NCBI GenBank assembly: GCA_024102795.1
Contig: JAGFJK010000188.1
Span: 1 to 64,000 of the forward strand
Origin: Pirellulaceae bacterium
GTDB taxonomy: Bacteria; Planctomycetota; Planctomycetia; Pirellulales; Pirellulaceae
Length of the DNA: 64,000 nt
Direction of reading: 5' to 3'
Positions 1-64,000 of the stretch are shown here, in pieces. A program made the position numbers and the translations under genes. Position 1 is the first letter of the stretch. The number at the start of each line of letters is the position of its first letter. Under the pieces are notes generated by a model, which saw only the letters and a program-made list of their open reading frames with translations, had not been told where the DNA came from and did no database searches.

Positions 1-1813
<1,813 letters not shown>

Positions 1814-1817
<4 letters not shown>

Positions 1818-2608
1818 GCCAGCCGGACGCCAACCCGTATGCCGTGACCGCCTTGCTGGTACCCAGCTCCGAGCTGGGAGAGGTCGTGTTCGAACGGCGA
1901 GCGGGCTGGGGACGCTGCGCCGCACTGGCCGTCTGCTCCGCGATTGGCATCGCACTTGGCACGCTAATGACCTGGGCCGTGGTGTCGCAGCCTGTTTTCT
2001 ACCCGGAACTGGGTCAGTATGCCGGTCTCTTCCTGCTCGGCGGAATGGGACTCGGCTATGCCGCGGTAAGCGCCGTGTTTGGCCGCTTCCGCTGCCACCG
2101 GGAAGGCATCTCGAAACAGGGGCTGTTAGGCGAGAAGGCGCTACGCTACGAACATATCGCCGAGTTCAGCTACATTGAATCGGTGCCGCGCCGGGGAGTC
2201 TCCCGGGACCGGTCCGTGACCTTGTCGTTCTCGCCGCCTCGCGGCATTCATCTCCGAGGACTGTATGTCGACGGCCTGCGCAGCGACGATCCGGAGCTGG
2301 TAGCACTGCGCGACCATATCGCGCGGCTGCTGGGCGAGAAGATGCAGCAACGACTTGAACAGGGCGGCGAAGTGCCCTGGACGTCCCGGCTGACTCTGAC
2401 CCCGCACGGCCTGCGTTACCGGAAAAACATGGAGCAGGCGTTCTGGCTTTACAAGCCCTACGCGGAGATTGGCGCGGTGGAATTCTCAAGCGGGCAGTTG
2501 CTGCTCCGCGAACGCCCGGGTGCCGAACCGCTGGTTCGCGAGTTCACCGTGGTGTCCAACTTCTACCCGGGGCTGGAAGTGTTCAAACGCAAGCTGCCCC
2601 GTGCGTGA
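1814..2608 (+). CDS. hypothetical membrane protein with NPYA start motif
   Basis: A 264-residue protein of unknown function. The start is the ATG at 1814, which overlaps the TGA of the upstream peptidase (ATGA), so the two are probably co-translated; an in-frame extension to 1772 would lie inside the peptidase gene. The N-terminus (MSQPDANPYAV) is of a type common in planctomycete membrane proteins. Two hydrophobic helices follow at about residues 37-60 and 70-93. The remainder is soluble and reads like two related beta-rich halves, as in PH-like or DUF-type membrane proteins; that fold is only a guess. No catalytic motif is visible. Confidence 0.75.
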
Positions 2609-2676
2609 CAGGCCGCCGGCCAGTCAATTGCCGGTGTGCTGCACAAAAGGGCCCGTCGTTGGCAGCTAATGGTCGC

Positions 2677-2871
2677 TCACAGGCCCATCAGGCGGTTCCG
2701 GCGCGACCGCCGCTCGGCCCGCAACCGGGCTCGGCGCTTGATTTCACTGGGCTTTTCGTAATACTCGCGCCGCCGCATCTCCTTCTTGATGCCGCTCCGC
2801 TCGACCAGTTTGCGGAAGCGGCGGACCGCCTCTTGAATCGATTCGCGGTCCCGCACAATCAAACGTACCAT
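2677..2871 (-). CDS. rpsU: 30S ribosomal protein bS21
   Basis: Small, very basic protein of 64 residues ([19 protein letters not shown]...), the normal length for bS21, which sits on the 30S platform and helps initiation. The N-terminal segment and the Arg-rich tail ([15 protein letters not shown]) are typical. The ATG at 2871 is preceded by a GGGAGG Shine-Dalgarno a few bases upstream; an in-frame extension to 2934 has no such support. It is monocistronic here, convergent with the membrane protein ending at 2608, and has a plausible sigma-70 promoter about 95-125 bases upstream. Confidence 0.93.
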
Positions 2872-2966
2872 TTTCCCTCCCTTTCTGGGGCGAACCGTCG
2901 CCAGTTTCAGGACATGCCCATTCCGAAAGCCCACCGGTGGCTGCCGGCAAACAGGCCAAACCGCAG

Positions 2967-2996
2967 AGTATACAAGAACTTCGGCAACAACGGCAA
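2967..2996 (-). promoter_or_regulatory. predicted sigma-70 promoter of rpsU
   Basis: On the minus strand, a -35 box TTGCCG (2991-2996) and a -10 box TATACT (2967-2972) are separated by 18 bases. Transcription would start near 2960, leaving a leader of about 90 nucleotides. The match is 4/6 and 5/6 to the sigma-70 consensus. It is assigned by eye, with no experimental support. The rest of 2872-3277 shows no further gene. Confidence 0.5.
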
Positions 2997-3277
2997 GTGC
3001 TGCCCAGGTTGCCGGGAGCGGAAATTTTTCGCGGCCTCCAGCTCGCCGGCTAGTCCGTGGCCATTGGCGACCCGGAACCGACGGGCCGGGAGCCCGTCAC
3101 CACCAGAAATCGCCCGCAAAGTCTGCTCACTCCACCTGGCCTGCCCGTCTTTTATGTTCGGACTTTTGGGGCCAGGGCCAAAGCCAACGCCCTCGTCAAC
3201 CGATGCCTTAGACAGTCTCAGGCTTCCCGGATCGCAGTCGCCGCTTGTTCCCTCCAGTCAGTCCAGACCAACCGACC

Positions 3278-3442
3278 ATGGCCGACCCGCTGAAGCATCG
3301 CACGCTGCTGGAAGAATTGGATCTCCGCCAGAACGAGGTACTGGCTCAACTGGACGAGCTGAATGCACGCGTCGAACAGTTGATCAAGGAGTGCACCAGC
3401 CGCCTGGAGACGCCGCTGAGTGCGGAACGCCGAGCGGCCTAG
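3278..3442 (+). CDS. small coiled-coil hypothetical protein
   Basis: A 54-residue protein (MADPLKHRTLLEELDLRQNEVL...) beginning at ATG 3278. It is almost entirely one heptad-like helix (LLEELDLRQNEVLAQLDELNARVEQLI), so it is likely a short coiled coil. There is no Cys and no catalytic motif. It lies alone between the rpsU promoter and the convergent UbiB-like gene, ending 13 bases from it. Coding potential rests on the clean helical pattern and the ATG; there is no strong Shine-Dalgarno, so it could be spurious. Confidence 0.5.
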   Translation: MADPLKHRTLLEELDLRQNEVLAQLDELNARVEQLIKECTSRLETPLSAERRAA

Positions 3443-3455
3443 TGGCTGCTGACCG

Positions 3456-5144
3456 CTAATTCCGCGGATCCAGGTGTCCCGATTTGCCGATCGCCCTGAG
3501 CAGTCTCAGTCCCACGAGAATGCTGATCGCGCAGCCGGTGACTCCCAGAATCGAGATGTCGTGGAGTCCCAGGACGGTTCGCACGGGAAACAGCAGCGGG
3601 GGCACTTTCTGGCTGAGCATCAGGGAGGAGCCCAGGAACAGCGCGCTGGCCAGCATTCCGAGCACCAGGCGGTTGACCGAGGGTCCCAACCCGCGGTGGT
3701 CCAGGTGGACGTCGAACTTGCCTTCCTGGACCTGCTTCAGGATATTCATCAAGCGGCTGGGAGCGACCTCGGCCAGTTGTTCCAGGTCGAAATACAATCG
3801 CCGCAGCTTGCGCATCTGACGGTGGGGCGAGAAGCGGCGGATGAGCATTTTGCGGTGGAACGGCTGCATCAGTTCCATCAGGCTGAAACCGGCATCCAGC
3901 AGTTTCGTGCTGCCTTCGAGCGTGATCAGGACCTTGATCAGCATGCCGACCTGGGCGGGCAGCATAATGTGGTAGCGGTGAATGATTTGCGTCATATCGG
4001 TCAGCGCGCCGCCCAGGTCAAACCGCTCCAGCGGCTGGTTCGAGTAGGTCCCGACAAAGTCGGCCACGTCATTGTTCAAGCCGGACTCGTCCAGTTCCGG
4101 CGGGACGGCCCCCACCCGCTTGATCAGAGCCGTCAGCAGGCCGACGTCGTTGCCCACGATCGCCAGCAGCATCTCCTCGATATCCTCCCGCAACCGCTCG
4201 TCGATTCGCCCCACCATGCCGAAGTCGAGCAAACCGATGACGTTGCCGGGCAGGATCAGGATATTCCCCGGATGCGGATCGGCGTGGTAGAACCCTTGGG
4301 TAAAGATCATGTCCAGGTAGAGCGTGGCACCTCGGCGAGCGATCTCCTGCAGATCGTAGCCCTCGGCCAGCATCTGATTGCGCTGGCTGATCGGGATGCC
4401 TTGGAGCAGTTCCATGGTCAGCACGCGGGGCGTGCAGAGTTCGCTGAACGGCCGGGGGATGCAGACGGTGGGGTCGTCGGCGTACTGCGTGGCGAACTGT
4501 GACAGGTTCCGCTCCTCGCGTCCGAAGTCCAGTTCGCGGCGGAGCGTGCGGGCCATTTCCGCCACGCTGGCCACGGGCCGGTAATTGGCGAACTCCGGGA
4601 TCCGCTCGGCCAATTGCGCCAGACCGGCCAGCACTTCCAGGTCCTCGCGGACCACGCGTTCGATGTTCGCGTGCTGCACCTTGACCACCACCATCTCGCC
4701 ACTGTTCAGCCGGGCCCGATGGACCTGGCCGATGGAGGCCGAGGCGATCGGCACCAGGTCGAATTCGGCAAACAGTTCCTCGATCGGCTGTCCCAGTTCG
4801 GTCTCGACCATTTCCTGGACCGTTTCGGGCGGGTCGGCCGGGACGTCCGATTGCAGTTGCTTGAGCTCCTCGGCCAGGTCCACGCCCACCAGGTCCGGCC
4901 GTGTGCTCATCAACTGTCCCAGCTTGATGAAGGTCGGCCCGAGTTCGGTCAGTGCCAGCCGGATGCGTTTCTCCTGGGTCTGCCGGGCAATCGACTCGCC
5001 CCCCCGCCCTCGCAACTGGTCCTTGAAGAAGTCCAGATTCAGCCGCGCAATCCAGTCGGCCAGCCCGTACTTGCTCAGTACGGACAGGATCTCCGACCAC
5101 CGCTTGACGTTGCGGTAGATGTTGGGCAGCGACGTGATCTTCAT
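3456..5144 (-). CDS. UbiB/ABC1/AarF-family atypical kinase
   Basis: A 562-residue member of the ABC1/UbiB atypical protein-kinase-like family, linked in other bacteria to ubiquinone/isoprenoid lipid metabolism. The family hallmarks are visible in order: the KLGQ motif at residues 74-77, the Ala-rich loop ASASIGQVHRA, the VVKVQ lysine strand, the E-L-D-F-G-R-E-E-R-N-L helix, the catalytic-loop equivalent DPHPGN near 286-291 and the metal-binding DFG at about 305-307. Two C-terminal transmembrane helices (LVLGMLASALFLGSSLML and ILGVTGCAISILVGL) anchor it to the membrane, as usual. It is divergent from typA with a 158-base gap that should hold both promoters. The true substrate is unknown. Confidence 0.92.
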   Translation of the reverse strand: MKITSLPNIYRNVKRWSEILSVLSKYGLADWIARLNLDFFKDQLRGRGGESIARQTQEKRIRLALTELGPTFIKLGQLMSTRPDLVGVDLAEELKQLQSDVPADPPETVQEMVETELGQPIEELFAEFDLVPIASASIGQVHRARLNSGEMVVVKVQHANIERVVREDLEVLAGLAQLAERIPEFANYRPVASVAEMARTLRRELDFGREERNLSQFATQYADDPTVCIPRPFSELCTPRVLTMELLQGIPISQRNQMLAEGYDLQEIARRGATLYLDMIFTQGFYHADPHPGNILILPGNVIGLLDFGMVGRIDERLREDIEEMLLAIVGNDVGLLTALIKRVGAVPPELDESGLNNDVADFVGTYSNQPLERFDLGGALTDMTQIIHRYHIMLPAQVGMLIKVLITLEGSTKLLDAGFSLMELMQPFHRKMLIRRFSPHRQMRKLRRLYFDLEQLAEVAPSRLMNILKQVQEGKFDVHLDHRGLGPSVNRLVLGMLASALFLGSSLMLSQKVPPLLFPVRTVLGLHDISILGVTGCAISILVGLRLLRAIGKSGHLDPRN

Positions 5145-5302
5145 AATTCGATGATACCAGACAACTGGCCTTTTGAAGGTTGCGGCCGTTCATTAGAACT
5201 TGAACTTGGGAAGTCAGTTGCGAACAATTCAGACTTCAGTATCCCGCCTTCGATCCTGCCCCCTTTCGCCACCCCCACCTCTGGAATTGCCGGTTTTCCA
5301 CT

Positions 5303-7117
5303 ATGAGACGCCAGGATATTCGGAACCTTGTGATTATTGCGCACGTCGACCACGGCAAAACGACGCTGGTCGATTGCCTGCTGCGGCAAAGCGGTCAGTT
5401 TCGCGACTCGCAACTCGTCGGATCGCAGATCCTGGACAGCAACGACCTGGAGCGGGAGCGGGGGATCACGATCCTGGCCAAGAACATCGCGCTGCCCTAC
5501 GAGGGGGTCAAAATCAACATCATCGATACGCCCGGCCACGCCGACTTCGGGGGCGAGGTGGAGCGGGTGTTGCGGATGGCCGACGGCGCCCTGCTGTTGA
5601 TTGATGCGGCCGAGGGGCCGATGCCGCAGACGCGGTTCGTGCTGTCCAAGGCATTGGAGTGCGGACTGCGACCGATTGTGGTGATCAACAAGATCGACCG
5701 CCCCGACGCGCGGCCGCACGAGGTGCTGGAGGAGGCGTTCGAGCTGCTGATGGAATTGGGGGCCGATGACCATCTGCACGACTTTCCGCACGTCTACGCC
5801 ACGTCCAAGGAAGGCTACGCCACCAGCGATCCCGACGTCCGGACGGACTCCATGCGGCCACTACTGGATCTGGTGCTGCGCGTGGTGCCCGGTCCCGAAG
5901 TCGATCTGGACGCTCCCTTGCAGATGCTGGTCACCACGCTCGACTGGTCCGAATACGTGGGGCGCATCGCCGTGGGGCGGATCCAGGCCGGCGTGATGCG
6001 CAAGGGTCAGGCGATCGACCTGTGCCAGGCGAATCAGGAGGTCACTCCGGCGCGGATTGTCGCCCTGCAGGTTTTCGAGAACCTGGGTCGGCTGGAAGTG
6101 GAGCGGGCCGAGGCGGGTGAGGTGGTGGCGGTGATCGGTCTGGAGGACGTCGAGATTGGCGACACGATCTGCGCCCGCGATCACGCTCGCCCTCTGCCGC
6201 GGCTGACGGTGGACGAGCCGACACTGGAGATGATCTTCAGCATCAACAACTCGCCGCTGGCTGGCCGCGAGGGGAAATTCGTGACCAACCGCCAGTTGCG
6301 GGAGCGGCTGTTGAAAGAGCTGGAGCGGAACGTGGCGTTGCGGGTCCGCGCGCTGGAGGAAGGGGACGCCTTCGCCGTGTCGGGCCGCGGCGTGTTGCAC
6401 CTGGCGATCCTGATTGAAACGATGCGCCGCGAGGGTTACGAACTGTCGGTGGGCAAGCCGCAGGTGATCCTCCGGCATCGGGGCGGCGTGACCGAGGAGC
6501 CGTTCGAAACGCTGCATGTGGAAGTTCCCGGCGAGCGGCTGGGACCCGTGATGGAACTGGTCGGCCAGCGCTGCGGCGTGTTGGAGCAGATGCAGTCGCG
6601 GGGCGAATATACGCTGGCCCGTTTCCGCATTCCGGCCCGAGGGCTGATCGGGCTCCGCACGCGGCTGCTGAATGCGACGCAGGGGACCGCCACCATCCAT
6701 CATCGTTTCGCCGGTTACCAGCCGGTCGAGGGCGACGTGCCGCGACGGCCGAACGGCGTGATGGTGTCGATGGTCTCCGGCAAGGCGGTGGCGTATGGCC
6801 TGGCGGGATTGCAGGAGCGGGCGGAACTGTTCGTCGCGCCGGGCGACGACATTTACGAAGGCATGATCGTCGGCGAGAACAGTCGTGATAACGATCTGGC
6901 CGTGAATCCAGCTCGCGAGAAGAAGCTGACCAACATCCGCGCCGCCGGCAACGACGCCAATATCCTGCTCAAGCCGCCGCGCCGGTTGAGCCTGGAGGCG
7001 GCCCTGGAATACATCGAGGACGACGAACTGGTGGAAGTGACTCCCACGCAGATCCGGCTGCGGAAAGCTCTGCTGCGGGAATCCGATCGCCGCCGCGACA
7101 GCCGCCGGCGAGCGTAG
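5303..7117 (+). CDS. typA: translational GTPase TypA/BipA
   Basis: Ribosome-associated GTPase of 604 residues, the normal TypA/BipA length, involved in ribosome assembly and stress or cold adaptation. G-domain motifs are intact: G1 AHVDHGKTT at residues 13-21, G3 DTPGH at about 75-79 and G4 NKID at 129-132. The later [18 protein letters not shown] segment and the IPARGLIG sequence are characteristic of BipA rather than EF-G or LepA. The C-terminal domain is complete and ends in a basic tail. The start is the ATG at 5303, immediately followed by [18 protein letters not shown]. Confidence 0.97.
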
Positions 7118-7222
7118 CGGTCCCTGGTGGCGAGGGTCCCCCGAATCGCCCTTGCGAGCTTGTCCCGGCAGTCCTACAATCCGCCCTCTCAACCGCGACG
7201 TACCGGCAAGGAGGCCGCCGCC

Positions 7223-8320
7223 ATGCACTGTCAACTGCTCAAGGTTTTGTCTTTCGTCCTCGTCCTGACCGGATCGGCGGGTGTTGCCGTGGCACAACTG
7301 CCCGAGGACCAGGTGGTCGAGACGGCCATCGGTGTGCTGGAAGAGGTGATGCGGATTCCGGCCCGGCAGATTCCCACGTCGCTGCTGGCCAACGCTCAAG
7401 GCGTGGCGATCATTCCCAATGTGGTGAAAGGCGGCTTCGTGGTCGGCGTGCGTCACGGCCGCGGCGTGATGCTGGTGCGGGACGAGCAGGGCGCGTGGCA
7501 GCCCCCGTTCTTCGTCACGATTACCGGTGGCAGCGTCGGCTGGCAGGCCGGTATTCAGTCCACGGACCTGGTGCTGGTGTTCGGCACTCGCCGCAGCATC
7601 ACCGGGCTGATGAACGGCAAGTTGACGCTGGGAGTGGACGCGGCGGCGGCCGCCGGTCCGGTGGGCCGCAACACGGCGGCCTCGACCGACGCCACGCTGT
7701 CGGCGGAAATCCTGTCGTATTCCAAGAGCCGGGGGTTGTTCGCCGGCGTGTCGATTGACGGCTCATCGCTGCAGATCGATCAACAGGCGGCGGCTGCATA
7801 CTATCGGCCCCGAGCGGGCGCTCCGCTGGCAGCCGACGGGACCAGCCTGGCGCTGCCCGCCTCGGCCGTGAGACTGCTCAACGCCATCCACCAACACACC
7901 TCGCCGGCTCAAATCGCTCCCGCCGAGAATCCGCCTGCCCAGAGTCCGGCCGCTCCGCTGCCGGCGACCTTGCCGGTCACCGCGGCCAATTCCGGGGCGG
8001 CCGCGTTGGGCGGGCAACTGGCCGACGCGCAGCGCAAGTTGTTGCCGCTGCTGGACCCGACCTGGCAGGGTTATCTGCAAATCCCCTTGGCCGAAGGCGG
8101 GCAACCGATCGCGGATTCCGCCCGGCTGGCGGAGGTCCTCAAACGCTACGACGCGGTGGCGACCGATGCCCGCTACGCCGCGCTGGCCCAGAGGCCCGAA
8201 TTCACCGCCGCGTACGAGCTGCTGAGGCGCTATGCGACGGCCGTTTCGACGGTCGGTTCCACCGGGCTGACCTTGCCAGCCCCGCCAGGCACGGCAGGTC
8301 CCAATGGGGCCCGCTATTGA
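7223..8320 (+). CDS. secreted SYLF-domain (DUF500/Ysc84-like) lipid-binding protein
   Basis: A 365-residue exported protein. The ATG at 7223 has an AAGGAGG Shine-Dalgarno eight bases upstream; an earlier in-frame start at 7127 lacks a signal peptide. Residues 1-24 form a signal peptide ending in AVA. Residues about 28-195 are a SYLF domain (IPTSLLANAQGVAIIPNVVKGG, GVMLVRDEQGAWQPPFF, SYSKSRGLFAGVSIDG), a family known to bind phosphoinositides in eukaryotes and of uncertain role in bacteria. The rest is a Pro/Ala-rich linker and an unrecognised helical C-terminal region of about 120 residues. It is convergent with the glycosyltransferase-like gene. Confidence 0.88.
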   Translation: MHCQLLKVLSFVLVLTGSAGVAVAQLPEDQVVETAIGVLEEVMRIPARQIPTSLLANAQGVAIIPNVVKGGFVVGVRHGRGVMLVRDEQGAWQPPFFVTITGGSVGWQAGIQSTDLVLVFGTRRSITGLMNGKLTLGVDAAAAAGPVGRNTAASTDATLSAEILSYSKSRGLFAGVSIDGSSLQIDQQAAAAYYRPRAGAPLAADGTSLALPASAVRLLNAIHQHTSPAQIAPAENPPAQSPAAPLPATLPVTAANSGAAALGGQLADAQRKLLPLLDPTWQGYLQIPLAEGGQPIADSARLAEVLKRYDAVATDARYAALAQRPEFTAAYELLRRYATAVSTVGSTGLTLPAPPGTAGPNGARY

Positions 8321-8357
8321 GCGTGAGGCCACGGGGCACAGTCGGCGTTTAGCGGTA

Positions 8358-8573
8358 CTAGCCAGGCGCTTTCTTCAAGCGGGCGGTTTCCAGTTGCTCC
8401 GCCGGCAAAGTCCCTGGCGATTCGTCCGGCGTGGGCGCCGGTGCCGCGCGGCTGGCTACCGTGAACCGGCCAATCAGCCGCTGGTGTGGGTACCGTTGCC
8501 GAATCCCCTCAGCCAAGACACCTTCCACGGGGGCTGAAAACAGGGGATGCTGGTTGATCACGACGACCTGCAC
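8358..8573 (-). pseudogene. C-terminal remainder of the glycosyltransferase-like gene beyond the UAG
   Basis: In the same frame as the upstream gene, codons after the TAG read VQVVVINQHPLF and continue through RQRYPHQRLIGRFTV to a stop at 8358. This reads as a natural continuation of the upstream ...ELLDDK, so the intact protein would be about 678 residues. A single CAG-to-TAG change would explain the break. The GTG right after the stop could in principle restart translation, but no Shine-Dalgarno is evident. Confidence 0.65.
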
Positions 8574-10394
8574 CTACTTGTCGTCCAGCAACTCCAGAAT
8601 CCGGTCGGCCCGATCGGGTTGCTGATCAAAGAAATCGAACATCGTCGGCGTGGGGTTACGGCGATCCGCGAGGAAATAGACCTCGGGACAATCTGGCGCG
8701 GCGTAAATGAACTCGCCCTCGGGCGTCAACTCGCGCACCGCCTGGACAAGCTGATCGTACTGCTCGGCCGCTTCCCGCTGCACGCGCAAGCCACCGCGGT
8801 CGTTGTTCAGCCCATGAGCGAATTGCCGCAGCGATATCCCCGGATCGGTTCCGTAGCCTGAGTTGAGCACCAGCGCTCCAAACGCCAGGTAACATCCCAG
8901 CACGGCGGCCGGCGCCCAGCGGACGCGGCTGGGAAACGCCCCGGCCAGCGCGTGAATCAACAACAGCACCAGCGGCGCACAATAGCAGAAATAAATGGCG
9001 TACGACTGGGGATACTGTGTCAGGCTGCTCAGCGCGGCCACGGCCGACAACAAGAACAACTCCTGCCGCTGCCCAGGGCCAAGCTCCGCGCCGCGGCGCA
9101 TTAACAACACGCACGCTCCGATCACGACCACGGGCAGCAGCCCGCGCAGCGAAAGAAACGTGGCGAAGTGACCGCTGCCCATCGCCCACAGCCACACCAG
9201 CAGCCCCAGCGTGATCAGCAGCAAAACCTTGATCGCCACGCTCAAGACGGTCCCGGACCGCAGTCCCAGACAGGGCGGCAACAGGATGGTCGCGGGCAGC
9301 AGCACGGGAAGCAGGGAAATTGGCGGCGGCAAGGGCGCCTTGGCCAGTTCGAGTCGCAGGCTGGGCAGCACAAACACTCCGTGGATCAGGTCACCCCAGG
9401 CACCCTGCACGGCATACACGACGGCCAACAGCAGCAGCGGACCGGCCACGCCGGCCAGAAAGCAGGCCGCATCGATTGCCAGTCGAATCAGACGCGGGCC
9501 CGAAAAGCCCACTCGCCACTCGTGGGCCACCAGGCACGCTCCCAGCGCCGCCGTGGGAACGACGAAGTGCAGGATCTCCATCGCCCGCAGATCACGGCGT
9601 ATCAACGCCACCTCCAGCCCCACCAGTCCCGCGGCGATGATCAGCATCAACAGGACTCCGGCCCAACGCAGTGGCGACTTGCCCGACGACAACGCGGGCG
9701 CCCCGGTGCCCGCCGCCCGCAACTGGTCCCGATACAGCAGGAACAGCAGGCCCGCGGCCACGAAATACAGGCCCGTGATCTTCATCAGAATCGCCAGCCC
9801 GCCACACACGCCGGCTCCCACCAGCCAGAACCGGTTATCGCTGGTACGCACCTGCAGCAACGCCAGCGTCCCCAGCACCGTCAGAATCAGAACGTACCAG
9901 GAGGGCAGGCCCGCGAAGTAATTGGGTAAGCTCCACGCCAGGCAGCAGAACGCCGTGATGACCGCCAAACGCCAGATACCCGTGCGAGCTGCAATCAAAT
10001 AGACCGCCGGGATCATCAGCGCGCTGGCGGCCAGCAGCATCCAGCGCATCGAAAGCAGCCGCTCGCCGAACAGCCGAAACGCGGCGGCGTGCAGAAACGT
10101 CAGCCCTCCTGTGTACGCTTCCTCGAAGTCGCGATGCGGCAGTTCGCCCGCCAGTACCCGCTCGGCGCTGTGAGCCAACAGCCCTTCGTCGTGTGGAACC
10201 CAGCCCCGGTCGACAAAGTAGCTCAGAAACACCAGGCTGACGCACATGACAAACGCCAGCACCCAGGAACCCCTTGTGCTGGTCGACCGCGGTGACCAAC
10301 CCGGAAGTGCGGGTCGGTTCGGCACGGGGGCCAGCGGGAATCCCGTTTGACTGTCCGGCCGTCGGAAGGCGTGATGCCCTAAGGTAGGGGGCAT
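8574..10394 (-). CDS. multi-span glycosyltransferase-like membrane protein, frame closed early by an in-frame UAG
   Basis: About 606 residues from the ATG at 10394 to a TAG at 8574-8576. The N-terminal VPHDEG loop followed by HRDFEEAYTGG resembles the first periplasmic loop of ArnT/PMT-like (GT39/GT83-type) lipid-linked sugar transferases, and about ten to twelve hydrophobic helices follow (YLIAARTG, ILTVLGTLALLQV, VVVIGACVLLM and others). The C-terminal soluble part (GEFIYAAPDCPEVYFLADRRNPT) is typical of planctomycete members. Translation of the same frame past the stop continues the expected C-terminus, so the stop appears to be a nonsense change, an assembly error or a readthrough site. 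The start could also be earlier (10466). The donor and acceptor are unknown. Confidence 0.72.
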   Translation of the reverse strand: MPPTLGHHAFRRPDSQTGFPLAPVPNRPALPGWSPRSTSTRGSWVLAFVMCVSLVFLSYFVDRGWVPHDEGLLAHSAERVLAGELPHRDFEEAYTGGLTFLHAAAFRLFGERLLSMRWMLLAASALMIPAVYLIAARTGIWRLAVITAFCCLAWSLPNYFAGLPSWYVLILTVLGTLALLQVRTSDNRFWLVGAGVCGGLAILMKITGLYFVAAGLLFLLYRDQLRAAGTGAPALSSGKSPLRWAGVLLMLIIAAGLVGLEVALIRRDLRAMEILHFVVPTAALGACLVAHEWRVGFSGPRLIRLAIDAACFLAGVAGPLLLLAVVYAVQGAWGDLIHGVFVLPSLRLELAKAPLPPPISLLPVLLPATILLPPCLGLRSGTVLSVAIKVLLLITLGLLVWLWAMGSGHFATFLSLRGLLPVVVIGACVLLMRRGAELGPGQRQELFLLSAVAALSSLTQYPQSYAIYFCYCAPLVLLLIHALAGAFPSRVRWAPAAVLGCYLAFGALVLNSGYGTDPGISLRQFAHGLNNDRGGLRVQREAAEQYDQLVQAVRELTPEGEFIYAAPDCPEVYFLADRRNPTPTMFDFFDQQPDRADRILELLDDK

Positions 10395-10780
10395 GTGGTA
10401 GTGGCTGGACGAGCCAGAAGCCGTGTTGGGATCAGGCTTGCGGCAGGCCAAGCCACCACAAGCCAAGGTACAAGAATCCGATCCCTTGCGTCACGCAACT
10501 GTCATACCACTTAACAGTCGCCTGAAAAACTTTGCGCGAATCGCTCCAGGATGACCCTGTTGGGGGCCACGAAACGGAAAGTTGGCCTGCGGCAACGTGG
10601 TCAACGGGCGTGCCAATTGGCCCAACGATAAGACCGGTTAGCGTCGGACCGGGCCGCGCTAGGATTCAGATACATAGACGGACCGGCGGTCGGCACGCCG
10701 CGTGATCCGAATGCCCACCACCCGGAATCCGCGCTCCGACACTCGCCTGGGGCGTCACGACTGGTGGCCACGAAAGGCGG
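10395..10780. other. intergenic stretch without a gene
   Basis: About 390 bases between the stop of the DUF1080 gene (10781) and the chosen start of the glycosyltransferase-like gene (10394); an alternative start at 10466 would shorten it. It must contain the promoter of the latter gene, but I see no convincing -35/-10 pair, RNA gene or repeat. Confidence 0.4.
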
Positions 10781-11884
10781 CTAAGGCGTTTCCACAATCC
10801 AGACGTTGCGGTATTGCAGGGGGTTGCCGTGTCCCTGCAGCTTGATGGGGCCGGGAGTGCCTTCGGGTTCGTTGCGTGAACCGCCGGTCACACCAGCAAT
10901 CTCCAGCTTGTCGTGAATCAAGACCCCATTGTGCCGCAGGGTGATCACGGCGTTCTTCAGCTTCTTGCCGCTATCGTCCACAACGGCATTGGTGAATTCC
11001 ACGTCGTACGTTTGCCAGACCAGCGGCGGAAGGCACATGTTCAGCAGCGGGTCGCTCTTGCTGTAGATACCACCGCACTCGTTATCCTTGCCCTCGAGTC
11101 CGAACGAATCGAGAATCTGGACTTCGTAATGGTCCACCTGGTAGAAGCCGCTGTTGCCCCGGCCCTGGCTGCGGGCTTCGGGACGAAACGGAAGCATGAA
11201 TTCCAGGTGCATTGAGTAGTTGTTGAACTTTCGGCGCGTCAGGATGTCGTGCCCGTCGGTGTTCAGAATCCCGTGTTGCTCGTCCAGTCGGCCACCGGTC
11301 CACTCGTCGGTCCCTTTCCCGTCGAACAGGACCACCGCACCTTCCGGCGGAGCCAGTCCCAGGGTCGGGCTTTTTCGCACGACCCTCTCCATCGTGAACC
11401 GCGAGCCGTCCTCGCCCTGCCCTGTCAGCTTCCCGTCCTCAAGGCTGCCGGAATACGCCTGGTGGCCGGCTGGCGGAAACTTGCTGGTGGCCGAGAATTG
11501 ATCGGGCGGTCCTGCCAGGTAGCGCCGGTCTCCGGTGGCCGGTTCGAACACGGCGCTCGGTCCGTCTCCCTTGCCGGACATCAGGCTGCGGTTCTCGCCG
11601 TCCCAGCCAGCACCGGGCAGACCTCCCGAATAGAGCACCGCCTGGTAGGCGCCTTTGCCGAGCGCGATCACCTGCGCGGCGACCTGCTGCCCCTGGGCGT
11701 TCTTCCCCACGTACTCGCCCTGCACCTGGAAGTCAGCCGGCAGCGAGGGATCGGCGGCGTCCGTCCAGACTCCCGGCGTCCGTGGCGGGGGATCTGCTCC
11801 GGCCGCGTCTGGCGACCAGCCTGCAGCCAGCGCCAGGCAGACGAGACAACTCAACCAGCCACCTGCTTCGGGAATGCGCCGCAT
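10781..11884 (-). CDS. secreted DUF1080 (3-keto-disaccharide hydrolase-type) protein
   Basis: A 367-residue exported protein. The ATG at 11884 has GGAG about nine bases upstream and starts a signal peptide (MRRIPEAGGWLSCLVCLALAAG); an in-frame start at 11917 adds only a non-hydrophobic tail. Residues about 45-170 are an N-terminal region of unknown fold (YVGKNAQGQQVAAQVIALGKG). The C-terminal half, from VVLFDGKGTDEWTGG through the terminal NPLQYRNVWIVE, is a DUF1080 LamG-like jelly-roll domain, very abundant in planctomycetes. Members are annotated as 3-keto-disaccharide hydrolases or polysaccharide-associated proteins, but the substrate is unknown here. It is divergent from the glycerate kinase gene across 148 bases. 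Confidence 0.88.
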   Translation of the reverse strand: MRRIPEAGGWLSCLVCLALAAGWSPDAAGADPPPRTPGVWTDAADPSLPADFQVQGEYVGKNAQGQQVAAQVIALGKGAYQAVLYSGGLPGAGWDGENRSLMSGKGDGPSAVFEPATGDRRYLAGPPDQFSATSKFPPAGHQAYSGSLEDGKLTGQGEDGSRFTMERVVRKSPTLGLAPPEGAVVLFDGKGTDEWTGGRLDEQHGILNTDGHDILTRRKFNNYSMHLEFMLPFRPEARSQGRGNSGFYQVDHYEVQILDSFGLEGKDNECGGIYSKSDPLLNMCLPPLVWQTYDVEFTNAVVDDSGKKLKNAVITLRHNGVLIHDKLEIAGVTGGSRNEPEGTPGPIKLQGHGNPLQYRNVWIVETP

Positions 11885-12032
11885 GTTTTCAGCTCCACTG
11901 CACTTCGAGTAGGACATGTCGAGAAGGATCGAGTAGGAAACGCTGAGCGGGTCCGCGCCAGCCCCACTTTAATTCATTGGCTGCCGCTTTAGAATAGTCC
12001 CACCACCCGCTTGAACTCTCAGGATTTTCCGG

Positions 12033-13400
12033 ATGAAGGGCCCGGTACAACTGCGCCGTGACGCCGTGGCGATCTGGAAGGCCGGCGTGGACGCCGTTGG
12101 TTCCCACCAGCTTGTCCAGAACGTGTTCTCCCGCGCTGGCGACCGGTTGACGGTGTGTGGCGAACAGTTTTCGTTGCGGGATCTTCGCCGCATCGCGGTC
12201 GTGGGGGCGGGCAAGGCCGGAGCCGGGATGGCCGAGGCGGTGGAGCGGGTGCTGGGGCCCGATCTGGTGGCGGACAAGGTGCGGGGCTGGGTCAATGTTC
12301 CGGCCGACTGCGTACGCAACCTGCAACGGATCCACTTGCACGCCGCGCGGCCAGCCGGACTGAATGAGCCGACGGCCGAAGGCGTTGAGGGCACAAGCCG
12401 GATCCTGGATCTGGTGGCGGAGCTGGAGCCGGACGACCTGTGCCTGGTCCTGATTTCTGGTGGCGGCAGTGCCTTGCTGCCGGCGCCGCTGCCCCCGATC
12501 ACGCTGGCCGACAAGCAAGCCGTCACGCGGTTCCTGATGCGGTCCGGCGCCTCGATCCGCCAGTTGAACGCCGTCCGCAAACGGTTGTCACGCATCAAGG
12601 GCGGAGGCTTGGCGCGGGCCTCGCGCGCCGGCCGAACCATCGCCCTGATCATTTCCGACATCGTGGGTGACCCACTGGACATGATCGCTTCGGGCCCCAC
12701 GTACCCCGACGCCACGACGGACGCCGACGCGCTGGAGGTGCTGAGGCAGTTCGAAGCGGCGCCGCCCCAGGTGCCAGCGCGAGTGCTGGAGTTTCTGGAG
12801 GCGGCGGCAACGCGGCATCTCCCGCCCGAGCCGTTCCCGCACCGCGTTTCGAACCACGTAATCGGCAACAACCGCACGGCCTTGGCAGCCGCCGCCCGAA
12901 ACGCGCAGGCCCTGGGTTACCACGTGATCCTGCTGGGGTCCGACCATCAGGGCGAGGTCAACGACGAAGGTCGCCGACTGGCACTCCGCTGCCGGGCGTT
13001 GCGGGACGGAGTCGAGCGGGGGCAGTTGTTTCCGGTCTGCCTGCTGAGCGGCGGAGAGCCGACGGTGCGTCTGGCCGTCACCGATCAGCCTCGCCAGGGA
13101 GGGCGGAATCAGCAGTTGGTGCTGGCCGGACTCGACGCCTTGTGGGATCATGGCATGCGGCGGATCATGCTGCTGTCGGGCGGCACCGACGGCGAAGACG
13201 GTCCGACCAACGCGGCGGGAGCCTGGGCCGACGCCGACCTGCTGGATCGGGCGCGCGAGCGGCGACTGGAACCGCTCCCCTACCTGGAGATCAACAACTC
13301 GTACGCTTACTTCGAGCAACTGGACGGTCTGCTGGTGACCGGTCCCACGCACACCAATGTGATGGATCTGCGTGTGGCCCTGGTGGACTCGGCCAGCTAA
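12033..13400 (+). CDS. glycerate 2-kinase, MOFRL (DUF4147) family
   Basis: Predicted to phosphorylate D-glycerate to 2-phosphoglycerate with ATP, in the cytoplasm. It has 455 residues, typical of the family. The N-terminal DUF4147 domain shows VGAGKAGAGMAEAVE near residues 56-70 and a Gly-rich GGGSALLPAP loop followed by NAVRKRLSRIKGGGLA. The C-terminal MOFRL domain has GGEPTVRL, GGRNQQLVLAG and GGTDGEDGPTNAAGA, all conserved family signatures. A weak -10-like TAGAAT at 11990-11995 precedes the gene. An IlvD/Edd-family dehydratase begins 47 bases downstream on the same strand, so the two are probably co-transcribed. This class of glycerate kinase serves non-phosphorylative sugar-acid pathways or glyoxylate/serine routes. 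Confidence 0.92.
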   Translation: MKGPVQLRRDAVAIWKAGVDAVGSHQLVQNVFSRAGDRLTVCGEQFSLRDLRRIAVVGAGKAGAGMAEAVERVLGPDLVADKVRGWVNVPADCVRNLQRIHLHAARPAGLNEPTAEGVEGTSRILDLVAELEPDDLCLVLISGGGSALLPAPLPPITLADKQAVTRFLMRSGASIRQLNAVRKRLSRIKGGGLARASRAGRTIALIISDIVGDPLDMIASGPTYPDATTDADALEVLRQFEAAPPQVPARVLEFLEAAATRHLPPEPFPHRVSNHVIGNNRTALAAAARNAQALGYHVILLGSDHQGEVNDEGRRLALRCRALRDGVERGQLFPVCLLSGGEPTVRLAVTDQPRQGGRNQQLVLAGLDALWDHGMRRIMLLSGGTDGEDGPTNAAGAWADADLLDRARERRLEPLPYLEINNSYAYFEQLDGLLVTGPTHTNVMDLRVALVDSAS

Positions 13401-13447
13401 AGGCAGCTCAAGTTGGCTGTAGGGACACTCACGATGAGGAACAACGG

Positions 13448-15133
13448 ATGGCCGGGCCCCTGAACTGGAACAGCAGGCAACTGACGCACGGCTGGCAGCG
13501 CGGCGTGACTGCGTTCTACTACGCCCTGGGAATGACCGACGAGGACTTCGACAAGCCGCAAGTGGGCATCGGCGTGCCGTTGCTGGATGGCAACCCCTGC
13601 AACGTGCACGCCTACGAACTGGCGCGTGAGATCGCCGCGGGCTGCCGGGCAGCCGGGCTGATTGGTTTCCCGTTCGGCGTGCCGGCGGTCAGCGATAACA
13701 TCACCCAGGGCCAGGAAGGCGGCAACGCCAGCCTGCCCTCGCGGAACATGATTGCCAACGCGGCCGAATGCGTGGTCAGCGGCCACTGCTACGACGCCTT
13801 GGTGGGACTGCACAATTGCGACAAGAACGGTCCGGGCTTCGCCATGGCCCTGGCCCGGATGAATTACCCGGGACTGATCGTCAGCGGCGGCAGCATCCTG
13901 CCTGGCTGCCACGCCGGCCGGGACATCACGATCCTGGACGTATACGACTCGCAAGCGGCGGCGGCCGTCGGCGCACTGCCGGCCGCGGAGGCCGAGGCGA
14001 TTCTGCGGCACGCCTGCCCGGGACCGGGAGGCTGCGGGATCGCCGCCTCGTTCAACACCTGGGGCATCACCTTGGAAGCGATCGGCCTGATGCCGCCCCA
14101 AAGCAGCTCGGTTCCCGCGGTCGATCCAGGCAAGCGCCAGGAGTGCCAGGCGGTGGCTGGCCTGATCCGCCAACTGCTGGCCGAGGATCTGCGGCCGCGC
14201 GACATCCTTACACCTCGGGCCTTCGAGAATGCCGCGGCGACGATTGCCGCCATCGGCGGTTCGACCAACGGCGTGCTGCATCTGCTGGCCTTGGCCCGCG
14301 AGGCGGGCGTCGCTTTCGGCTTGCGGCAGATCCAGGCCATCTTCCGGCGGACGCCCGTGCTGTGCAGCTTTGCCCCGCGCGGAACCAAGACGATGGTCGA
14401 TCTGCACAAACTGGGAGGGACTTCGCTGCTGCTGCGGCATTTGATTGCCGCGGGTGTCATCGACGGTGGCTGCCTGACGGTGACTGGCCGGACGCTGGCC
14501 GAGAACACACGCGATGCGGGACCGCTGCCGCCGGGACAGGAACTGATCGCCCCGGCCAACGCGCCCTACAAGCCGTTCGCCGACGTGCAAATCTGCTTCG
14601 GCAATCTGGCTCCGGACGGGATCGTGTTCAAGGTCTCCAGCCTGCACCAGCCCCGGTTCCACGGCCAGGCGGTCTGTTTCCACGATGCGCGTGACGTGGC
14701 GACAGCGGTCGAGGCCCGCCGCATCCGGCCCGGCAGCGTGATCGTCTTGCGGTACCTCGGCCCCGTCGCCTCCGGCATGCCCGAAGTGCTGGTCGCCTCG
14801 GCCGCCCTGGCCGTGCCCGAGCTGGACGGCAAGGTGGCTTTGATCTCCGACACCCGCGTGTCAGGCGTGTCGCACGGAGCGATTGGCGTGCACTGCGCTC
14901 CCGAAGCGGCGGTGGGAGGCCCCATCGCCCTGGTGGAAGATGGAGACGCGATCTCCTTCGATCTGCTGGCGGGCGAAATCACCCTGCACGTGGATGACGA
15001 CGAGCTTGCCCGGCGCCGCGCCCGCTGGCAGCCGCCGTCCCTGCCAACGCAACGCGGATACCTGGCCGATTTCTCGGCCACGGTCGCCCAGGCCGATCAA
15101 GGCTGCGTCAGCAAGTATCTTGAAGTTCATTGA
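13448..15133 (+). CDS. IlvD/Edd-family dehydratase (dihydroxy-acid or sugar-acid dehydratase)
   Basis: A 561-residue iron-sulfur dehydratase. The ATG at 13448 follows a GAGGA-type Shine-Dalgarno; the longer frame to 13142 overlaps the kinase gene and is not used. Three cysteines expected to bind the cluster are present, in NPCNVH, HNCDKNGPG and GPGGCG; the Lys in CDKN is the usual carbamylated metal-binding residue. AIGGSTNGVLHLLALA, FGNLAPDG and PEAAVGGPIALVEDGD are also conserved. Two blocks differ from standard IlvD: the usual DGRFSG is TRVSG in a SDTRVSGVSHG context, and the usual GH before the PEA block is VH. The family also includes gluconate, arabinonate and xylonate dehydratases, so the substrate is open; adjacency to glycerate 2-kinase favours a sugar acid or an atypical dihydroxy acid. 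Confidence 0.88.
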   Translation: MAGPLNWNSRQLTHGWQRGVTAFYYALGMTDEDFDKPQVGIGVPLLDGNPCNVHAYELAREIAAGCRAAGLIGFPFGVPAVSDNITQGQEGGNASLPSRNMIANAAECVVSGHCYDALVGLHNCDKNGPGFAMALARMNYPGLIVSGGSILPGCHAGRDITILDVYDSQAAAAVGALPAAEAEAILRHACPGPGGCGIAASFNTWGITLEAIGLMPPQSSSVPAVDPGKRQECQAVAGLIRQLLAEDLRPRDILTPRAFENAAATIAAIGGSTNGVLHLLALAREAGVAFGLRQIQAIFRRTPVLCSFAPRGTKTMVDLHKLGGTSLLLRHLIAAGVIDGGCLTVTGRTLAENTRDAGPLPPGQELIAPANAPYKPFADVQICFGNLAPDGIVFKVSSLHQPRFHGQAVCFHDARDVATAVEARRIRPGSVIVLRYLGPVASGMPEVLVASAALAVPELDGKVALISDTRVSGVSHGAIGVHCAPEAAVGGPIALVEDGDAISFDLLAGEITLHVDDDELARRRARWQPPSLPTQRGYLADFSATVAQADQGCVSKYLEVH

Positions 15134-15175
15134 ACCGGAAGCACTGAACACGCAACTCCACACAGGAAGACTGCC

Positions 15176-16060
15176 ATGTCCAGCCCGCACCAGCGACCTC
15201 GCCGCCGCTTCGACAATCCGCTGGCCGTCATCGGTTACATCCTGGGAATCGTCGGTACCGGCGCGCTGATCGCCACGCTGCTGATCCTGTTTCAGTTCGA
15301 CACACGGCAGCAGCAGCGCGATACGCAAGTCAGCGAGCTCCAGGGAAAGCTTGCCTCGGTGCAAACCGAACTGGGCCAGCAGAAACAGGACTACGCGCTG
15401 CTCTCCGACCGCTTCGCTGAGATTTCGACCGGCAACGTCTCCGACCCAAACGCCGGGACGCACCAGTTGGCCAGTTCGCCGGGCGGCCAGGTTGAGGACG
15501 GCCAGGTTGAGGACGGCCAGTCGCTCGCCGCGGTGCACCAGGAGTTGCAGTCCAGTCAGGCTCGCCTGGCCGATCTGGAGGCTCGTACGCGCAACTTCGA
15601 GCAACTGGAAACACAGGCCCGGCAGGTCGCCCAGCAGGTGGCCGAGCTGCGCCAGCAGTTGGCGACCGTCGAGCAGGCAGGCGAGAACTATGCGAAACTG
15701 ACCGCGGATTTCGCCGCCCAGTCCAAGCAGTTGCTGGCCACCAACGAGGAGTTGCGGTTGCTCAAGCAGCAGATCAGCGAGCGTCGCTCGACGCCCAGCG
15801 TATCGCGATCGAACACCACCATCAGCCCGCCCGGCCAGGTGACGGTGACTCGCGTGCCAGCCACGGTCCGCACCACCGCGTTGCCGCCGCTCACCAGCTT
15901 TCCTCCCGCGGAAGGCACCGTCGTGCGGCGTTACGTCACGCCCTCCAGCAGCTCGTCCTGGTATCCGTCGTCGTATTCCGCCGGCAGTGCGGATGCTGGC
16001 TACCGGACCTACTCGAACGTGACGCCCTACCCATCGAGCGGCTCCTACTACTGGCCATGA
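15176..16060 (+). CDS. membrane-anchored coiled-coil protein
   Basis: A 294-residue protein of unknown function, starting at ATG 15176 after an AGGAAGA Shine-Dalgarno. A basic N-terminus (RPRRRF) precedes one transmembrane helix (VIGYILGIVGTGALIATLLILF, about residues 18-39). Residues about 42-205 are a long periplasmic or extracytoplasmic coiled coil rich in Gln and Leu, interrupted by a short GQVED tandem repeat. The tail is Ser/Tyr/Pro-rich (SSSSSWYPSSYS...YYWP). It follows the dehydratase gene by 42 bases and may be in the same transcript, though nothing links it to that pathway. Confidence 0.75.
   Translation: MSSPHQRPRRRFDNPLAVIGYILGIVGTGALIATLLILFQFDTRQQQRDTQVSELQGKLASVQTELGQQKQDYALLSDRFAEISTGNVSDPNAGTHQLASSPGGQVEDGQVEDGQSLAAVHQELQSSQARLADLEARTRNFEQLETQARQVAQQVAELRQQLATVEQAGENYAKLTADFAAQSKQLLATNEELRLLKQQISERRSTPSVSRSNTTISPPGQVTVTRVPATVRTTALPPLTSFPPAEGTVVRRYVTPSSSSSWYPSSYSAGSADAGYRTYSNVTPYPSSGSYYWP
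15486..15520 (+). repeat. 15-base perfect tandem repeat, about 2.3 copies
   Basis: The unit GCCAGGTTGAGGACG occurs at 15486-15500 and 15501-15515, then breaks off after GCCAG. It is in frame and encodes GQVED twice within the coiled-coil protein. It looks like a recent slippage duplication. Confidence 0.85.
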
Positions 16061-16094
16061 GTCGTATCCGCCGCTGAACTGCCGGACAACTCGG

Positions 16095-16835
16095 TCACGC
16101 GATCCGCAACAGGCGGCAGGTTTCCTCGTAGCCGGGTTCCAGCGGCAGCAGCACGCAGAGATCTTCCTTGAGCCAGATCGGCAGCGTGGGAAGCGTTTGC
16201 CCCACATTCATGGGATAGAACCATAATTCCAACAGCGAGCGTTTTGGGGGCTGCTTCCGGGCTCGCATCGTCACGGTGTAAAGGGACGGCGGGTTGGGAC
16301 CGAGTCGCGGGTCCTGTTCTCCGATCAGTTCCAGGACATCCGCGTACAAATTGGATTGCCGGACCGTCACCAAATCCACGATGGACACACAGACTTCCTG
16401 CTGCAGCAGCGCCGCCACTTTGGCCGCGAATGTCCGCCGGCTGGCCGGCCGATCCTTGTTCGAGGGGCTGACAATCTCGATGGCCGCCACCAGACGACGA
16501 CCATATTCGATGTCGTACACCCGCACTTCGTACTCATCCTGATCCGCCAGATCGGTTTCCAGCACCAGCGTCGGCTCCGGTGTCACCTCGGTCGCCGTGG
16601 CCACCGCCGGTCCCGCGCCGCGAGCACCGCGGGGCTCCAGTGACGGCTCGCCCTCTTCGAAGGCCGAGATATCGATCTCGAACATCCGGCCCAAGTGGAC
16701 GTTCGGCGCCGCGGCGTACCCTTCGGGCAGCATGTCATAGAGCTGGCGCACAATCATCATGGGCCAGCCTCCGTGCAATTCGTCCCACGAGTGCCTATCG
16801 TTAACGGGCGATCGGAAATGGTCGCGCAGGGGCAT
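16095..16835 (-). CDS. DUF4058-family protein
   Basis: A 246-residue cytoplasmic protein of the DUF4058 family, common in planctomycetes and cyanobacteria and of unknown function. The start is the ATG at 16835, seven bases after GGAGG, and begins MPLRDHFRSP, the usual family opening, followed by HSWDELHGGWPMMIV. A central YDIEYGRRLVAAIEIVSPSNKD segment with E and K residues resembles a PD-(D/E)XK nuclease core strand (EIVSPSNK), an inference shared with other DUF4058-like and Uma2-like proteins and not proof of activity. A second block (VDLVTVRQSNLYADV) follows. It may be co-transcribed with the downstream-oriented neighbours only weakly; the gene before it on this strand starts at 17823. Confidence 0.85.
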   Translation of the reverse strand: MPLRDHFRSPVNDRHSWDELHGGWPMMIVRQLYDMLPEGYAAAPNVHLGRMFEIDISAFEEGEPSLEPRGARGAGPAVATATEVTPEPTLVLETDLADQDEYEVRVYDIEYGRRLVAAIEIVSPSNKDRPASRRTFAAKVAALLQQEVCVSIVDLVTVRQSNLYADVLELIGEQDPRLGPNPPSLYTVTMRARKQPPKRSLLELWFYPMNVGQTLPTLPIWLKEDLCVLLPLEPGYEETCRLLRIA

Positions 16836-16908
16836 CGGAATTCCTCCAGGCCCCATTCTACCTTGCCCTGAGCAAGCTCACGAGATCGCACCGCGTTGTC
16901 GTCCCAGC

Positions 16909-17823
16909 TCACGCCAGGAAATTGCGCAGATAGCGGGCACTCTGCCGCAGCGAGGCGTGCCGTCTTTCCAGCGAACCTTCGTAGGCCCGATCCTCGACTT
17001 CCACGCACACCGGACCGCCGTAGCCAACGTCGCTCAGCAGCGAACAGAAGCGGCCCCAATTCACCTCGCCCAGCCCCGGCAGCTTCGGCGTGTGATACTC
17101 CAGCGGGGTCGCCAGAATCCCCACGTCATTCAGCCGCCGGCGGTCGATCCGCACATCCTTCGCATGCACGTGGAACAACCGGTCGGCGAACTCGTGCAGC
17201 GGCTCCAGGTAATCGATCTGCTGCCAGACCAGGTGCGACGGATCGTAGTTCAGTCCGAAGTTGGGGCTGGGAATATCGGCGAACATTCGCCGCCAGATGG
17301 CCGGCGACACGGCCAGGTTCTTGCCGCCGGGCCATTCGTCGCGGCTGAACGACATCGGGCAGTTCTCGATGCCGATCCGCACGCCATGCTCCTCGGCGCA
17401 GGCCACCAGCGGCCGCCAGACCTCCAGGAAGCGCGGCCAGTTTTCGTCAACCGTCCGCTTCCAATCGCGGCCCACGAACGAATTCATCTGGCGAACACCC
17501 AGCACCGCGGCCGCCCGAATCACCTGGCGGATGTGGGCGATGCAGGTTTCCGCCTCCTCCCGGTCCGGCGACAGCGGGTTGGGATAGTAGCCCAGGCCGC
17601 TGATTTCCACTCCGGTCTCCGCCACCAGTTGCCGCACCCGATCGGCCGCCCGCTCGTCGAAGTCGTGGACATCGATATGCGTGACGCCCGCGTACCGGCG
17701 TTCGGCTCGGCCCACCGGCCAGCACATCACTTCCACGCAGGCATAGCCGGCCGAGGCCGCGAAGCGCAGCACTTCCTCCAGCGACTGGTCCGGCAGTATC
17801 GCGCTGACAAAACCCAGCTTCAC
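16909..17823 (-). CDS. sugar phosphate isomerase/epimerase-like TIM-barrel protein
   Basis: A 304-residue AP-endonuclease-2/xylose-isomerase-like TIM barrel. The GTG at 17823 begins [19 protein letters not shown], the usual first strand, and is preceded by GAGG at six bases; longer frames run back into the giant gene. Candidate metal ligands are in the expected strands: Glu in GIENCPM, Asp/His in NYDPSHLVW, His in HVHAKD and Glu in VEVED. These enzymes isomerise or epimerise sugars or inositols, or act as dehydratases, and the substrate cannot be read from sequence. The start lies 20 bases after the giant gene's stop, so both may share a transcript. Confidence 0.9.
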
Positions 17824-17842
17824 CGCACACCTCGTTGTCCGC

Positions 17843-20800
17843 CTACAGGTCGCCGAACAGCAGGTCGTCCTCGGTGGCCGACCGCTGCCCAACCAGATCG
17901 TCAATCAGCGAGTCCAGGGCATCATCCCACAAGGCGTCTTCGAGTTCCAGCGCGGCCAGCGCGGACTGGCGGGCACGCTGACGCTGTTCGACCGACGGAT
18001 CGACCACGCCCACCCCAGTCACCTCCAACTGCCGGCGCGGGCCGGCCTGGTCTGCCAGCAGCTCGTTGCTCAGCCCGCCGCCGTCCGCGACTCGGCTGAA
18101 CAGTCCGGCATCCAGCGAGCCGCCCAGCAGCCAGGGCTGAACCAGCCAATCGGTCCCGCCGCTGCTGGCCGGATCGGCGGCTTCCCCTTCGCCGCCCACC
18201 TGGCCATTCAGGAAGTTGATGATCGGCAGGGCGTCGTTGGGGGCGAGGATGTTGTCGCCGGTCACGTCGTAGAACGGCGGCGGCTCAAACTGCGGCGTGG
18301 GAATCGGCAGCGGACCCGCGCCGTTGGCGTTGATGTAGTTGAAGATGATCAGCACGTCGCGCGGCGAGACGACACCTTCCGGCCAGACATCAAGGCGGTT
18401 TTCGGGATTCTGCCACGGGATGACCGTCCGCACGGTCACCGTGGCCTGGTTCGACGTCGCGTTCAGGTTGTCGCGGACCGTGTACCTGAAGGTGTCAAAG
18501 CCCGTGAAATTGTCGCTGGGCGAGTACCTGATCGAACCGTCCGGATTGATGCTCACCGTGCCGTTCGAGGGCCCCTGGCCGGGCACGATCGCCAGCGTGC
18601 CAGGGATGATCGTGCCGTCCACGTCAAAGTCGTTGGCCAGCACCGGGATATCAATGTCTCCGTTGCGGAACACCTGCACCAGATCGTCCACGGCCGTGGG
18701 CGCGTCGTTGACGCCGGTGACCGTGACCGTGACGGTCGCCTCGTTGCTGTCGACATTGTGGCGGTCCGTGGCGATGTAGGTGAAGGTCACTTGCCGGGTC
18801 TGGCCCTGGGCCAGATCCTGGAAGTCGTCCGACGGATCGAAGGTAAAGGTGCCGTCGTCGTTGTTCCCCACCAGGCCTTCGCTGGGCAGGTTCGTGATCG
18901 TGTACTGCAACGTGGCGGGGCTGTCGTCGCTGTCGGCATCGTTCGCGTTGAAATTGCCGAACACGACCGGGCCGTCCTCGACGGCGCTGATGGCGACGTT
19001 CTGGGCCACGGGCGCGTCGTTGCGCCCCTCGACGATGATCGTCACCGTGCGGATGTTGCTTTCCGCCAGGTGCCGGTCGGTGGCCTTGAAGGTAAAGTCC
19101 ACGGTGCGCGATTGGCCGAACGTCAGATCCTGGAAGTCGGCTCCCGGATTGAAGGTAAAGGTGCCGTCGCTGTTGCGGATCAACGTCCCCTCGCCCGGCA
19201 GCAACCCGCTGATGATCGTGTACTGCAGGGTCGCCGTGCTGTCGTCGCTATCGGCGTCGTCCGCGGGGAAAGCCCGCCGCAGCGTGTCGTTCTCGGTGAT
19301 CGTCACCGTCAGGTTACTGGCCACGGGCGTGTCGTTGATCCCGGTGACGTTGACGGTCACGGTGGCCACGTTGCTGGTGGCGCCATGGCGATCGGTGGCC
19401 TGGTAGGTGAAGTCGACGCTGGTCACCTGGCCCTCGGCCAGTTGCTGGAAGTCGCCTCCCGGGTTGAAGGTGAAGCTGCCGTCGTTGTTGTTCGTGACGC
19501 TGCCTTCCCCGGTGGGAGCCAGGTTGTCCACGATCGTGTACAGCAGCGTGGTCCGGTCGTCGTCCAGATCGACGTCGTCGCCGTCGAACTGCCCACCGAC
19601 CAGGCCGCCATCCTCGAACGCATTGCGCGTGACGTTGCGGGCAATCGGCGGATCGTTGACCCCGATCACGGTAATCGTCACCGTCGCCAGGTCGCTGTCC
19701 TCGCCGTGCGAGTCGGTGACGCGATAAGTGAACGTCACGTTGCGGCTCTGCCCGACTCCCAGGTCCTGGAAGTTATTCAGCGTATTGAACGTGAACGTGC
19801 CGTCGCCGTTGTTGGTCAGTCCGGGCAGCGTGTCGACGATCGTATAGACCAGTGTGGCGGGATTGTCGTCGCTGTCGACGTCGTCCGCGTCGAACGGCTG
19901 GCTGGCGATCGAGTCACCGTCGGTCACGCTGACCATCAGCGGGTTGGCGACCGGCCGATCGTTGCGTCCGGCGACGGTCACGGTGACGGTGGCGGTCGAG
20001 CTGCCGCTGATGTTGTCGGTGATCGTGTAGGTGAACGTATCCATGGCCGTATCGTTCACGGCCAGCGCCTGCAGAACCGGGGAGGTTCGCGGGTCGTAGT
20101 CGAAGCTGCCGCCGGGGCTGACGACCACCGTCGCTCCCAGCGTGCTGGGGTTCTGGAAGCCGTTGACTTCGAAGGGGTCGCCGTCGGGATCGTCGTCGTT
20201 GGTCAGCACGTTGTCCCGCAGCAGCGTGTCCTCGTCGACCGCGAACATGTCGTCGCGGGCGGTGGGCGGGCTGCCGGGCAGGATATCGATCACGTAATCC
20301 TCGACCTCGCCGTCGGCGAACAGGCCGGTGGGCGTCAGGCCGCCAGTGCTGCTGTACCGGAAGCGGGCCAGGGTCAGGCCGACGACGGACGTTGCGGGCG
20401 GCGTCTGGATGGTGAATTCGTTGCGGCCAGCGGCCAGTTGCTGGCTGGCGAACACCTGCTCGCCGGCATCGTTGAAATCGCCGTCGCGATTGAAGTCGAC
20501 CCAGCCGTCGACCAGGCCCAGCGGCTTGCCGAACGTGGCCACGGTCAGCCGGTTGCGGTCGAACTGCAAGGCTTCCAGCGCGATGGCGTTGGAGACCGTC
20601 GTGAACTGCTGCTGCGGGGTCAGCGAATTCAGCGCGACCGGATCGAGACCCAGTTCCAGCAGGGCCGCCAGGGCGGGGCCGGAGCCGCCGGCTGCCAGGG
20701 CGATGTTCTGGGACAGTCCGGCGATCGTGGCGTCGTCCGCGGTGGCCGTGAACTCGACCCGCGTCTGGACAAACGCATTGAACGGGTCCAGGAAGCGCAC

Positions 20801-23800
20801 GCCGTCGTCGTCGTCGCCGTCCAGCGAAACTCGCCCGCCGCCTTCGTTGATTGGATTCAGATTCAACCTCAGATTGGCCTCGATGATGGCGGCCACGATG
20901 GCGTCGGCCACGGCGTCGTTGGTTGTTCCGAGCGGGACGCGGAAGTTGCCCACGATCACGGCGTCGTCGTTATCGAACTCGAACGTCGCTCCGCCGATCA
21001 TAAACGTCTGGCCGTCGCTGATCGCCGCCACGTTCACCTGCAGGTCGGCGGGCGTCACGGCGCTCGACAGCGTCAGGCCGGGGCTGGCGGTGGTCAGCGG
21101 CACGTTGTCGCCGTCGATATCGTCGCCTTGCGCGTCGACCGACGGTTGGCCGTTCAATTCCCTGTCCACTCGCCGGCCCAGGTACAGCGGATCGGAGGTG
21201 ATCACGTGAATCGCCCCGTTGCCGCCGCGGTTGGTCGGATAGGGACCCGCCGGCGCGTCGCCGAAGTCCATGTTGACCTGGCCCACCAGGATCGTGAACT
21301 GGGTTTCGCCCGACAACTGGTTCGACTTCAGGTCGTTCAGCGCGAGGTCCTTGATGGCGCCGGTAAAGACGTTGGCCACGAAACGGTTGTTGATGTCGGT
21401 CACCAGTTGCGCGCCGGTGATCACGACGTCTCCGCCGCCGGCCGGGCGAGCCTGGACACCGGTCAGCAGGGTCGGACTGTCCGGCGGCTGGGCGTTAATG
21501 GCTCGAATCACGGCCACGGCCACCTGGCTGGCGTCGAATTCCGGCACGGGCGTGACGGGGACGGCCACCGCGGCGGGGACGCCGGGTGAACCGCGCTGCG
21601 TGAGCACCGTGTCATCCAGGTTGATCACGTACGCACCGGTCGCTCCCTGCAGGTCGATGATGCCGTCGCCCTGGTACACCGGGTTCAGGCCGACGCCGGC
21701 ACCCAGGATGGCCAGCCGGATCGACTCGGCGATCTCTTCCGTGGTGCTGCTGTTCAGGAAATCGATCCGCACGTTGCCCAGCGTGACTCGCGGGTCGACG
21801 TCCAGGTTGTTCAATTCGAACTGCACCTGGGGATTGACGCCGTCGCGGATCGTGAACGTCTCGCCGTCCATGATGCCGAACGGCACGCCGGCCCGCGTGG
21901 GAATCTGGATTCCGAACGAGGGCGACACACCGGGCCGGCCGGACTGCTGGAGTGTTGTGTTGACGAGGCTCGTTTCCAGGATGTGGCGGATCTCGCCGCC
22001 GACGTAGATCCGGCCGTCGCCCAGGTCGCGCGGGCTGAGGCCCAGGTTCTGGGCGCGGATCGCGTCGATGATGAAGTTCGCGATCTCCTCGTGGGTGTTG
22101 CCGGGCGTGAAGTCGATCCCCACGTTGTTCAGGTCCGACAGCATGCCGTCGCTGTTGAATTCGAACACCACGTACCGGCTGCCGTCATCGATCGAGAACA
22201 GGTCCTCGTCGTTGATCGCCACGTTGGGGGCGCCGAGCGTGGTGAGTTGCGACAGCGACGTGTCCAGCGTGTGGAGGTTGGTGGCACCCAGGTGCACGAC
22301 GCCGCCGGGCAGCGTCTTCGGCTGCAGTCCCAGACCGGAGATCGCCAGGACGTCGCGGATTCTCGCCGCCAGGGTGTCGGCCGTGTCTTCCACGCCGAAG
22401 GGAATCGGCACGTGGTTCGGATCGAAACCGTTCCCCAGGCTGGTGCGGTCGAATTCGAAGCGGATCAACTGCGCGCCGTTGCTGACCGAGAACGTCTCGG
22501 CATCGGTGATCCCACCCAGGCCGCCGCCCTGCGCGGGAACCTGGATGGCCAGCGTCTGCAGCACCCGCAACTCGTAACCGCTCTCGAATTCGAAGATCGT
22601 GTCCACGTTCTGCTGGTCGGTGATCCGGAAGCTGTCGCCGTCGTTGATCACGCTGCCGTGCGGCAGGCTGATCCGGAAACTGTCCGAATTGTTGAGCGTG
22701 ATGACGTAGATGCTGTCCTGCCGCCAGATTCCCGACAGGGGAGTCAGGCGGATCGTGTCGCTGGTGGTGTTGTAGGTGAAGCGGTAGTCGATGCCGTCGC
22801 GCAGCAGGATGCCGTCCCGCGTCACGACCACGGTATCGGTGGTCACCGTCAAGTCATCCACGCCCACGCCTTCGCTGGGATCCGCCGGCTCGACGCCATC
22901 CACCAGCCGGATCTCGAAGTTGGAAAGGATCGCGCTGCCCGGCAACTCGACCACCGTCAGCGAACCGTCCTGATCGATCCCGTCGGCATCGTTGTCCCGG
23001 GGCCTGATCAGCAGGGCCGTGGGCCCGACAAAATCCGCTCGGTCGATCGCACCGCGGTCGACGAACACGTTCTCGCCCAGGCCGGCCGGTGTTTCCACAT
23101 CGGGATCGTCGACGCGGAGCTGCCCGGTGACATCGATATTCGGAGCCTTGATCGGCGACGGCGCGATCCCCAGCGGCTCCCGCACGATGTTCATGATGAA
23201 CCGCTCTTCCAGCGAATCGATCGAACTGTCGATGGCCTGCGAGGTCGGTTCGAGGAAGAAGTTTTCATTGCCCGGATTGACGAACAACGGGTCGCCGTTG
23301 GCCAGGAAGATCGGGAAGTCCTCGACCGCCACGTTCGAGGGCAGCAGGTTGCCCTGATACAACTGGCCGCCGACCACGGTCGAACGCGACGAGAAGTCCA
23401 CCTCCAGGCCGCTGAAGAAGTTGGCCACGATGTTGTTCAGCAACGTCGGGCTGCTGTTCTCCTCGACCCGGATGCCGATGTCCTGCACGCCGTTGGGATT
23501 GGGCAACAGCAGGTCGCCGCCGACGCCGAACACGGTGTTGTTGTAAATCCGCCCGAACGCCACGGCCGCTTGCTGCTCGGTGGGCCCGTTCATCAGGCCG
23601 CTGAAGAGAATGCCGCCCGTGCCGCCGCCGTGGACCAGATTGTTGGCAATCACCACGCCGGGCGCCAACCCCAGATCCTCCGGCGGATTGATCGAGTCGT
23701 TCAGCTCGCCCAATTGCCGCACTGGGCCCTGGTGGGGATTGCCGTCCGGGCCGTCGCGCATCCCGGAGTCGACTCGGATGCCCCATTCCAGGGAATTGGA

Positions 23801-26800
23801 GATCCGGTTGGCTTCGACAATCAACTGCCCCTGGTCGCGGAACAGGTTGCCGTCGCCCTTCCGGTCGAACACGATATAGTCGGTCTGGCTGGCCACGCCA
23901 AACGTGATATCCAGTTCGTAGAAGCCCGTGCTGCCCGGGGCTCCGCTGCCTTCCACGAACGGATTGTAGGAGGCGTTCCCGAAGCCGCTCACGCCGACAT
24001 AGTACGTGCCGGTGAACTGGGGCGTGAACTGCACGAACGAATCGACGCTGGGCTGTTCGCCCGGCGCGCTGGCATCGTCGTTCTGCGCCACGGTCACGCC
24101 GCTGCTGTTGAAGATCCGCAGCACGGAATCCAGCGTCGAGCCGATCTGCTTGGCATCGATATCCAGGCGGACGGTCTGGCCGGCGACCAGCGACAGCTCA
24201 AAGACATCCACGTCGAAGCCCGGCTGCAGCGGGAAGTTGGGATTGTCGCCAACAATGCCGGTGGCCTGGAACGACGGGGAATTGCGGTTCACAATGCCGG
24301 TCGCGAAGGCGTCCGCGATCGTATCGTTCGGCACCCGCTCGGCGATCGTCACGCGGTCCAGGTTGGAGTCCGGGACCAGCCGGGCGGGCCCGTACAGGTT
24401 GACCTTGTTGTCGGTGCCGTTGGGGAACGGCAGATCCGGGTTGACGATGCCGTCGGTGCCGTCGGACAGTCCCGCCACGATCTTCAGACGCGACTGGACC
24501 GTGCTGCTGTTGATGGCGTTGCGGATTCGGCGGGCGATCAGCCAATCGGGCGAGGTCGAGTCGAACTGGATCTCGACGTTGCCGGGCGTCACGCGGGGCG
24601 ACTCGATCCGCTGCACGTCGTGGTACTCGAACGTCACCTGGTTGACGCCGTCGGTCAGGATGAACGTCTCGCCGTCGGCCAGATTCGCGCCGGCCTGGGC
24701 GACCAGGGTCAGGCTCTGGTTGTTGCGGTCGTTGGTGTCCAGCGACACGGCCTCGAGCTTGGTGATCGGCCGCGGCTCGGTCAGTTCATCGGCCAGGCGG
24801 ATCTCCAACTGGTATTCGCCCACCGGGATTTCGACAATGCTGGGAGCGCCGGAGAAAGCTTCGTTGGTCGTGCCGTCCAGCACCCGCTCGCCCCGCTCCG
24901 CGAAACCGATGATCAGATCGTCGATGTAGATCCCTTCGTGGATGTTGTTCTGGCCACGGCGCGGGCTGTCGTAGCCGACCGGGAACGGCGGGTTCGGCGG
25001 CGGCGGATCTTCCTGCAGGCTGACATCCGCGCCCAGCGGCCCGGCCAGCAACACGCGGTGCCCGATGATCCGCAGCAGGTCGCCATCCTGCTTGATCAAG
25101 TCAAAGTCGCCACCCCCGGCCAACATGGCCGATGCCGCATCCAGCCGCAGGTCACCGTCGGCGTCCGGGGTGAACGTGATGTCCGAGGGGATGCCGGGCG
25201 CCTGGCGGTTCAGCCGCACGTTGCGCTGGGCGTTGGGCGAGATGCTGGCCGTGATGTCCAGCAGTCCCAGGGCGTCGGCCTGGTTGATGGCGTTGCGGAT
25301 GGCGATCGCAATGCTGTCCGAACCGAAGTCGAGCGACGGGCGGAACGGCACCTGAATGTGCATCGGATCGGTGATTCCCGGCGCGCCGGCCACGGTCAGA
25401 TTGGACGGCGGCGAAATCGAATCCAGCAGGATCGTCACGCCGTCGTTGGCCAGGACCTGCACGCGGCCGCCGCTGAGCAGAACGGCGTTCAGTCCCAGCG
25501 TGAACCGTTCGGGGCGGAACGAGGCGTTGATCCCGGCCGCGATCTTCTGGGCCAGCCCGGACGCTCCGTCGGTGCCGGCGAACGTAATCCCCACGTGGTT
25601 GATCGGATCGCTCAGGAAGCCGTCTTCATCCAGCTCGAACGTCAGCGACGGCGCGCCGGATTGATCGGTAAAGGTGATCGTGTCGCCGTCGCGGATGCCG
25701 ATCAACGGGTCCGCGCCGGCCGCGGGCACGGTCAGGATGAAATCGCTTTCGAATTCGAACGTCACCGGCGGATTCAAGCCGTCGTCCAGGACAAACGTGT
25801 CCTCGTCGTCGAATGCGAAACTGTTGGCGGCGACGATTTGCGGCGTGATGAAATGCGCTTCCAGCAGCCGGTCGATTTCGTTGGCCACCTGGATCCGCGT
25901 CATCCCCTCGTTGACGTACACCAGGTTGTTGTTGGGAAAATTCAGGGGGTCGTTCAGGCCGAACTGACCTTGCAGGTTGACGGTCGGTGCCGGGGCTCCC
26001 GGTGCGGCACCCCGCGTGACGTCGGTGGCGCCGATCGCATTGAACACGCCGCCCAGATTCAGCCGTTCGCCCGTCAGGTGCAAGGGTACCGTCGTACCCA
26101 GCGCGCTGCCGCTGATGGCGGTGGCCAGCAGGCGGGCCACGTCGGCCGCGGTCTGCGCGTCCTGGATGAACACGGGATTCACCGCCACCGGCTGCAGCGG
26201 CGTCGTGCCCGGATCGAAGGCGGTCTGCGAACCGGTAATCTCCACCACGTCGCCGACCGGCGTGGCGATCACGCTCAGCGGCGCACCGTTGATGGCGGCC
26301 GCGATGGCCACCGCCATCTGATCGGCGTTGAAGGTGTCGGCGTCGGGGATAAACGGCACGCGCACGGCGGGCGGTGCGGGGTTGTTCGTCCCCGGCTGGC
26401 CGGACACCGTGACGTTCGCGGCCATGGAAACATCCACGGTCAGCGTGGTCGTGCCGCCCAGGTGGACGTTGCCGCGGCCCGTGTTCAGTGGCGCCAGTCC
26501 CAGACCGGCCAGCAGCACGGCCTGCTCCGTCCGCTCCGCGATCTCGTACTGCGGCAGCAGGCGATGGGTTTGTCCCAGATTCGGCGTGCCGCCCGTGTTC
26601 AGGCTGTAGTTGGAGGTGGTGCCGTTGAGCACGATCCGGCCGTCGCCGCTGTGCACGGGCGTCAAGGCCGGGAATTCGGTCTGGATCGCGGCCACGATTT
26701 TGTCGGCCAACGTGGCCTGCGTGTCGAACGTCGTGAACGTGATGATGGCGTTCAGCGGGTTGAACGTCATGTTGCCCTGGCGGTTGAACTCGAACACCCG

Positions 26801-29800
26801 CGGCCCCGGCCCGCTGCCGTCGCCCAGGGTGAACGTGTTGCCATCGAACACGCCGTTCGTACCGCCGCCGCCTTCGGGAACCAGGATCACCAGTTCGCCC
26901 GCGATGTCGATCCGCGTGTTCCCCATGCCGACCGTCCCATCCCGGTCGTATTCGAAGGTGGCCTGAGTGCCCAGGCCGTTGTCGATCGTGAACCGCTCGC
27001 CGTCCTCGATGTCGCCGATGGCCGCTCCACGATTGACACGTGTGTTCGTTGTATCGGCCCACCAACGGCCGGTCCCCCGCACCAGGACGGTACCCTTGCC
27101 CAGGTTCTCGGCCATCGGGTCTTCGGCGAAGAAGGTGGCGTTCAGCGTGTTGGCGATGGCCACGGCGATGTCGTCGGCCGTGTCGCCGGCGTTGACGGTG
27201 ATCGCCACGTTGCCGGCCACGGTCGCACCGCTGCCATCCAGGTCCAGCTCGAATGTCTGCGACCCGGCCGGGCCGGAGGGACCGTCGGGATCCACGACGA
27301 ACGACTCGTTATCGAACAGGTCCAGTGCGCCGCCCGCCGGGACGTGCAGGGTCAGACCCGCCTGCAGCAGGCTCGATTCGATCAGTCCGGCGTCAAAGCC
27401 GTCGATCGTGTGGTTGGCATTCGAACCGAGCAGGATATTGCCCTCGCCGGTATGCACGGGCGTCAGGAACAACAGCGGTTCGCTCAGAATGGCGGCCACG
27501 ATCGCGTCGGCGATCGTCTCGCGGCTGTCGGTCTGCAGATAGGGGATGACGATCGAACCCATCACGGTGCTGCCGCTGCCATTGCGGTCAAATTCGAACA
27601 CAAACGGGTTCGTGCCGGCGTTGATCGTGAACGTCTCGTCATCGGCGATATCGCGGCCGCCCGCGCCGGGCACGATCAGGGCCAGCGTGTCGGGGACATT
27701 CAGCGTGAAGCCGCTGTCCATCTCGAACAGCACGGGCGGGTTCGGACCGGGGCCATCGTCGTCCAGCGTGAATGTCTGGCCGTCCTGGAAACGGGCCCCA
27801 TGAAAGGTCTGAATATCCTGGAAGAAGCGGCCTTCCTTGTCGAACTCGAAGGTCACGGTCAGACCGTTGCGGTCGGTGATCGAAATGGTTTCGCCGTCGG
27901 GAATCGTGGCCGCGCTGGGCGGAATGATCGTGTATCCCGACTCGAACTCGAACCGCTCGGATGGGTCGACGGTCCCGTTATTGTTGCTGTCGATGGCGAA
28001 CACGTCGCCGTCGCGGAGGAAGATGCCGGCCACGGCCCGCAGTTCCGTCCCGGTGGTGAAGGTGTCGCCCACGTTCATGTCGCCGGCCGTGCTGAAGTCG
28101 AACCGCAGCCGCAGGTTCTCGAAGCCCGCGAAGGCGTCCAGCGGCACGCGGACCTGCCGCCAGGTGCCGGAGTTGTCGTGGATCCGCTGGCCCGGATCGT
28201 TGTCGATGTTCGACGCCAGCAGTTGCCAGTTGCCGCTGTTGTCGGTGATGAACACGCGGAAGGCGTCGTAGACGTCGGCGTCGTTCTCGTTGGCCGAGAA
28301 GTAGGTGAAGTAGAACGTGGGCCGGTCCTGGGGCGAGTATCCCTTGAGGCTGAACTCGTTGGAGACCAGCGTGCCATGGGCTCCGCCGGGGAAGTCGATG
28401 CTGCGGGGCATGCCGCCCACGTGGCCCTGGCCAAAGTGGTAGCTGTCGGGTACGTCGGGAGGCGTGATCAGGTGGCCGGCGTCCAGTTGCCGCTCGTCGA
28501 CCGTGATCTGTGTGTTGGGGAACTGCGTGATCCCCACCCGGACGTCCATCCGGGTCGAGCCCCGGACAAAGGGCCGCGGGTTGGTCTGGTGGAACAGGTT
28601 CTGGTCGAGTGTCGAGAAGTCGATGCCGCGGACGTTGGGGATGCCCGTTTCGACGCTGGTCCGACCATCGACGAAAATCGGCTGCAGCACGCCGGCCGTG
28701 TTGAAGGCGAACAGCGTCCCGTCCTCGTCCATGCCGAACATCAGGTTGGCGTAACGGCCGCCTTCCACCGTCTGCGGGCCTTGGGTCAAGGCCTGGAAGT
28801 TGATCCCCAGCAGGTCCTCGGCCGACGACTGGATATACCGCACGTCGGTGATCCGGGGGTTGGGCGCCCGCAGATCGACGTCGATGGCCCACAAGCCGCC
28901 CTGGTCGCTGACGGCGTACAACTGCCCGCCGATGTCGGTCAGGCCGGTAATGTTTCCACCGGGGCCCGCGCCTTGCGAACGGAACGGCGAGGGCTGGGTC
29001 AGGACCGGTGTGCCGTCGAAGACCTGAACCGTGTCGAACACGGTGGCGGCCGAGAAGTTGACGTTGGGCAGGTTGTTGATGGCGTCGGTGATCCGCGTGG
29101 CGATGCCATCCATGATCACGGGCGGCGTGCCGAACGGGTAGTCGTTGGCCAGGTCGGAGGCCAGGAATGGAATCGCCACGTTACCCGGCTTGACGCCGCC
29201 TTGGCTGATCAGGCCGTCAAAGTCGCGGCCCGGCACCCAGATCGGCGCCGGCACGCCACGGAAGTCACCTGTCTCCGCTCCCAGGAAGTTGATCCGCCCA
29301 CCGCCCTGGATTCCACCCAGGTCGGGCAGCAGCGTCGCGCCGTCGGCCGAGTTGGTGCCGGCGGTGAAGCCGGTCACGCTGTTCACGGCGACCACCACGC
29401 GCGGGGCCACCTCGTTGTTGAACATGTTCTCTTCGACGGCGATGAAGCGGTCGACATTCACCTTGCGGATCGGCAGCGCCGTGCCGCCGGCCTGCCGAAT
29501 GAACGGGCCGTTGATCACCACCTTATCGCCGGCCAGTTGGGAGGTGACCGGGAAATTGGCACCCTGCAACTGCACGGCCGTGTGCAGCGAGACGGCCATT
29601 TCGTCGGCCGTGAACGGCGAGAAGACCAGGTTCGTGCCGGGCGGGCCCAGCGTCACCATGGCGGTCGGATCCGTGCGGACCTCCAGCCGGCCGGCACTGA
29701 TGATCCGCGAACTCAAGCCCAGCGCGGTCCGCTCGGCCAGCGGCGAGTTGTTGATCGCATCCACCGTCGCCTGGGCCAGGACGGCCTGGCTGGTCAGCAC

Positions 29801-32800
29801 GCCGAACGGGATGCGGACGTCCCCGGTCCAATTGTTGTTGTTGTCGAACTCGAACGTCAGCACCGGTTCGGGAGGATCGACGCCGTCGTCCGGAATGAAC
29901 ACGGTGAACGTGTCGCCATCCTGGACGCCCTGGTTGAAGAAGTTGTTGCCGCCGTCGCGCGGAATCTTCAGGATGTCGAACTGGCTGAACGGCACGCGGA
30001 CGGCGCCGGGCGTCACGCTGCCGGGGGCCGGGTCGGTGTCGAATTCGAACAGGATCGGCGTGCTGTCGGCCCGGGCCAGGAACAGCAGCGTCTGGCCGTC
30101 GACAAGCTGGTCGCCCGAAACCATCTGCATGATCGGCGCCTCGCCCGTTTCGCCCTCCAGCCGCACGCCCGTGGCGTTGATCGGGAACAGTTCGGTGAAG
30201 GTCGAATTGGTCAGGGTGACGCGGGTGCCGACGGCCGCCGCCTGGACGGTGTACATGTTCTGGGCGACGCCCGCCGTGGCATTGATCAGCGTGGCCAGGT
30301 TGCCCGCTCGCTGCGTCAGCGTGGCGCCGGTATAGACGATCGTGCCCGGCGTATTCTGCACGCCGTCGTTGTCGAACTCGAAGGTGAAGGCCGTGCCGCC
30401 GGTGTCATCCTGAATCGTCACCAGCGTGTTGTCCTGGAGACTGAAGTCGGTGAAGTTGATCACCGTCCCGGTATCGAACTGAAACGTCCGTTCGTCGCCG
30501 GCGACGGCCGAGTTCGGGTCGAGCTGGAAGAAGTAGCCGTCGCGGATCGTCGACTGCAGGTTGGGATTGATGTTCTGTTCGACTTCGGGGCCCGCGTCGA
30601 ACTCGAACACGGTCTGCGTGAAGCCGTCGTCGATGGCGAAGGTATAGCCGTCCTTGACGTTGAAGATCGTACTGCAGTTGGTGGTGCAGCCGGGCGGCGT
30701 GATCAGCGTGGCGTCGGCGGTGACGATCTCGGGGTTGACGATAATCGCCGGGAAGAAGCCGCCGGCCTCCAGGGCATCCGTGGCCGCTCCGTCCAGGCGG
30801 GCCTGCCCCGGGTTGGGGATGGCCCGCATGAAACTGGGATTCACCGCGCCGTTGGGCAGCAGCGGGCTGGCGTCGAATTCGTACAGGATGTTCTGCCGCC
30901 GAGGCACGCCCGTGTCGAGCGACGGGAAGTTCTCCAGCTCGCCGCGGTTGCCCACCGCCAGCAACCGTTCGACGCCCGCCGTCTGGTGCGGGCCGTTGAT
31001 TTCGCCGAAGTGCATGGCGTTGAACTGGATGCCGTAACCCACGCGGTTGCCGTTGACCAGGTGAGCCCGCTGCGGCGCGGGGGGCGCCGCGAAGTTCGAC
31101 TCGAAGGTCAGAATCCCGTCGTCCAGGTTGGAGAAGGTGGCGCCCGCGTCGACAAACGTCGTCAAGGCGGCGCCGTTTCCGGTATCCCAGACAATCACGT
31201 TGCCCGACTCGCTGTCCTGCGGCGCGAAGATGTCGGTGTCGTCCGTATCCAGCGAGAAGGTGAACACGCGCCCGTCGCTGCGCATGGCGATGTCGCCCAC
31301 ATCGTACGGGATCGGCGGGTTGGCGTTGGGATCGTTCGGCGACAGCTCGTCGTCGTTGATCGCCACCTCCCACGCGCCGGTGAACGGATTGACCGCGTGC
31401 AGCGCGGAATTCTCCGGGCCCACGAAACTCTCGCGAGCCACGAACAGTTGCACGTCGCCCAGGAACCAGGGCACCGGCGAGAAACCGTCCAGCAGGTTGG
31501 GCTGTTGCACGGGGTCGTTCACGCTGACCGAACCCTTGATGCCGATATGGTCCTCGGCGATCCGGTCCAGCGACGTGATCGGCTCCAGTCGCAGCAGCGG
31601 GTTGTTCGGCGTCGGGTTGCTGAACTGATCCAACTGGACGGGCCGCCGTGAATTCTGCGAAATGGCCACCCAGTAAGTCGGGCCGTTGGGGCGGCCGGGC
31701 GTGGGGGCGCCGGGCAGGAACACGGGGCCGATCGAACCGTCCTTGGCACCCACCGTGCCCCGGCTCAAGTCGTCGATGTCCGAACCGTTCAGCGGCGCCG
31801 GCCGGTCATCGGAAACGTTGGAATCGAATCCGGTAAAGACCAGATTCATGTCGGCGTCGAAAATGGAAATGAACGTATCCGGGCGGGCCACGCCGTCCGC
31901 GTAGTCGATGTCGAACATCACGGGCCAGACGCCACCCGATGCGGAGGGTGCCACGTCCTGGGGCGAAATCGTCAACTGGTACCAGTCCACGTCCGTGCCG
32001 AAGTCGAGACGGCCGGCGATCGAAATCGTGCCCCGGTCCATGGTCAGCAGGTTGCCCAACTGCTGCGCGTTCGCCAGCGCGTCGTTGGGCGTGGGGTCTT
32101 CCTGCACCTCGCCCAGCAGGGGCGAATGGATCGGCTGGCCCAGGATGGTGATGCCGTTGGTGGCGTAACCGATGTTGGCGAAGCGGACCACCGAGCCGGC
32201 CACTTCGTCCAGCTCGCGCAACCGGATCTGCATCTGGTACGCGCCCGAAGTCAGGCCGCCCGCCAGGTTGTCCAGGTCCGGGCTGTTGGAGCGGATGCGG
32301 ATGTGATAGGTGTTCGTGGTGTCGACCGGACCGGGCAGGATCAACCGCATGCCGGGGTCGCGGGGGTTCACGGTCCAGAAATCCTTGCCGGGGAACGGCG
32401 GCACCTTCTGCATCGGCAGCGCGGCGTTGGTGGCGCTGAGCGTCTCGAACGGCAGGCGATCCAGGGGCGATTCGAGCCGGGAGTTGACCGAGCGGGCCAG
32501 CACGTTGTCGTTGCTGTCGATCAGCTCGACCACGAAGTCCGCCGCGAACGTGGTGCGATCGACGTCGACCCAGACTTCCGTCAGGGCACGGGCGTCAAAG
32601 CTGTACACGTCCAGGTCCTGCGGGCTGGTCAGGAAGCCATGCACCTCGAAGCCCAGCCGCAGGTTTTCGTCGCCGCTCTTTTCGAACGGAGCCAGGCCGC
32701 CCAGGAACTGGGCGTCGATGGCGGTGGAGTTCTCGCCCGGAGGATTCTCGTCGCGGCTCTCCGTCTCGGTGACCACCGACACGTTGCGGTCGTGGCTGTA

Positions 32801-35800
32801 GCGGTCCATCAGGATCGTGTCCCAGTCGCCGGGAGCCGGTCGCCGGGCCGTCGCAATGGCGCGGAAGTCGCCGTCCACGTTGGTGTCGTTCTGCGGCTCG
32901 CCGTTGGGCTGGAAGCCGGCGCTGTGCGTATCGTCGGCGATCGACGTAAGCACGACCGGCGACTTGGGCTGGCCGATAATCTGGATGATGCCGCCGATCC
33001 GGTCGTCGATCTCGTGCGGGATGCCCAGCGCCTCGAAGCCCGCCAGTCGGCCGGCGCGGCTGTCCAGCTTGACCACCAGGCTCTCCGTCGGGCCGCTTTC
33101 CAGACGCAGGCCGCCGTACGTATGGAAGTCGGGGATGTAGATCCGATCGAACAGCACGTGGGCGATGCTGGTGTCGTCCCACACGCTCTGCGTCGTCAGC
33201 GTCTCGCCGCGGACCACCATGCCGTGGATGGCGTTGGGCAAGGCCCCGGCCAGGATCAGTTCGGGCTGCGTGCTGAGACGGTTGTCCAGTACCAGCGGGC
33301 CCTGGTTGTCACGGTAGCCCTCGACGCGATCGATGAACCCGGTCGAACGGCCGTAATCGGGGTTCAGATGATGGTTCAGCGCATTGACGTTGATGCTGAT
33401 CGCGGGCGCGTCGTTGTTCCGGAAGGTGTTGCTGTAGATGATCGGCTGAGCGCCGCGGACGAAGATCGTCGCGTCCTCGTTGAAGCCGCGGCCAAAGCGG
33501 TTGGCCGGCCCCTGGCCGCCGAAGCCGCGCGCGTTGAACTCGAACACGCTGTTCGCCACGCGGGTCTCGGCCTGGTGGATTTCGAGCACGTTGAAGGCGG
33601 TGAACGTGCCTTCGATGCGGGTCACGCCGCCACCGAAGGCGATCACGGCGTGGTCGATGCTGGCCGTGCTGTGCTGGGCGATGAAGATGCCGCCCCACTG
33701 CCCGGCCGTGCCCTGGCTGGGGCCGAGAGCGCCGGTGTCGAACGTGCCGCCGGCCCCGTAACGGTCGTCGGAAAGCGACGTCAGGACGATCTCCCGGCCA
33801 TCCTGCCCCTCGGCAAGGAAATCGCCTCCCAGACCGGTCTGGAAGCGGGCCCCGTCCAGCTTGACGATCATCGACGGATCGATCGCCAACCGGGCGTCGA
33901 AGCGCGGACGCAGGCGGAAATCGGCCTCGTCCAGCACGCCGCGGAACGGCGCGCCAGGCGCCTCGGTGGCCCCCGTGTCGGTATAGGTCGTGTCCGTCTG
34001 GTTGATCTGCGCAATCAGCTCGTAGGGGCCGCTGCCGTTGGTCTGGCTGCGGTACAGACGGCGGGCCACGAAGTCGCCGCTGGTCTGCAGCAGATTGAAC
34101 AGCCGCACGCTGCGCTGGCCGCTGGCGCTGTTGATCGTCACGTTGGCCGTGGGCGTCGATGGCCGGCTTTCGTTGCCGTTGGCGTCGACAAACACCAGGC
34201 GGTAGTTATAGGTGCCGCTGGGCAGGCTGCCGGTAAGCTGCGGAGTGAGCACCACCAGGTCCAGGTTGGGCTGCTCCAGTTCCAGGAACGGGCCCCCCGG
34301 AGTGCCCTCGATCTCCAGGTTCTCCTGCATCACGTGCACCACGTCGGCGTCGTCCCAGCGGGCCGGCACGGTCAGCTTGCGGATGTTGTCGCCGGCCGGC
34401 GTCTGGATGCGGACGAACAAGGCATTGATCGTGTTGTTGATCAGCAGGTTGCGGTGCACGTCCGGCCCCACGCGGTCGTAATCGGCCGTGTGCGGCACGC
34501 CCTGGTGCCGGGGCGCGTGGAAGTTCGTCTCCTCGAAACTGTTGGGCGTGGCCGACAGGGCCGCGTCGGCGCTGCGGGTAATCCGGTTGAACGAGACGGT
34601 CGGCCGGTCGTCGATGATGTTGATCGGATTGACGATCTGGGCCACCGACTCGATCACCACGTTACCGCCGCCAAACCGCATGTTGGCGTGGTTCACGTAG
34701 TTCAGGAAGATCCCCTCCTCGTCCCAACTGAAGCGGGTCTGGTCCGCCCCGTCGATGTCCGCCCGGAACACGATCCCGCCCCAGTCACCCGGCAGCGGGC
34801 TGGTCAGGAAGGGGAACGTGTCCAGACCGGTCTGCTCGTCGTTGTACGACGTGAAATAGACGCTGCCGGGGATCTGCAGGCCCGTGGCCGGATCGATTAG
34901 CGGCGTGCCGCCGCTGCCGAGGATGTTCGGCGTGCCGAGAATCTGCAGGGCGCCGGCGCTGCGGTCGCGCTGCGGCGCGGGCGAGGAACTGCCGACGCCG
35001 ATCCGGGCGCGGCGGAGCTTGAAGATGGCGTTGGCGTCCACCATCATCGTCACGCCCTTGGGGATCTCCAGCGTGGCGCCGTCCTGCAACGGACCGCCCA
35101 GCGTCGGGAAGCCAATCTCGTAGGCCTGGTTGTCCGCCAGCGTCGTGATGTTGCCGTCGGCGCCCGGATTGCCCAGCACGCGGACAATGTCGCCCGCGCG
35201 GGCCGCGTTGGGGTTGGGCGTGGCCAGCGGGACCCCGTTGGCGTCCACGTTCAGCGCCGCCGGCAGGAACTTGAACGGCTGGGCCAGCGTGCCGTTGCCG
35301 CCGGCGGGCGCCATCTTGTCCACGTAAATGGTCCGCGGCTGGCCGGGAACCGCCACGCTCGAAGGCGGCGCCGTGCGGAACCAGAAGTTGTACACGCCGC
35401 CAGGCACGCCGTCGGCGTCGCCGTCGATCGGCGTGGGGGTGATTTCCGGGCGGTTTGGATCGACCGGGTTGTCCGCGTCCACGATCGCCCGATTCGCCGC
35501 CGGCCGGAAGTTCAACCGCAACTCGTAGCTGCCCTGCGTGACACCGTAGAACCCCGAATCCTCGAGCACCGGGTCGAACGTGTTGTTGCCGCTGGCCGTG
35601 ACACCCACGTAGTAGGTGCCGGGATCCAGCGGCAGGCTGAGGAACGAATCGTCGCTGTAGTAGTCGTCGTTGCGGGCAATCAGGATCCGGCCGATCTCGT
35701 TGCCCAGCTCGTCGAACTGCGCCTGGTAGACGCTGATCAACGTGTTGAGCAGGTCCTCGGGCTGGCTGAAATCCCGCTGCCGCTCGGCCACCGTTTCCGC

Positions 35801-38110
35801 CGTGAAGATTCCGGAGTCGGTCAGATCGACCCGATACAGGTCGATATCCTTGCTCTCCGGCCGGTAAAGATGCTGCAAGTGGACAATGTCCTGGTCGCCC
35901 GGAAACACCGGTTCGACCGGGTTGTCGAACAGCAGGCTGCCGTCCGAACCCATGATCGTGCCCGGCGGCAGTTCGTAGGTGTGCCCCAGCCCCAGCAGGT
36001 GGCCGATCTCGTGCATCGCCGTCTGGAACCACGACCCGCCGAACGAGTCGTTCCACTGCTCGGAGTTGTCCATGATCGCCTGCGGTCGTCCGATATCGAC
36101 GTTGAACCCGGCCAGGCCGGTCGTCCCGCCGGGGCCCACGTCGATGAACGGATCCAGGGCCCGCATGTCGCCCGTGACAATCGTGAAACCGTCGCGGGCC
36201 GTCTCGACAAACTGGACGCCCGCGACGCGGCTGAGCATCTCGAACACCTCTCGAGCCCGCTGCTTCTGCGCCGCGGTGATGTCGTTGAACAACGGATTGC
36301 CGAACGGGTCGAAGCCGTAGTCCGAACGGAAGTTGTATTGGATCGTGGTGATGCCCGCCGTGGTGTCGGCCGAGTCGTCTCCCACGTGCGCTTCCACCAC
36401 CGACTCGCGGTGCCCCGGCTCGTCGTTCGATCCCGGGAAGTCGATGGCATACACCTGGCTCAGAATCGACGTCGGCACGATCTCCTGCGACAGGATCAGG
36501 CTCTCCAGCGAATTGACGCGCAGGCCCGTCGTGCCCACCGCCAGGTTCACCGCGGCCGCGCCCGCCAGGTTCACGCGGCTGCCCAGCGCGTCGGCCTGAG
36601 CGCTCAACGCCGAACCGTTGATGGCGCCGGCCACGGCCAGGGCCACCTCGGCGGCCGTCTGCCCCGGCAACAGCGTGATCAGCTCGGCCCCCGCGTTCAC
36701 CGGCAGGCCATTGAAGTCGAACTCGAACAGCCGGCTGGTCCCGCCGTCATCGGTGACCGTAAAGGTGTCTCCCTCGTCGAATCCGCCGGCGCCGAACAGC
36801 ACCTGCAGACTCCGCCCGACGCTCAGAGCCGTCTCGAACGACGAACCCGGATCTCCCAGGCCCGCTTCCTGGATGTTGGCCGACAGGGGCGGCGCCGGAG
36901 CCACCTCGTCCGTGCCGATCCGCAACCGGAACGTGCCCGCGCCAATCGCCAGGCCCGTGTTGGGATTGATCAGGTCATAGAGGTTCGCGCCAAAGTCCAA
37001 GGTGACCAGATCCGCCACCGGGTCGTAGCTGACCAGCGTGGGGTGGAACACCACGTCGTCGGTGTTCTCGACCGAGTCGTTGGTGAGAATCAACTGGTAA
37101 AACACCGGATCGGTGGCGGTGGCCGGATCCAGGTCGTCGTTGTTGAAGTAAACCCGGATCAGGTTGCCCCGCTGCTGCAGCGTGCCGTTGGCCAGCCGGT
37201 CCACCGGCTGGGGCACCACGGCGGTGATCAACGCGCCCAGGTCCAGCTCGAACTCCAGCTTGGCGTTGCTGCCGTTGTCGGTGCCGTCGTCGGTCGTGTC
37301 GTTGAAGGCGTCCCCGTTGGCGTTGCGCAGCGCCAGCTTGCCCTCGCCAAACACGTCGATCCGGTACACGTCGTCCGGCAGCGGCTCGTTGAAGCGGACG
37401 ATGATCTCGTAGGGGAAATCGCCCAGCCCCACAAAGCCGGGCTGCACCACCAGGTCGTTGGCTCCGGTCAGCGTCAGCGGCGAATAATTGATCGGCGGCG
37501 CGGCGATGTTCGTGACCGGATCGCCAGCCAGGATTGTCGCCCGGATCAGCGCGCTGGCGTCGATGTCGCTGTTGATCGCATTGACCAGGTCCAGGGCCGT
37601 CGTCTCGTTGCCCAGGTTCGTGTTCAGGCTGACGTTGATCACCGTCCCCACGACGGCAATCGCCGGTGGCCCCGCATTGCCCTGATCGCGCTTGCTGACG
37701 GCGATCCGGATACCGTTCTGATCCTGCCCCAACCGCGTCGCCGTGAAGCCCAAACGCACCGCGCCGAACGTGTTGAACTCCGATTGGACCGACGCCGGAG
37801 CAAACTGGCCGTCCAGGTTGCTGCGCGTGATCTGAATCCCGCTCAAATCGGCCGGGTCGAACACCTGGTTCTCGTCAAACCGAAACGTCAGATCCAGCGG
37901 AGCCACGTTGCGAATATCGCGGCGGTCGAAGGGCAACAACGCCCCGTCGTTGGGTTGCACACCGATCAGTTGGGGGCCTATCGCCAGCAACTGGCGGGGC
38001 TCGAGATTCTCCAGCAACATCTTGCGCCGGGTCTCGTTTCGCTTGGCCGGACGCCGCTGGGAGTTCTGCTTGGATGCCGTGATCGACGAGCGTGAACGTC
38101 GGATGGCCAT
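17843..38110 (-). CDS. giant secreted multidomain protein (6,755 residues) with metzincin-type protease motif, tandem repeats and dockerin-like end
   Basis: One uninterrupted frame from ATG 38110. A basic N-terminus is followed by LEPRQLLA at residues 36-43, a planctomycete export-associated box. An SbsA/Ig-like segment follows (about 45-130). Residues about 570-760 look like a matrixin-type metalloprotease with [11 protein letters not shown] at 700-710 and a nearby TIMG Met-turn candidate. Beta-helix-like tracts occur at about 1100-1700 and 4750-5000. PPC-type beta-sandwiches are near 760-860, 1780-1890 and 4630-4740. A repeated module (see separate entries) fills much of 2490-4270 and 5130-5750. 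A GEVED-like domain is at about 5860-5942, six cadherin-like/tandem-95 repeats at about 5945-6560, and a dockerin-like pair of Ca-binding loops at about 6566-6637. The acidic C-terminus ends [11 protein letters not shown]. It is probably a cell-surface adhesin or matrix protein; the protease activity is inferred. Confidence 0.93.
18430..20275 (-). repeat. six cadherin-like/tandem-95 repeats in the giant protein
   Basis: Six copies of about 90-105 residues, each opening with a PVA/PTA-type start after ND ([42 protein letters not shown]) and containing [15 protein letters not shown] and TFTYxxTDRHG blocks. This is the VCBS/cadherin-like Ca-binding repeat pattern. The fourth to sixth are most alike, suggesting recent duplication. 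Confidence 0.85.
20860..22700 (-). repeat. C-terminal array of the DGETFTI/FEFD module
   Basis: At least five copies of a module of about 85-115 residues. Each starts like [10 protein letters not shown] or [10 protein letters not shown], continues with FEFD or FEFN, a GNV-I-F strand, a T-EEIA-x-I-x-x-AI helix, LGL-P, a GDG-I-L-GG turn and often a LDTS..LT..G.PG end. Copy starts lie near 22640, 22500, 22205, 21860 and 21010. I do not recognise it as a named domain. Confidence 0.7.
25300..30640 (-). repeat. central array of the DGETFTI/FEFD module
   Basis: At least nine further copies of the same module, with starts near 29930 ([13 protein letters not shown]), 27900, 27780 ([11 protein letters not shown]), 27640, 27310, 26998 ([12 protein letters not shown]), 26840 ([10 protein letters not shown]), 25805 and 25690. 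Some are shortened to the first half, others carry the full helix and TVLGTP-like end. Isolated copies also occur near 36770 and 24670. Copies are diverged at DNA level, so the array is old. Confidence 0.65.
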
Positions 38111-38264
38111 GAACCAACCCTTCGATGTGACAGGTGCAATTGCCGCCGTTTTTTCCGCATCAGCAAACCCAAAATGGCCTGCTGCAATACTTTACGCCTG
38201 GCGTCCCGCCTCGGTCCCGCGACCGTGTCGGCGTAAAGTCAAATCTCTCGTGAAGATGTGACCG

Positions 38265-38292
38265 ATTATAGTAGACCCTGCAACCAGTGCAA
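38265..38292 (-). promoter_or_regulatory. predicted promoter of the giant gene
   Basis: On the minus strand a perfect -10 TATAAT (38265-38270) lies 16 bases from a -35-like TTGCAC (38287-38292). A start near 38258 would give a leader of roughly 148 nucleotides before the ATG at 38110. The -35 is weak (3/6). Confidence 0.45.
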
Positions 38293-38504
38293 AGATGAAC
38301 GGGGGGTTAGTTCTCTATACTACCTAGACATCTCATATTATCGCCCGTGCGTTCAGACCCCCTCGTTGCAGGGTTGCCCCTCGCCAGAGACGTTGCCGGT
38401 ACATGCTGGAGTACCGTGGGATCAGAACAAACTCCCACGCGAGAGTCTAGCTCAGAATCGACAGCATCGGGAAATGGCCCGCCGGGAAACGGCGCGCGGG
38501 GCTA

Positions 38505-38592
38505 GGCGAGCGGGGGGCGTCAGCCCCCTGTTTCTCTCGGCGAGCGGGGGGCTCGGCGAGCGGGGGGCGTCAGCCCCCTGTTTCTCTCGGCG
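38505..38592. repeat. two 38-base direct repeats containing a GC hairpin
   Basis: Identical units at 38505-38542 and 38555-38592 (period 50). Each contains a GGGGGC stem, GTCA loop and GCCCCC stem, followed by TGTTTCTCTCGGCG. The hairpin plus short T-rich tail resembles an intergenic REP-like element or weak terminator for the FadL-like gene. Confidence 0.8.
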
Positions 38593-38713
38593 GACAATTG
38601 ACCATTGACCCCAGAGGTCATTGGGCCGATGTAACGGGTTTGGCCCATGGCAGCCTGGCCGGCGCGAGACCCCGGGCTGATGCGATTCGAAGTTACGCTT
38701 TGCTTAGACTCGG

Positions 38714-38781
38714 GATCACGGGCTGGAAGCCCATGCTACGTGCGGCAAACAAAAGATCACGGGCTGGAAGCCCATGCTACG
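38714..38781. repeat. two 27-base direct repeats with a GGGCT-gga-AGCCC palindrome
   Basis: Identical units at 38714-38740 and 38755-38781 (period 41), each with GATCACGGGCTGG leading into AAGCCCATGCTACG. The palindrome forms a five-pair stem with a three-base loop. It lies just past the FadL-like gene's stop (38804, minus strand). Probably a dispersed planctomycete intergenic repeat. Confidence 0.8.
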
Positions 38782-38803
38782 ACCGGTGGGAACAGACACC
38801 CGC

Positions 38804-40099
38804 TCAATAACGGACCGTGAACCCCACCGACAAGGCGTAGGCGGCGATGCGGCTGGAAACCGACGAGCCGGGAACCGGTCCCACGGGGTCCGGCAGCACG
38901 TACGGCCCCTCCACGTCGTTCTGGAAACCGTGGATGTAGGCCACCGAAAGGATCACGTTGCGAGCCAGCGCGTACGACGCGCCCACCGAACCGACGTGCT
39001 GCACGATCAGCGGCGAAGCCACGTTGAAGAACGACTCGCTGTCGTGGATCGGGTTCTGCTGAAACACATAACCGGCCCGCAGATACAGGCACTCGCTGAC
39101 CTTGTACTGCACGCCCGTGTGAACCGACATGATGCTCTGCCAACCCAAGCCGCGCAATTCGCCGCTGGCGCCGTAGCCCTCGTTCCCCAGTCCCGGCGTG
39201 CTGGCGTAGTCGAAGAAGCGGACGTCGTAGGCCAGCAGCCAGCGTTCCCAGCCCGAATACGCGCCGCCCAGCGAGACAATCAGCGGATAGTCGATATCGA
39301 CCTTGGCCACCTGACCGTCCTGCGTCTTGAAGCGGAAGTCCTCGAACCACTGCGGGCTCTTGACCGACAACCCCCAATGCCAGCCGGCCGGACCGATATG
39401 ATACACACCGGCCTGGATTCCGCCGCCCCAGGCCCAGCGCGTGCCGCGTCCCGAAAGATAACGTCCCTCCGCGTCCGGCGGCGCCAGGAACAGGGGATCG
39501 GCCGCCACGCGAGCCAGGTTGATCGTGGGCGCGACGCCGACCGACAGCCGTTCCGTCAGTGCGTACGAAACGGTGGGGGCGATTTGCAGAATCTCGGCCT
39601 CGGCGAACACCGCCCCCAGCCCCAGGCCGCCATCGGCCGGCTGCGGGCTGAGAATCGGGTTCTCCAGGTTGGGACTGGCCGGATAGTTGGACCGGAATCC
39701 GGCCACGCCGTACATCCCCACGCCGTACGTCCAGCGCGAGTGGCAGGGCTTATGGACCAAGGCGACCATCGGAATCGGAGCCACGCCCGGCTCGCCGCCG
39801 TCGCTGCCCGACAGAGTTCCCAGGGGGGTCGGGAACGAGGAAGACAGTTCGGCGTCCGCCAGCAGCAGCTCCAGGCCGAACGCCACTTCGGACGACGGCA
39901 ACCCGCTGATGCTGGCCGGGTTCCAGTGCAGCGCTCCGGCCGCGTCCAGCGGCGCGGCCGTGGCCGCCCCGCCCATCGACCGATTGACCGGTCCCACGCC
40001 GGAAAGAGCCAGGCCTTGCGCGCGGGCCACCGTGGCCAGGCCGAGCATGCAGCTCCACGCCAACACCAGCGTCATCCTCGACACAATTCGATCCGACAT
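38804..40099 (-). CDS. FadL/OmpP1-family outer-membrane transport protein
   Basis: A 431-residue outer-membrane beta-barrel of the FadL/OmpP1/TodX family, which moves hydrophobic compounds such as long-chain fatty acids or aromatics. The ATG at 40099 follows GGGAGG and starts a signal peptide ending in ARA. The mature N-terminus has the family pattern of SMGGAATAAPLDAAGALHWNPASISGL, where an early NPA motif follows the Gly/Ala-rich plug segment. The C-terminus ends in alternating hydrophobic strands and the final aromatic-ended strand (YALSVGFTVRY). An upstream in-frame start at 40225 would bury the signal peptide and is rejected. It is separated by 277 bases from the hybrid kinase gene. Confidence 0.88.
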   Translation of the reverse strand: MSDRIVSRMTLVLAWSCMLGLATVARAQGLALSGVGPVNRSMGGAATAAPLDAAGALHWNPASISGLPSSEVAFGLELLLADAELSSSFPTPLGTLSGSDGGEPGVAPIPMVALVHKPCHSRWTYGVGMYGVAGFRSNYPASPNLENPILSPQPADGGLGLGAVFAEAEILQIAPTVSYALTERLSVGVAPTINLARVAADPLFLAPPDAEGRYLSGRGTRWAWGGGIQAGVYHIGPAGWHWGLSVKSPQWFEDFRFKTQDGQVAKVDIDYPLIVSLGGAYSGWERWLLAYDVRFFDYASTPGLGNEGYGASGELRGLGWQSIMSVHTGVQYKVSECLYLRAGYVFQQNPIHDSESFFNVASPLIVQHVGSVGASYALARNVILSVAYIHGFQNDVEGPYVLPDPVGPVPGSSVSSRIAAYALSVGFTVRY

Positions 40100-40376
40100 G
40101 GCTCGTGCCTCCCTGCAATTACAGCCTGGTGTTCCGCCTCCGTGGCGCGCGGACCTGCCTGGACGGCGTGTCCTGTTTCCAGCAGGTATCGTCGAAAACG
40201 ACAGGTCCGTGCGGCAAAAGGCCATGGCGCGCCGCGACCGCCATAGACGTCGAAACTGTTGCGGAACGCAGATGCGGAGCCGGTGGCACAGCCGGCACCA
40301 GCAGCCTCCCTTGCTGGCGCGTCGGGCGACTACGCCACACGTCCAAGGCGGCGCCGTGGAAGCTGGCAGGCGTCGG

Positions 40377-43300
40377 TCACGGTCCCGGAGGCTGGTTCGG
40401 TTGCAACTGCGGCCCTGTCCGCGGTGCGACTGGCGACGGGGACGGTTCCCGCAGCAACTCCCGCAACTGCTGCATCAGCCGCTGGGCCCCCTCCTCGATC
40501 CGCGCCAGCAGCATCCGGGCCTGGGTCATGCCCCCGGCCCTGGTCTGTTGTTCGAGCTGCAGGGCCACGCCGGCGGTTGCCGCCGCGCCGAAGTAGCCCA
40601 GCGAGCTCTTCAGCGTATGCGCGACGCGTTGCATCTGGCGGGCGTTGTCGGAGGCCAGGGCTTCCCGGCCTTCCTGCAGCAGCCGCGGACACTCCTCCAG
40701 AAACGTCTCCACGAACATCACGAGCAGTTGTTCGTCTCCTTCGACCAGCGCCGCAATTTGCTCCCGGTTCACCTCGTCGCGCGGCTGGCGCGCATGAATA
40801 CCGCCGTGATCGGCTTCGTCCAGAACATGCGCATCATCTTCATCCGCCAGCACATCCCCGGCCGAGGCGTCGGCCGCCATCAGATCATCGTCGGCCAGTA
40901 CATCGTCGCTGGCGCCAGCCTCGACACCCGTGTGAGCGGCCAGCGCCGGGGTGGCGGGCGGTTTGGACGGCGGCTGGGCCGTCACGCGTTCGATGGACTG
41001 GTAGAGTTTGGCGGCGCGAATCGGCTTGCTGATGTAGTCATCCATTCCGGCGTCGAGGCACCGCTGGCGATCCCCTTTCATGGCGTGCGCGGTCATGGCC
41101 ACGATCGGCGTGTGCCCGCCGGTTCGGTGCTCGTATTGCCGGATCCGCTCGGCCGCTTCCAATCCGTCCATTTCCGGCATCTGCACATCCATCAGCACCA
41201 GGTCGAAAGGTTCCCGCTGAAACGCCTCCACCGCCTCGCGGCCGTTCACGACCACGTGCGCGTCGTGGCCGCGATGTTCCAGCAAGGCCACCGCCAGTCG
41301 CCGGTTCATGTCACTGTCGTCGGCCAGCAGGATGCGCAGCCGGCGATGACCCGCTGGCCGCGGTCCCGCCAGGTTGATGCCCGACTGCGGTATCGGCTCG
41401 CCGCGCACGGCCCGCACCATCGCCACCAGCAACTCGTTCGGCTTGACCGGTTTGAGCACGTACCAGTTCAGCCCCCGCTGCTCGCACTCCCGCACGTCGG
41501 CCGGGTTGCCGGACGACAGCAGCATGACCATCGGCACTGGCTGCCGGTCCGATCGCCGGCAGGCGTCACTGAGCGCAAAGCCCGCTTCGCCGGGCAGCTT
41601 GGCATCGCAGATCACGAGCTGAAACGGCTGCTCGCTGGCCTGGGCTTCGCGGAGTGCCGCCTGGGCGTGGGCGAGCGATCCGACGGCCTGGGGCAACAGG
41701 CCCCAATGTTCCAGCATCTGGACCAGGAAGTCGCGGCAGGAGGCATTGTCATCCAGGATCAGCACGCGCATCCGGCCCAGTTCGGCCAGTTCCGTGGGGG
41801 GACCGACCTGCCGCTCGGCGACCTGGAAGCGGGCGGTGAAGTGGAACGTGCTGCCCCGCCCCTTCTCGCTTTCCAGCCAGATCCGGCCGCCCATCAGTTG
41901 GACCAGCCGGGAAGCGATCGCCAGTCCCAGCCCGGTGCCGCCGTATTCGCGCGTGGTGCTGTTATCGGCCTGCTCGAACGCCGAGAAAATCGCGCTTTGC
42001 TTTTCCCGCGGCACTCCGATGCCCGTGTCCCGGACCTGGAAGTGCAGCAGAATGCGATCCCGGTACCAGCGCTGCGGTTCGACCAGCACGACCACTTCTC
42101 CGTGGTGCGTGAACTTGACGGCATTTCCCACCAGGTTGACCAGGATCTGCCGGAGCCGGCTGGGATCGCCGACGATGCAGTTGGGCGTATCGGGATGAAT
42201 GTGGTAAGCCAGTTCCAGGTTCTTGTGGTCCGCTCGCAGAGCCAGCGGCCGCAGGCAATCGCCCACTTTGTCGTGCAGGTTGAAGGTGACCTCCTCCAGG
42301 TCCAGCTTCCCCGCCTCGATCTTGGAAAAGTCCAGGATGTCGTTAATCACGGTCAGCAGCGAATCGGCCGATTCCTGCACGATCGTCAGGTACTCGTACT
42401 GCTGCCGCGAGAGGGGCGTTTGCTGCAGCAGGTCGGTCATGCCAATCACGGCATTCATCGGCGTGCGGATCTCGTGACTCATGTTGGCCAGAAACAGTCC
42501 CTTGGCCCGGTTGGCCGCCTCGGCGGCTTCCTTGGCTTCCTTGAGTGCCCGTTCCGCCTGCTTCCGCTCAGTGATGTCCCGCAGGAACACGGCGAAGCCG
42601 GCGGATCCGCGCAGCGGGATCGGCTGCGTGGCCATCTCCGCCAGGAACGGTTCATTGCCACGGCGGAGCAGCGTGGTTTCGATCCGGCGGCCGATCAGCG
42701 AGCCGAGCTCCCCAGCGCCCGAATACCGCGCCAGGTTGTCCTGGTGCCGCTGCCGGCCTTCCGGGGACCCGAACAGTTCGGCCAGGTTCTTGCCGATTAC
42801 TTCGCGGCGGCGAAAACCAAACGTATGTTCGGCCGCGCGATTCAGTTCCACGATCTGCCCGTCCTGGTCCGTGAAGATGATGCAGTCCATGGCCGCGTCA
42901 AAGATGGCCCGCTTGCGGATGTCGCTCTCCCGCAGTTCCGCCTCGGCCTGCATCCGGGGAGTAACGTCCCAGAAAATGCACTGGATGCCCACGACCCGGT
43001 TGTCGGCGTCGCAGAGAGGACTTTTCATCACCTGCACGTAGCTTTTGCTGCCATCGGGACGCTGGTTGGTCTCGACGTCCTCGAACATGCGGCCCGATTC
43101 CATCACGCGGCAATCGTCCGCGCGGTACTTGCGGGCCAGGGCGGCGGGATAGAAGTCGAAGTCCGTCTTGCCCAGAATGTCGTCCACCGGCCTGGCCAGC
43201 AGTTCGCAGAACGAAGGACTGGCATAGATGAACTTGCCGTCCAGATCCTTGCGGATCACATGCACCGCCAGGTTGTCGACCAGCAGGTGGTACAGAGCTT

Positions 43301-43781
43301 CGGAAGTTCTCAGGGCCGCGTCGGCCTGCTGGCGGCGAGCGGTTTCGTCGCGGCAGGCCCGCTGCGCCTCGTCCAACTGCTCGGCCCGCTGCTGAGCCCG
43401 CTTTTCGGCGTCGTGCCGGGCCCGCACCAGAATCGCCTGCCGCCGCCGCTGCCAGCCGCTGACCAGCGTCAGCGCCAGCAGCCCGGCCAGGGTCAGGGCG
43501 CGGGCCGGCAGGGCTTGCCAATTCTCCGCCTCCGCGTCCAGCACCAGCCCCGCGCTGACCAGCAGCGACAGCAGGATCGCCAGGCCCACCACGTGGTCTT
43601 GTCGCGGCAGCCTCCAAGCCAGCAACAGTATCAGCAGGTACGCGCCGCCGCCCCCCACCGCCCGTGGAAACAGCACGTCCGCCGCGAAAGTCGCGGCGGC
43701 CAACAAGCCCGCCAGCAGCAGCCATCCAACCGGCTTGTGCATGGTCGTGCGCAAGTCACGACGACCGGCGCCACGAATCAT
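40377..43781 (-). CDS. hybrid sensor histidine kinase with two receiver domains and Hpt
   Basis: A 1,134-residue membrane sensor of a phosphorelay. The N-terminus has about four transmembrane helices (residues about 15-105), then a coiled coil, two PAS domains (about 150-400), HisKA with His436 in [15 protein letters not shown], and HATPase_c with an N-box [10 protein letters not shown] and GTGLGLAI. Two receiver domains follow, with Asp726 (VICDAKLPG; a less typical site) and Asp865 ([12 protein letters not shown]). The C-terminal Hpt domain carries His1055 in [11 protein letters not shown]. The start ATG overlaps the stop of the preceding regulator gene as ATGA (43778-43781), so the two are translationally coupled and probably in one pathway. 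The signal is unknown. Confidence 0.95.
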
Positions 43782-44662
43782 TCTCCGCGCCGCTTGATCA
43801 TCGTGATCTCGTTACCCTGTTGATTGAAGAGGACGCGGTCCATAAACGTCTGAATCAGGAACAGGCCGCGACCGCTGGCCTTGGCCAGGTTCTCCGGGTC
43901 TGTCGGATCGGGAATCATCTGATAGTTGAACCCTGGCCCCTCGTCGCGAATCTGGATCGTGGCCTCGGCCCGAGTGAAATGGGCGCCGACATGCACCGAT
44001 CGCTGGCAATACGGCTCCTTCCGCGCCCGCTCCTCCAGCAGACGATGATAACTGCCATCCCCCCGCTCACGCAAATCGCTGGTCAGCTCCAGGTTCCCGT
44101 GCTCGCGGGCGTTCACCAGCGCTTCGTGCAGGGCGGTGCCGAGCCGCACCGTGTCCGACTCGTCACACAACCCGAAGTTCACCAGGCCCGCCAGCAGGTG
44201 CCCGATCACGCCCTCGTGATTGTGCACCTCGCAGCCCAGGCGGAACCGGGAACTCGACTCGACCAGCAGCGTCAGGGCCTCCGACTCCGCTTGCTTGGCC
44301 TGCGCCACGGCCAGGATGTCGCGGACCGTATCCGCGAGTTGGCCCGGCAGATACTGCTTGGGAATGTAGCTCGAGGCACCCGCCCGCAAAGCCTCGAAAG
44401 CGATGTCCTCGCTGCCGTGAGCCGTCATCAGCAGGATCGGCAAGGCGGGCTGCCGACCACGCAAGGCCCGCACCAGCTCCAACCCGCCCATTCCCGGCAT
44501 CTGCAGGTCGGTCAGCACCAGATCCGGCAGATTCCGCTCCATCATTTCCAGAGCTTGCGCGCCGTCGGTGGCAAAGACGACTTCGACGGCACACTCCGCC
44601 AGGAACGTGGCGGCCAGAAGTTGGTCCGAACGGGAATCGTCGACCACCAGCACCAGGGACAT
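43778..44662 (-). CDS. response regulator fused to an RsbW/anti-sigma-type HATPase domain
   Basis: A 294-residue cytoplasmic protein. Residues 1-120 are a receiver with the acidic pair VVDDS, phospho-acceptor Asp52 in LVLTDLQMPG, MTAHGS switch Thr and the K in YIPKQY. Residues about 140-294 form a HATPase_c_2 domain: N-box EALVNAREHG, DEGPGFN and SGRGLFLIQTFMD. In other bacteria such domains act as serine kinases or anti-sigma factors that bind anti-anti-sigma proteins, so phosphorylation may switch a partner. It is coupled to the hybrid kinase, which is its likely phosphodonor, and begins 54 bases after the ABC permease stop. Confidence 0.9.
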   Translation of the reverse strand: MSLVLVVDDSRSDQLLAATFLAECAVEVVFATDGAQALEMMERNLPDLVLTDLQMPGMGGLELVRALRGRQPALPILLMTAHGSEDIAFEALRAGASSYIPKQYLPGQLADTVRDILAVAQAKQAESEALTLLVESSSRFRLGCEVHNHEGVIGHLLAGLVNFGLCDESDTVRLGTALHEALVNAREHGNLELTSDLRERGDGSYHRLLEERARKEPYCQRSVHVGAHFTRAEATIQIRDEGPGFNYQMIPDPTDPENLAKASGRGLFLIQTFMDRVLFNQQGNEITMIKRRGE

Positions 44663-44716
44663 CTGGGAACAACTCCTGTGAGCGTGTCCAGCGACGTCGT
44701 ACCGCTACGCTTCATT

Positions 44717-46378
44717 CTACAGCGTCGATCCGTCCAAGGAACCCTTGGCCTCCGCCCAGGTCGCCGCGGCATCGTGCTTGCGCCGAGCGGCTCGCCGCTC
44801 CTGCTCGTCCTCCCGCACCCGCTCGGGCGTCTCCTGCCGCACCTGCTCCACCTCTCGCGCCGCCAGGATCAGGTTCAGCAGCAAGATTCCGCCGGCCGCC
44901 ACTAACACCACGACCGGGACCAGCGGCTCCTGCAGCAGATTGTCATCCAGGCACTCGTACAGCACGCGCACCCAGTTCGTGGACTGCCACACCGTGTAGG
45001 TCGAATCCCGGAATTCATTGAACGCCAGGTCCAGGAAAAAGGGAGCACCGGCGCCGGCCAGCAGCAGGATGATCAGCAGCAGAAGCGACAGCGCGATGCC
45101 CGCATGCTGCACTCGGCGGATCAGCAACAGCAGCAGGCGGACCACTCCCAGGTAGGCCACCAGGTACGCTGTCGCCATCACGCTGAACCACAGCAGTTCC
45201 TCGAAGTCCGCCGTGCCTTGCGCAAAGTCGGACACGCCGGCGGCCAGGGCCACGACCGCGCAGACGAACATGTTGCTGACCGCGAACACATACCCCGTGC
45301 CCGATCCCGGGTTGAACCAGGTCAGCAGCGTCCGGCCCAGGAAACTCTGCGGCAGTTCGCGCAGCGCCCGCGGCGACAACTGCCCGCTCTCGCCGATCAT
45401 CATGCTGCCGGTGACGCCCCAGTACACGGCGGCCCAGCCGCTGAGGACCATCAAGAACTCGGTCTCGTCGATCTGCCGCCAGCCATACAGCACCCAGCCG
45501 ATCAGCAGCACCTGCTGCGCCAGCATCAGCCACCGCAGCCGGGTCGAGCGATTGTCGCTGGCGAAACTCAACTGGCTGCCAGCCGCCTCCAGGAACAGCA
45601 GCAGGAAGCTGGCGTAAAAACTCACGCACGCCAGGTTCGCGATCCAGAAATACTGGTCGTCCAGCGGTGGCGTCTCGATGATGAAGAAAATGACGAACAT
45701 GCTCCACATGTAGGCTCCCGCGAACAGGATGCCCAGCAGGATCACCGACAGGAAGACCTGCCAGATCATGGTCCGCGTGGCGGTCGCCACCAGCAACCCC
45801 AGGGCCGACAGCATCAGCGAGGCCAGGAACGTGTAGACCAGAACCAGCAGGATGGTGACGATGTCGATCCCGCGCAGCAGGTAGGTGAAGGCGATGCACG
45901 GGGAAAGCGCCGAGTAGTAGACCAGCATCTGCATCAGCGAGCTGCCGAGCTTGCCCAGCACGATCTGCCGCGCGCTGAGCGTGGTGATCGACAGCAATTC
46001 GAACGTGCCGTCCTCGCGTTCCGCCGCCAGCGAACGGAAAGCCGAAAACGGGACCACGATCAACAGCGGGATGGCCAGCACGATGTAGTAGCCGATCAGC
46101 ATGAACCGGCCGCTGGGCGCGTAGGCCACGCCGGTCAGTCCCATTTCGAGGCACAGGAGCAGGATGCCGAGCACGGTCCAGCCCCAGCCGAAACACAACA
46201 GCAGCGAGAAGGTCACCACGAACTGGCGGCTCTTGAGCGCCTGCCGGGCTTCCTTGACCAGGATCGGATTCAACCGTTCGCTGGCTCGTTCCAGCGTCCG
46301 CTCCAGCCGCAGCCAGTACGAATCGGTCGGCGCGTCCGCCGGGGACTTGCCCGCCAGTGGCGCATCGAGGGCCGTCAT
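44717..46378 (-). CDS. ABC-2 type transporter permease
   Basis: A 553-residue membrane protein with about ten to eleven transmembrane helices, starting at ATG 46378, which overlaps the ATPase stop as ATGA. The opening cytoplasmic helix (LERASERLNPILVKEARQALKSRQFV) is the usual first element of ABC-2 permeases (NPILxKELR-type). The frame can be read far upstream to 47902, but only through shadow sequence of the ATPase and the next gene, so a fusion is rejected. The substrate is unknown; partner genes suggest a planctomycete-type exporter with an extracytoplasmic accessory protein. Confidence 0.88.
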   Translation of the reverse strand: MTALDAPLAGKSPADAPTDSYWLRLERTLERASERLNPILVKEARQALKSRQFVVTFSLLLCFGWGWTVLGILLLCLEMGLTGVAYAPSGRFMLIGYYIVLAIPLLIVVPFSAFRSLAAEREDGTFELLSITTLSARQIVLGKLGSSLMQMLVYYSALSPCIAFTYLLRGIDIVTILLVLVYTFLASLMLSALGLLVATATRTMIWQVFLSVILLGILFAGAYMWSMFVIFFIIETPPLDDQYFWIANLACVSFYASFLLLFLEAAGSQLSFASDNRSTRLRWLMLAQQVLLIGWVLYGWRQIDETEFLMVLSGWAAVYWGVTGSMMIGESGQLSPRALRELPQSFLGRTLLTWFNPGSGTGYVFAVSNMFVCAVVALAAGVSDFAQGTADFEELLWFSVMATAYLVAYLGVVRLLLLLIRRVQHAGIALSLLLLIILLLAGAGAPFFLDLAFNEFRDSTYTVWQSTNWVRVLYECLDDNLLQEPLVPVVVLVAAGGILLLNLILAAREVEQVRQETPERVREDEQERRAARRKHDAAATWAEAKGSLDGSTL

Positions 46379-47316
46379 TGCACCTTCCCTTCCGTCACCC
46401 GCAGGAACACGTCTTCCAGCGTCCGCGCCTTGCAGCCGAACTCGACCACCTGAAAATCGGCCTGCACCATCTCGCGCAGCAGACCCGCCTCGGTGGCCCG
46501 ATCGCCGGTGTGCGAGAAAAACGCCAGCTCGCCATCCACGGAGATGTTGGCCACGTCGTCCCGCGCCGACAACCACTCGGCCAGCGAACCGGCACCGCCC
46601 AGCACGCGGACCTTCACGTCGCTGTGCCGCTGATGCCCCCGCTCGATCTCCTCCACCGTGCCCGTGGCCAACAACTGCCCCTGCTCGATGATCGCCACGC
46701 GGTCGCAGATCTCGGCCAGCTCGGTCAGGATGTGCGAGCTGATCAGGATCGTCTTGCCTCCGGCCGCCAGCTCGCGAATCATCTCCCGCAGTTCGATGCG
46801 GGCCCGCGGGTCCAGCCCCGCGGCCGGTTCGTCGAGCACCAGCACGGCCGGATCGTGGATCATCGCCCGGCCCAGGCAGAGCCGCTGTTTCATCCCCTTG
46901 GACAGGCCGCGGATCGGCTTCTCCGCCAGGCCGTCCAGGTTCGTGAAGCTCATCACGTGCCGCAGCGCCCGGTGCCGGTCGCGGCCCGTCAGCCCATACG
47001 ATCGCGCGAAAAAGTCCAGGTATTCGGCACAGTTCACATTCGCGTAGGTGCCGAAATAGTCGGGCATGAAGCCCAGCCGACGGCGGACCCGGTCCGGATC
47101 GTTGACCACCGAGAAGCCGTCGACCAGCGCGTCGCCGTACGTCGGCAGGTCCAGCGTCGCCAGGATCCGCATGCTGGTCGTCTTGCCGGCGCCGTTCGGC
47201 CCAATGTAGCCGAACACCTCGCCCTGGCCGACGTCGAAGGAAATGTCCTGCACGGCGCGCGTCGAACCGAAGAACCGGTGCAACCTGCGCAGTTCGATCA
47301 TCGGATGGTTGCTCAT
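46375..47316 (-). CDS. ABC transporter ATP-binding protein
   Basis: A 313-residue ABC-2-type ATPase that drives the neighbouring permease. Visible motifs are Walker A GPNGAGKTTS, the signature LSKGMKQRL, Walker B VLVLDEPAAGLDP and the H-loop SSHIL. The C-terminal region is longer than the minimal ATPase and contains an LLREMVQADFQVVEFGCKARTLEDVFLRVT end, which is typical of the family's regulatory tail. The start at 47316 lies nine bases from the previous stop. Confidence 0.93.
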   Translation of the reverse strand: MSNHPMIELRRLHRFFGSTRAVQDISFDVGQGEVFGYIGPNGAGKTTSMRILATLDLPTYGDALVDGFSVVNDPDRVRRRLGFMPDYFGTYANVNCAEYLDFFARSYGLTGRDRHRALRHVMSFTNLDGLAEKPIRGLSKGMKQRLCLGRAMIHDPAVLVLDEPAAGLDPRARIELREMIRELAAGGKTILISSHILTELAEICDRVAIIEQGQLLATGTVEEIERGHQRHSDVKVRVLGGAGSLAEWLSARDDVANISVDGELAFFSHTGDRATEAGLLREMVQADFQVVEFGCKARTLEDVFLRVTEGKVQ

Positions 47317-47325
47317 GTCCCGGCC

Positions 47326-49644
47326 CTACCAGTTCCCCACGATGACCTGGAAACTGGCAACTTGCCGGGCTCGCGGCACCCCCAGCGGCACTTGCGGGTC
47401 GCTGGCCACCAGCGCCAGATAGCTGCGAGGCGGCAAGCGGTCCGGCGACTCCAGGAATCCCCGCAAATGCCGCTCCAGCGCGCTGTCCGCAAAGCTCGGC
47501 TCGGGTTCGCCCGCATCGGTATCCGACGAGGGGCGGTAACCAAACATGCCGGTCAGCATCACGTCGTCGAACTCGCGAGCCCCCAGGTTGCCCGGCGAAG
47601 CGGGTTTCTGCTGCTCGTACAACGGCCACAACAGCTCCCGCAGTTCCGCGGCCGTAGCGGCCCGCAACTTCGCGCTGCTGCCCAGGGAAAGGTCCTCGGC
47701 GTGGTACAGGTCGCCCCGCGAATCGCGCAGCATCAGATGCAGGATCCTGGGCGCCAACAGATTCTCGACCGTGGGCGGTCCGGCCGACTGCGGTTCCCGC
47801 ACCACCAGCTCGGCGTCGCTGGGCCCGGCGTGGCCCACGGTAAACTGCGTCGTGGTCCGCGATTGCAGGTAACCGTGCTCCAGCCGCTGGGCGCCGTCCC
47901 ACCGCAGACGGTGATCGGCGTTGGCGTTGTTCCCCCTGCGGATCGGATTACCCTCGACGGGAAACACGACCGCGTCCAGGGGAAACTCCAAGCCGCGCGA
48001 GGGAGCAATCGAGGCATAATAGGTCTGCCGCGACCACGAGACCACTTCGCCCCGCGGCTGGTCCAGCAGGGCGATGCTGCGCACGCGGACCTTGGTCACG
48101 AAGCCGTCCGTCAACATCGCGTAGCCGAACAAGGCCAAGGTCACGGCCGCGGCTCCCAGCGGCACGGTCACCAGCAGCAGGTACGGCCGCCGCAGCCGCT
48201 TCAAGACAAAGTAGTTCACCGGGCCGATCGCCACCGCGAACAGCGAGATCAGGACGATAAAACTGACGACCGGGGCCCGACCCACGCCCGGAATCAGCCA
48301 CTGCCAGTACTCCGGGTTTCGCCGATGCTGCGAGACCCCGTGCCGCTCGTGCCACTTGTAGCGCGGCCCGCCCAGCGAGTTCATCAGCCAGCACCACTTT
48401 TGCGCGCTGCCGGGAAAAGGATCTTCAGCCGCCACGGCCACCAGCGTGCCAAAACCGGCCGGCCGCCAGACAAACGGCGCCTCCGGAGGCGGCTTATCCG
48501 CCAGCTCGTACAGTTCGTCCGTGGACAACTCCACGTGCTTGCTCACGTGGTGCGACGTCCGCCGATTGTTCACGTACGAAGCGCTGCTCTGGCCCAATTC
48601 GCGGATTACCTGGTCGCCAAACCGTTTGGGATCCGGCCGCGTCCATCCCGCGGGTGGCGGCTCGCCGCCGGCTGTCAACGCAGGCAAACCGAGCAACTGC
48701 TCCAGTGCACCCAGTCGCTCGAACCGCTCGCCCGTCCCATACACAATCAACGTGGGACCCGTGGTCATCCAGGTCCGCAGGGCGTCCAGGGCCTCCGGAC
48801 GTCGAGCGGCCAGCAGCTCCAAGTCCGCCAGCGACACCACCGCCAGGTCGAGGCACGACAGCTCGATCCACCGCGGCGGCAGGCTCTCCAGGTTCGTCAG
48901 GTCCACCTTGGGCAGTTCGTCCAGCAGCCGGAGCAGCGTCTGGTCGTCCAAGCGCTGCGGCGACGTGTTAAACACGGTCGCGTACTCTTCGCCCGGCACC
49001 GAGGCGGCCAGACCGCGAAAATCGGGCAGTTCGAACCGCTTGCTGTACGCGGTTTGCCCGGCGGCGCGGTCCGTCGCCGCCAGCCGTTCGCGCTCGTCCC
49101 GCGACGGCGCGTGCTGGTCAATGAACAACAGGCTGGGCGTCGCCTCGCTCCAGCCATAGTAGCGCGTGTTGTTCACCACGTTCGTCAGAATCGACAGGTC
49201 TTCCAGCCTGCGGCCATTCTCGAAGACGTCGATCTGCATCGAGCCCCAGCGGGAGATTTGCGGCAACAGAATCACCGTCTCCGCTCGCGCGTTGCCTTGA
49301 GCCAGTTCAATCCATTGCGACACCTTGGGCGACGGGGCTCCCCAGCCCCAGGAGGCGGGCCGCAACTCCACCCGCAGCGTGCGGTCGGCCGCCGCGGCCA
49401 CCGGCGGCCATGTCGTGAGTTGGACCACGACTGGTTTATAGCCGTTGGCGGCCACGCCTCGCGTATCGATCTTGAGCTTCAAGCCGTGCTTGATCTTGAC
49501 GCCTTGCGCTGGCAACTGCACGACCGCCCCTTCGGCGGCCGGCAGGCGGTCCGCCCGACCCAGGCCAACGGCCGCGGCGGCGAGCAGAGCGAGGGCAAGC
49601 TGAAGCCAGACATTCACGTTGAAGAACTCCGCACAGGCGATCAT
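47326..49644 (-). CDS. large membrane-anchored protein of an ABC operon
   Basis: A 772-residue exported protein with no strong family match by eye. It has an N-terminal hydrophobic segment (LQLALALLAAAAVGL), a long extracytoplasmic region, and two to three C-terminal transmembrane helices near residues 455-510 (SFIVLISLFAVAIGPVNYFVL, LLLVTVPLGAAAVTLALFGYAML). A central region (VDLTNLESLPPRWIELSCLDLAVVSLADLELLAARRPEALDAL) resembles a glutamine amidotransferase-like or GldG-type alpha/beta fold found in companions of ABC transporters, but no catalytic Cys is obvious. It precedes the ATPase by nine bases, so it is probably a component of the same transporter. Confidence 0.8.
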   Translation of the reverse strand: MIACAEFFNVNVWLQLALALLAAAAVGLGRADRLPAAEGAVVQLPAQGVKIKHGLKLKIDTRGVAANGYKPVVVQLTTWPPVAAAADRTLRVELRPASWGWGAPSPKVSQWIELAQGNARAETVILLPQISRWGSMQIDVFENGRRLEDLSILTNVVNNTRYYGWSEATPSLLFIDQHAPSRDERERLAATDRAAGQTAYSKRFELPDFRGLAASVPGEEYATVFNTSPQRLDDQTLLRLLDELPKVDLTNLESLPPRWIELSCLDLAVVSLADLELLAARRPEALDALRTWMTTGPTLIVYGTGERFERLGALEQLLGLPALTAGGEPPPAGWTRPDPKRFGDQVIRELGQSSASYVNNRRTSHHVSKHVELSTDELYELADKPPPEAPFVWRPAGFGTLVAVAAEDPFPGSAQKWCWLMNSLGGPRYKWHERHGVSQHRRNPEYWQWLIPGVGRAPVVSFIVLISLFAVAIGPVNYFVLKRLRRPYLLLVTVPLGAAAVTLALFGYAMLTDGFVTKVRVRSIALLDQPRGEVVSWSRQTYYASIAPSRGLEFPLDAVVFPVEGNPIRRGNNANADHRLRWDGAQRLEHGYLQSRTTTQFTVGHAGPSDAELVVREPQSAGPPTVENLLAPRILHLMLRDSRGDLYHAEDLSLGSSAKLRAATAAELRELLWPLYEQQKPASPGNLGAREFDDVMLTGMFGYRPSSDTDAGEPEPSFADSALERHLRGFLESPDRLPPRSYLALVASDPQVPLGVPRARQVASFQVIVGNW

Positions 49645-49653
49645 CCCACCCGC

Positions 49654-49941
49654 TCAATCCGCGCCGCCCGGCGGCAGCACCTGAGGCGGCGGTCGATCCG
49701 TGGCGAACGGCGAGGCAGGCGGCTTCTTGCGCCCGGCGATCCCCGGCAGAGTCGCCACGAACAAAGCAGCCAGAAACAGCAGCGCATAGACAAACGCGGC
49801 CAGGACCAGGCTGCCCAGCGCGGCCGAAACAGCCTGCGCAGCCGCGTTGCCCCGGGCCGCGAACGTCACGACCACGAAATAAAGGCACAGCCCGGTGACG
49901 ATCGCCAGCAACGACCTGAGCGAAAGACGAGGAATCCACAT
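49654..49941 (-). CDS. small two-helix membrane protein (RLSLRSLLA type)
   Basis: A 95-residue protein. It begins MWIPRLSLRSLLAIVTGLCLYFVVVTF, a start seen in many planctomycete small membrane proteins, and has a second helix at about 41-66 and a Pro-rich cytoplasmic tail. It sits nine bases before the large membrane protein in the same direction and about 30 bases after dusB. It might be an accessory subunit of the transporter, but this rests on position only. Confidence 0.65.
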   Translation of the reverse strand: MWIPRLSLRSLLAIVTGLCLYFVVVTFAARGNAAAQAVSAALGSLVLAAFVYALLFLAALFVATLPGIAGRKKPPASPFATDRPPPQVLPPGGAD

Positions 49942-49971
49942 AAGCGGATTGTCGCACGTCAGGGCCGCAAT

Positions 49972-51066
49972 TCAAGTCGGCATGTGCCCCGCCCGTTCCA
50001 CACCGGGTTCCCCACCCGACTCGTCGCCGGGAAAATACCGCTCGACGGCCGCGCGAAACTCGTCCGGCGTATTGACGTGCGCCACGCTGGCGCGGAACTG
50101 CCGGGCACCATACTGGCCCTGCGCGTAACAGCAGGCGAACTTGCGCATCAACAGCGTGCCCTTCGGCGCTCCGAACCGCCGCACGACCAGTTCAAAATGC
50201 CGCAGCATGCACTCCCGCTGCTCGGCCAGCGTCGGGTCCGCCGGCACCGGCTGGCCGCGCAGCGCCGCCGCCGCCTGCCGGAACAGCCAGGGCCGGCCCA
50301 GCGACGCGCGGGCGATCATCACGCCGTCGACCGGATAACGCTGGAACGCCGCGACCACTTTCGCGGCCGAGTCCAGGTCGCCGTTGCCAATCAGCGGCAT
50401 CCGCCGCAAGTGCGGCTTGATCTCGGCGATCCGATCCCAGTCGGCGGACCCCTTGAAGAAATCCTCGGCGGTCCGCCCATGCACGGTCAGCGCGGCCGCT
50501 CCGGCCGCTTCCACCACGCGAGCCACCTCGATGGCGTTGATCTGATCGCGCGTGCAGCCCAGGCGGATCTTGGCGGTGACCGGAGTCGGCGCGCAGGCCC
50601 GCACCACCCGTTCCACGATCTGGCCCACGCGCCGCGGATCCCGCAGCAGGTACGAACCGCTGTGCGCCCGCTCGGTCACCTGCTTCACGGGGCAACCAAA
50701 ATTGATGTCCACCACGCTCACGCCATATTCGCCGACCAGCCGCGCGCCGACGCGGGCCAGCACCTGCGGATCGTTGTCCCAGATCTGCACCGCCAACGGC
50801 CGCGGTTCGTCGCCGATCCCCCACAACCGCTCCGGATGCTCGGCCGCCCGCCGGTCCAGCCAATCGAAGCTGCGGGCGCTGATCATCTCGGTGGCCTGCA
50901 AGCCGACGCCGCCGTAATCGCGCACGATCTGGCGAAACGCATAGTTGGTATAACCGGCCATCGGCGCCTGCAGGATCGGCGGATCGACCCGCAGCGTACC
51001 GATTACCAGCGGCCCTCGAGCTGGCGGCGACCGCGGCGGCAGACTGGTTGGCAACGTGGCATTCAT
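49972..51066 (-). CDS. dusB: tRNA-dihydrouridine synthase
   Basis: Flavoprotein that reduces uridine to dihydrouridine in the tRNA D-loop using NADPH. A TIM barrel of about 364 residues begins with QAPMAGYTNYAFRQI. The catalytic Cys125 is in FGCPVK, followed by the RAHSGSYLLRDP loop; GNGDLDSAAKVV and MIARASLGRPWLF complete the FMN-binding pattern. The start is the ATG at 51066 or 51075; neither has a good Shine-Dalgarno, and the longer frame to 51282 overlaps the divergent gene. DusB assignment over other Dus types is by overall style. Confidence 0.9.
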   Translation of the reverse strand: MNATLPTSLPPRSPPARGPLVIGTLRVDPPILQAPMAGYTNYAFRQIVRDYGGVGLQATEMISARSFDWLDRRAAEHPERLWGIGDEPRPLAVQIWDNDPQVLARVGARLVGEYGVSVVDINFGCPVKQVTERAHSGSYLLRDPRRVGQIVERVVRACAPTPVTAKIRLGCTRDQINAIEVARVVEAAGAAALTVHGRTAEDFFKGSADWDRIAEIKPHLRRMPLIGNGDLDSAAKVVAAFQRYPVDGVMIARASLGRPWLFRQAAAALRGQPVPADPTLAEQRECMLRHFELVVRRFGAPKGTLLMRKFACCYAQGQYGARQFRASVAHVNTPDEFRAAVERYFPGDESGGEPGVERAGHMPT

Positions 51067-51140
51067 GCCTTGCATCGTGGCCCAGCCGGCCCCTGGCGCC
51101 AAGTGCGCCCGGCCACGGGGATGGGCATGATTTTCTTTCC

Positions 51141-54100
51141 ATGCCGCCGGAGAACAAGCATAATGTGGGCAGCAGGTTCCAGGTTCCCTTGTCCCAGCAG
51201 CTTCGTTCGATGGCCCTGCCGCCAAGCCACCAGTCCACGCCGACCGCGACATCCGGGCGTCGCTCGGTCCACCTCTCGGCAATCATCGTGCGCCGGTACA
51301 TCCTCGTGGCCGCGGCAATCGGCCTGTTCAGCGGCTCGTCAATCTACTTCTTCACCCACCCCGCCTATCCGGACCCGTACGCGTCGCCCACACTGTTGAG
51401 CTGGGATTGGTTCGCCAGCCCGATTGAGTTCAATGCGCCGGCCAGGTTAACCCTGCTGAATCAGAACCTGGACGCCGTTGCCGTAACGCCAAATGCCGAT
51501 GGCGTGTGGATCGGCGGCGGCGACGCCACGCTGCTGCACAGCACCACCGACGGCTGGCCCTGGCGGGAACAGGAACTGTTGTCGGAACTACAATGGGCCG
51601 AGCTGGAAGACGCCGTGGTGACCCGCGCTGGCGGGCGCCGCGCCGACGAAGACGCCAAGAGAGCCGCGGCCGAGTCTCGGCGCGGCGACCCGGCCCTCGT
51701 CGCGTTCCAGGCCGCCGCCGGCGGAGACGCTGGAAACGGCAACCAGATGGCGGAGGCCAAGTTCTGGCGCTCGGTCGTGAAAGTCGAATTCCCGCTGGAC
51801 TCTCGGCGAGGCTGGGCGGTTGTCCAGGCGCTGCCACTGCAACCAACCAGCGCGGCGCCGCCCCTGCCACCAACCGGCCTGCCGCCGCCGTCGTTCCCGG
51901 CGTATACAGCCGTCCTGCACACGGAGGACGGGGGTGCCACCTGGCAGGTGCGGGCGGTCCGGGACGGGCGGCTGGTGCGCGATATCCAGTTCCTGGACGA
52001 ACAGCGCGGTTGGATGATCGAAGAAGACTGGTCGAAACCCAACAGCGTCGTCCAGACGACCCGCGATGGCGGTCGAACGTGGCTGCCTGAAACCGTTTTG
52101 CAGGATGTATTCCAGGTTCAGTTCGTCGACGCCGACCATGGCTGGCTGCTGCAACAGATACCTGCGGCGGAGGTACCCGCTCGGCCGGCCGCGCCCAGCG
52201 AGCCCAAGGGCAGTCGGGTGCCGCGGGCCCGTGCGACGATGGCCAGCTACATTCCGTCCGTCGAGCAGTCTCGTATTGTCGCCGAGCCGGTCGCGTCGGT
52301 CTTGCTGGCGACCTCCGACGGAGGCCGGAACTGGGAACGGATCCCGCTGCGCGAGCCGATGACCCGCGTACATTTCCTCGATGCACGGACGGGCTGGGCC
52401 ATCAGCGACATTTCGCTGGTGTTTCGCACCTCGGACGGCGGCCGGACCTGGACGCCGTCCGTGCTGGCGCTTGAGCCGGACTTCTACCAGACGGACATCC
52501 ACTTCGTCGATGCGAACCAGGGCTGGGTGCTCGCCAGCCGCTTTGTTCCGGAACCAACGCTCGCCCCCGATCTGCTGCAGGCCCCCCTGACAACCCCAGC
52601 GAACCGCGATGGCATTGTGTTCGCCACGTTGGACGGCGGGCAGACATGGCGCCAGCAGGCACGGGTCGGCGAGCCGTTGCTGGCCGTGCGGTTCCGCGAT
52701 CGGACGCACGGTTGGGCCGCCGGCTGGAACGGCACGATCCTGCACACCAGCGACGCGGGCCAGACCTGGGCTCGCCAAACCCGGTCGCCCGACGAACCCG
52801 CACCGCCCAGCGGAACCTACTGGTGGCTTCCCGGACCGGGCTACTACCTGGCGATCGCGATCTGCGGTTTGCTGTTGGTGCCTCTGTATGTCACGCCGCG
52901 CGAGGTGCTGGAAGCGCGGGAGCAGACCGAGGCCACGATCGCCGACCGCTTTGCATCCGACCGCCCGCTGCGAACGGGCGACCGCGATTATCTGGGTTTT
53001 CAAAGTCTGGCCTTGGCCTTGTCGCGATTCCTGAGGAACGAGAACACCGTGCCCCCAGTGACCATCGCCATCACGGGAGATTGGGGGACCGGCAAGAGCT
53101 CGCTGATGAATCTGGTCCAGGCCGACCTGGTCCGGCACTCGTTCCGCCCGGTGTGGTTCAATGCCTGGCATCATCAGAAGGAAGAGCAGTTGCTGGCGTC
53201 GCTGCTGGAGAACATCCGCTCGCAGGCTGTTCCCATGTGGACCGATCCGTGGACGCGCATCCGTTTTCATTTCCGCTTGCTGCTGCACAAGGGGGTGCGA
53301 TATCTCTGGCTGATTCCCGCCTTGGCGCTGATCGGCCTGCTGGTAGGACAGAGTACCTGGGTGCAGGAGGCGATCAAGGCAGTGACAAGTCCCGCCGCGG
53401 CGGCCGCGACGGGCGGGGAGACGTCCGCGGGCGGCGCCGTGCAGAATGTCGCCGCCAGTGGAACTGCGTCGGGGGCCAGCATTCCCCGCGCCTTGGCTTT
53501 CTTCAGCGGCTTGTTGGGCCTGGCGGCCGCCATGTGGCGCGGGATGACCGCCTTTGGCGTGAACCCGGCCAGCTTGATGGTCAGCGTCTCGGGCGCCGCC
53601 AAGATCGGCAACCTGGGCGAACAACTCAGCTTCCGGCATCGGTTCGCTCGGGAATTTCGCGACGTCACCTGGGCCTTGCAGCCGCGAACCATGGTGATCC
53701 TGATCGACGACTTGGACCGTTGCCAGCCCAAGAACGTGCTGGAAGTTCTGGAGGCGATCAACTTCCTGGTATCGTCCGGCGACTGCTATGTGCTGCTGGG
53801 GATGGCGCCCCAGCGTGTGGCTCGGTGTGTGGGCCTGGGGTTTGCCGACGTGGCCGAGGAGTTGCTGCCGGAGGACGACGAGCAGCACTGCTCGGATGAA
53901 GACCAGGCGACACGCTCCCGCCGGCGCCGCGAGCGATACGCTCGGCAGTACCTGGAGAAACTCGTAAACATCGAAGTCCCCGTGCCGCCGATGACCAGCG
54001 ACGCTTCGCGCAACATCATGGTCGCGGAGATGGAAGACAATGTTCCGGACGCGCCCGCCGGAGCGTCCACGCTGGCGAAGCTGGCGGCGGCGCGGCTGCG

Positions 54101-54314
54101 ATCGATCTGGTTCCGCATACCTTACGCTGCACGCTTCGCCCTGCTGGGCGTGCCATTACTGGTGGCGTTACTGGTCGGATTCCACCTGGCCAGTTCGCGG
54201 AATCTGCAACCGACTCCACCGGCCCGACCCAACGGTGCTCCGCCGGCCGCAGCCGAATCGTCGTCTGCCCCGGCAGGTTCCGTCAGCGACACGCCCGATC
54301 GCCAGGGGAACTGA
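51141..54314 (+). CDS. KAP-family P-loop NTPase fused to an Asp-box (YCF48-like) propeller
   Basis: About 1,057 residues from ATG 51141 (51210 is an alternative). Layout: a transmembrane helix (YILVAAAIGLFSGSSIYFF), then a region of about 500 residues with Asp-box repeats (TEDGGATWQ, TSDGGRNWE, TSDGGRTWT, TLDGGQTWR, TSDAGQTWA), the hallmark of YCF48/BNR propellers. A second helix (YYLAIAICGLLLVPLYV) leads to a KAP NTPase with Walker A GDWGTGKSS (K652), two inserted membrane helices (WLIPALALIGLLVG, RALAFFSGLLGLAAAM), Walker B VILIDDLD (D856/D857) and YLEKLVNIEVPVPP. A final helix and a Pro-rich tail follow. The usual C-terminal KAP segment is absent and may lie in the next gene. Propeller-to-KAP fusion is unusual. 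The role is unknown. Confidence 0.85.
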   Translation: MPPENKHNVGSRFQVPLSQQLRSMALPPSHQSTPTATSGRRSVHLSAIIVRRYILVAAAIGLFSGSSIYFFTHPAYPDPYASPTLLSWDWFASPIEFNAPARLTLLNQNLDAVAVTPNADGVWIGGGDATLLHSTTDGWPWREQELLSELQWAELEDAVVTRAGGRRADEDAKRAAAESRRGDPALVAFQAAAGGDAGNGNQMAEAKFWRSVVKVEFPLDSRRGWAVVQALPLQPTSAAPPLPPTGLPPPSFPAYTAVLHTEDGGATWQVRAVRDGRLVRDIQFLDEQRGWMIEEDWSKPNSVVQTTRDGGRTWLPETVLQDVFQVQFVDADHGWLLQQIPAAEVPARPAAPSEPKGSRVPRARATMASYIPSVEQSRIVAEPVASVLLATSDGGRNWERIPLREPMTRVHFLDARTGWAISDISLVFRTSDGGRTWTPSVLALEPDFYQTDIHFVDANQGWVLASRFVPEPTLAPDLLQAPLTTPANRDGIVFATLDGGQTWRQQARVGEPLLAVRFRDRTHGWAAGWNGTILHTSDAGQTWARQTRSPDEPAPPSGTYWWLPGPGYYLAIAICGLLLVPLYVTPREVLEAREQTEATIADRFASDRPLRTGDRDYLGFQSLALALSRFLRNENTVPPVTIAITGDWGTGKSSLMNLVQADLVRHSFRPVWFNAWHHQKEEQLLASLLENIRSQAVPMWTDPWTRIRFHFRLLLHKGVRYLWLIPALALIGLLVGQSTWVQEAIKAVTSPAAAAATGGETSAGGAVQNVAASGTASGASIPRALAFFSGLLGLAAAMWRGMTAFGVNPASLMVSVSGAAKIGNLGEQLSFRHRFAREFRDVTWALQPRTMVILIDDLDRCQPKNVLEVLEAINFLVSSGDCYVLLGMAPQRVARCVGLGFADVAEELLPEDDEQHCSDEDQATRSRRRRERYARQYLEKLVNIEVPVPPMTSDASRNIMVAEMEDNVPDAPAGASTLAKLAAARLRSIWFRIPYAARFALLGVPLLVALLVGFHLASSRNLQPTPPARPNGAPPAAAESSSAPAGSVSDTPDRQGN

Positions 54315-54318
54315 CCAC

Positions 54319-55758
54319 GTGCTCCGCAACCTTGCTGACTACCCAGCGCCGCACCTCTGGAAGAGGATCCGCCGGGTCCAACGCTGGTGGCAACCGGCGG
54401 CGGCGATCTGTGGGCTGGCGATATTCACCAGCCTGGCGGCGGCGGACGAGCCGGCCGGTTTCCTGCTCGCTCCTGGCCGTGCCGTGCCTGGCGAGGATGC
54501 CATCGTGTCCAGGCGCGACGCGGCTGGCGGCGCGGCCATGTGGCAAGTCAAACGCGAGGACAAGCTTCTGAACGTCGGCACCGATTACCAGTTGCTGGAC
54601 GACCGGACACTGGTCATTCCCCAGGCCGCCGCCGGCGACTACCAGATTGTCTGTGCGGTTACGCGGAATGGACAAACGTCGCTCGACGGCGTGCTGGTGC
54701 AGGTGTCCACTGGGCAGGCAGCGAGCGAAATGGCGGTTCGCGCGCCACCTGCCGTCGGACTGACGACGTTCAACACCGTGGGACTCGAAGCCTGGCTGGC
54801 CGACGAACTGGAGTCCGCCCCGCTTTCACTCCGGCAAAAGGAGCTGCTTACAGTCGCGGCGGCCGAGTTGAGCTTCGTGGCGGGCGCCCTGGGGCCGGAG
54901 GCCACGCTTGCGCGGTTCAACGACTTGCCCGCGAAGCTGGCGGGTGAGCAGGCCACACCGGCCACCAAGGAAGCTGTGCGAGCGTTCTTCCAAGTCCTGC
55001 AGAGTGAACTTGGTACTCGCGGCTTTGATTCGGCCGACACTCGGCACTGGCGGGAAGCGATGCGGCACTTGGCGGACGCGGACAGAGGTTCCAGGGTTTT
55101 CCCAGCGCCGCCAGGAGATTTTGGCCCCTATGTCGCCGCGGAAGACACGCGGCCACGAGTCGTCCAACCGGGAGCGCCCCGTCCGCGGCCTCCCTGGGAA
55201 GTCATGGTGCTGGGCGTCGCTCTGCTGGCCGGGGCCCTGTTCTGGGTCTCCTTCACGGTTCCGGAATCCATCGTCCGCGATTCGCCCCGTTTCCGCGAAG
55301 CGCTCACGGTCTGGCACGATGTGATTGCCGCCCGCTGCGTGACCCCACGCGCCGTCAAGCGGTTCATGAATCGGGTGCGGTTCTTTGCCATGCGGCAGCG
55401 CTCGCAAGTGGAAGATCCATCCCACGCGCAGTACATTGCCGCTTGGATCCGGGGTCTGCTCGGCGAACGGCTCGCACCGCGCCAGTTTCCAGGCGCGGAC
55501 GCGGGCGGGGCCATGGACGAGGCGCTGCTGGTCGCTGTTTGCACGGTGCAGCTATTCGAGCCCGAGCTGCTCAACAACGATGACTTGTGGCAGCGTTTGC
55601 GCCAGGGGCTGAGCGAACAACCGACCGGCATGTCCAGCCAGCGCCACGCTTTGTTGCGGCAAGCAATCGACCGCCACACCGCCGAATTCGGCTGGCCGCT
55701 GAATGACGAGCACCGGCGCGAGCTGCGGCGGATGTTCGCCGAGATCAGCGTCACGTAG
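54319..55758 (+). CDS. membrane protein carrying a KAP C-terminal-like segment
   Basis: A 479-residue protein beginning at GTG 54319, four bases after the NTPase stop. A signal-like helix (PAAAICGLAIFTSLAAADE) precedes an extracytoplasmic region of about 240 residues (LAPGRAVPGEDAIV...) and a second helix (VMVLGVALLAGALFWVSFTV). The remaining cytoplasmic part has TPRAVKRFMNRVRFFAMRQ at about 342-360, which matches the C-terminal helix of KAP NTPases (usual form N/TPRxIKRxLN). I infer that this gene supplies the sensor-2-like half of the split NTPase. No other motif is clear. Confidence 0.7.
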   Translation: MLRNLADYPAPHLWKRIRRVQRWWQPAAAICGLAIFTSLAAADEPAGFLLAPGRAVPGEDAIVSRRDAAGGAAMWQVKREDKLLNVGTDYQLLDDRTLVIPQAAAGDYQIVCAVTRNGQTSLDGVLVQVSTGQAASEMAVRAPPAVGLTTFNTVGLEAWLADELESAPLSLRQKELLTVAAAELSFVAGALGPEATLARFNDLPAKLAGEQATPATKEAVRAFFQVLQSELGTRGFDSADTRHWREAMRHLADADRGSRVFPAPPGDFGPYVAAEDTRPRVVQPGAPRPRPPWEVMVLGVALLAGALFWVSFTVPESIVRDSPRFREALTVWHDVIAARCVTPRAVKRFMNRVRFFAMRQRSQVEDPSHAQYIAAWIRGLLGERLAPRQFPGADAGGAMDEALLVAVCTVQLFEPELLNNDDLWQRLRQGLSEQPTGMSSQRHALLRQAIDRHTAEFGWPLNDEHRRELRRMFAEISVT

Positions 55759-55793
55759 TCGGCTTCTCACCTCATGCTTCAGGAGTTCAACAC

Positions 55794-56399
55794 ATGGTCC
55801 GGCACCTGTACACGGCGGTGATCGCGGGCATCGTGCTCTCGGTGGTCGCCTTCTGCATGGCGATCTTCAATCTCGCCAACAAGGGAAGCATTCAGGGGCA
55901 ACTGGCGCCGTTGGGAATCAGCGTTCGCGAGCCTGTCGGCGTCTATCTCAGCCCCTTGGTTGAAGACGCCCCGCCGCATGCTGAGGCAACTGACGCCAGC
56001 ACGGTTGACTTCGAACGGCTGGTACAAATCCTGCAACGCATCGTGGACGCCAGCGAGCAATCGGGAGATGCGTTCCGGAAGCTGGAGACCCGGATCGACG
56101 AACTGGAACGAGATCTCCGGGAACTCAATCGAATCGCTCCGCAGCCGCCAGGTCCCAGCGCAGCCCTTGGCCGGCATTATCCGCCGCTACAGAACGTTCA
56201 GTTGGGCCAGCCCAGGATGGCCCTGCCCGTTTCACCGACGCCCCCGTTGACTCTGGCCGACTTGATTCAACTCGTGACGCAAAGCCTTGGTCTGCTCACG
56301 CTGTCGCTGGCCTCGGTAATTGCGTTGTTGAAACTGCAGGAAGCCATGAAACATTCCGACAACAGCGCGCCGGCGGATGTTCCTCGGCCGGGTGCGTAA
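55794..56399 (+). CDS. small membrane protein with coiled coil in the KAP operon
   Basis: A 201-residue protein starting at ATG 55794, 35 bases after the previous stop. It has an N-terminal transmembrane helix (YTAVIAGIVLSVVAFCMAIFNL), a central coiled coil (FERLVQILQRIVDASEQSGDAFRKLETRIDELERDLRELN) and a C-terminal helix (LLTLSLASVIALLKLQ). No known domain is seen. Position suggests a third component of the KAP complex. The end is near the convergent gene at 56496, with nothing obvious between. Confidence 0.65.
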   Translation: MVRHLYTAVIAGIVLSVVAFCMAIFNLANKGSIQGQLAPLGISVREPVGVYLSPLVEDAPPHAEATDASTVDFERLVQILQRIVDASEQSGDAFRKLETRIDELERDLRELNRIAPQPPGPSAALGRHYPPLQNVQLGQPRMALPVSPTPPLTLADLIQLVTQSLGLLTLSLASVIALLKLQEAMKHSDNSAPADVPRPGA

Positions 56400-56495
56400 G
56401 CGACATGCCGAAGGAATCCCTGGCGGACCCGCGTTTAGCAAGAGGCGGGATGTGTGCGCCGAGTGAGCCCGCAGGGCGTCGAACGACAAGCGGAG

Positions 56496-57659
56496 CTACC
56501 GTCGCGGTGCAATTCCGCTGCCAACCACGCCGCCCGGCGCGGCCGGTACTTCACGGAAGGCGGCCGCCGCGACGGGCCGCGGCGAACTGGGCACCGCTTC
56601 CAACGGCTGGATGGAGGTGACCGGTTGCAGCGTGCCAGGAGCGATCGGCGTGCCAGGCGCGATCGGCGTGCTCGCGAGCGGCACCGCCGCCACCGGAATT
56701 CTGGGCGACGGAATCAGCATGCCAGCCACCGTCGTGTCGTTCTCCGCTCCTCCCACCGACAGCGCATAGTCGGCCACGTGCAGGTTGTACTGCACGATCA
56801 GCCGCACGAGCTGCAGGCGCTGAGCCTGCCAGCGCTCGAGCGTCTCGAGCAAGCTGGCGACGTTCGCCTGGGCCGACGGCTGAGCCTGGCTCAGCGCGTC
56901 GAACGCCGCCGCATACGACTCGACCGCCTCCGCGCGGGCTTCGATCGCCTGCAGCTCCAGCGGCAACGTGTCGTGCAGTTGCTTGAGCGCCGGGGGCGCC
57001 GCGCCCGCCGGGAACAACGTGGCGAAGTTCGTCCGGTAAGCGCTCACCAACGGCGCGTCCGCCGGCACCGCGCGCTGGCCAGTGGCGGGCGATGGTACGA
57101 ACGAGCCGAACGTCTCCAAGTGGCCTTGCGCCCGCAACAGTTCCAGTTCCGCGCCCCGGACCGCCGCCGCCGCGTCCGCGCGGACCGCGGTCCACAGATT
57201 GCCCGGTTGCCGTACCGCCAGCGGTTCGAGTTCATCAAGCCGCAACAACAGATCTTCGGCCAGATGCCGTTCGACGAACCTGCCGCACAGTTGCCAGTAC
57301 ACTCGCACGGCGGCCGCCCGCTGCCCGCTGGAGCTGCCGCGCTGAATGGCTTCGACCAGCGTGAAACTGGCAGGCTGCGGACTGGCCTCCTGCGCCGCGG
57401 ACCAGACGGACGACAGCCAGCCACTGGCCGCGGCCGCGACCGGTACTGGTTCCTCGCCGCTGGAAGGCGTGGGCCGAAACGGCAGCGGCCGAGCGAACTG
57501 CGGCTGGTACTGGTCACTCGGCAGAGCAGCCGGTGGCGCCGACTCCGGCGCGAACTGGGCTGCCGCCGGCAAACTGGCGGGCGGAGACGGGGGACCGGCC
57601 GAGTAGGCGTCGGATTGAGCCAGCAGCAGCATGGCGAGCGGCAATGTTGTCGAAAGCAT
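56496..57659 (-). CDS. secreted helical protein, outer-membrane-factor-like by composition
   Basis: A 387-residue exported protein. The ATG at 57659 follows GAGGAG and starts a signal peptide (MLSTTLPLAMLLLAQSDAYS). The region from about 100 to 310 is Ala/Leu/Gln-rich helical (LWTAVRADAAAAVRGAELELLRAQG, LETLERWQAQRLQLVRLIVQYN), like the helical hairpins of TolC-type proteins, but it is too short to be a full outer-membrane factor. Two 18-base repeats encode PGTPIA near the C-terminus. Downstream neighbour of the lipoprotein-like gene, 44 bases away. Function unknown. Confidence 0.7.
   Translation of the reverse strand: MLSTTLPLAMLLLAQSDAYSAGPPSPPASLPAAAQFAPESAPPAALPSDQYQPQFARPLPFRPTPSSGEEPVPVAAAASGWLSSVWSAAQEASPQPASFTLVEAIQRGSSSGQRAAAVRVYWQLCGRFVERHLAEDLLLRLDELEPLAVRQPGNLWTAVRADAAAAVRGAELELLRAQGHLETFGSFVPSPATGQRAVPADAPLVSAYRTNFATLFPAGAAPPALKQLHDTLPLELQAIEARAEAVESYAAAFDALSQAQPSAQANVASLLETLERWQAQRLQLVRLIVQYNLHVADYALSVGGAENDTTVAGMLIPSPRIPVAAVPLASTPIAPGTPIAPGTLQPVTSIQPLEAVPSSPRPVAAAAFREVPAAPGGVVGSGIAPRR
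56630..56665. repeat. 18-base tandem repeat, two near-identical copies
   Basis: Units at 56630-56647 and 56648-56665 differ by one base and are followed by a diverged third. They encode PGTPIA-type repeats in the C-terminal tail of the secreted helical protein, in frame. Confidence 0.75.
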
Positions 57660-57703
57660 CCTTGCTCCTCTTGGTGGTTTGGTGGTGACGGGCCACTGCC
57701 CCA

Positions 57704-58249
57704 TCAGGCGCCTGGCCGGGTTTGCCATTGCAGCGTGGTTCCCGTGGCTGGCGCGCCGCCGGAGACGGCCGCTGGCCGGCCGATCGGATCCTGTGGCACC
57801 GATGCGGGCGGGAGGCTGGAGATCTCGATCATCTTTCCGTCCGGCACAAATTGGCCCGGTTCGCGCGTGGCGTCGTGCACGGTCATTCCCCGCAGGCGTG
57901 GTTGAGACGTCGTACTCGCGTCCGTCCGCTGTTCGACGATCCGCACCGCCGGTTCATTCGAGTTGCTGGCGCCCGATCGGGAATCGGGAACCGCCACCGG
58001 CTCAATCGGCTCAATCGCCGATGCCGGGCGGACTCCCACGCTGACGCCCGGCAGCGGCCCGGCTGGTGCCTGCGGCGCCGCTCCGGGGTAATACTGGTCT
58101 TGGGCCGAGGTCCCGTAGCTGCCGGTTCCCGGCGGCGGTACGCGCGTGGCGTTGAACGGCGAGATCGTGTCCATCGTCGGCATCGGCGCGCGGCAACCGC
58201 ACGTCAATCCCAGCAGCGCAAGCCCGATAAAACGCCACATCCGCAGCAT
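57704..58249 (-). CDS. small lipoprotein-like exported protein
   Basis: A 181-residue protein beginning MLRMWRFIGLALLGLTCGCRAP. The hydrophobic stretch followed by CGC suggests a lipoprotein, but the residues before each Cys do not give a perfect lipobox. The mature part is Pro/Ser/Ala-rich and low in structure. A GAAAGG sequence lies just before the ATG. The gene precedes the secreted helical protein by 44 bases, and the pair may act together. Confidence 0.65.
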   Translation of the reverse strand: MLRMWRFIGLALLGLTCGCRAPMPTMDTISPFNATRVPPPGTGSYGTSAQDQYYPGAAPQAPAGPLPGVSVGVRPASAIEPIEPVAVPDSRSGASNSNEPAVRIVEQRTDASTTSQPRLRGMTVHDATREPGQFVPDGKMIEISSLPPASVPQDPIGRPAAVSGGAPATGTTLQWQTRPGA

Positions 58250-58570
58250 CCTTTCCGCCAGACGAAGGCATCGAACACCTCGAACCGCGCCCGCTCCGCG
58301 GGATTCCAGGGCGGCGTAGATTACCCGCCCTCGCGCCGCGAGCCAAGATCAATTCGGCGGAGTTTCTGGGGCGAATCCGGCGCCGATTTGTGGTACTGGG
58401 CCGCTGCGAATCCCGCCGGCTTGCCCGGACGTGCCCTAGTGAGAAACCGAACGATCCGCCGGGCAAGCCGCCGGGATTCGCGAGCCTTGGCCCGGACGTG
58501 CCCTAGCGAGAAACCGAACGATCCGCCGGGCAAGCCGGCGGGATTCGCGAGCGCTGGCAATGCGTACCCG
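58250..58570. other. intergenic stretch dominated by repeats
   Basis: About 320 bases between the dioxygenase stop (58571) and the lipoprotein-like start (58249). Apart from the direct and inverted repeats at 58406-58552 I see no gene; frames through it are repeat-derived. Confidence 0.5.
58406..58552. repeat. 62-base direct repeats plus an inverted copy
   Basis: Two near-identical 62-base units at 58424-58485 and 58491-58552 (period 67), each from CCCGGACGTGCCCTAG to GGGATTCGCGAGC. A 20-base inverted copy of their core lies at 58406-58425 and matches 58529-58548 as its reverse complement, so the array could fold into a long hairpin. Probably dispersed intergenic elements. Confidence 0.8.
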
Positions 58571-59278
58571 TTACCTGCCGCGCTGCCGATCCAGTTCCCG
58601 CTGCCTGTCGGCACTGGGATCTTCCGGCGTCACGCCCACCACGATATCGAAGTTCGCGGCGAACTCGCCCAGTTTCGAATCCGGAATCGGCTCGAACTTG
58701 ACCATCAGCGTCTGCCGCGCCTGGGGATCGGGCAGCGCCCGCAACACTCCGTCGCGTTCGTTCATCGGGTGGCCGGCGATGTAGCACTGCGTCGTTAGCA
58801 GCCGCTTGTCGCCTTGCTTGACGATGAAGTGGATGTGCGGCGTGCGGGGCACGTACGGGACCGGTTTGATCGTGCGGAAATAGTATTCGCCCTTGGAACC
58901 GGTCAGGAACCGGCCGAAGCCCTGGAAGTTGCGGTCCTGCTGCGGCTTGTTCGCGCTGCCGCTGTGCAGATACACGCCTTGCGCGTCGGCCTGCCAGATT
59001 TCCACCACCGCGTTGCGAATCGGCTCGCCGCTGCGACTCAGCACGCGCCCCGTCAGGTGCGTGATCTCGCCCACTGCGGGCGTCAACGCATCGTTCAGCA
59101 CCAGCAGGTCGTTGTCCGTGTCCAGCGGCAGCTTGTCGGGATAAAACGGCCCCTCCGTCTGCCGCGCCGTCAACATCAGCTCCTCGGCGAAGGCACCCGG
59201 CGCGCTGAGCCACGCGGCCGCCATGGTGGCGTGTTGCAGGAAACGGCGGCGGTGGCGCAATTCAGGCTGGCGCGGCAT
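58571..59278 (-). CDS. Tat-exported intradiol ring-cleavage dioxygenase
   Basis: A 235-residue protein of the protocatechuate 3,4-dioxygenase/catechol dioxygenase family, which opens aromatic diols using Fe(III). The N-terminus RHRRRFLQHATMAAAWLSAPGAFA is a twin-arginine-type signal, so the enzyme is probably exported folded with its iron. The four expected ligands are present: Tyr103 (GVYLH), Tyr132 or 133 (GEYYFRT) and His148 and His150 (PHIHF). The opening TEGPFYPDKLP is also conserved. Exported intradiol dioxygenases are common in planctomycetes; the real substrate is unknown. It is separated by 247 bases from the divergent ubiquitin-like operon. Confidence 0.93.
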   Translation of the reverse strand: MPRQPELRHRRRFLQHATMAAAWLSAPGAFAEELMLTARQTEGPFYPDKLPLDTDNDLLVLNDALTPAVGEITHLTGRVLSRSGEPIRNAVVEIWQADAQGVYLHSGSANKPQQDRNFQGFGRFLTGSKGEYYFRTIKPVPYVPRTPHIHFIVKQGDKRLLTTQCYIAGHPMNERDGVLRALPDPQARQTLMVKFEPIPDSKLGEFAANFDIVVGVTPEDPSADRQRELDRQRGR

Positions 59279-59525
59279 CGGAAAACCTTTCTTGAGTCAG
59301 TGGACGTGGCCGGGTCCGGGAACTCGTCGCCAGAGCAGGTGCAAGAACGGTCCCCGTTTCACGTATTAGAACGCAAACAGGCCTGCCATTTCCACCAGGG
59401 CGGCACGGGATTCCGGTCGCGAGTTTTTTGGCCGACGCCGGAAATATTTGCTTCTCAGGTGTGTAGTAATTTCCGGTGGGCGGATGGAGCAGCATTCGGA
59501 TCGTTCGAGCCTCCAGGAGAAGCCG

Positions 59526-60149
59526 ATGTTACGAATCACCGTCTGGCAGAGAGGCAGCGATGGGGCCGTACCGCACGCCGTGACTGGCACGGTCCAACTG
59601 GGTCGCGGTGGCGGGCTCCGGGCCGCCGGCGAATTGCTGGGCAGCAGCGAGCTGGCTGGGCCGGCCGTGGTGCTGTCGCCGATCACGCCGCTGCAGGGCG
59701 CCGTGGCCGCCTTGCTGATTCCCGATGCTCCGGCAACCGCGGCTTGGGAAGCTTGCGGTCCGCTGCTCAACGGCACGCGGCCAACCGCTGGCCTGCAACT
59801 GCTGAGGCATGCCGACCGCCTGGAGTGGGGCGGCGAAACGTACTGGGTGTCGGCCCACGCCGAGGTCGAAGAGACGGACTTTGATCCGGCCGTCCATGGC
59901 GACGACAAGGACTGCTTCCTGACCAAGGCCCCGCTGGCCGCCGGCATGCGGATCAAGATCTGCCCCGGCGTGCCCGGCGTGTTGTGCGGAGTGATTTATA
60001 AGGCCGAGGCCTGGGACCTGGCGATGCAGCCCGGCAATGCAATCCGCTGCCCCAACTGCGGTTACGGGCCCGACGACGCCACGTGGCAGCCGCCACCTAG
60101 CCAGGCACGGAGGAATCTCGATGCGATTTTCCGACTTCTGCCCGCCTGA
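59526..60149 (+). CDS. degenerate RING/treble-clef protein, first gene of the ubiquitin-like operon
   Basis: A 207-residue protein from ATG 59526 (GGAG at about seven bases). The first 120 residues look beta-rich, with LLRHADRLEWGGETYWV strands. The C-terminal 80 residues have Cys130 (KDCFLTKAP), Cys146 (ICPG), Cys154 (LCG) and the CPNCGY pair at 175 and 178. This resembles the RING-like treble clefs known from bacterial ubiquitin-type operons, but the segment that would read YHxxCW is YKAEAW, so one zinc site appears lost. It may act as an E3-like adaptor or may be structural only. It overlaps the E1 gene by 29 bases. Confidence 0.65.
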   Translation: MLRITVWQRGSDGAVPHAVTGTVQLGRGGGLRAAGELLGSSELAGPAVVLSPITPLQGAVAALLIPDAPATAAWEACGPLLNGTRPTAGLQLLRHADRLEWGGETYWVSAHAEVEETDFDPAVHGDDKDCFLTKAPLAAGMRIKICPGVPGVLCGVIYKAEAWDLAMQPGNAIRCPNCGYGPDDATWQPPPSQARRNLDAIFRLLPA

Positions 60150-61347
60150 CGCGCAGCCGCCGGACCAGCACGAATTGCTCGACTCGACACCCGTTTCGAG
60201 CGTCGCGACAGCCGTGGCCGCGTCCAGCCGGCTCGGCCAGACCCGCACGATGCGCGACGGCGGCTACCAGCGCTGGTCGCAAGCGACACTGGGCATCGTC
60301 GGAGCGGGACTACTGGGCAGCCGGCTCACGCTGGACGCGGTCAGCTCCGGCGTCGGCTCGGTGCGGGTCTATGATTTCGACACCGGACAGGCCGAAAACC
60401 AGGCGACGCCCTACGTGCGGCCCGGCGTGCCGAAAGTCGAGACGCTGGCCGCGGCGTGCGAGGCGTTGCGGGCCGGTGTCGTGCGGGGATACCCGATCGA
60501 CATTCGCCACGCGGGGCTTAGCCACTGGCGCCAGTGCGACGTGCTAGTGGATTGCTCGGACGATGCCAGCCTGGCCTGGCCGCTGACCGAAACCGCCAAC
60601 GGCACCGGCACGCCGCTGTTGCGCTGCGCGGTCGATGGCAGCGGGCAGTGGGAACTGGGACGAGTGCTCTGTTCGGCCAGCCGGCCCGGCAGTGCCTGCC
60701 AGCTTTGCAGCTACTCGCTGGAGGAACTCGGCCGAGTCCTGGAGCGCACGCCGTGTCCGGGCGCGGCCGACGAGCTGGCACCGACCATCGCGGGCGGCGC
60801 CATCGCTTCGGCCGTCGCGGCGGTGGCGTTGCTGCAGGCGCAGCGGCTGGTCACGGGCAACGATCTCGATCAGGTCCTCGACCGCGAGATCCTGCTGGAC
60901 TTGACGCACATGCAGATGCACGCCCTGCGGTTGCCGCGGTCCGCTGAGTGCCTGAGCGGACATCTGGAGTGGCAACCGCTGCGAGCGGCCAGTCCCGGTC
61001 CCGGCATGACGCTGCGGCAACTGTTTCAACTGGCCGGCCGCATGCACGACGATCGACCCGTCATGCTGTGCGGCTACCAGCATCCGCTCAACGTGCAAGC
61101 GTTTTGCAGTTGCGGCCACGTCGCGCCGGCGGCCGGCACCGATTGGGCTTCGCCGCCGAGCTGCGTGCGGTGCGGGGCGGCGACAAATTGGTTGAAAGAA
61201 ACCCAGCGTGAGGGCGTATACCTTCACGAGGCCGAAGGACTGGGCATCGCGGACCGGCCGCTCGGCGAGCTGGGGTTCCCGGACGATGGTTCGCTGTGGC
61301 TGGTGCGGGACCAGCAGCGGCTGCTGGGGCGGCTGCTGCTGGAGTGA
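60121..61347 (+). CDS. E1-like ThiF-fold activating enzyme with C-terminal zinc ribbon
   Basis: A 408-residue protein predicted to adenylate the C-terminus of a ubiquitin-like protein. ATG 60121 has GGAGG at seven bases. A Rossmann GAGLLG lies at 61-66 (GIVGAGLLGSRL), Asp85/Asp87 in VYDFD bind ATP ribose and Mg, and VDCSDD is the later strand. A CxxC at 193-196 (ACQLCSY) and Cys212 (TPCPG) are candidates for structural zinc and the active-site thiol. The C-terminal zinc ribbon has C329-x-C331 and C348-x2-C351. The tail after it is about 50 residues. It is distinct from MoeB/ThiF proteins, which lack the ribbon tail. It begins inside the preceding gene and is followed by the E2 after 56 bases. 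Confidence 0.85.
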   Translation: MRFSDFCPPDAQPPDQHELLDSTPVSSVATAVAASSRLGQTRTMRDGGYQRWSQATLGIVGAGLLGSRLTLDAVSSGVGSVRVYDFDTGQAENQATPYVRPGVPKVETLAAACEALRAGVVRGYPIDIRHAGLSHWRQCDVLVDCSDDASLAWPLTETANGTGTPLLRCAVDGSGQWELGRVLCSASRPGSACQLCSYSLEELGRVLERTPCPGAADELAPTIAGGAIASAVAAVALLQAQRLVTGNDLDQVLDREILLDLTHMQMHALRLPRSAECLSGHLEWQPLRAASPGPGMTLRQLFQLAGRMHDDRPVMLCGYQHPLNVQAFCSCGHVAPAAGTDWASPPSCVRCGAATNWLKETQREGVYLHEAEGLGIADRPLGELGFPDDGSLWLVRDQQRLLGRLLLE

Positions 61348-61403
61348 AGGACGCTTCGGGCTACAAGGAAATCGCATCTGTTCGAGCAATGGAGAAGTCT
61401 CGC

Positions 61404-62015
61404 ATGAACGATTCGCGGACCACGCCCGTGGAAGCCGGCGACCTGCTGGCCGTGCTGGAATCGTTGGCTCGCCAGTCCGAGCAGTTGCCGGCCGCGGATA
61501 CGCCCGCCGGCAACCTGATGCGCCAGTTCCTGCACAACACCTGGTCGCATTGCCGCGAGCAGTTTCTGCCGAGAACGAAATTGCTGCGCGTGTGGCCGGA
61601 AGTGGGCAGCCCGCCGCGCGTGTTTCGTTTCGAACTGCTGCGGCCCTACAAGCGGAAACTGGGGACCGATGCGCCGGTGGAGCTGGTGCCCGGCCCGATC
61701 CGCGGCACCATCCACTACCGGGCGGACATGTTCTCCAACCCGCGCCTGCCGTATATCGCCGTGCAGATCGACCCGGAGTTGGGCTACTTCCATCCCAACT
61801 GCTCGCGGCGCCGCGGCAGCCTGGTCTGCCTGGGCGAGATCCCCGCCAACGCCTTTCCGTTCCCGTTGGCGACGCTGCTGGAGAACCACGTGTACCCGAT
61901 TCTCACCTACCAGAACCGGCGCCCGGCCCATCCGTTTGACGAGGAGGCCGCGCGCTACTTTGCCCTGGAACCGTCCGCCATGGATGGCTTGGAATCCGTC
62001 GAGCCGTTGTACTAA
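61404..62015 (+). CDS. E2-like (UBC-fold) conjugating protein
   Basis: A 203-residue protein predicted to carry the activated ubiquitin-like protein as a thioester. ATG 61404 has GGAG at nine bases; 61389 is an alternative. The middle shows the E2 pattern in order: a strand pair (VFRFELLRPYK, IHYRADMF), LPYIAVQID, HPN at 130-132, and CLG with Cys142 at the catalytic spacing (12 residues after the His of HPN, versus about 10 in eukaryotic E2s), then FPLATLLENHVYPILTY as the following helix. Cys133 immediately after HPN is a second candidate. No other domain is visible. Confidence 0.8.
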   Translation: MNDSRTTPVEAGDLLAVLESLARQSEQLPAADTPAGNLMRQFLHNTWSHCREQFLPRTKLLRVWPEVGSPPRVFRFELLRPYKRKLGTDAPVELVPGPIRGTIHYRADMFSNPRLPYIAVQIDPELGYFHPNCSRRRGSLVCLGEIPANAFPFPLATLLENHVYPILTYQNRRPAHPFDEEAARYFALEPSAMDGLESVEPLY

Positions 62016-62033
62016 CCCCGCCACGGAACCACC

Positions 62034-62924
62034 ATGTCCCACCCTCTCTCCGCAATGTTGCGCGCCGACGCGCGTCCCCCGCAGCCGACAATCGACCAGT
62101 TGCTGTCGAAAATCAAGCGAAAGAGTACGTTGTCCCTGGCGTCGATACCCGGCCTGCAGTTGAGCAGTCCGTTTCAAGGCCAGTTCCCGCTGGGCCAGCA
62201 GTGGGTCGACGTGGCGCTGGAACCCAGCGGTTCGGTCCGAGTTTCGCTGGAAGCCGCCTGGCCCGAAGTGCGGGAGGCCGCGCTCCGCGCCAGTCACGAC
62301 GTGGGCGGCAACCTCCGCTATGTCCGCCAGGGCGCCCGCGTGCTGCTGCAGGCCGACACCTATCTGGTCAGCACGTCGCAACTGGATGACAGCCTGCGGG
62401 AGATCCGCGCCGGTCTCTGGCAACTGCTGGGCCGGTCCAAGCGGGCGCAGCCCGAGCCGCCCGTGAGTCACCAGCGGGTCCAGCAGGCGCTGGCGGACCT
62501 GGCCTGGGATCCGCAGTCGATCGTGGCCACGGACGCCGGCTGGGAACTGCGTCCCCGGCTGGCGGGTGAAGCGGTGGCCGTGCGAATGGAACTGCGCGAG
62601 CAGCCGGCGGGACTGCGGCTGTGGCGGCCGCTGCTGGAACGGCTGCGTGATCCGGCCAGCGCCGCGCGCGTGGCGGTGACCGACGCCGCGCTGCGTCTCA
62701 ATTCGTTGCTCCGCCTGTCGCGGTTGGCCGAACGGGACGGAGTGCTGGTTTGCGAAGCCCACTTGCACGGCGGACTGATCGAGGGCCGTTGGCTGGACGT
62801 GGCGGCACGCGCGGTCGCCGCCGGCAGTCAATTCGCTCAGCCGCGGCTGCAACTGCTGCACGAGCAGGACGCGCTGGCCGCCCTGTACCAACGCGTGATG
62901 GTCGATACTGCGTGTTCGTCTTGA
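62034..62924 (+). CDS. unrecognised protein in the ubiquitin-like operon
   Basis: A 296-residue cytoplasmic protein, start ATG 62034, 18 bases after the E2 stop. The sequence seems to fall in two similar halves (a strand-rich GQQWVDVALEPSGSVRVSLEAAW and WELRPRLAGEAVAVRMELREQ, each followed by LxLLxxxxL helices). This two-lobe pattern is reminiscent of secretion-chaperone/YbjN-like folds, an unverified inference. Only one Cys pair near the end (CEAH and CSS) and no catalytic motif. Its conserved place between E2 and the ubiquitin-like gene suggests a role in the same pathway, for example as a target or regulator. Confidence 0.65.
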   Translation: MSHPLSAMLRADARPPQPTIDQLLSKIKRKSTLSLASIPGLQLSSPFQGQFPLGQQWVDVALEPSGSVRVSLEAAWPEVREAALRASHDVGGNLRYVRQGARVLLQADTYLVSTSQLDDSLREIRAGLWQLLGRSKRAQPEPPVSHQRVQQALADLAWDPQSIVATDAGWELRPRLAGEAVAVRMELREQPAGLRLWRPLLERLRDPASAARVAVTDAALRLNSLLRLSRLAERDGVLVCEAHLHGGLIEGRWLDVAARAVAAGSQFAQPRLQLLHEQDALAALYQRVMVDTACSS

Positions 62925-62984
62925 ACCGTTCGGCGGTCGAACGGGGCGACGCGCGCGTTCTCTTGATGGAGGAGGTGCAGCAAC

Positions 62985-63254
62985 ATGGTTGCCGCAACCC
63001 GCATCGCCATGTCGGACATCAGCCGGCAACGGCGGCTTGATGCGCGGCTGGAGGCTGACGGTTTGACCCGCCAGCACACAGTCGGGCAAGCGGTCGAGCA
63101 CTACCTGCAACGGATGAATATCCGTGACAACGGACTCCGTTGGACGGCGTTCAGCCGGGGCGTGAAGCTCGACAACAAGCAGCCCCTCGGCGAAATCGCC
63201 GAGACGGAAACCGACTGGACCGTGATGCCCGAAGTGAGCGCGGGAAGCCGTTAG
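62985..63254 (+). CDS. ubiquitin-like beta-grasp protein
   Basis: An 89-residue protein with a GGAGGAGG Shine-Dalgarno nine bases before ATG 62985 (63009 is an alternative start). Residues about 15-82 fit the beta-grasp order: strand RQRRLDARLE, strand-turn, helix TVGQAVEHYLQRM, strand RWTAFSRGVKL, LGEI, and final strand DWTVMPEVSAG. The C-terminus is AG-SR, with a single Gly87 rather than a GG pair, so maturation by removal of Ser-Arg would be needed to expose a Gly terminus. It is probably the modifier protein of the operon. Confidence 0.75.
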   Translation: MVAATRIAMSDISRQRRLDARLEADGLTRQHTVGQAVEHYLQRMNIRDNGLRWTAFSRGVKLDNKQPLGEIAETETDWTVMPEVSAGSR

Positions 63255-63383
63255 TCCAACGGCGCACCGCCCGACATGCCGTGCCGCCTCGAGCCGGCGG
63301 CCGCTGCGCGGCTGGTGGCAGGGGCGGCACGGTTCTCCGGCCCGACAGGAAATCGCTACTCATTTCAGAAAGTGACCGCGGCG

Positions 63384-64000
63384 ATGGAAACGGTGGTTGA
63401 AAACAGCTTCGAGTTCCTGCATGAACTGCGGCGTGAGGCCGACCTGTCGGGAATGCCACTGTCCAGCCAGGGCGCCGGCCAGGACGTGGCGGAATTGATT
63501 GACGAAGCCTACACGCTGGGAGTGCTGGGCGAGCGGTTCCTGGAAGGCTGCGACCGGCTGCGAGTGGAACTGCAACCGGTGTGGACCGAGCAGCCCGTGG
63601 TCAAGGAGCTGGCCATTACGCTGACCGCTGATCCGTCCGGCGAAACGCTCACCAGCCGCTTCGCCGCCGGCCGCTGGCTGCGATCCTGCCAGACCACCGC
63701 GCTCGAACTGCGCGAAGCCGGCGTGCTCGGCGAAGGCCAAACGGCGCATTCGATGCTGCTGGCCCTCCGCCGCCGCCAGCCGCCCGCGCTGGAGCTGCCG
63801 CCGTTGGCGCCGCCCCCGTGGTCCGAGCAGCCGCTGGAAGCGCTGGGCATCCGCCGCCTGGCCGACGGCACGCTCGACCCCGACCGTCCCGTTCTCATCA
63901 GCCAGCGTCTGGTCCGCGAAACAATCGAACGCTGCGAGGCGTCGGACACGACCGAAACCGGGGCCGCGGTGCTCGGCAAGTTGCTCCGCCTGCCCCAGCC
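63384..64000 (+). CDS. partial protein ending in a probable JAB/MPN domain start, cut by the window
   Basis: An open frame from ATG 63384 to the window end with no stop (about 205 residues visible). The first 140 residues (METVVENSFEFLHELRREADL..., ELAITLTADPSGETLTSRF...) are unrecognised. The visible end, VLISQRLVRETIERCEASDTTETGAAVLGKLLRL, matches the opening strand-helix of JAB1/MPN metalloproteases (E-T-G-A-V-L-G). The zinc-binding HxH...D motif would lie beyond the window. In ubiquitin-type operons this is the deconjugase or maturase. The start has no clear Shine-Dalgarno. Confidence 0.65.
   Translation, partial: METVVENSFEFLHELRREADLSGMPLSSQGAGQDVAELIDEAYTLGVLGERFLEGCDRLRVELQPVWTEQPVVKELAITLTADPSGETLTSRFAAGRWLRSCQTTALELREAGVLGEGQTAHSMLLALRRRQPPALELPPLAPPPWSEQPLEALGIRRLADGTLDPDRPVLISQRLVRETIERCEASDTTETGAAVLGKLLRLPQ

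Follow-up and report, generated by a model that had tools for sequence, protein, structure and literature searches.

A ten-gene planctomycete operon placing ubiquitin-like conjugation genes beside pupylation-type genes

The analyzed window, a stretch of 64,000 nucleotides, corresponds to positions 1-64000 of contig C433 (73154 bases) of the source genome (G000). Its right end lies within an operon of ten same-strand genes separated by gaps of -29 to 129 nt, listed below with the evidence for each assignment:

59526..60149, + strand: RING-like zinc protein, FHA-like in its N-terminal part (alignment and ligand inspection)
60121..61347, + strand: E1, ThiF/Uba4-like (ThiF 5e-18; PDB profile matches to Uba4 and Cap2)
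61404..62015, + strand: E2, with HPN130-132 and catalytic Cys142 (profile against PDB E2s; structure model)
62034..62924, + strand: protein of predicted type III secretion chaperone/YbjN-like fold (model; Foldseek and VIA-align matches)
62985..63254, + strand: ubiquitin-like modifier (Ubl) precursor ending in ...PEVSAG-SR (alignment with relatives)
63384..64409 (in the window to 64000), + strand: JAB metallopeptidase (Prok-JAB 7.8e-5; E-T-G, HSH and SLQD)
64512-66272, + strand: ARC/Mpa-like AAA ATPase (TIGR03689 1.5e-33; PDB Mpa and ARC)
66308-67927, + strand: Dop-like protein (PF03136 3e-32; Dop 4.5e-25 against PafA 3.3e-13)
67931-68134, + strand: Pup-like small protein ending in RRRNQSGQ (position and G-Q end)
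68193-70562, + strand: PafA-like ligase (PF03136 1.5e-34; PafA 1.3e-28 against Dop 8.8e-16)

The first six genes were found adjacent and on the + strand, at the positions where the initial annotation had placed them. That annotation had also described the right end as missing, and reading the contig past 64000 delivered the complete JAB gene and an operon that continues beyond it. A pupylation-type module makes up the second half of the operon, which is therefore about twice as long as it first appeared.

The RING of the source subtype is degenerate, with several canonical ligands lost and H124, C130, C146, C154, C175 and C178 invariant. Canonical ligands were displayed by the orthologue at L078, which matched Prok-RING_1 at 6e-4 (under that model's cut-off), and by the RING orthologues at L041-L043, which were assigned by position and inspection. 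A divergent subtype devoid of the RING gene was considered and rejected, the gene having escaped the profile and been recognized by eye. Judging from its sequence, the RING-like protein is a possible E3 or adaptor. The E1 gene overlaps that of the RING-like protein by 29 nt and encodes one adenylation domain, its sole ThiF match covering residues 42-277 of 408. The GAGLLG and VYDFD motifs attributed to the E1 at the outset are both present, the former as a GxGxxG pattern kept in relatives, and the extra zinc ribbon was located at the C-terminus (C329/C331/C348/C351). The E1 also carries a presumptive zinc pair, C193/C196 with C277/H281, and Cys212 is the candidate catalytic cysteine.

PDB E2s were matched in a profile search with the E2 (best E 0.002), and the structure model (pLDDT 84.6) had E2s as all of its best 50 PDB matches, with Z up to 12.8. 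The HPN motif and Cys142 noted initially, which form a site of eukaryotic type, are invariant across nine cassettes from different genomes. Structure prediction, proposed as a check on this gene, thus returned an E2 fold, which together with the catalytic cysteine and the HPN motif places the 61404-62015 product in the E2 superfamily. The fourth protein, reported as an extra and unrecognized gene, exists as described and turned out to be recognizable by its fold. In its model (pLDDT 87.0), residues 143-280, the C-terminal half, are firmly predicted to adopt a type III secretion chaperone/YbjN-like fold. The N-terminal half is probably a second copy of the same fold, less certain because VIA-align matches fell almost only in the C-terminal half.

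The Ubl is a single domain of 89 aa. Its PEVSAG end, read initially as that of a beta-grasp modifier, is kept in relatives: among ten sequences, five end exactly in ..AG and five carry a short tail beyond AG, as expected of a processed precursor. No direct Pfam match was obtained for the Ubl. It is profile-linked through L077, L080 and L085, which match YukD up to 6e-17, and this points to homology with YukD-family Ubls and to a possible beta-grasp fold. The JAB gene, whose start at 63384 is conserved in relatives, encodes the HxH and SxxD motifs (HSH and SLQD) plus a four-Cys insertion. The HxH motif, sought in the full downstream sequence as a check on the proposed JAB-type protease, was thereby recovered. 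When alignments of the RING, JAB and Ubl proteins were searched as profiles against the PDB, no useful match was obtained.

Beyond the window, the Dop-like and PafA-like proteins exceeded the Pfam cut-off as members of the Pup-ligase family, and the PafA-like ligase showed a variable C-terminal extension. Matches of the ATPase and of both Pup-ligase-family proteins were far under the NCBIfam equivalog cut-offs, and that of the JAB protein to Prok-JAB was just under the Pfam cut-off, so the chemistry of these four could have changed. In each cassette, the two Pup-ligase-family genes flank a Pup-like ORF with a G-[QE] end, against a background of 0.5%. The Pup-like protein matched no Pup model in Pfam and NCBIfam scans, a result which is not decisive because the Pup located beside the TM-PafA of the same genome was also missed.

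Recurrence of the arrangement in further genomes shows that it is no accident. The order RING-E1-E2-chaperone-like-Ubl-JAB-ATPase-Dop-like-Pup-PafA-like was identical in nine cassettes, all from Planctomycetota (the source genome, G266, G019, G192, G571, G667, G016, G013 and G050; the G192 cassette is split over two contigs), and catalytic motifs of the E1, E2, JAB, ATPase, Dop-like and PafA-like proteins were retained in all nine. Weak E2 matches at L020 and L021 were left out of this comparison. For the nine taxa, the tree of E1, E2 and JAB had the same topology as that of ATPase, Dop and PafA. As far as sequences can tell, the operon may thus encode two protein-tagging modules acting in one pathway, a reading held with slightly more belief than doubt. 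Pup halves with no adjoining ubiquitin half occur in the phylum (L044 and L045), which suggests that the modules can work apart, and eight of the weaker E2 matches (L077 and L079-L085) belong to ubiquitin-like sets around which the stretch examined contained no JAB or Pup-family gene. Both observations agree with two independent tagging systems, each having its own substrates and sharing the operon through the same stress, with the ATPase serving the Pup side only. However, a closer dependence is suggested by identical trees for the two halves and by a ten-gene order that never varies among nine deeply diverged genomes, and independence is considered rather unlikely.

Occurrence of the cassette was patchy. 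An E2 match was obtained in 7 of 392 genomes of the phylum, only some of those seven being the ten-gene cassette, and most E2 matches of the class search lie apart from it. The cassette tree was at odds with class membership for G667, suggesting transfer of the cassette as a unit, and a decayed remnant was found in the related genome G353. This distribution, along with the relation of the Ubl part to conflict systems drawn in the relevant passage of Kaur et al. (PMC7159879), is what would be expected if the operon were an anti-phage or conflict system whose conjugation modules tag the proteins of invaders so that these are unfolded. Yet no defence model was matched beyond generic E1 and AAA similarity, viral contigs gave no E2 match and plasmids no JAB match, and no effector or sensor gene was recognized among the operon genes, making a defensive role improbable.

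In a search of the nine cassette genomes with PF00227, no 20S proteasome subunit was detected; the source genome, G266, G571 and G667 had HslV-type matches only, and G019, G192, G016, G013 and G050 had no match at all. The genomes searched are MAGs 90-99% complete, and their incompleteness could hide 20S genes. The C-terminus of the ATPase lacks an HbYX/QYL docking motif. From genomes with no 20S subunit, and either HslV or nothing, we infer a remodelling or segregase-type system.

If the two modules act in one pathway, the JAB protein would trim the Ubl to its AG end, and the E1 would adenylate the Ubl and carry it on Cys212 before its passage to the substrate by Cys142 of the E2 and the RING-like protein. 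On the Pup side, the C-terminal Gln of Pup would be deamidated by the Dop-like enzyme, which would also reverse tagging, and the PafA-like enzyme would join Pup to a lysine. The ATPase would then pull the Pup tag, so that the substrate is remodelled or extracted with no feeding of a 20S core, and the tags would be recycled by the JAB protein and the Dop-like enzyme. The least certain step has both tags acting on shared substrates, where the Ubl would select the target and Pup would give the motor its starting point. The full sequence of a Ubl mark followed by a Pup mark on the same substrates, feeding one ARC-like unfoldase with no 20S core, is proposed tentatively, as a possibility that leans towards doubt.

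The cassette shares the chemistry of Bil and type II CBASS operons, with E1, E2, Ubl and JAB all present, and its E1 is weakly similar to CBASS E1-E2 models and to Cap2. Bil is defined by BilABCD, with tandem ubiquitin-like domains in BilA (PMC11354881), and its E1 has an inactive and an active adenylation domain, whereas the source E1 has one domain and the Ubl is single. Type II CBASS has a fused E2-E1 (Cap2), a CD-NTase and an effector, whereas E1 and E2 are here encoded by separate genes and no CD-NTase or effector was found among the ten. Neither system includes Pup-type genes, of which the source operon has four. The initial annotation of a planctomycete conjugation operon stands for the cassette of RING-like, E1, E2, Ubl and JAB genes, the E1 zinc ribbon and the extra gene; its proposal of a Bil or type II CBASS member or variant was rejected on E1 architecture, the single Ubl and gene content, and such membership now seems very improbable.

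The Actinobacterial Pup-proteasome system (Pup, PafA, Dop, ARC/Mpa and 20S) has in common with the operon adjacent genes for Dop-like, PafA-like, ARC/Mpa-like and G-[QE] Pup-like proteins. The planctomycete operon differs in being strongly diverged, in having no 20S core found and no HbYX on the ATPase, and in adding a complete ubiquitin-like cascade. To our knowledge, pupylation in Corynebacterium glutamicum involves no Ubl, E1, E2, JAB or RING module. That species resembles the present case in possessing Pup, PafA, Dop and ARC while lacking 20S subunits, and its pupylation, operating without a proteasome, has a non-degradative role (PMC12288473). A planctomycete TM-PafA/Pup pair without a linked proteasome has been described (Iyer et al. 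2008, PMC2588565), and a pair of this type lies elsewhere in the source genome (C461). Unlike the present operon, it has a membrane-inserted PafA of another family lineage and no Ubl module.

Ubiquitin-type and Pup-type tagging are chemically unrelated and usually treated as separate inventions solving the same problem. Their coupling in Planctomycetes and Thermofonsia was noted in one sentence by Kaur et al. 2020 (eLife, PMC7159879), so the present operon belongs to a known kind: the coupling and the phylum are the same, with Ubl-conjugation parts beside Pup conjugation. The likeness rests on that description and does not imply identity of the exact subtype, the passage giving no gene list, Pup-like sequence, ATPase or Dop/PafA assignment, or experiment. 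In the source operon, the Ubl-conjugation set is complete (the RING being degenerate in its own subtype) and the Pup set lies in a conserved neighbourhood. The coupled kind is known but uncharacterized, and the surveys of Burroughs et al. 2011, 2012 and 2015 may list such operons. Here, both types of tagging are inherited as one unit with a single unfolding motor and no 20S core found. With this operon it becomes testable whether bacteria have linked ubiquitin-like marks to substrate remodelling driven by ATP, and its ten genes form a compact system which could be rebuilt in a laboratory strain.

All six adjacent same-strand genes of the ubiquitin-like conjugation operon proposed in the initial annotation were present. 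The contig (C433, 73154 bases; genome 97.6% complete) extended beyond the window, its first 64000 bases, and the truncated JAB gene could therefore be completed: it ended at 64409 and encoded E-T-G, HSH (the HxH motif sought downstream) and SLQD residues plus a four-cysteine insertion. Beyond the window, the operon continued on the same strand with four further genes:

64512-66272 (+), AAA ATPase (top NCBIfam model proteasome ATPase TIGR03689, 1.5e-33; PDB matches include Mpa and ARC)
66308-67927 (+), Dop-like protein
67931-68134 (+), 67-residue ORF with C-terminus RRRNQSGQ
68193-70562 (+), PafA-like protein with C-terminal extension

Intergenic gaps of -29 to 129 nt and a purine-rich stretch upstream of most starts suggest a single transcription unit. 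The oppositely oriented gene upstream (58571-59278, -) resembled, by eye only, an intradiol dioxygenase.

The E1 matched ThiF (5e-18), and the JAB protein matched Prok-JAB at 7.8e-5, slightly under the cut-off of the model. The E2 (61404-62015) had no direct match among Pfam models, and a four-sequence E2 profile retrieved PDB entries of eukaryotic E2s (best E 0.002). The E2 fold expected from the initial annotation was recovered in the AlphaFold model (pLDDT 84.6), whose best 50 Foldseek matches were E2s only, with VIA-align Z up to 12.8 (140 residues, 3.3 A); HPN and Cys142 were invariant among relatives. The Ubl had no match among Pfam models, and its profile matched Ubls of separate planctomycete systems, themselves YukD matches at up to 6e-17. 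Every Ubl carried AG near the C-terminus, as the exact end in five of ten and followed by 2 to 7 more residues in the other five. This pattern is that of a modifier with a trimmed precursor; the adjoining gene codes for the JAB peptidase, and the precursor is presumably trimmed.

The product of the gene between E2 and Ubl (62034-62924; pLDDT 87.0) was modeled with a fold matching type III secretion chaperones and YbjN-like proteins; over residues 143-280, VIA-align gave Z 11.6 with 8q8o (129 residues, 3.1 A) and 9.9 with VecA. Its N-terminal half, hardly covered by the search, is probably a second copy, judging by a similar order of elements in the model. Type III secretion chaperones bind their clients at extended segments, and this product might hold clients before unfolding.

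The E2 profile was searched against GTDB genomes, yielding five named loci, all in planctomycete MAGs, and against 392 phylum and 397 class genomes, yielding further loci (matches in 32 of the 397). All ten genes, ordered RING, E1, E2, chaperone-like, Ubl, JAB, ATPase, Dop-like, Pup-like and PafA-like, were found in identical order in nine cassettes: the present one, G266 (QQVO01000032), G019 (JACQZJ010000176), G192 (split over two contigs, both breaking off within the ATPase gene), G571, G667, G016, G013 and G050. Loci L022 and L023 held the left part only, up to contig edges. RING genes of the divergent cassettes (G667, G016, G013, G050) encoded an FHA-like stretch followed by canonical C-x2-C / C-x2-C / HH / C ligands, of which the present RING-like protein kept only part. 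Elsewhere, G353, from the same family as the present genome, carried adjoining fragments of the E1 C-terminus, E2 N-terminal half and JAB N-terminus (L019:8991-9898), apparently a decayed cassette remnant. Planctomycete loci L077 and L079-L085 encoded an E2, mostly together with a YukD-like Ubl and an E1; several of these Ubls ended in PEITAG or PEIVAG, some with a tail behind it. JAB and Pup genes were not found within the stretches retrieved. At L044:604-4363 and L045:7345-12127, genes for Pup-like, PafA-like and Dop-like proteins occurred without an adjacent ubiquitin-like half, accompanied in L045 by a weak ATPase match.

Trees of E1+E2+JAB (832 columns) and ATPase+Dop-like+PafA-like (1435 columns) had identical topology across all nine cassettes, out of 135135 possible unrooted trees; single-gene trees were less resolved and disagreed in weakly supported branches. 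Although G667 and the present genome fall in one class, the G667 cassette clustered with those from other classes, and the cassette therefore probably moved as a unit, or was duplicated and lost as one. All nine cassettes retained the catalytic motifs of the six enzymes.

Every cassette had a Pup-like ORF between both Pup-ligase-family genes, ending G-Q or G-E (GGQ/GGE in divergent cassettes); the background frequency of such an ending among ORFs of the loci retrieved was 0.5%. These ORFs matched no Pup profile; the models appear insensitive here, because the same scans also missed the Pup adjoining a TM-PafA gene on contig C461 of the present genome. That second, separate system (L007, both genes on the - strand) comprised a member of the Pup-ligase family at 8603-10357, which carries a long hydrophobic insertion and resembles Rhodopirellula-type TM-PafA (Iyer et al. 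2008), and, at 10391-10627, a Pup-like protein with a GGE end. In G571, two tandem Pup-like ORFs (L076:1727-2369, -), both ending PGQ, were flanked by Dop-like and PafA-like genes.

No 20S core was detected with PF00227 in the nine cassette genomes. This profile matched HslV-type proteins only, in the present genome (HslV by NCBIfam, 4e-78) and in G266, G571 and G667 (assigned by sequence inspection only), and had zero matches in G019, G192, G016, G013 and G050. The cassette ATPases lacked a C-terminal HbYX/QYL motif. A system of Pup, PafA, Dop and ARC that lacks a core particle is already known from Corynebacterium glutamicum (PMC12288473).

The analysis established gene content and order, the folds of two proteins, catalytic residues, co-inheritance and the absence of a detectable 20S core; the reactions, their sequence, the substrates and any cooperation between tags are inferred. 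A single pathway joining both tagging modules is, in outline, slightly favored; its strong form, where both tags would meet on one substrate, is doubtful. No description of the anatomy or function of this locus was found in the literature searched, although older surveys from the group of Kaur et al. may already list it in their tables. The initial assignment to Bil or type II CBASS was abandoned, as the defining features of both differ from those of this operon. The locus instead belongs to the coupled Ubl/Pup kind noted in Thermofonsia and Planctomycetes by Kaur et al. 2020 (PMC7159879).
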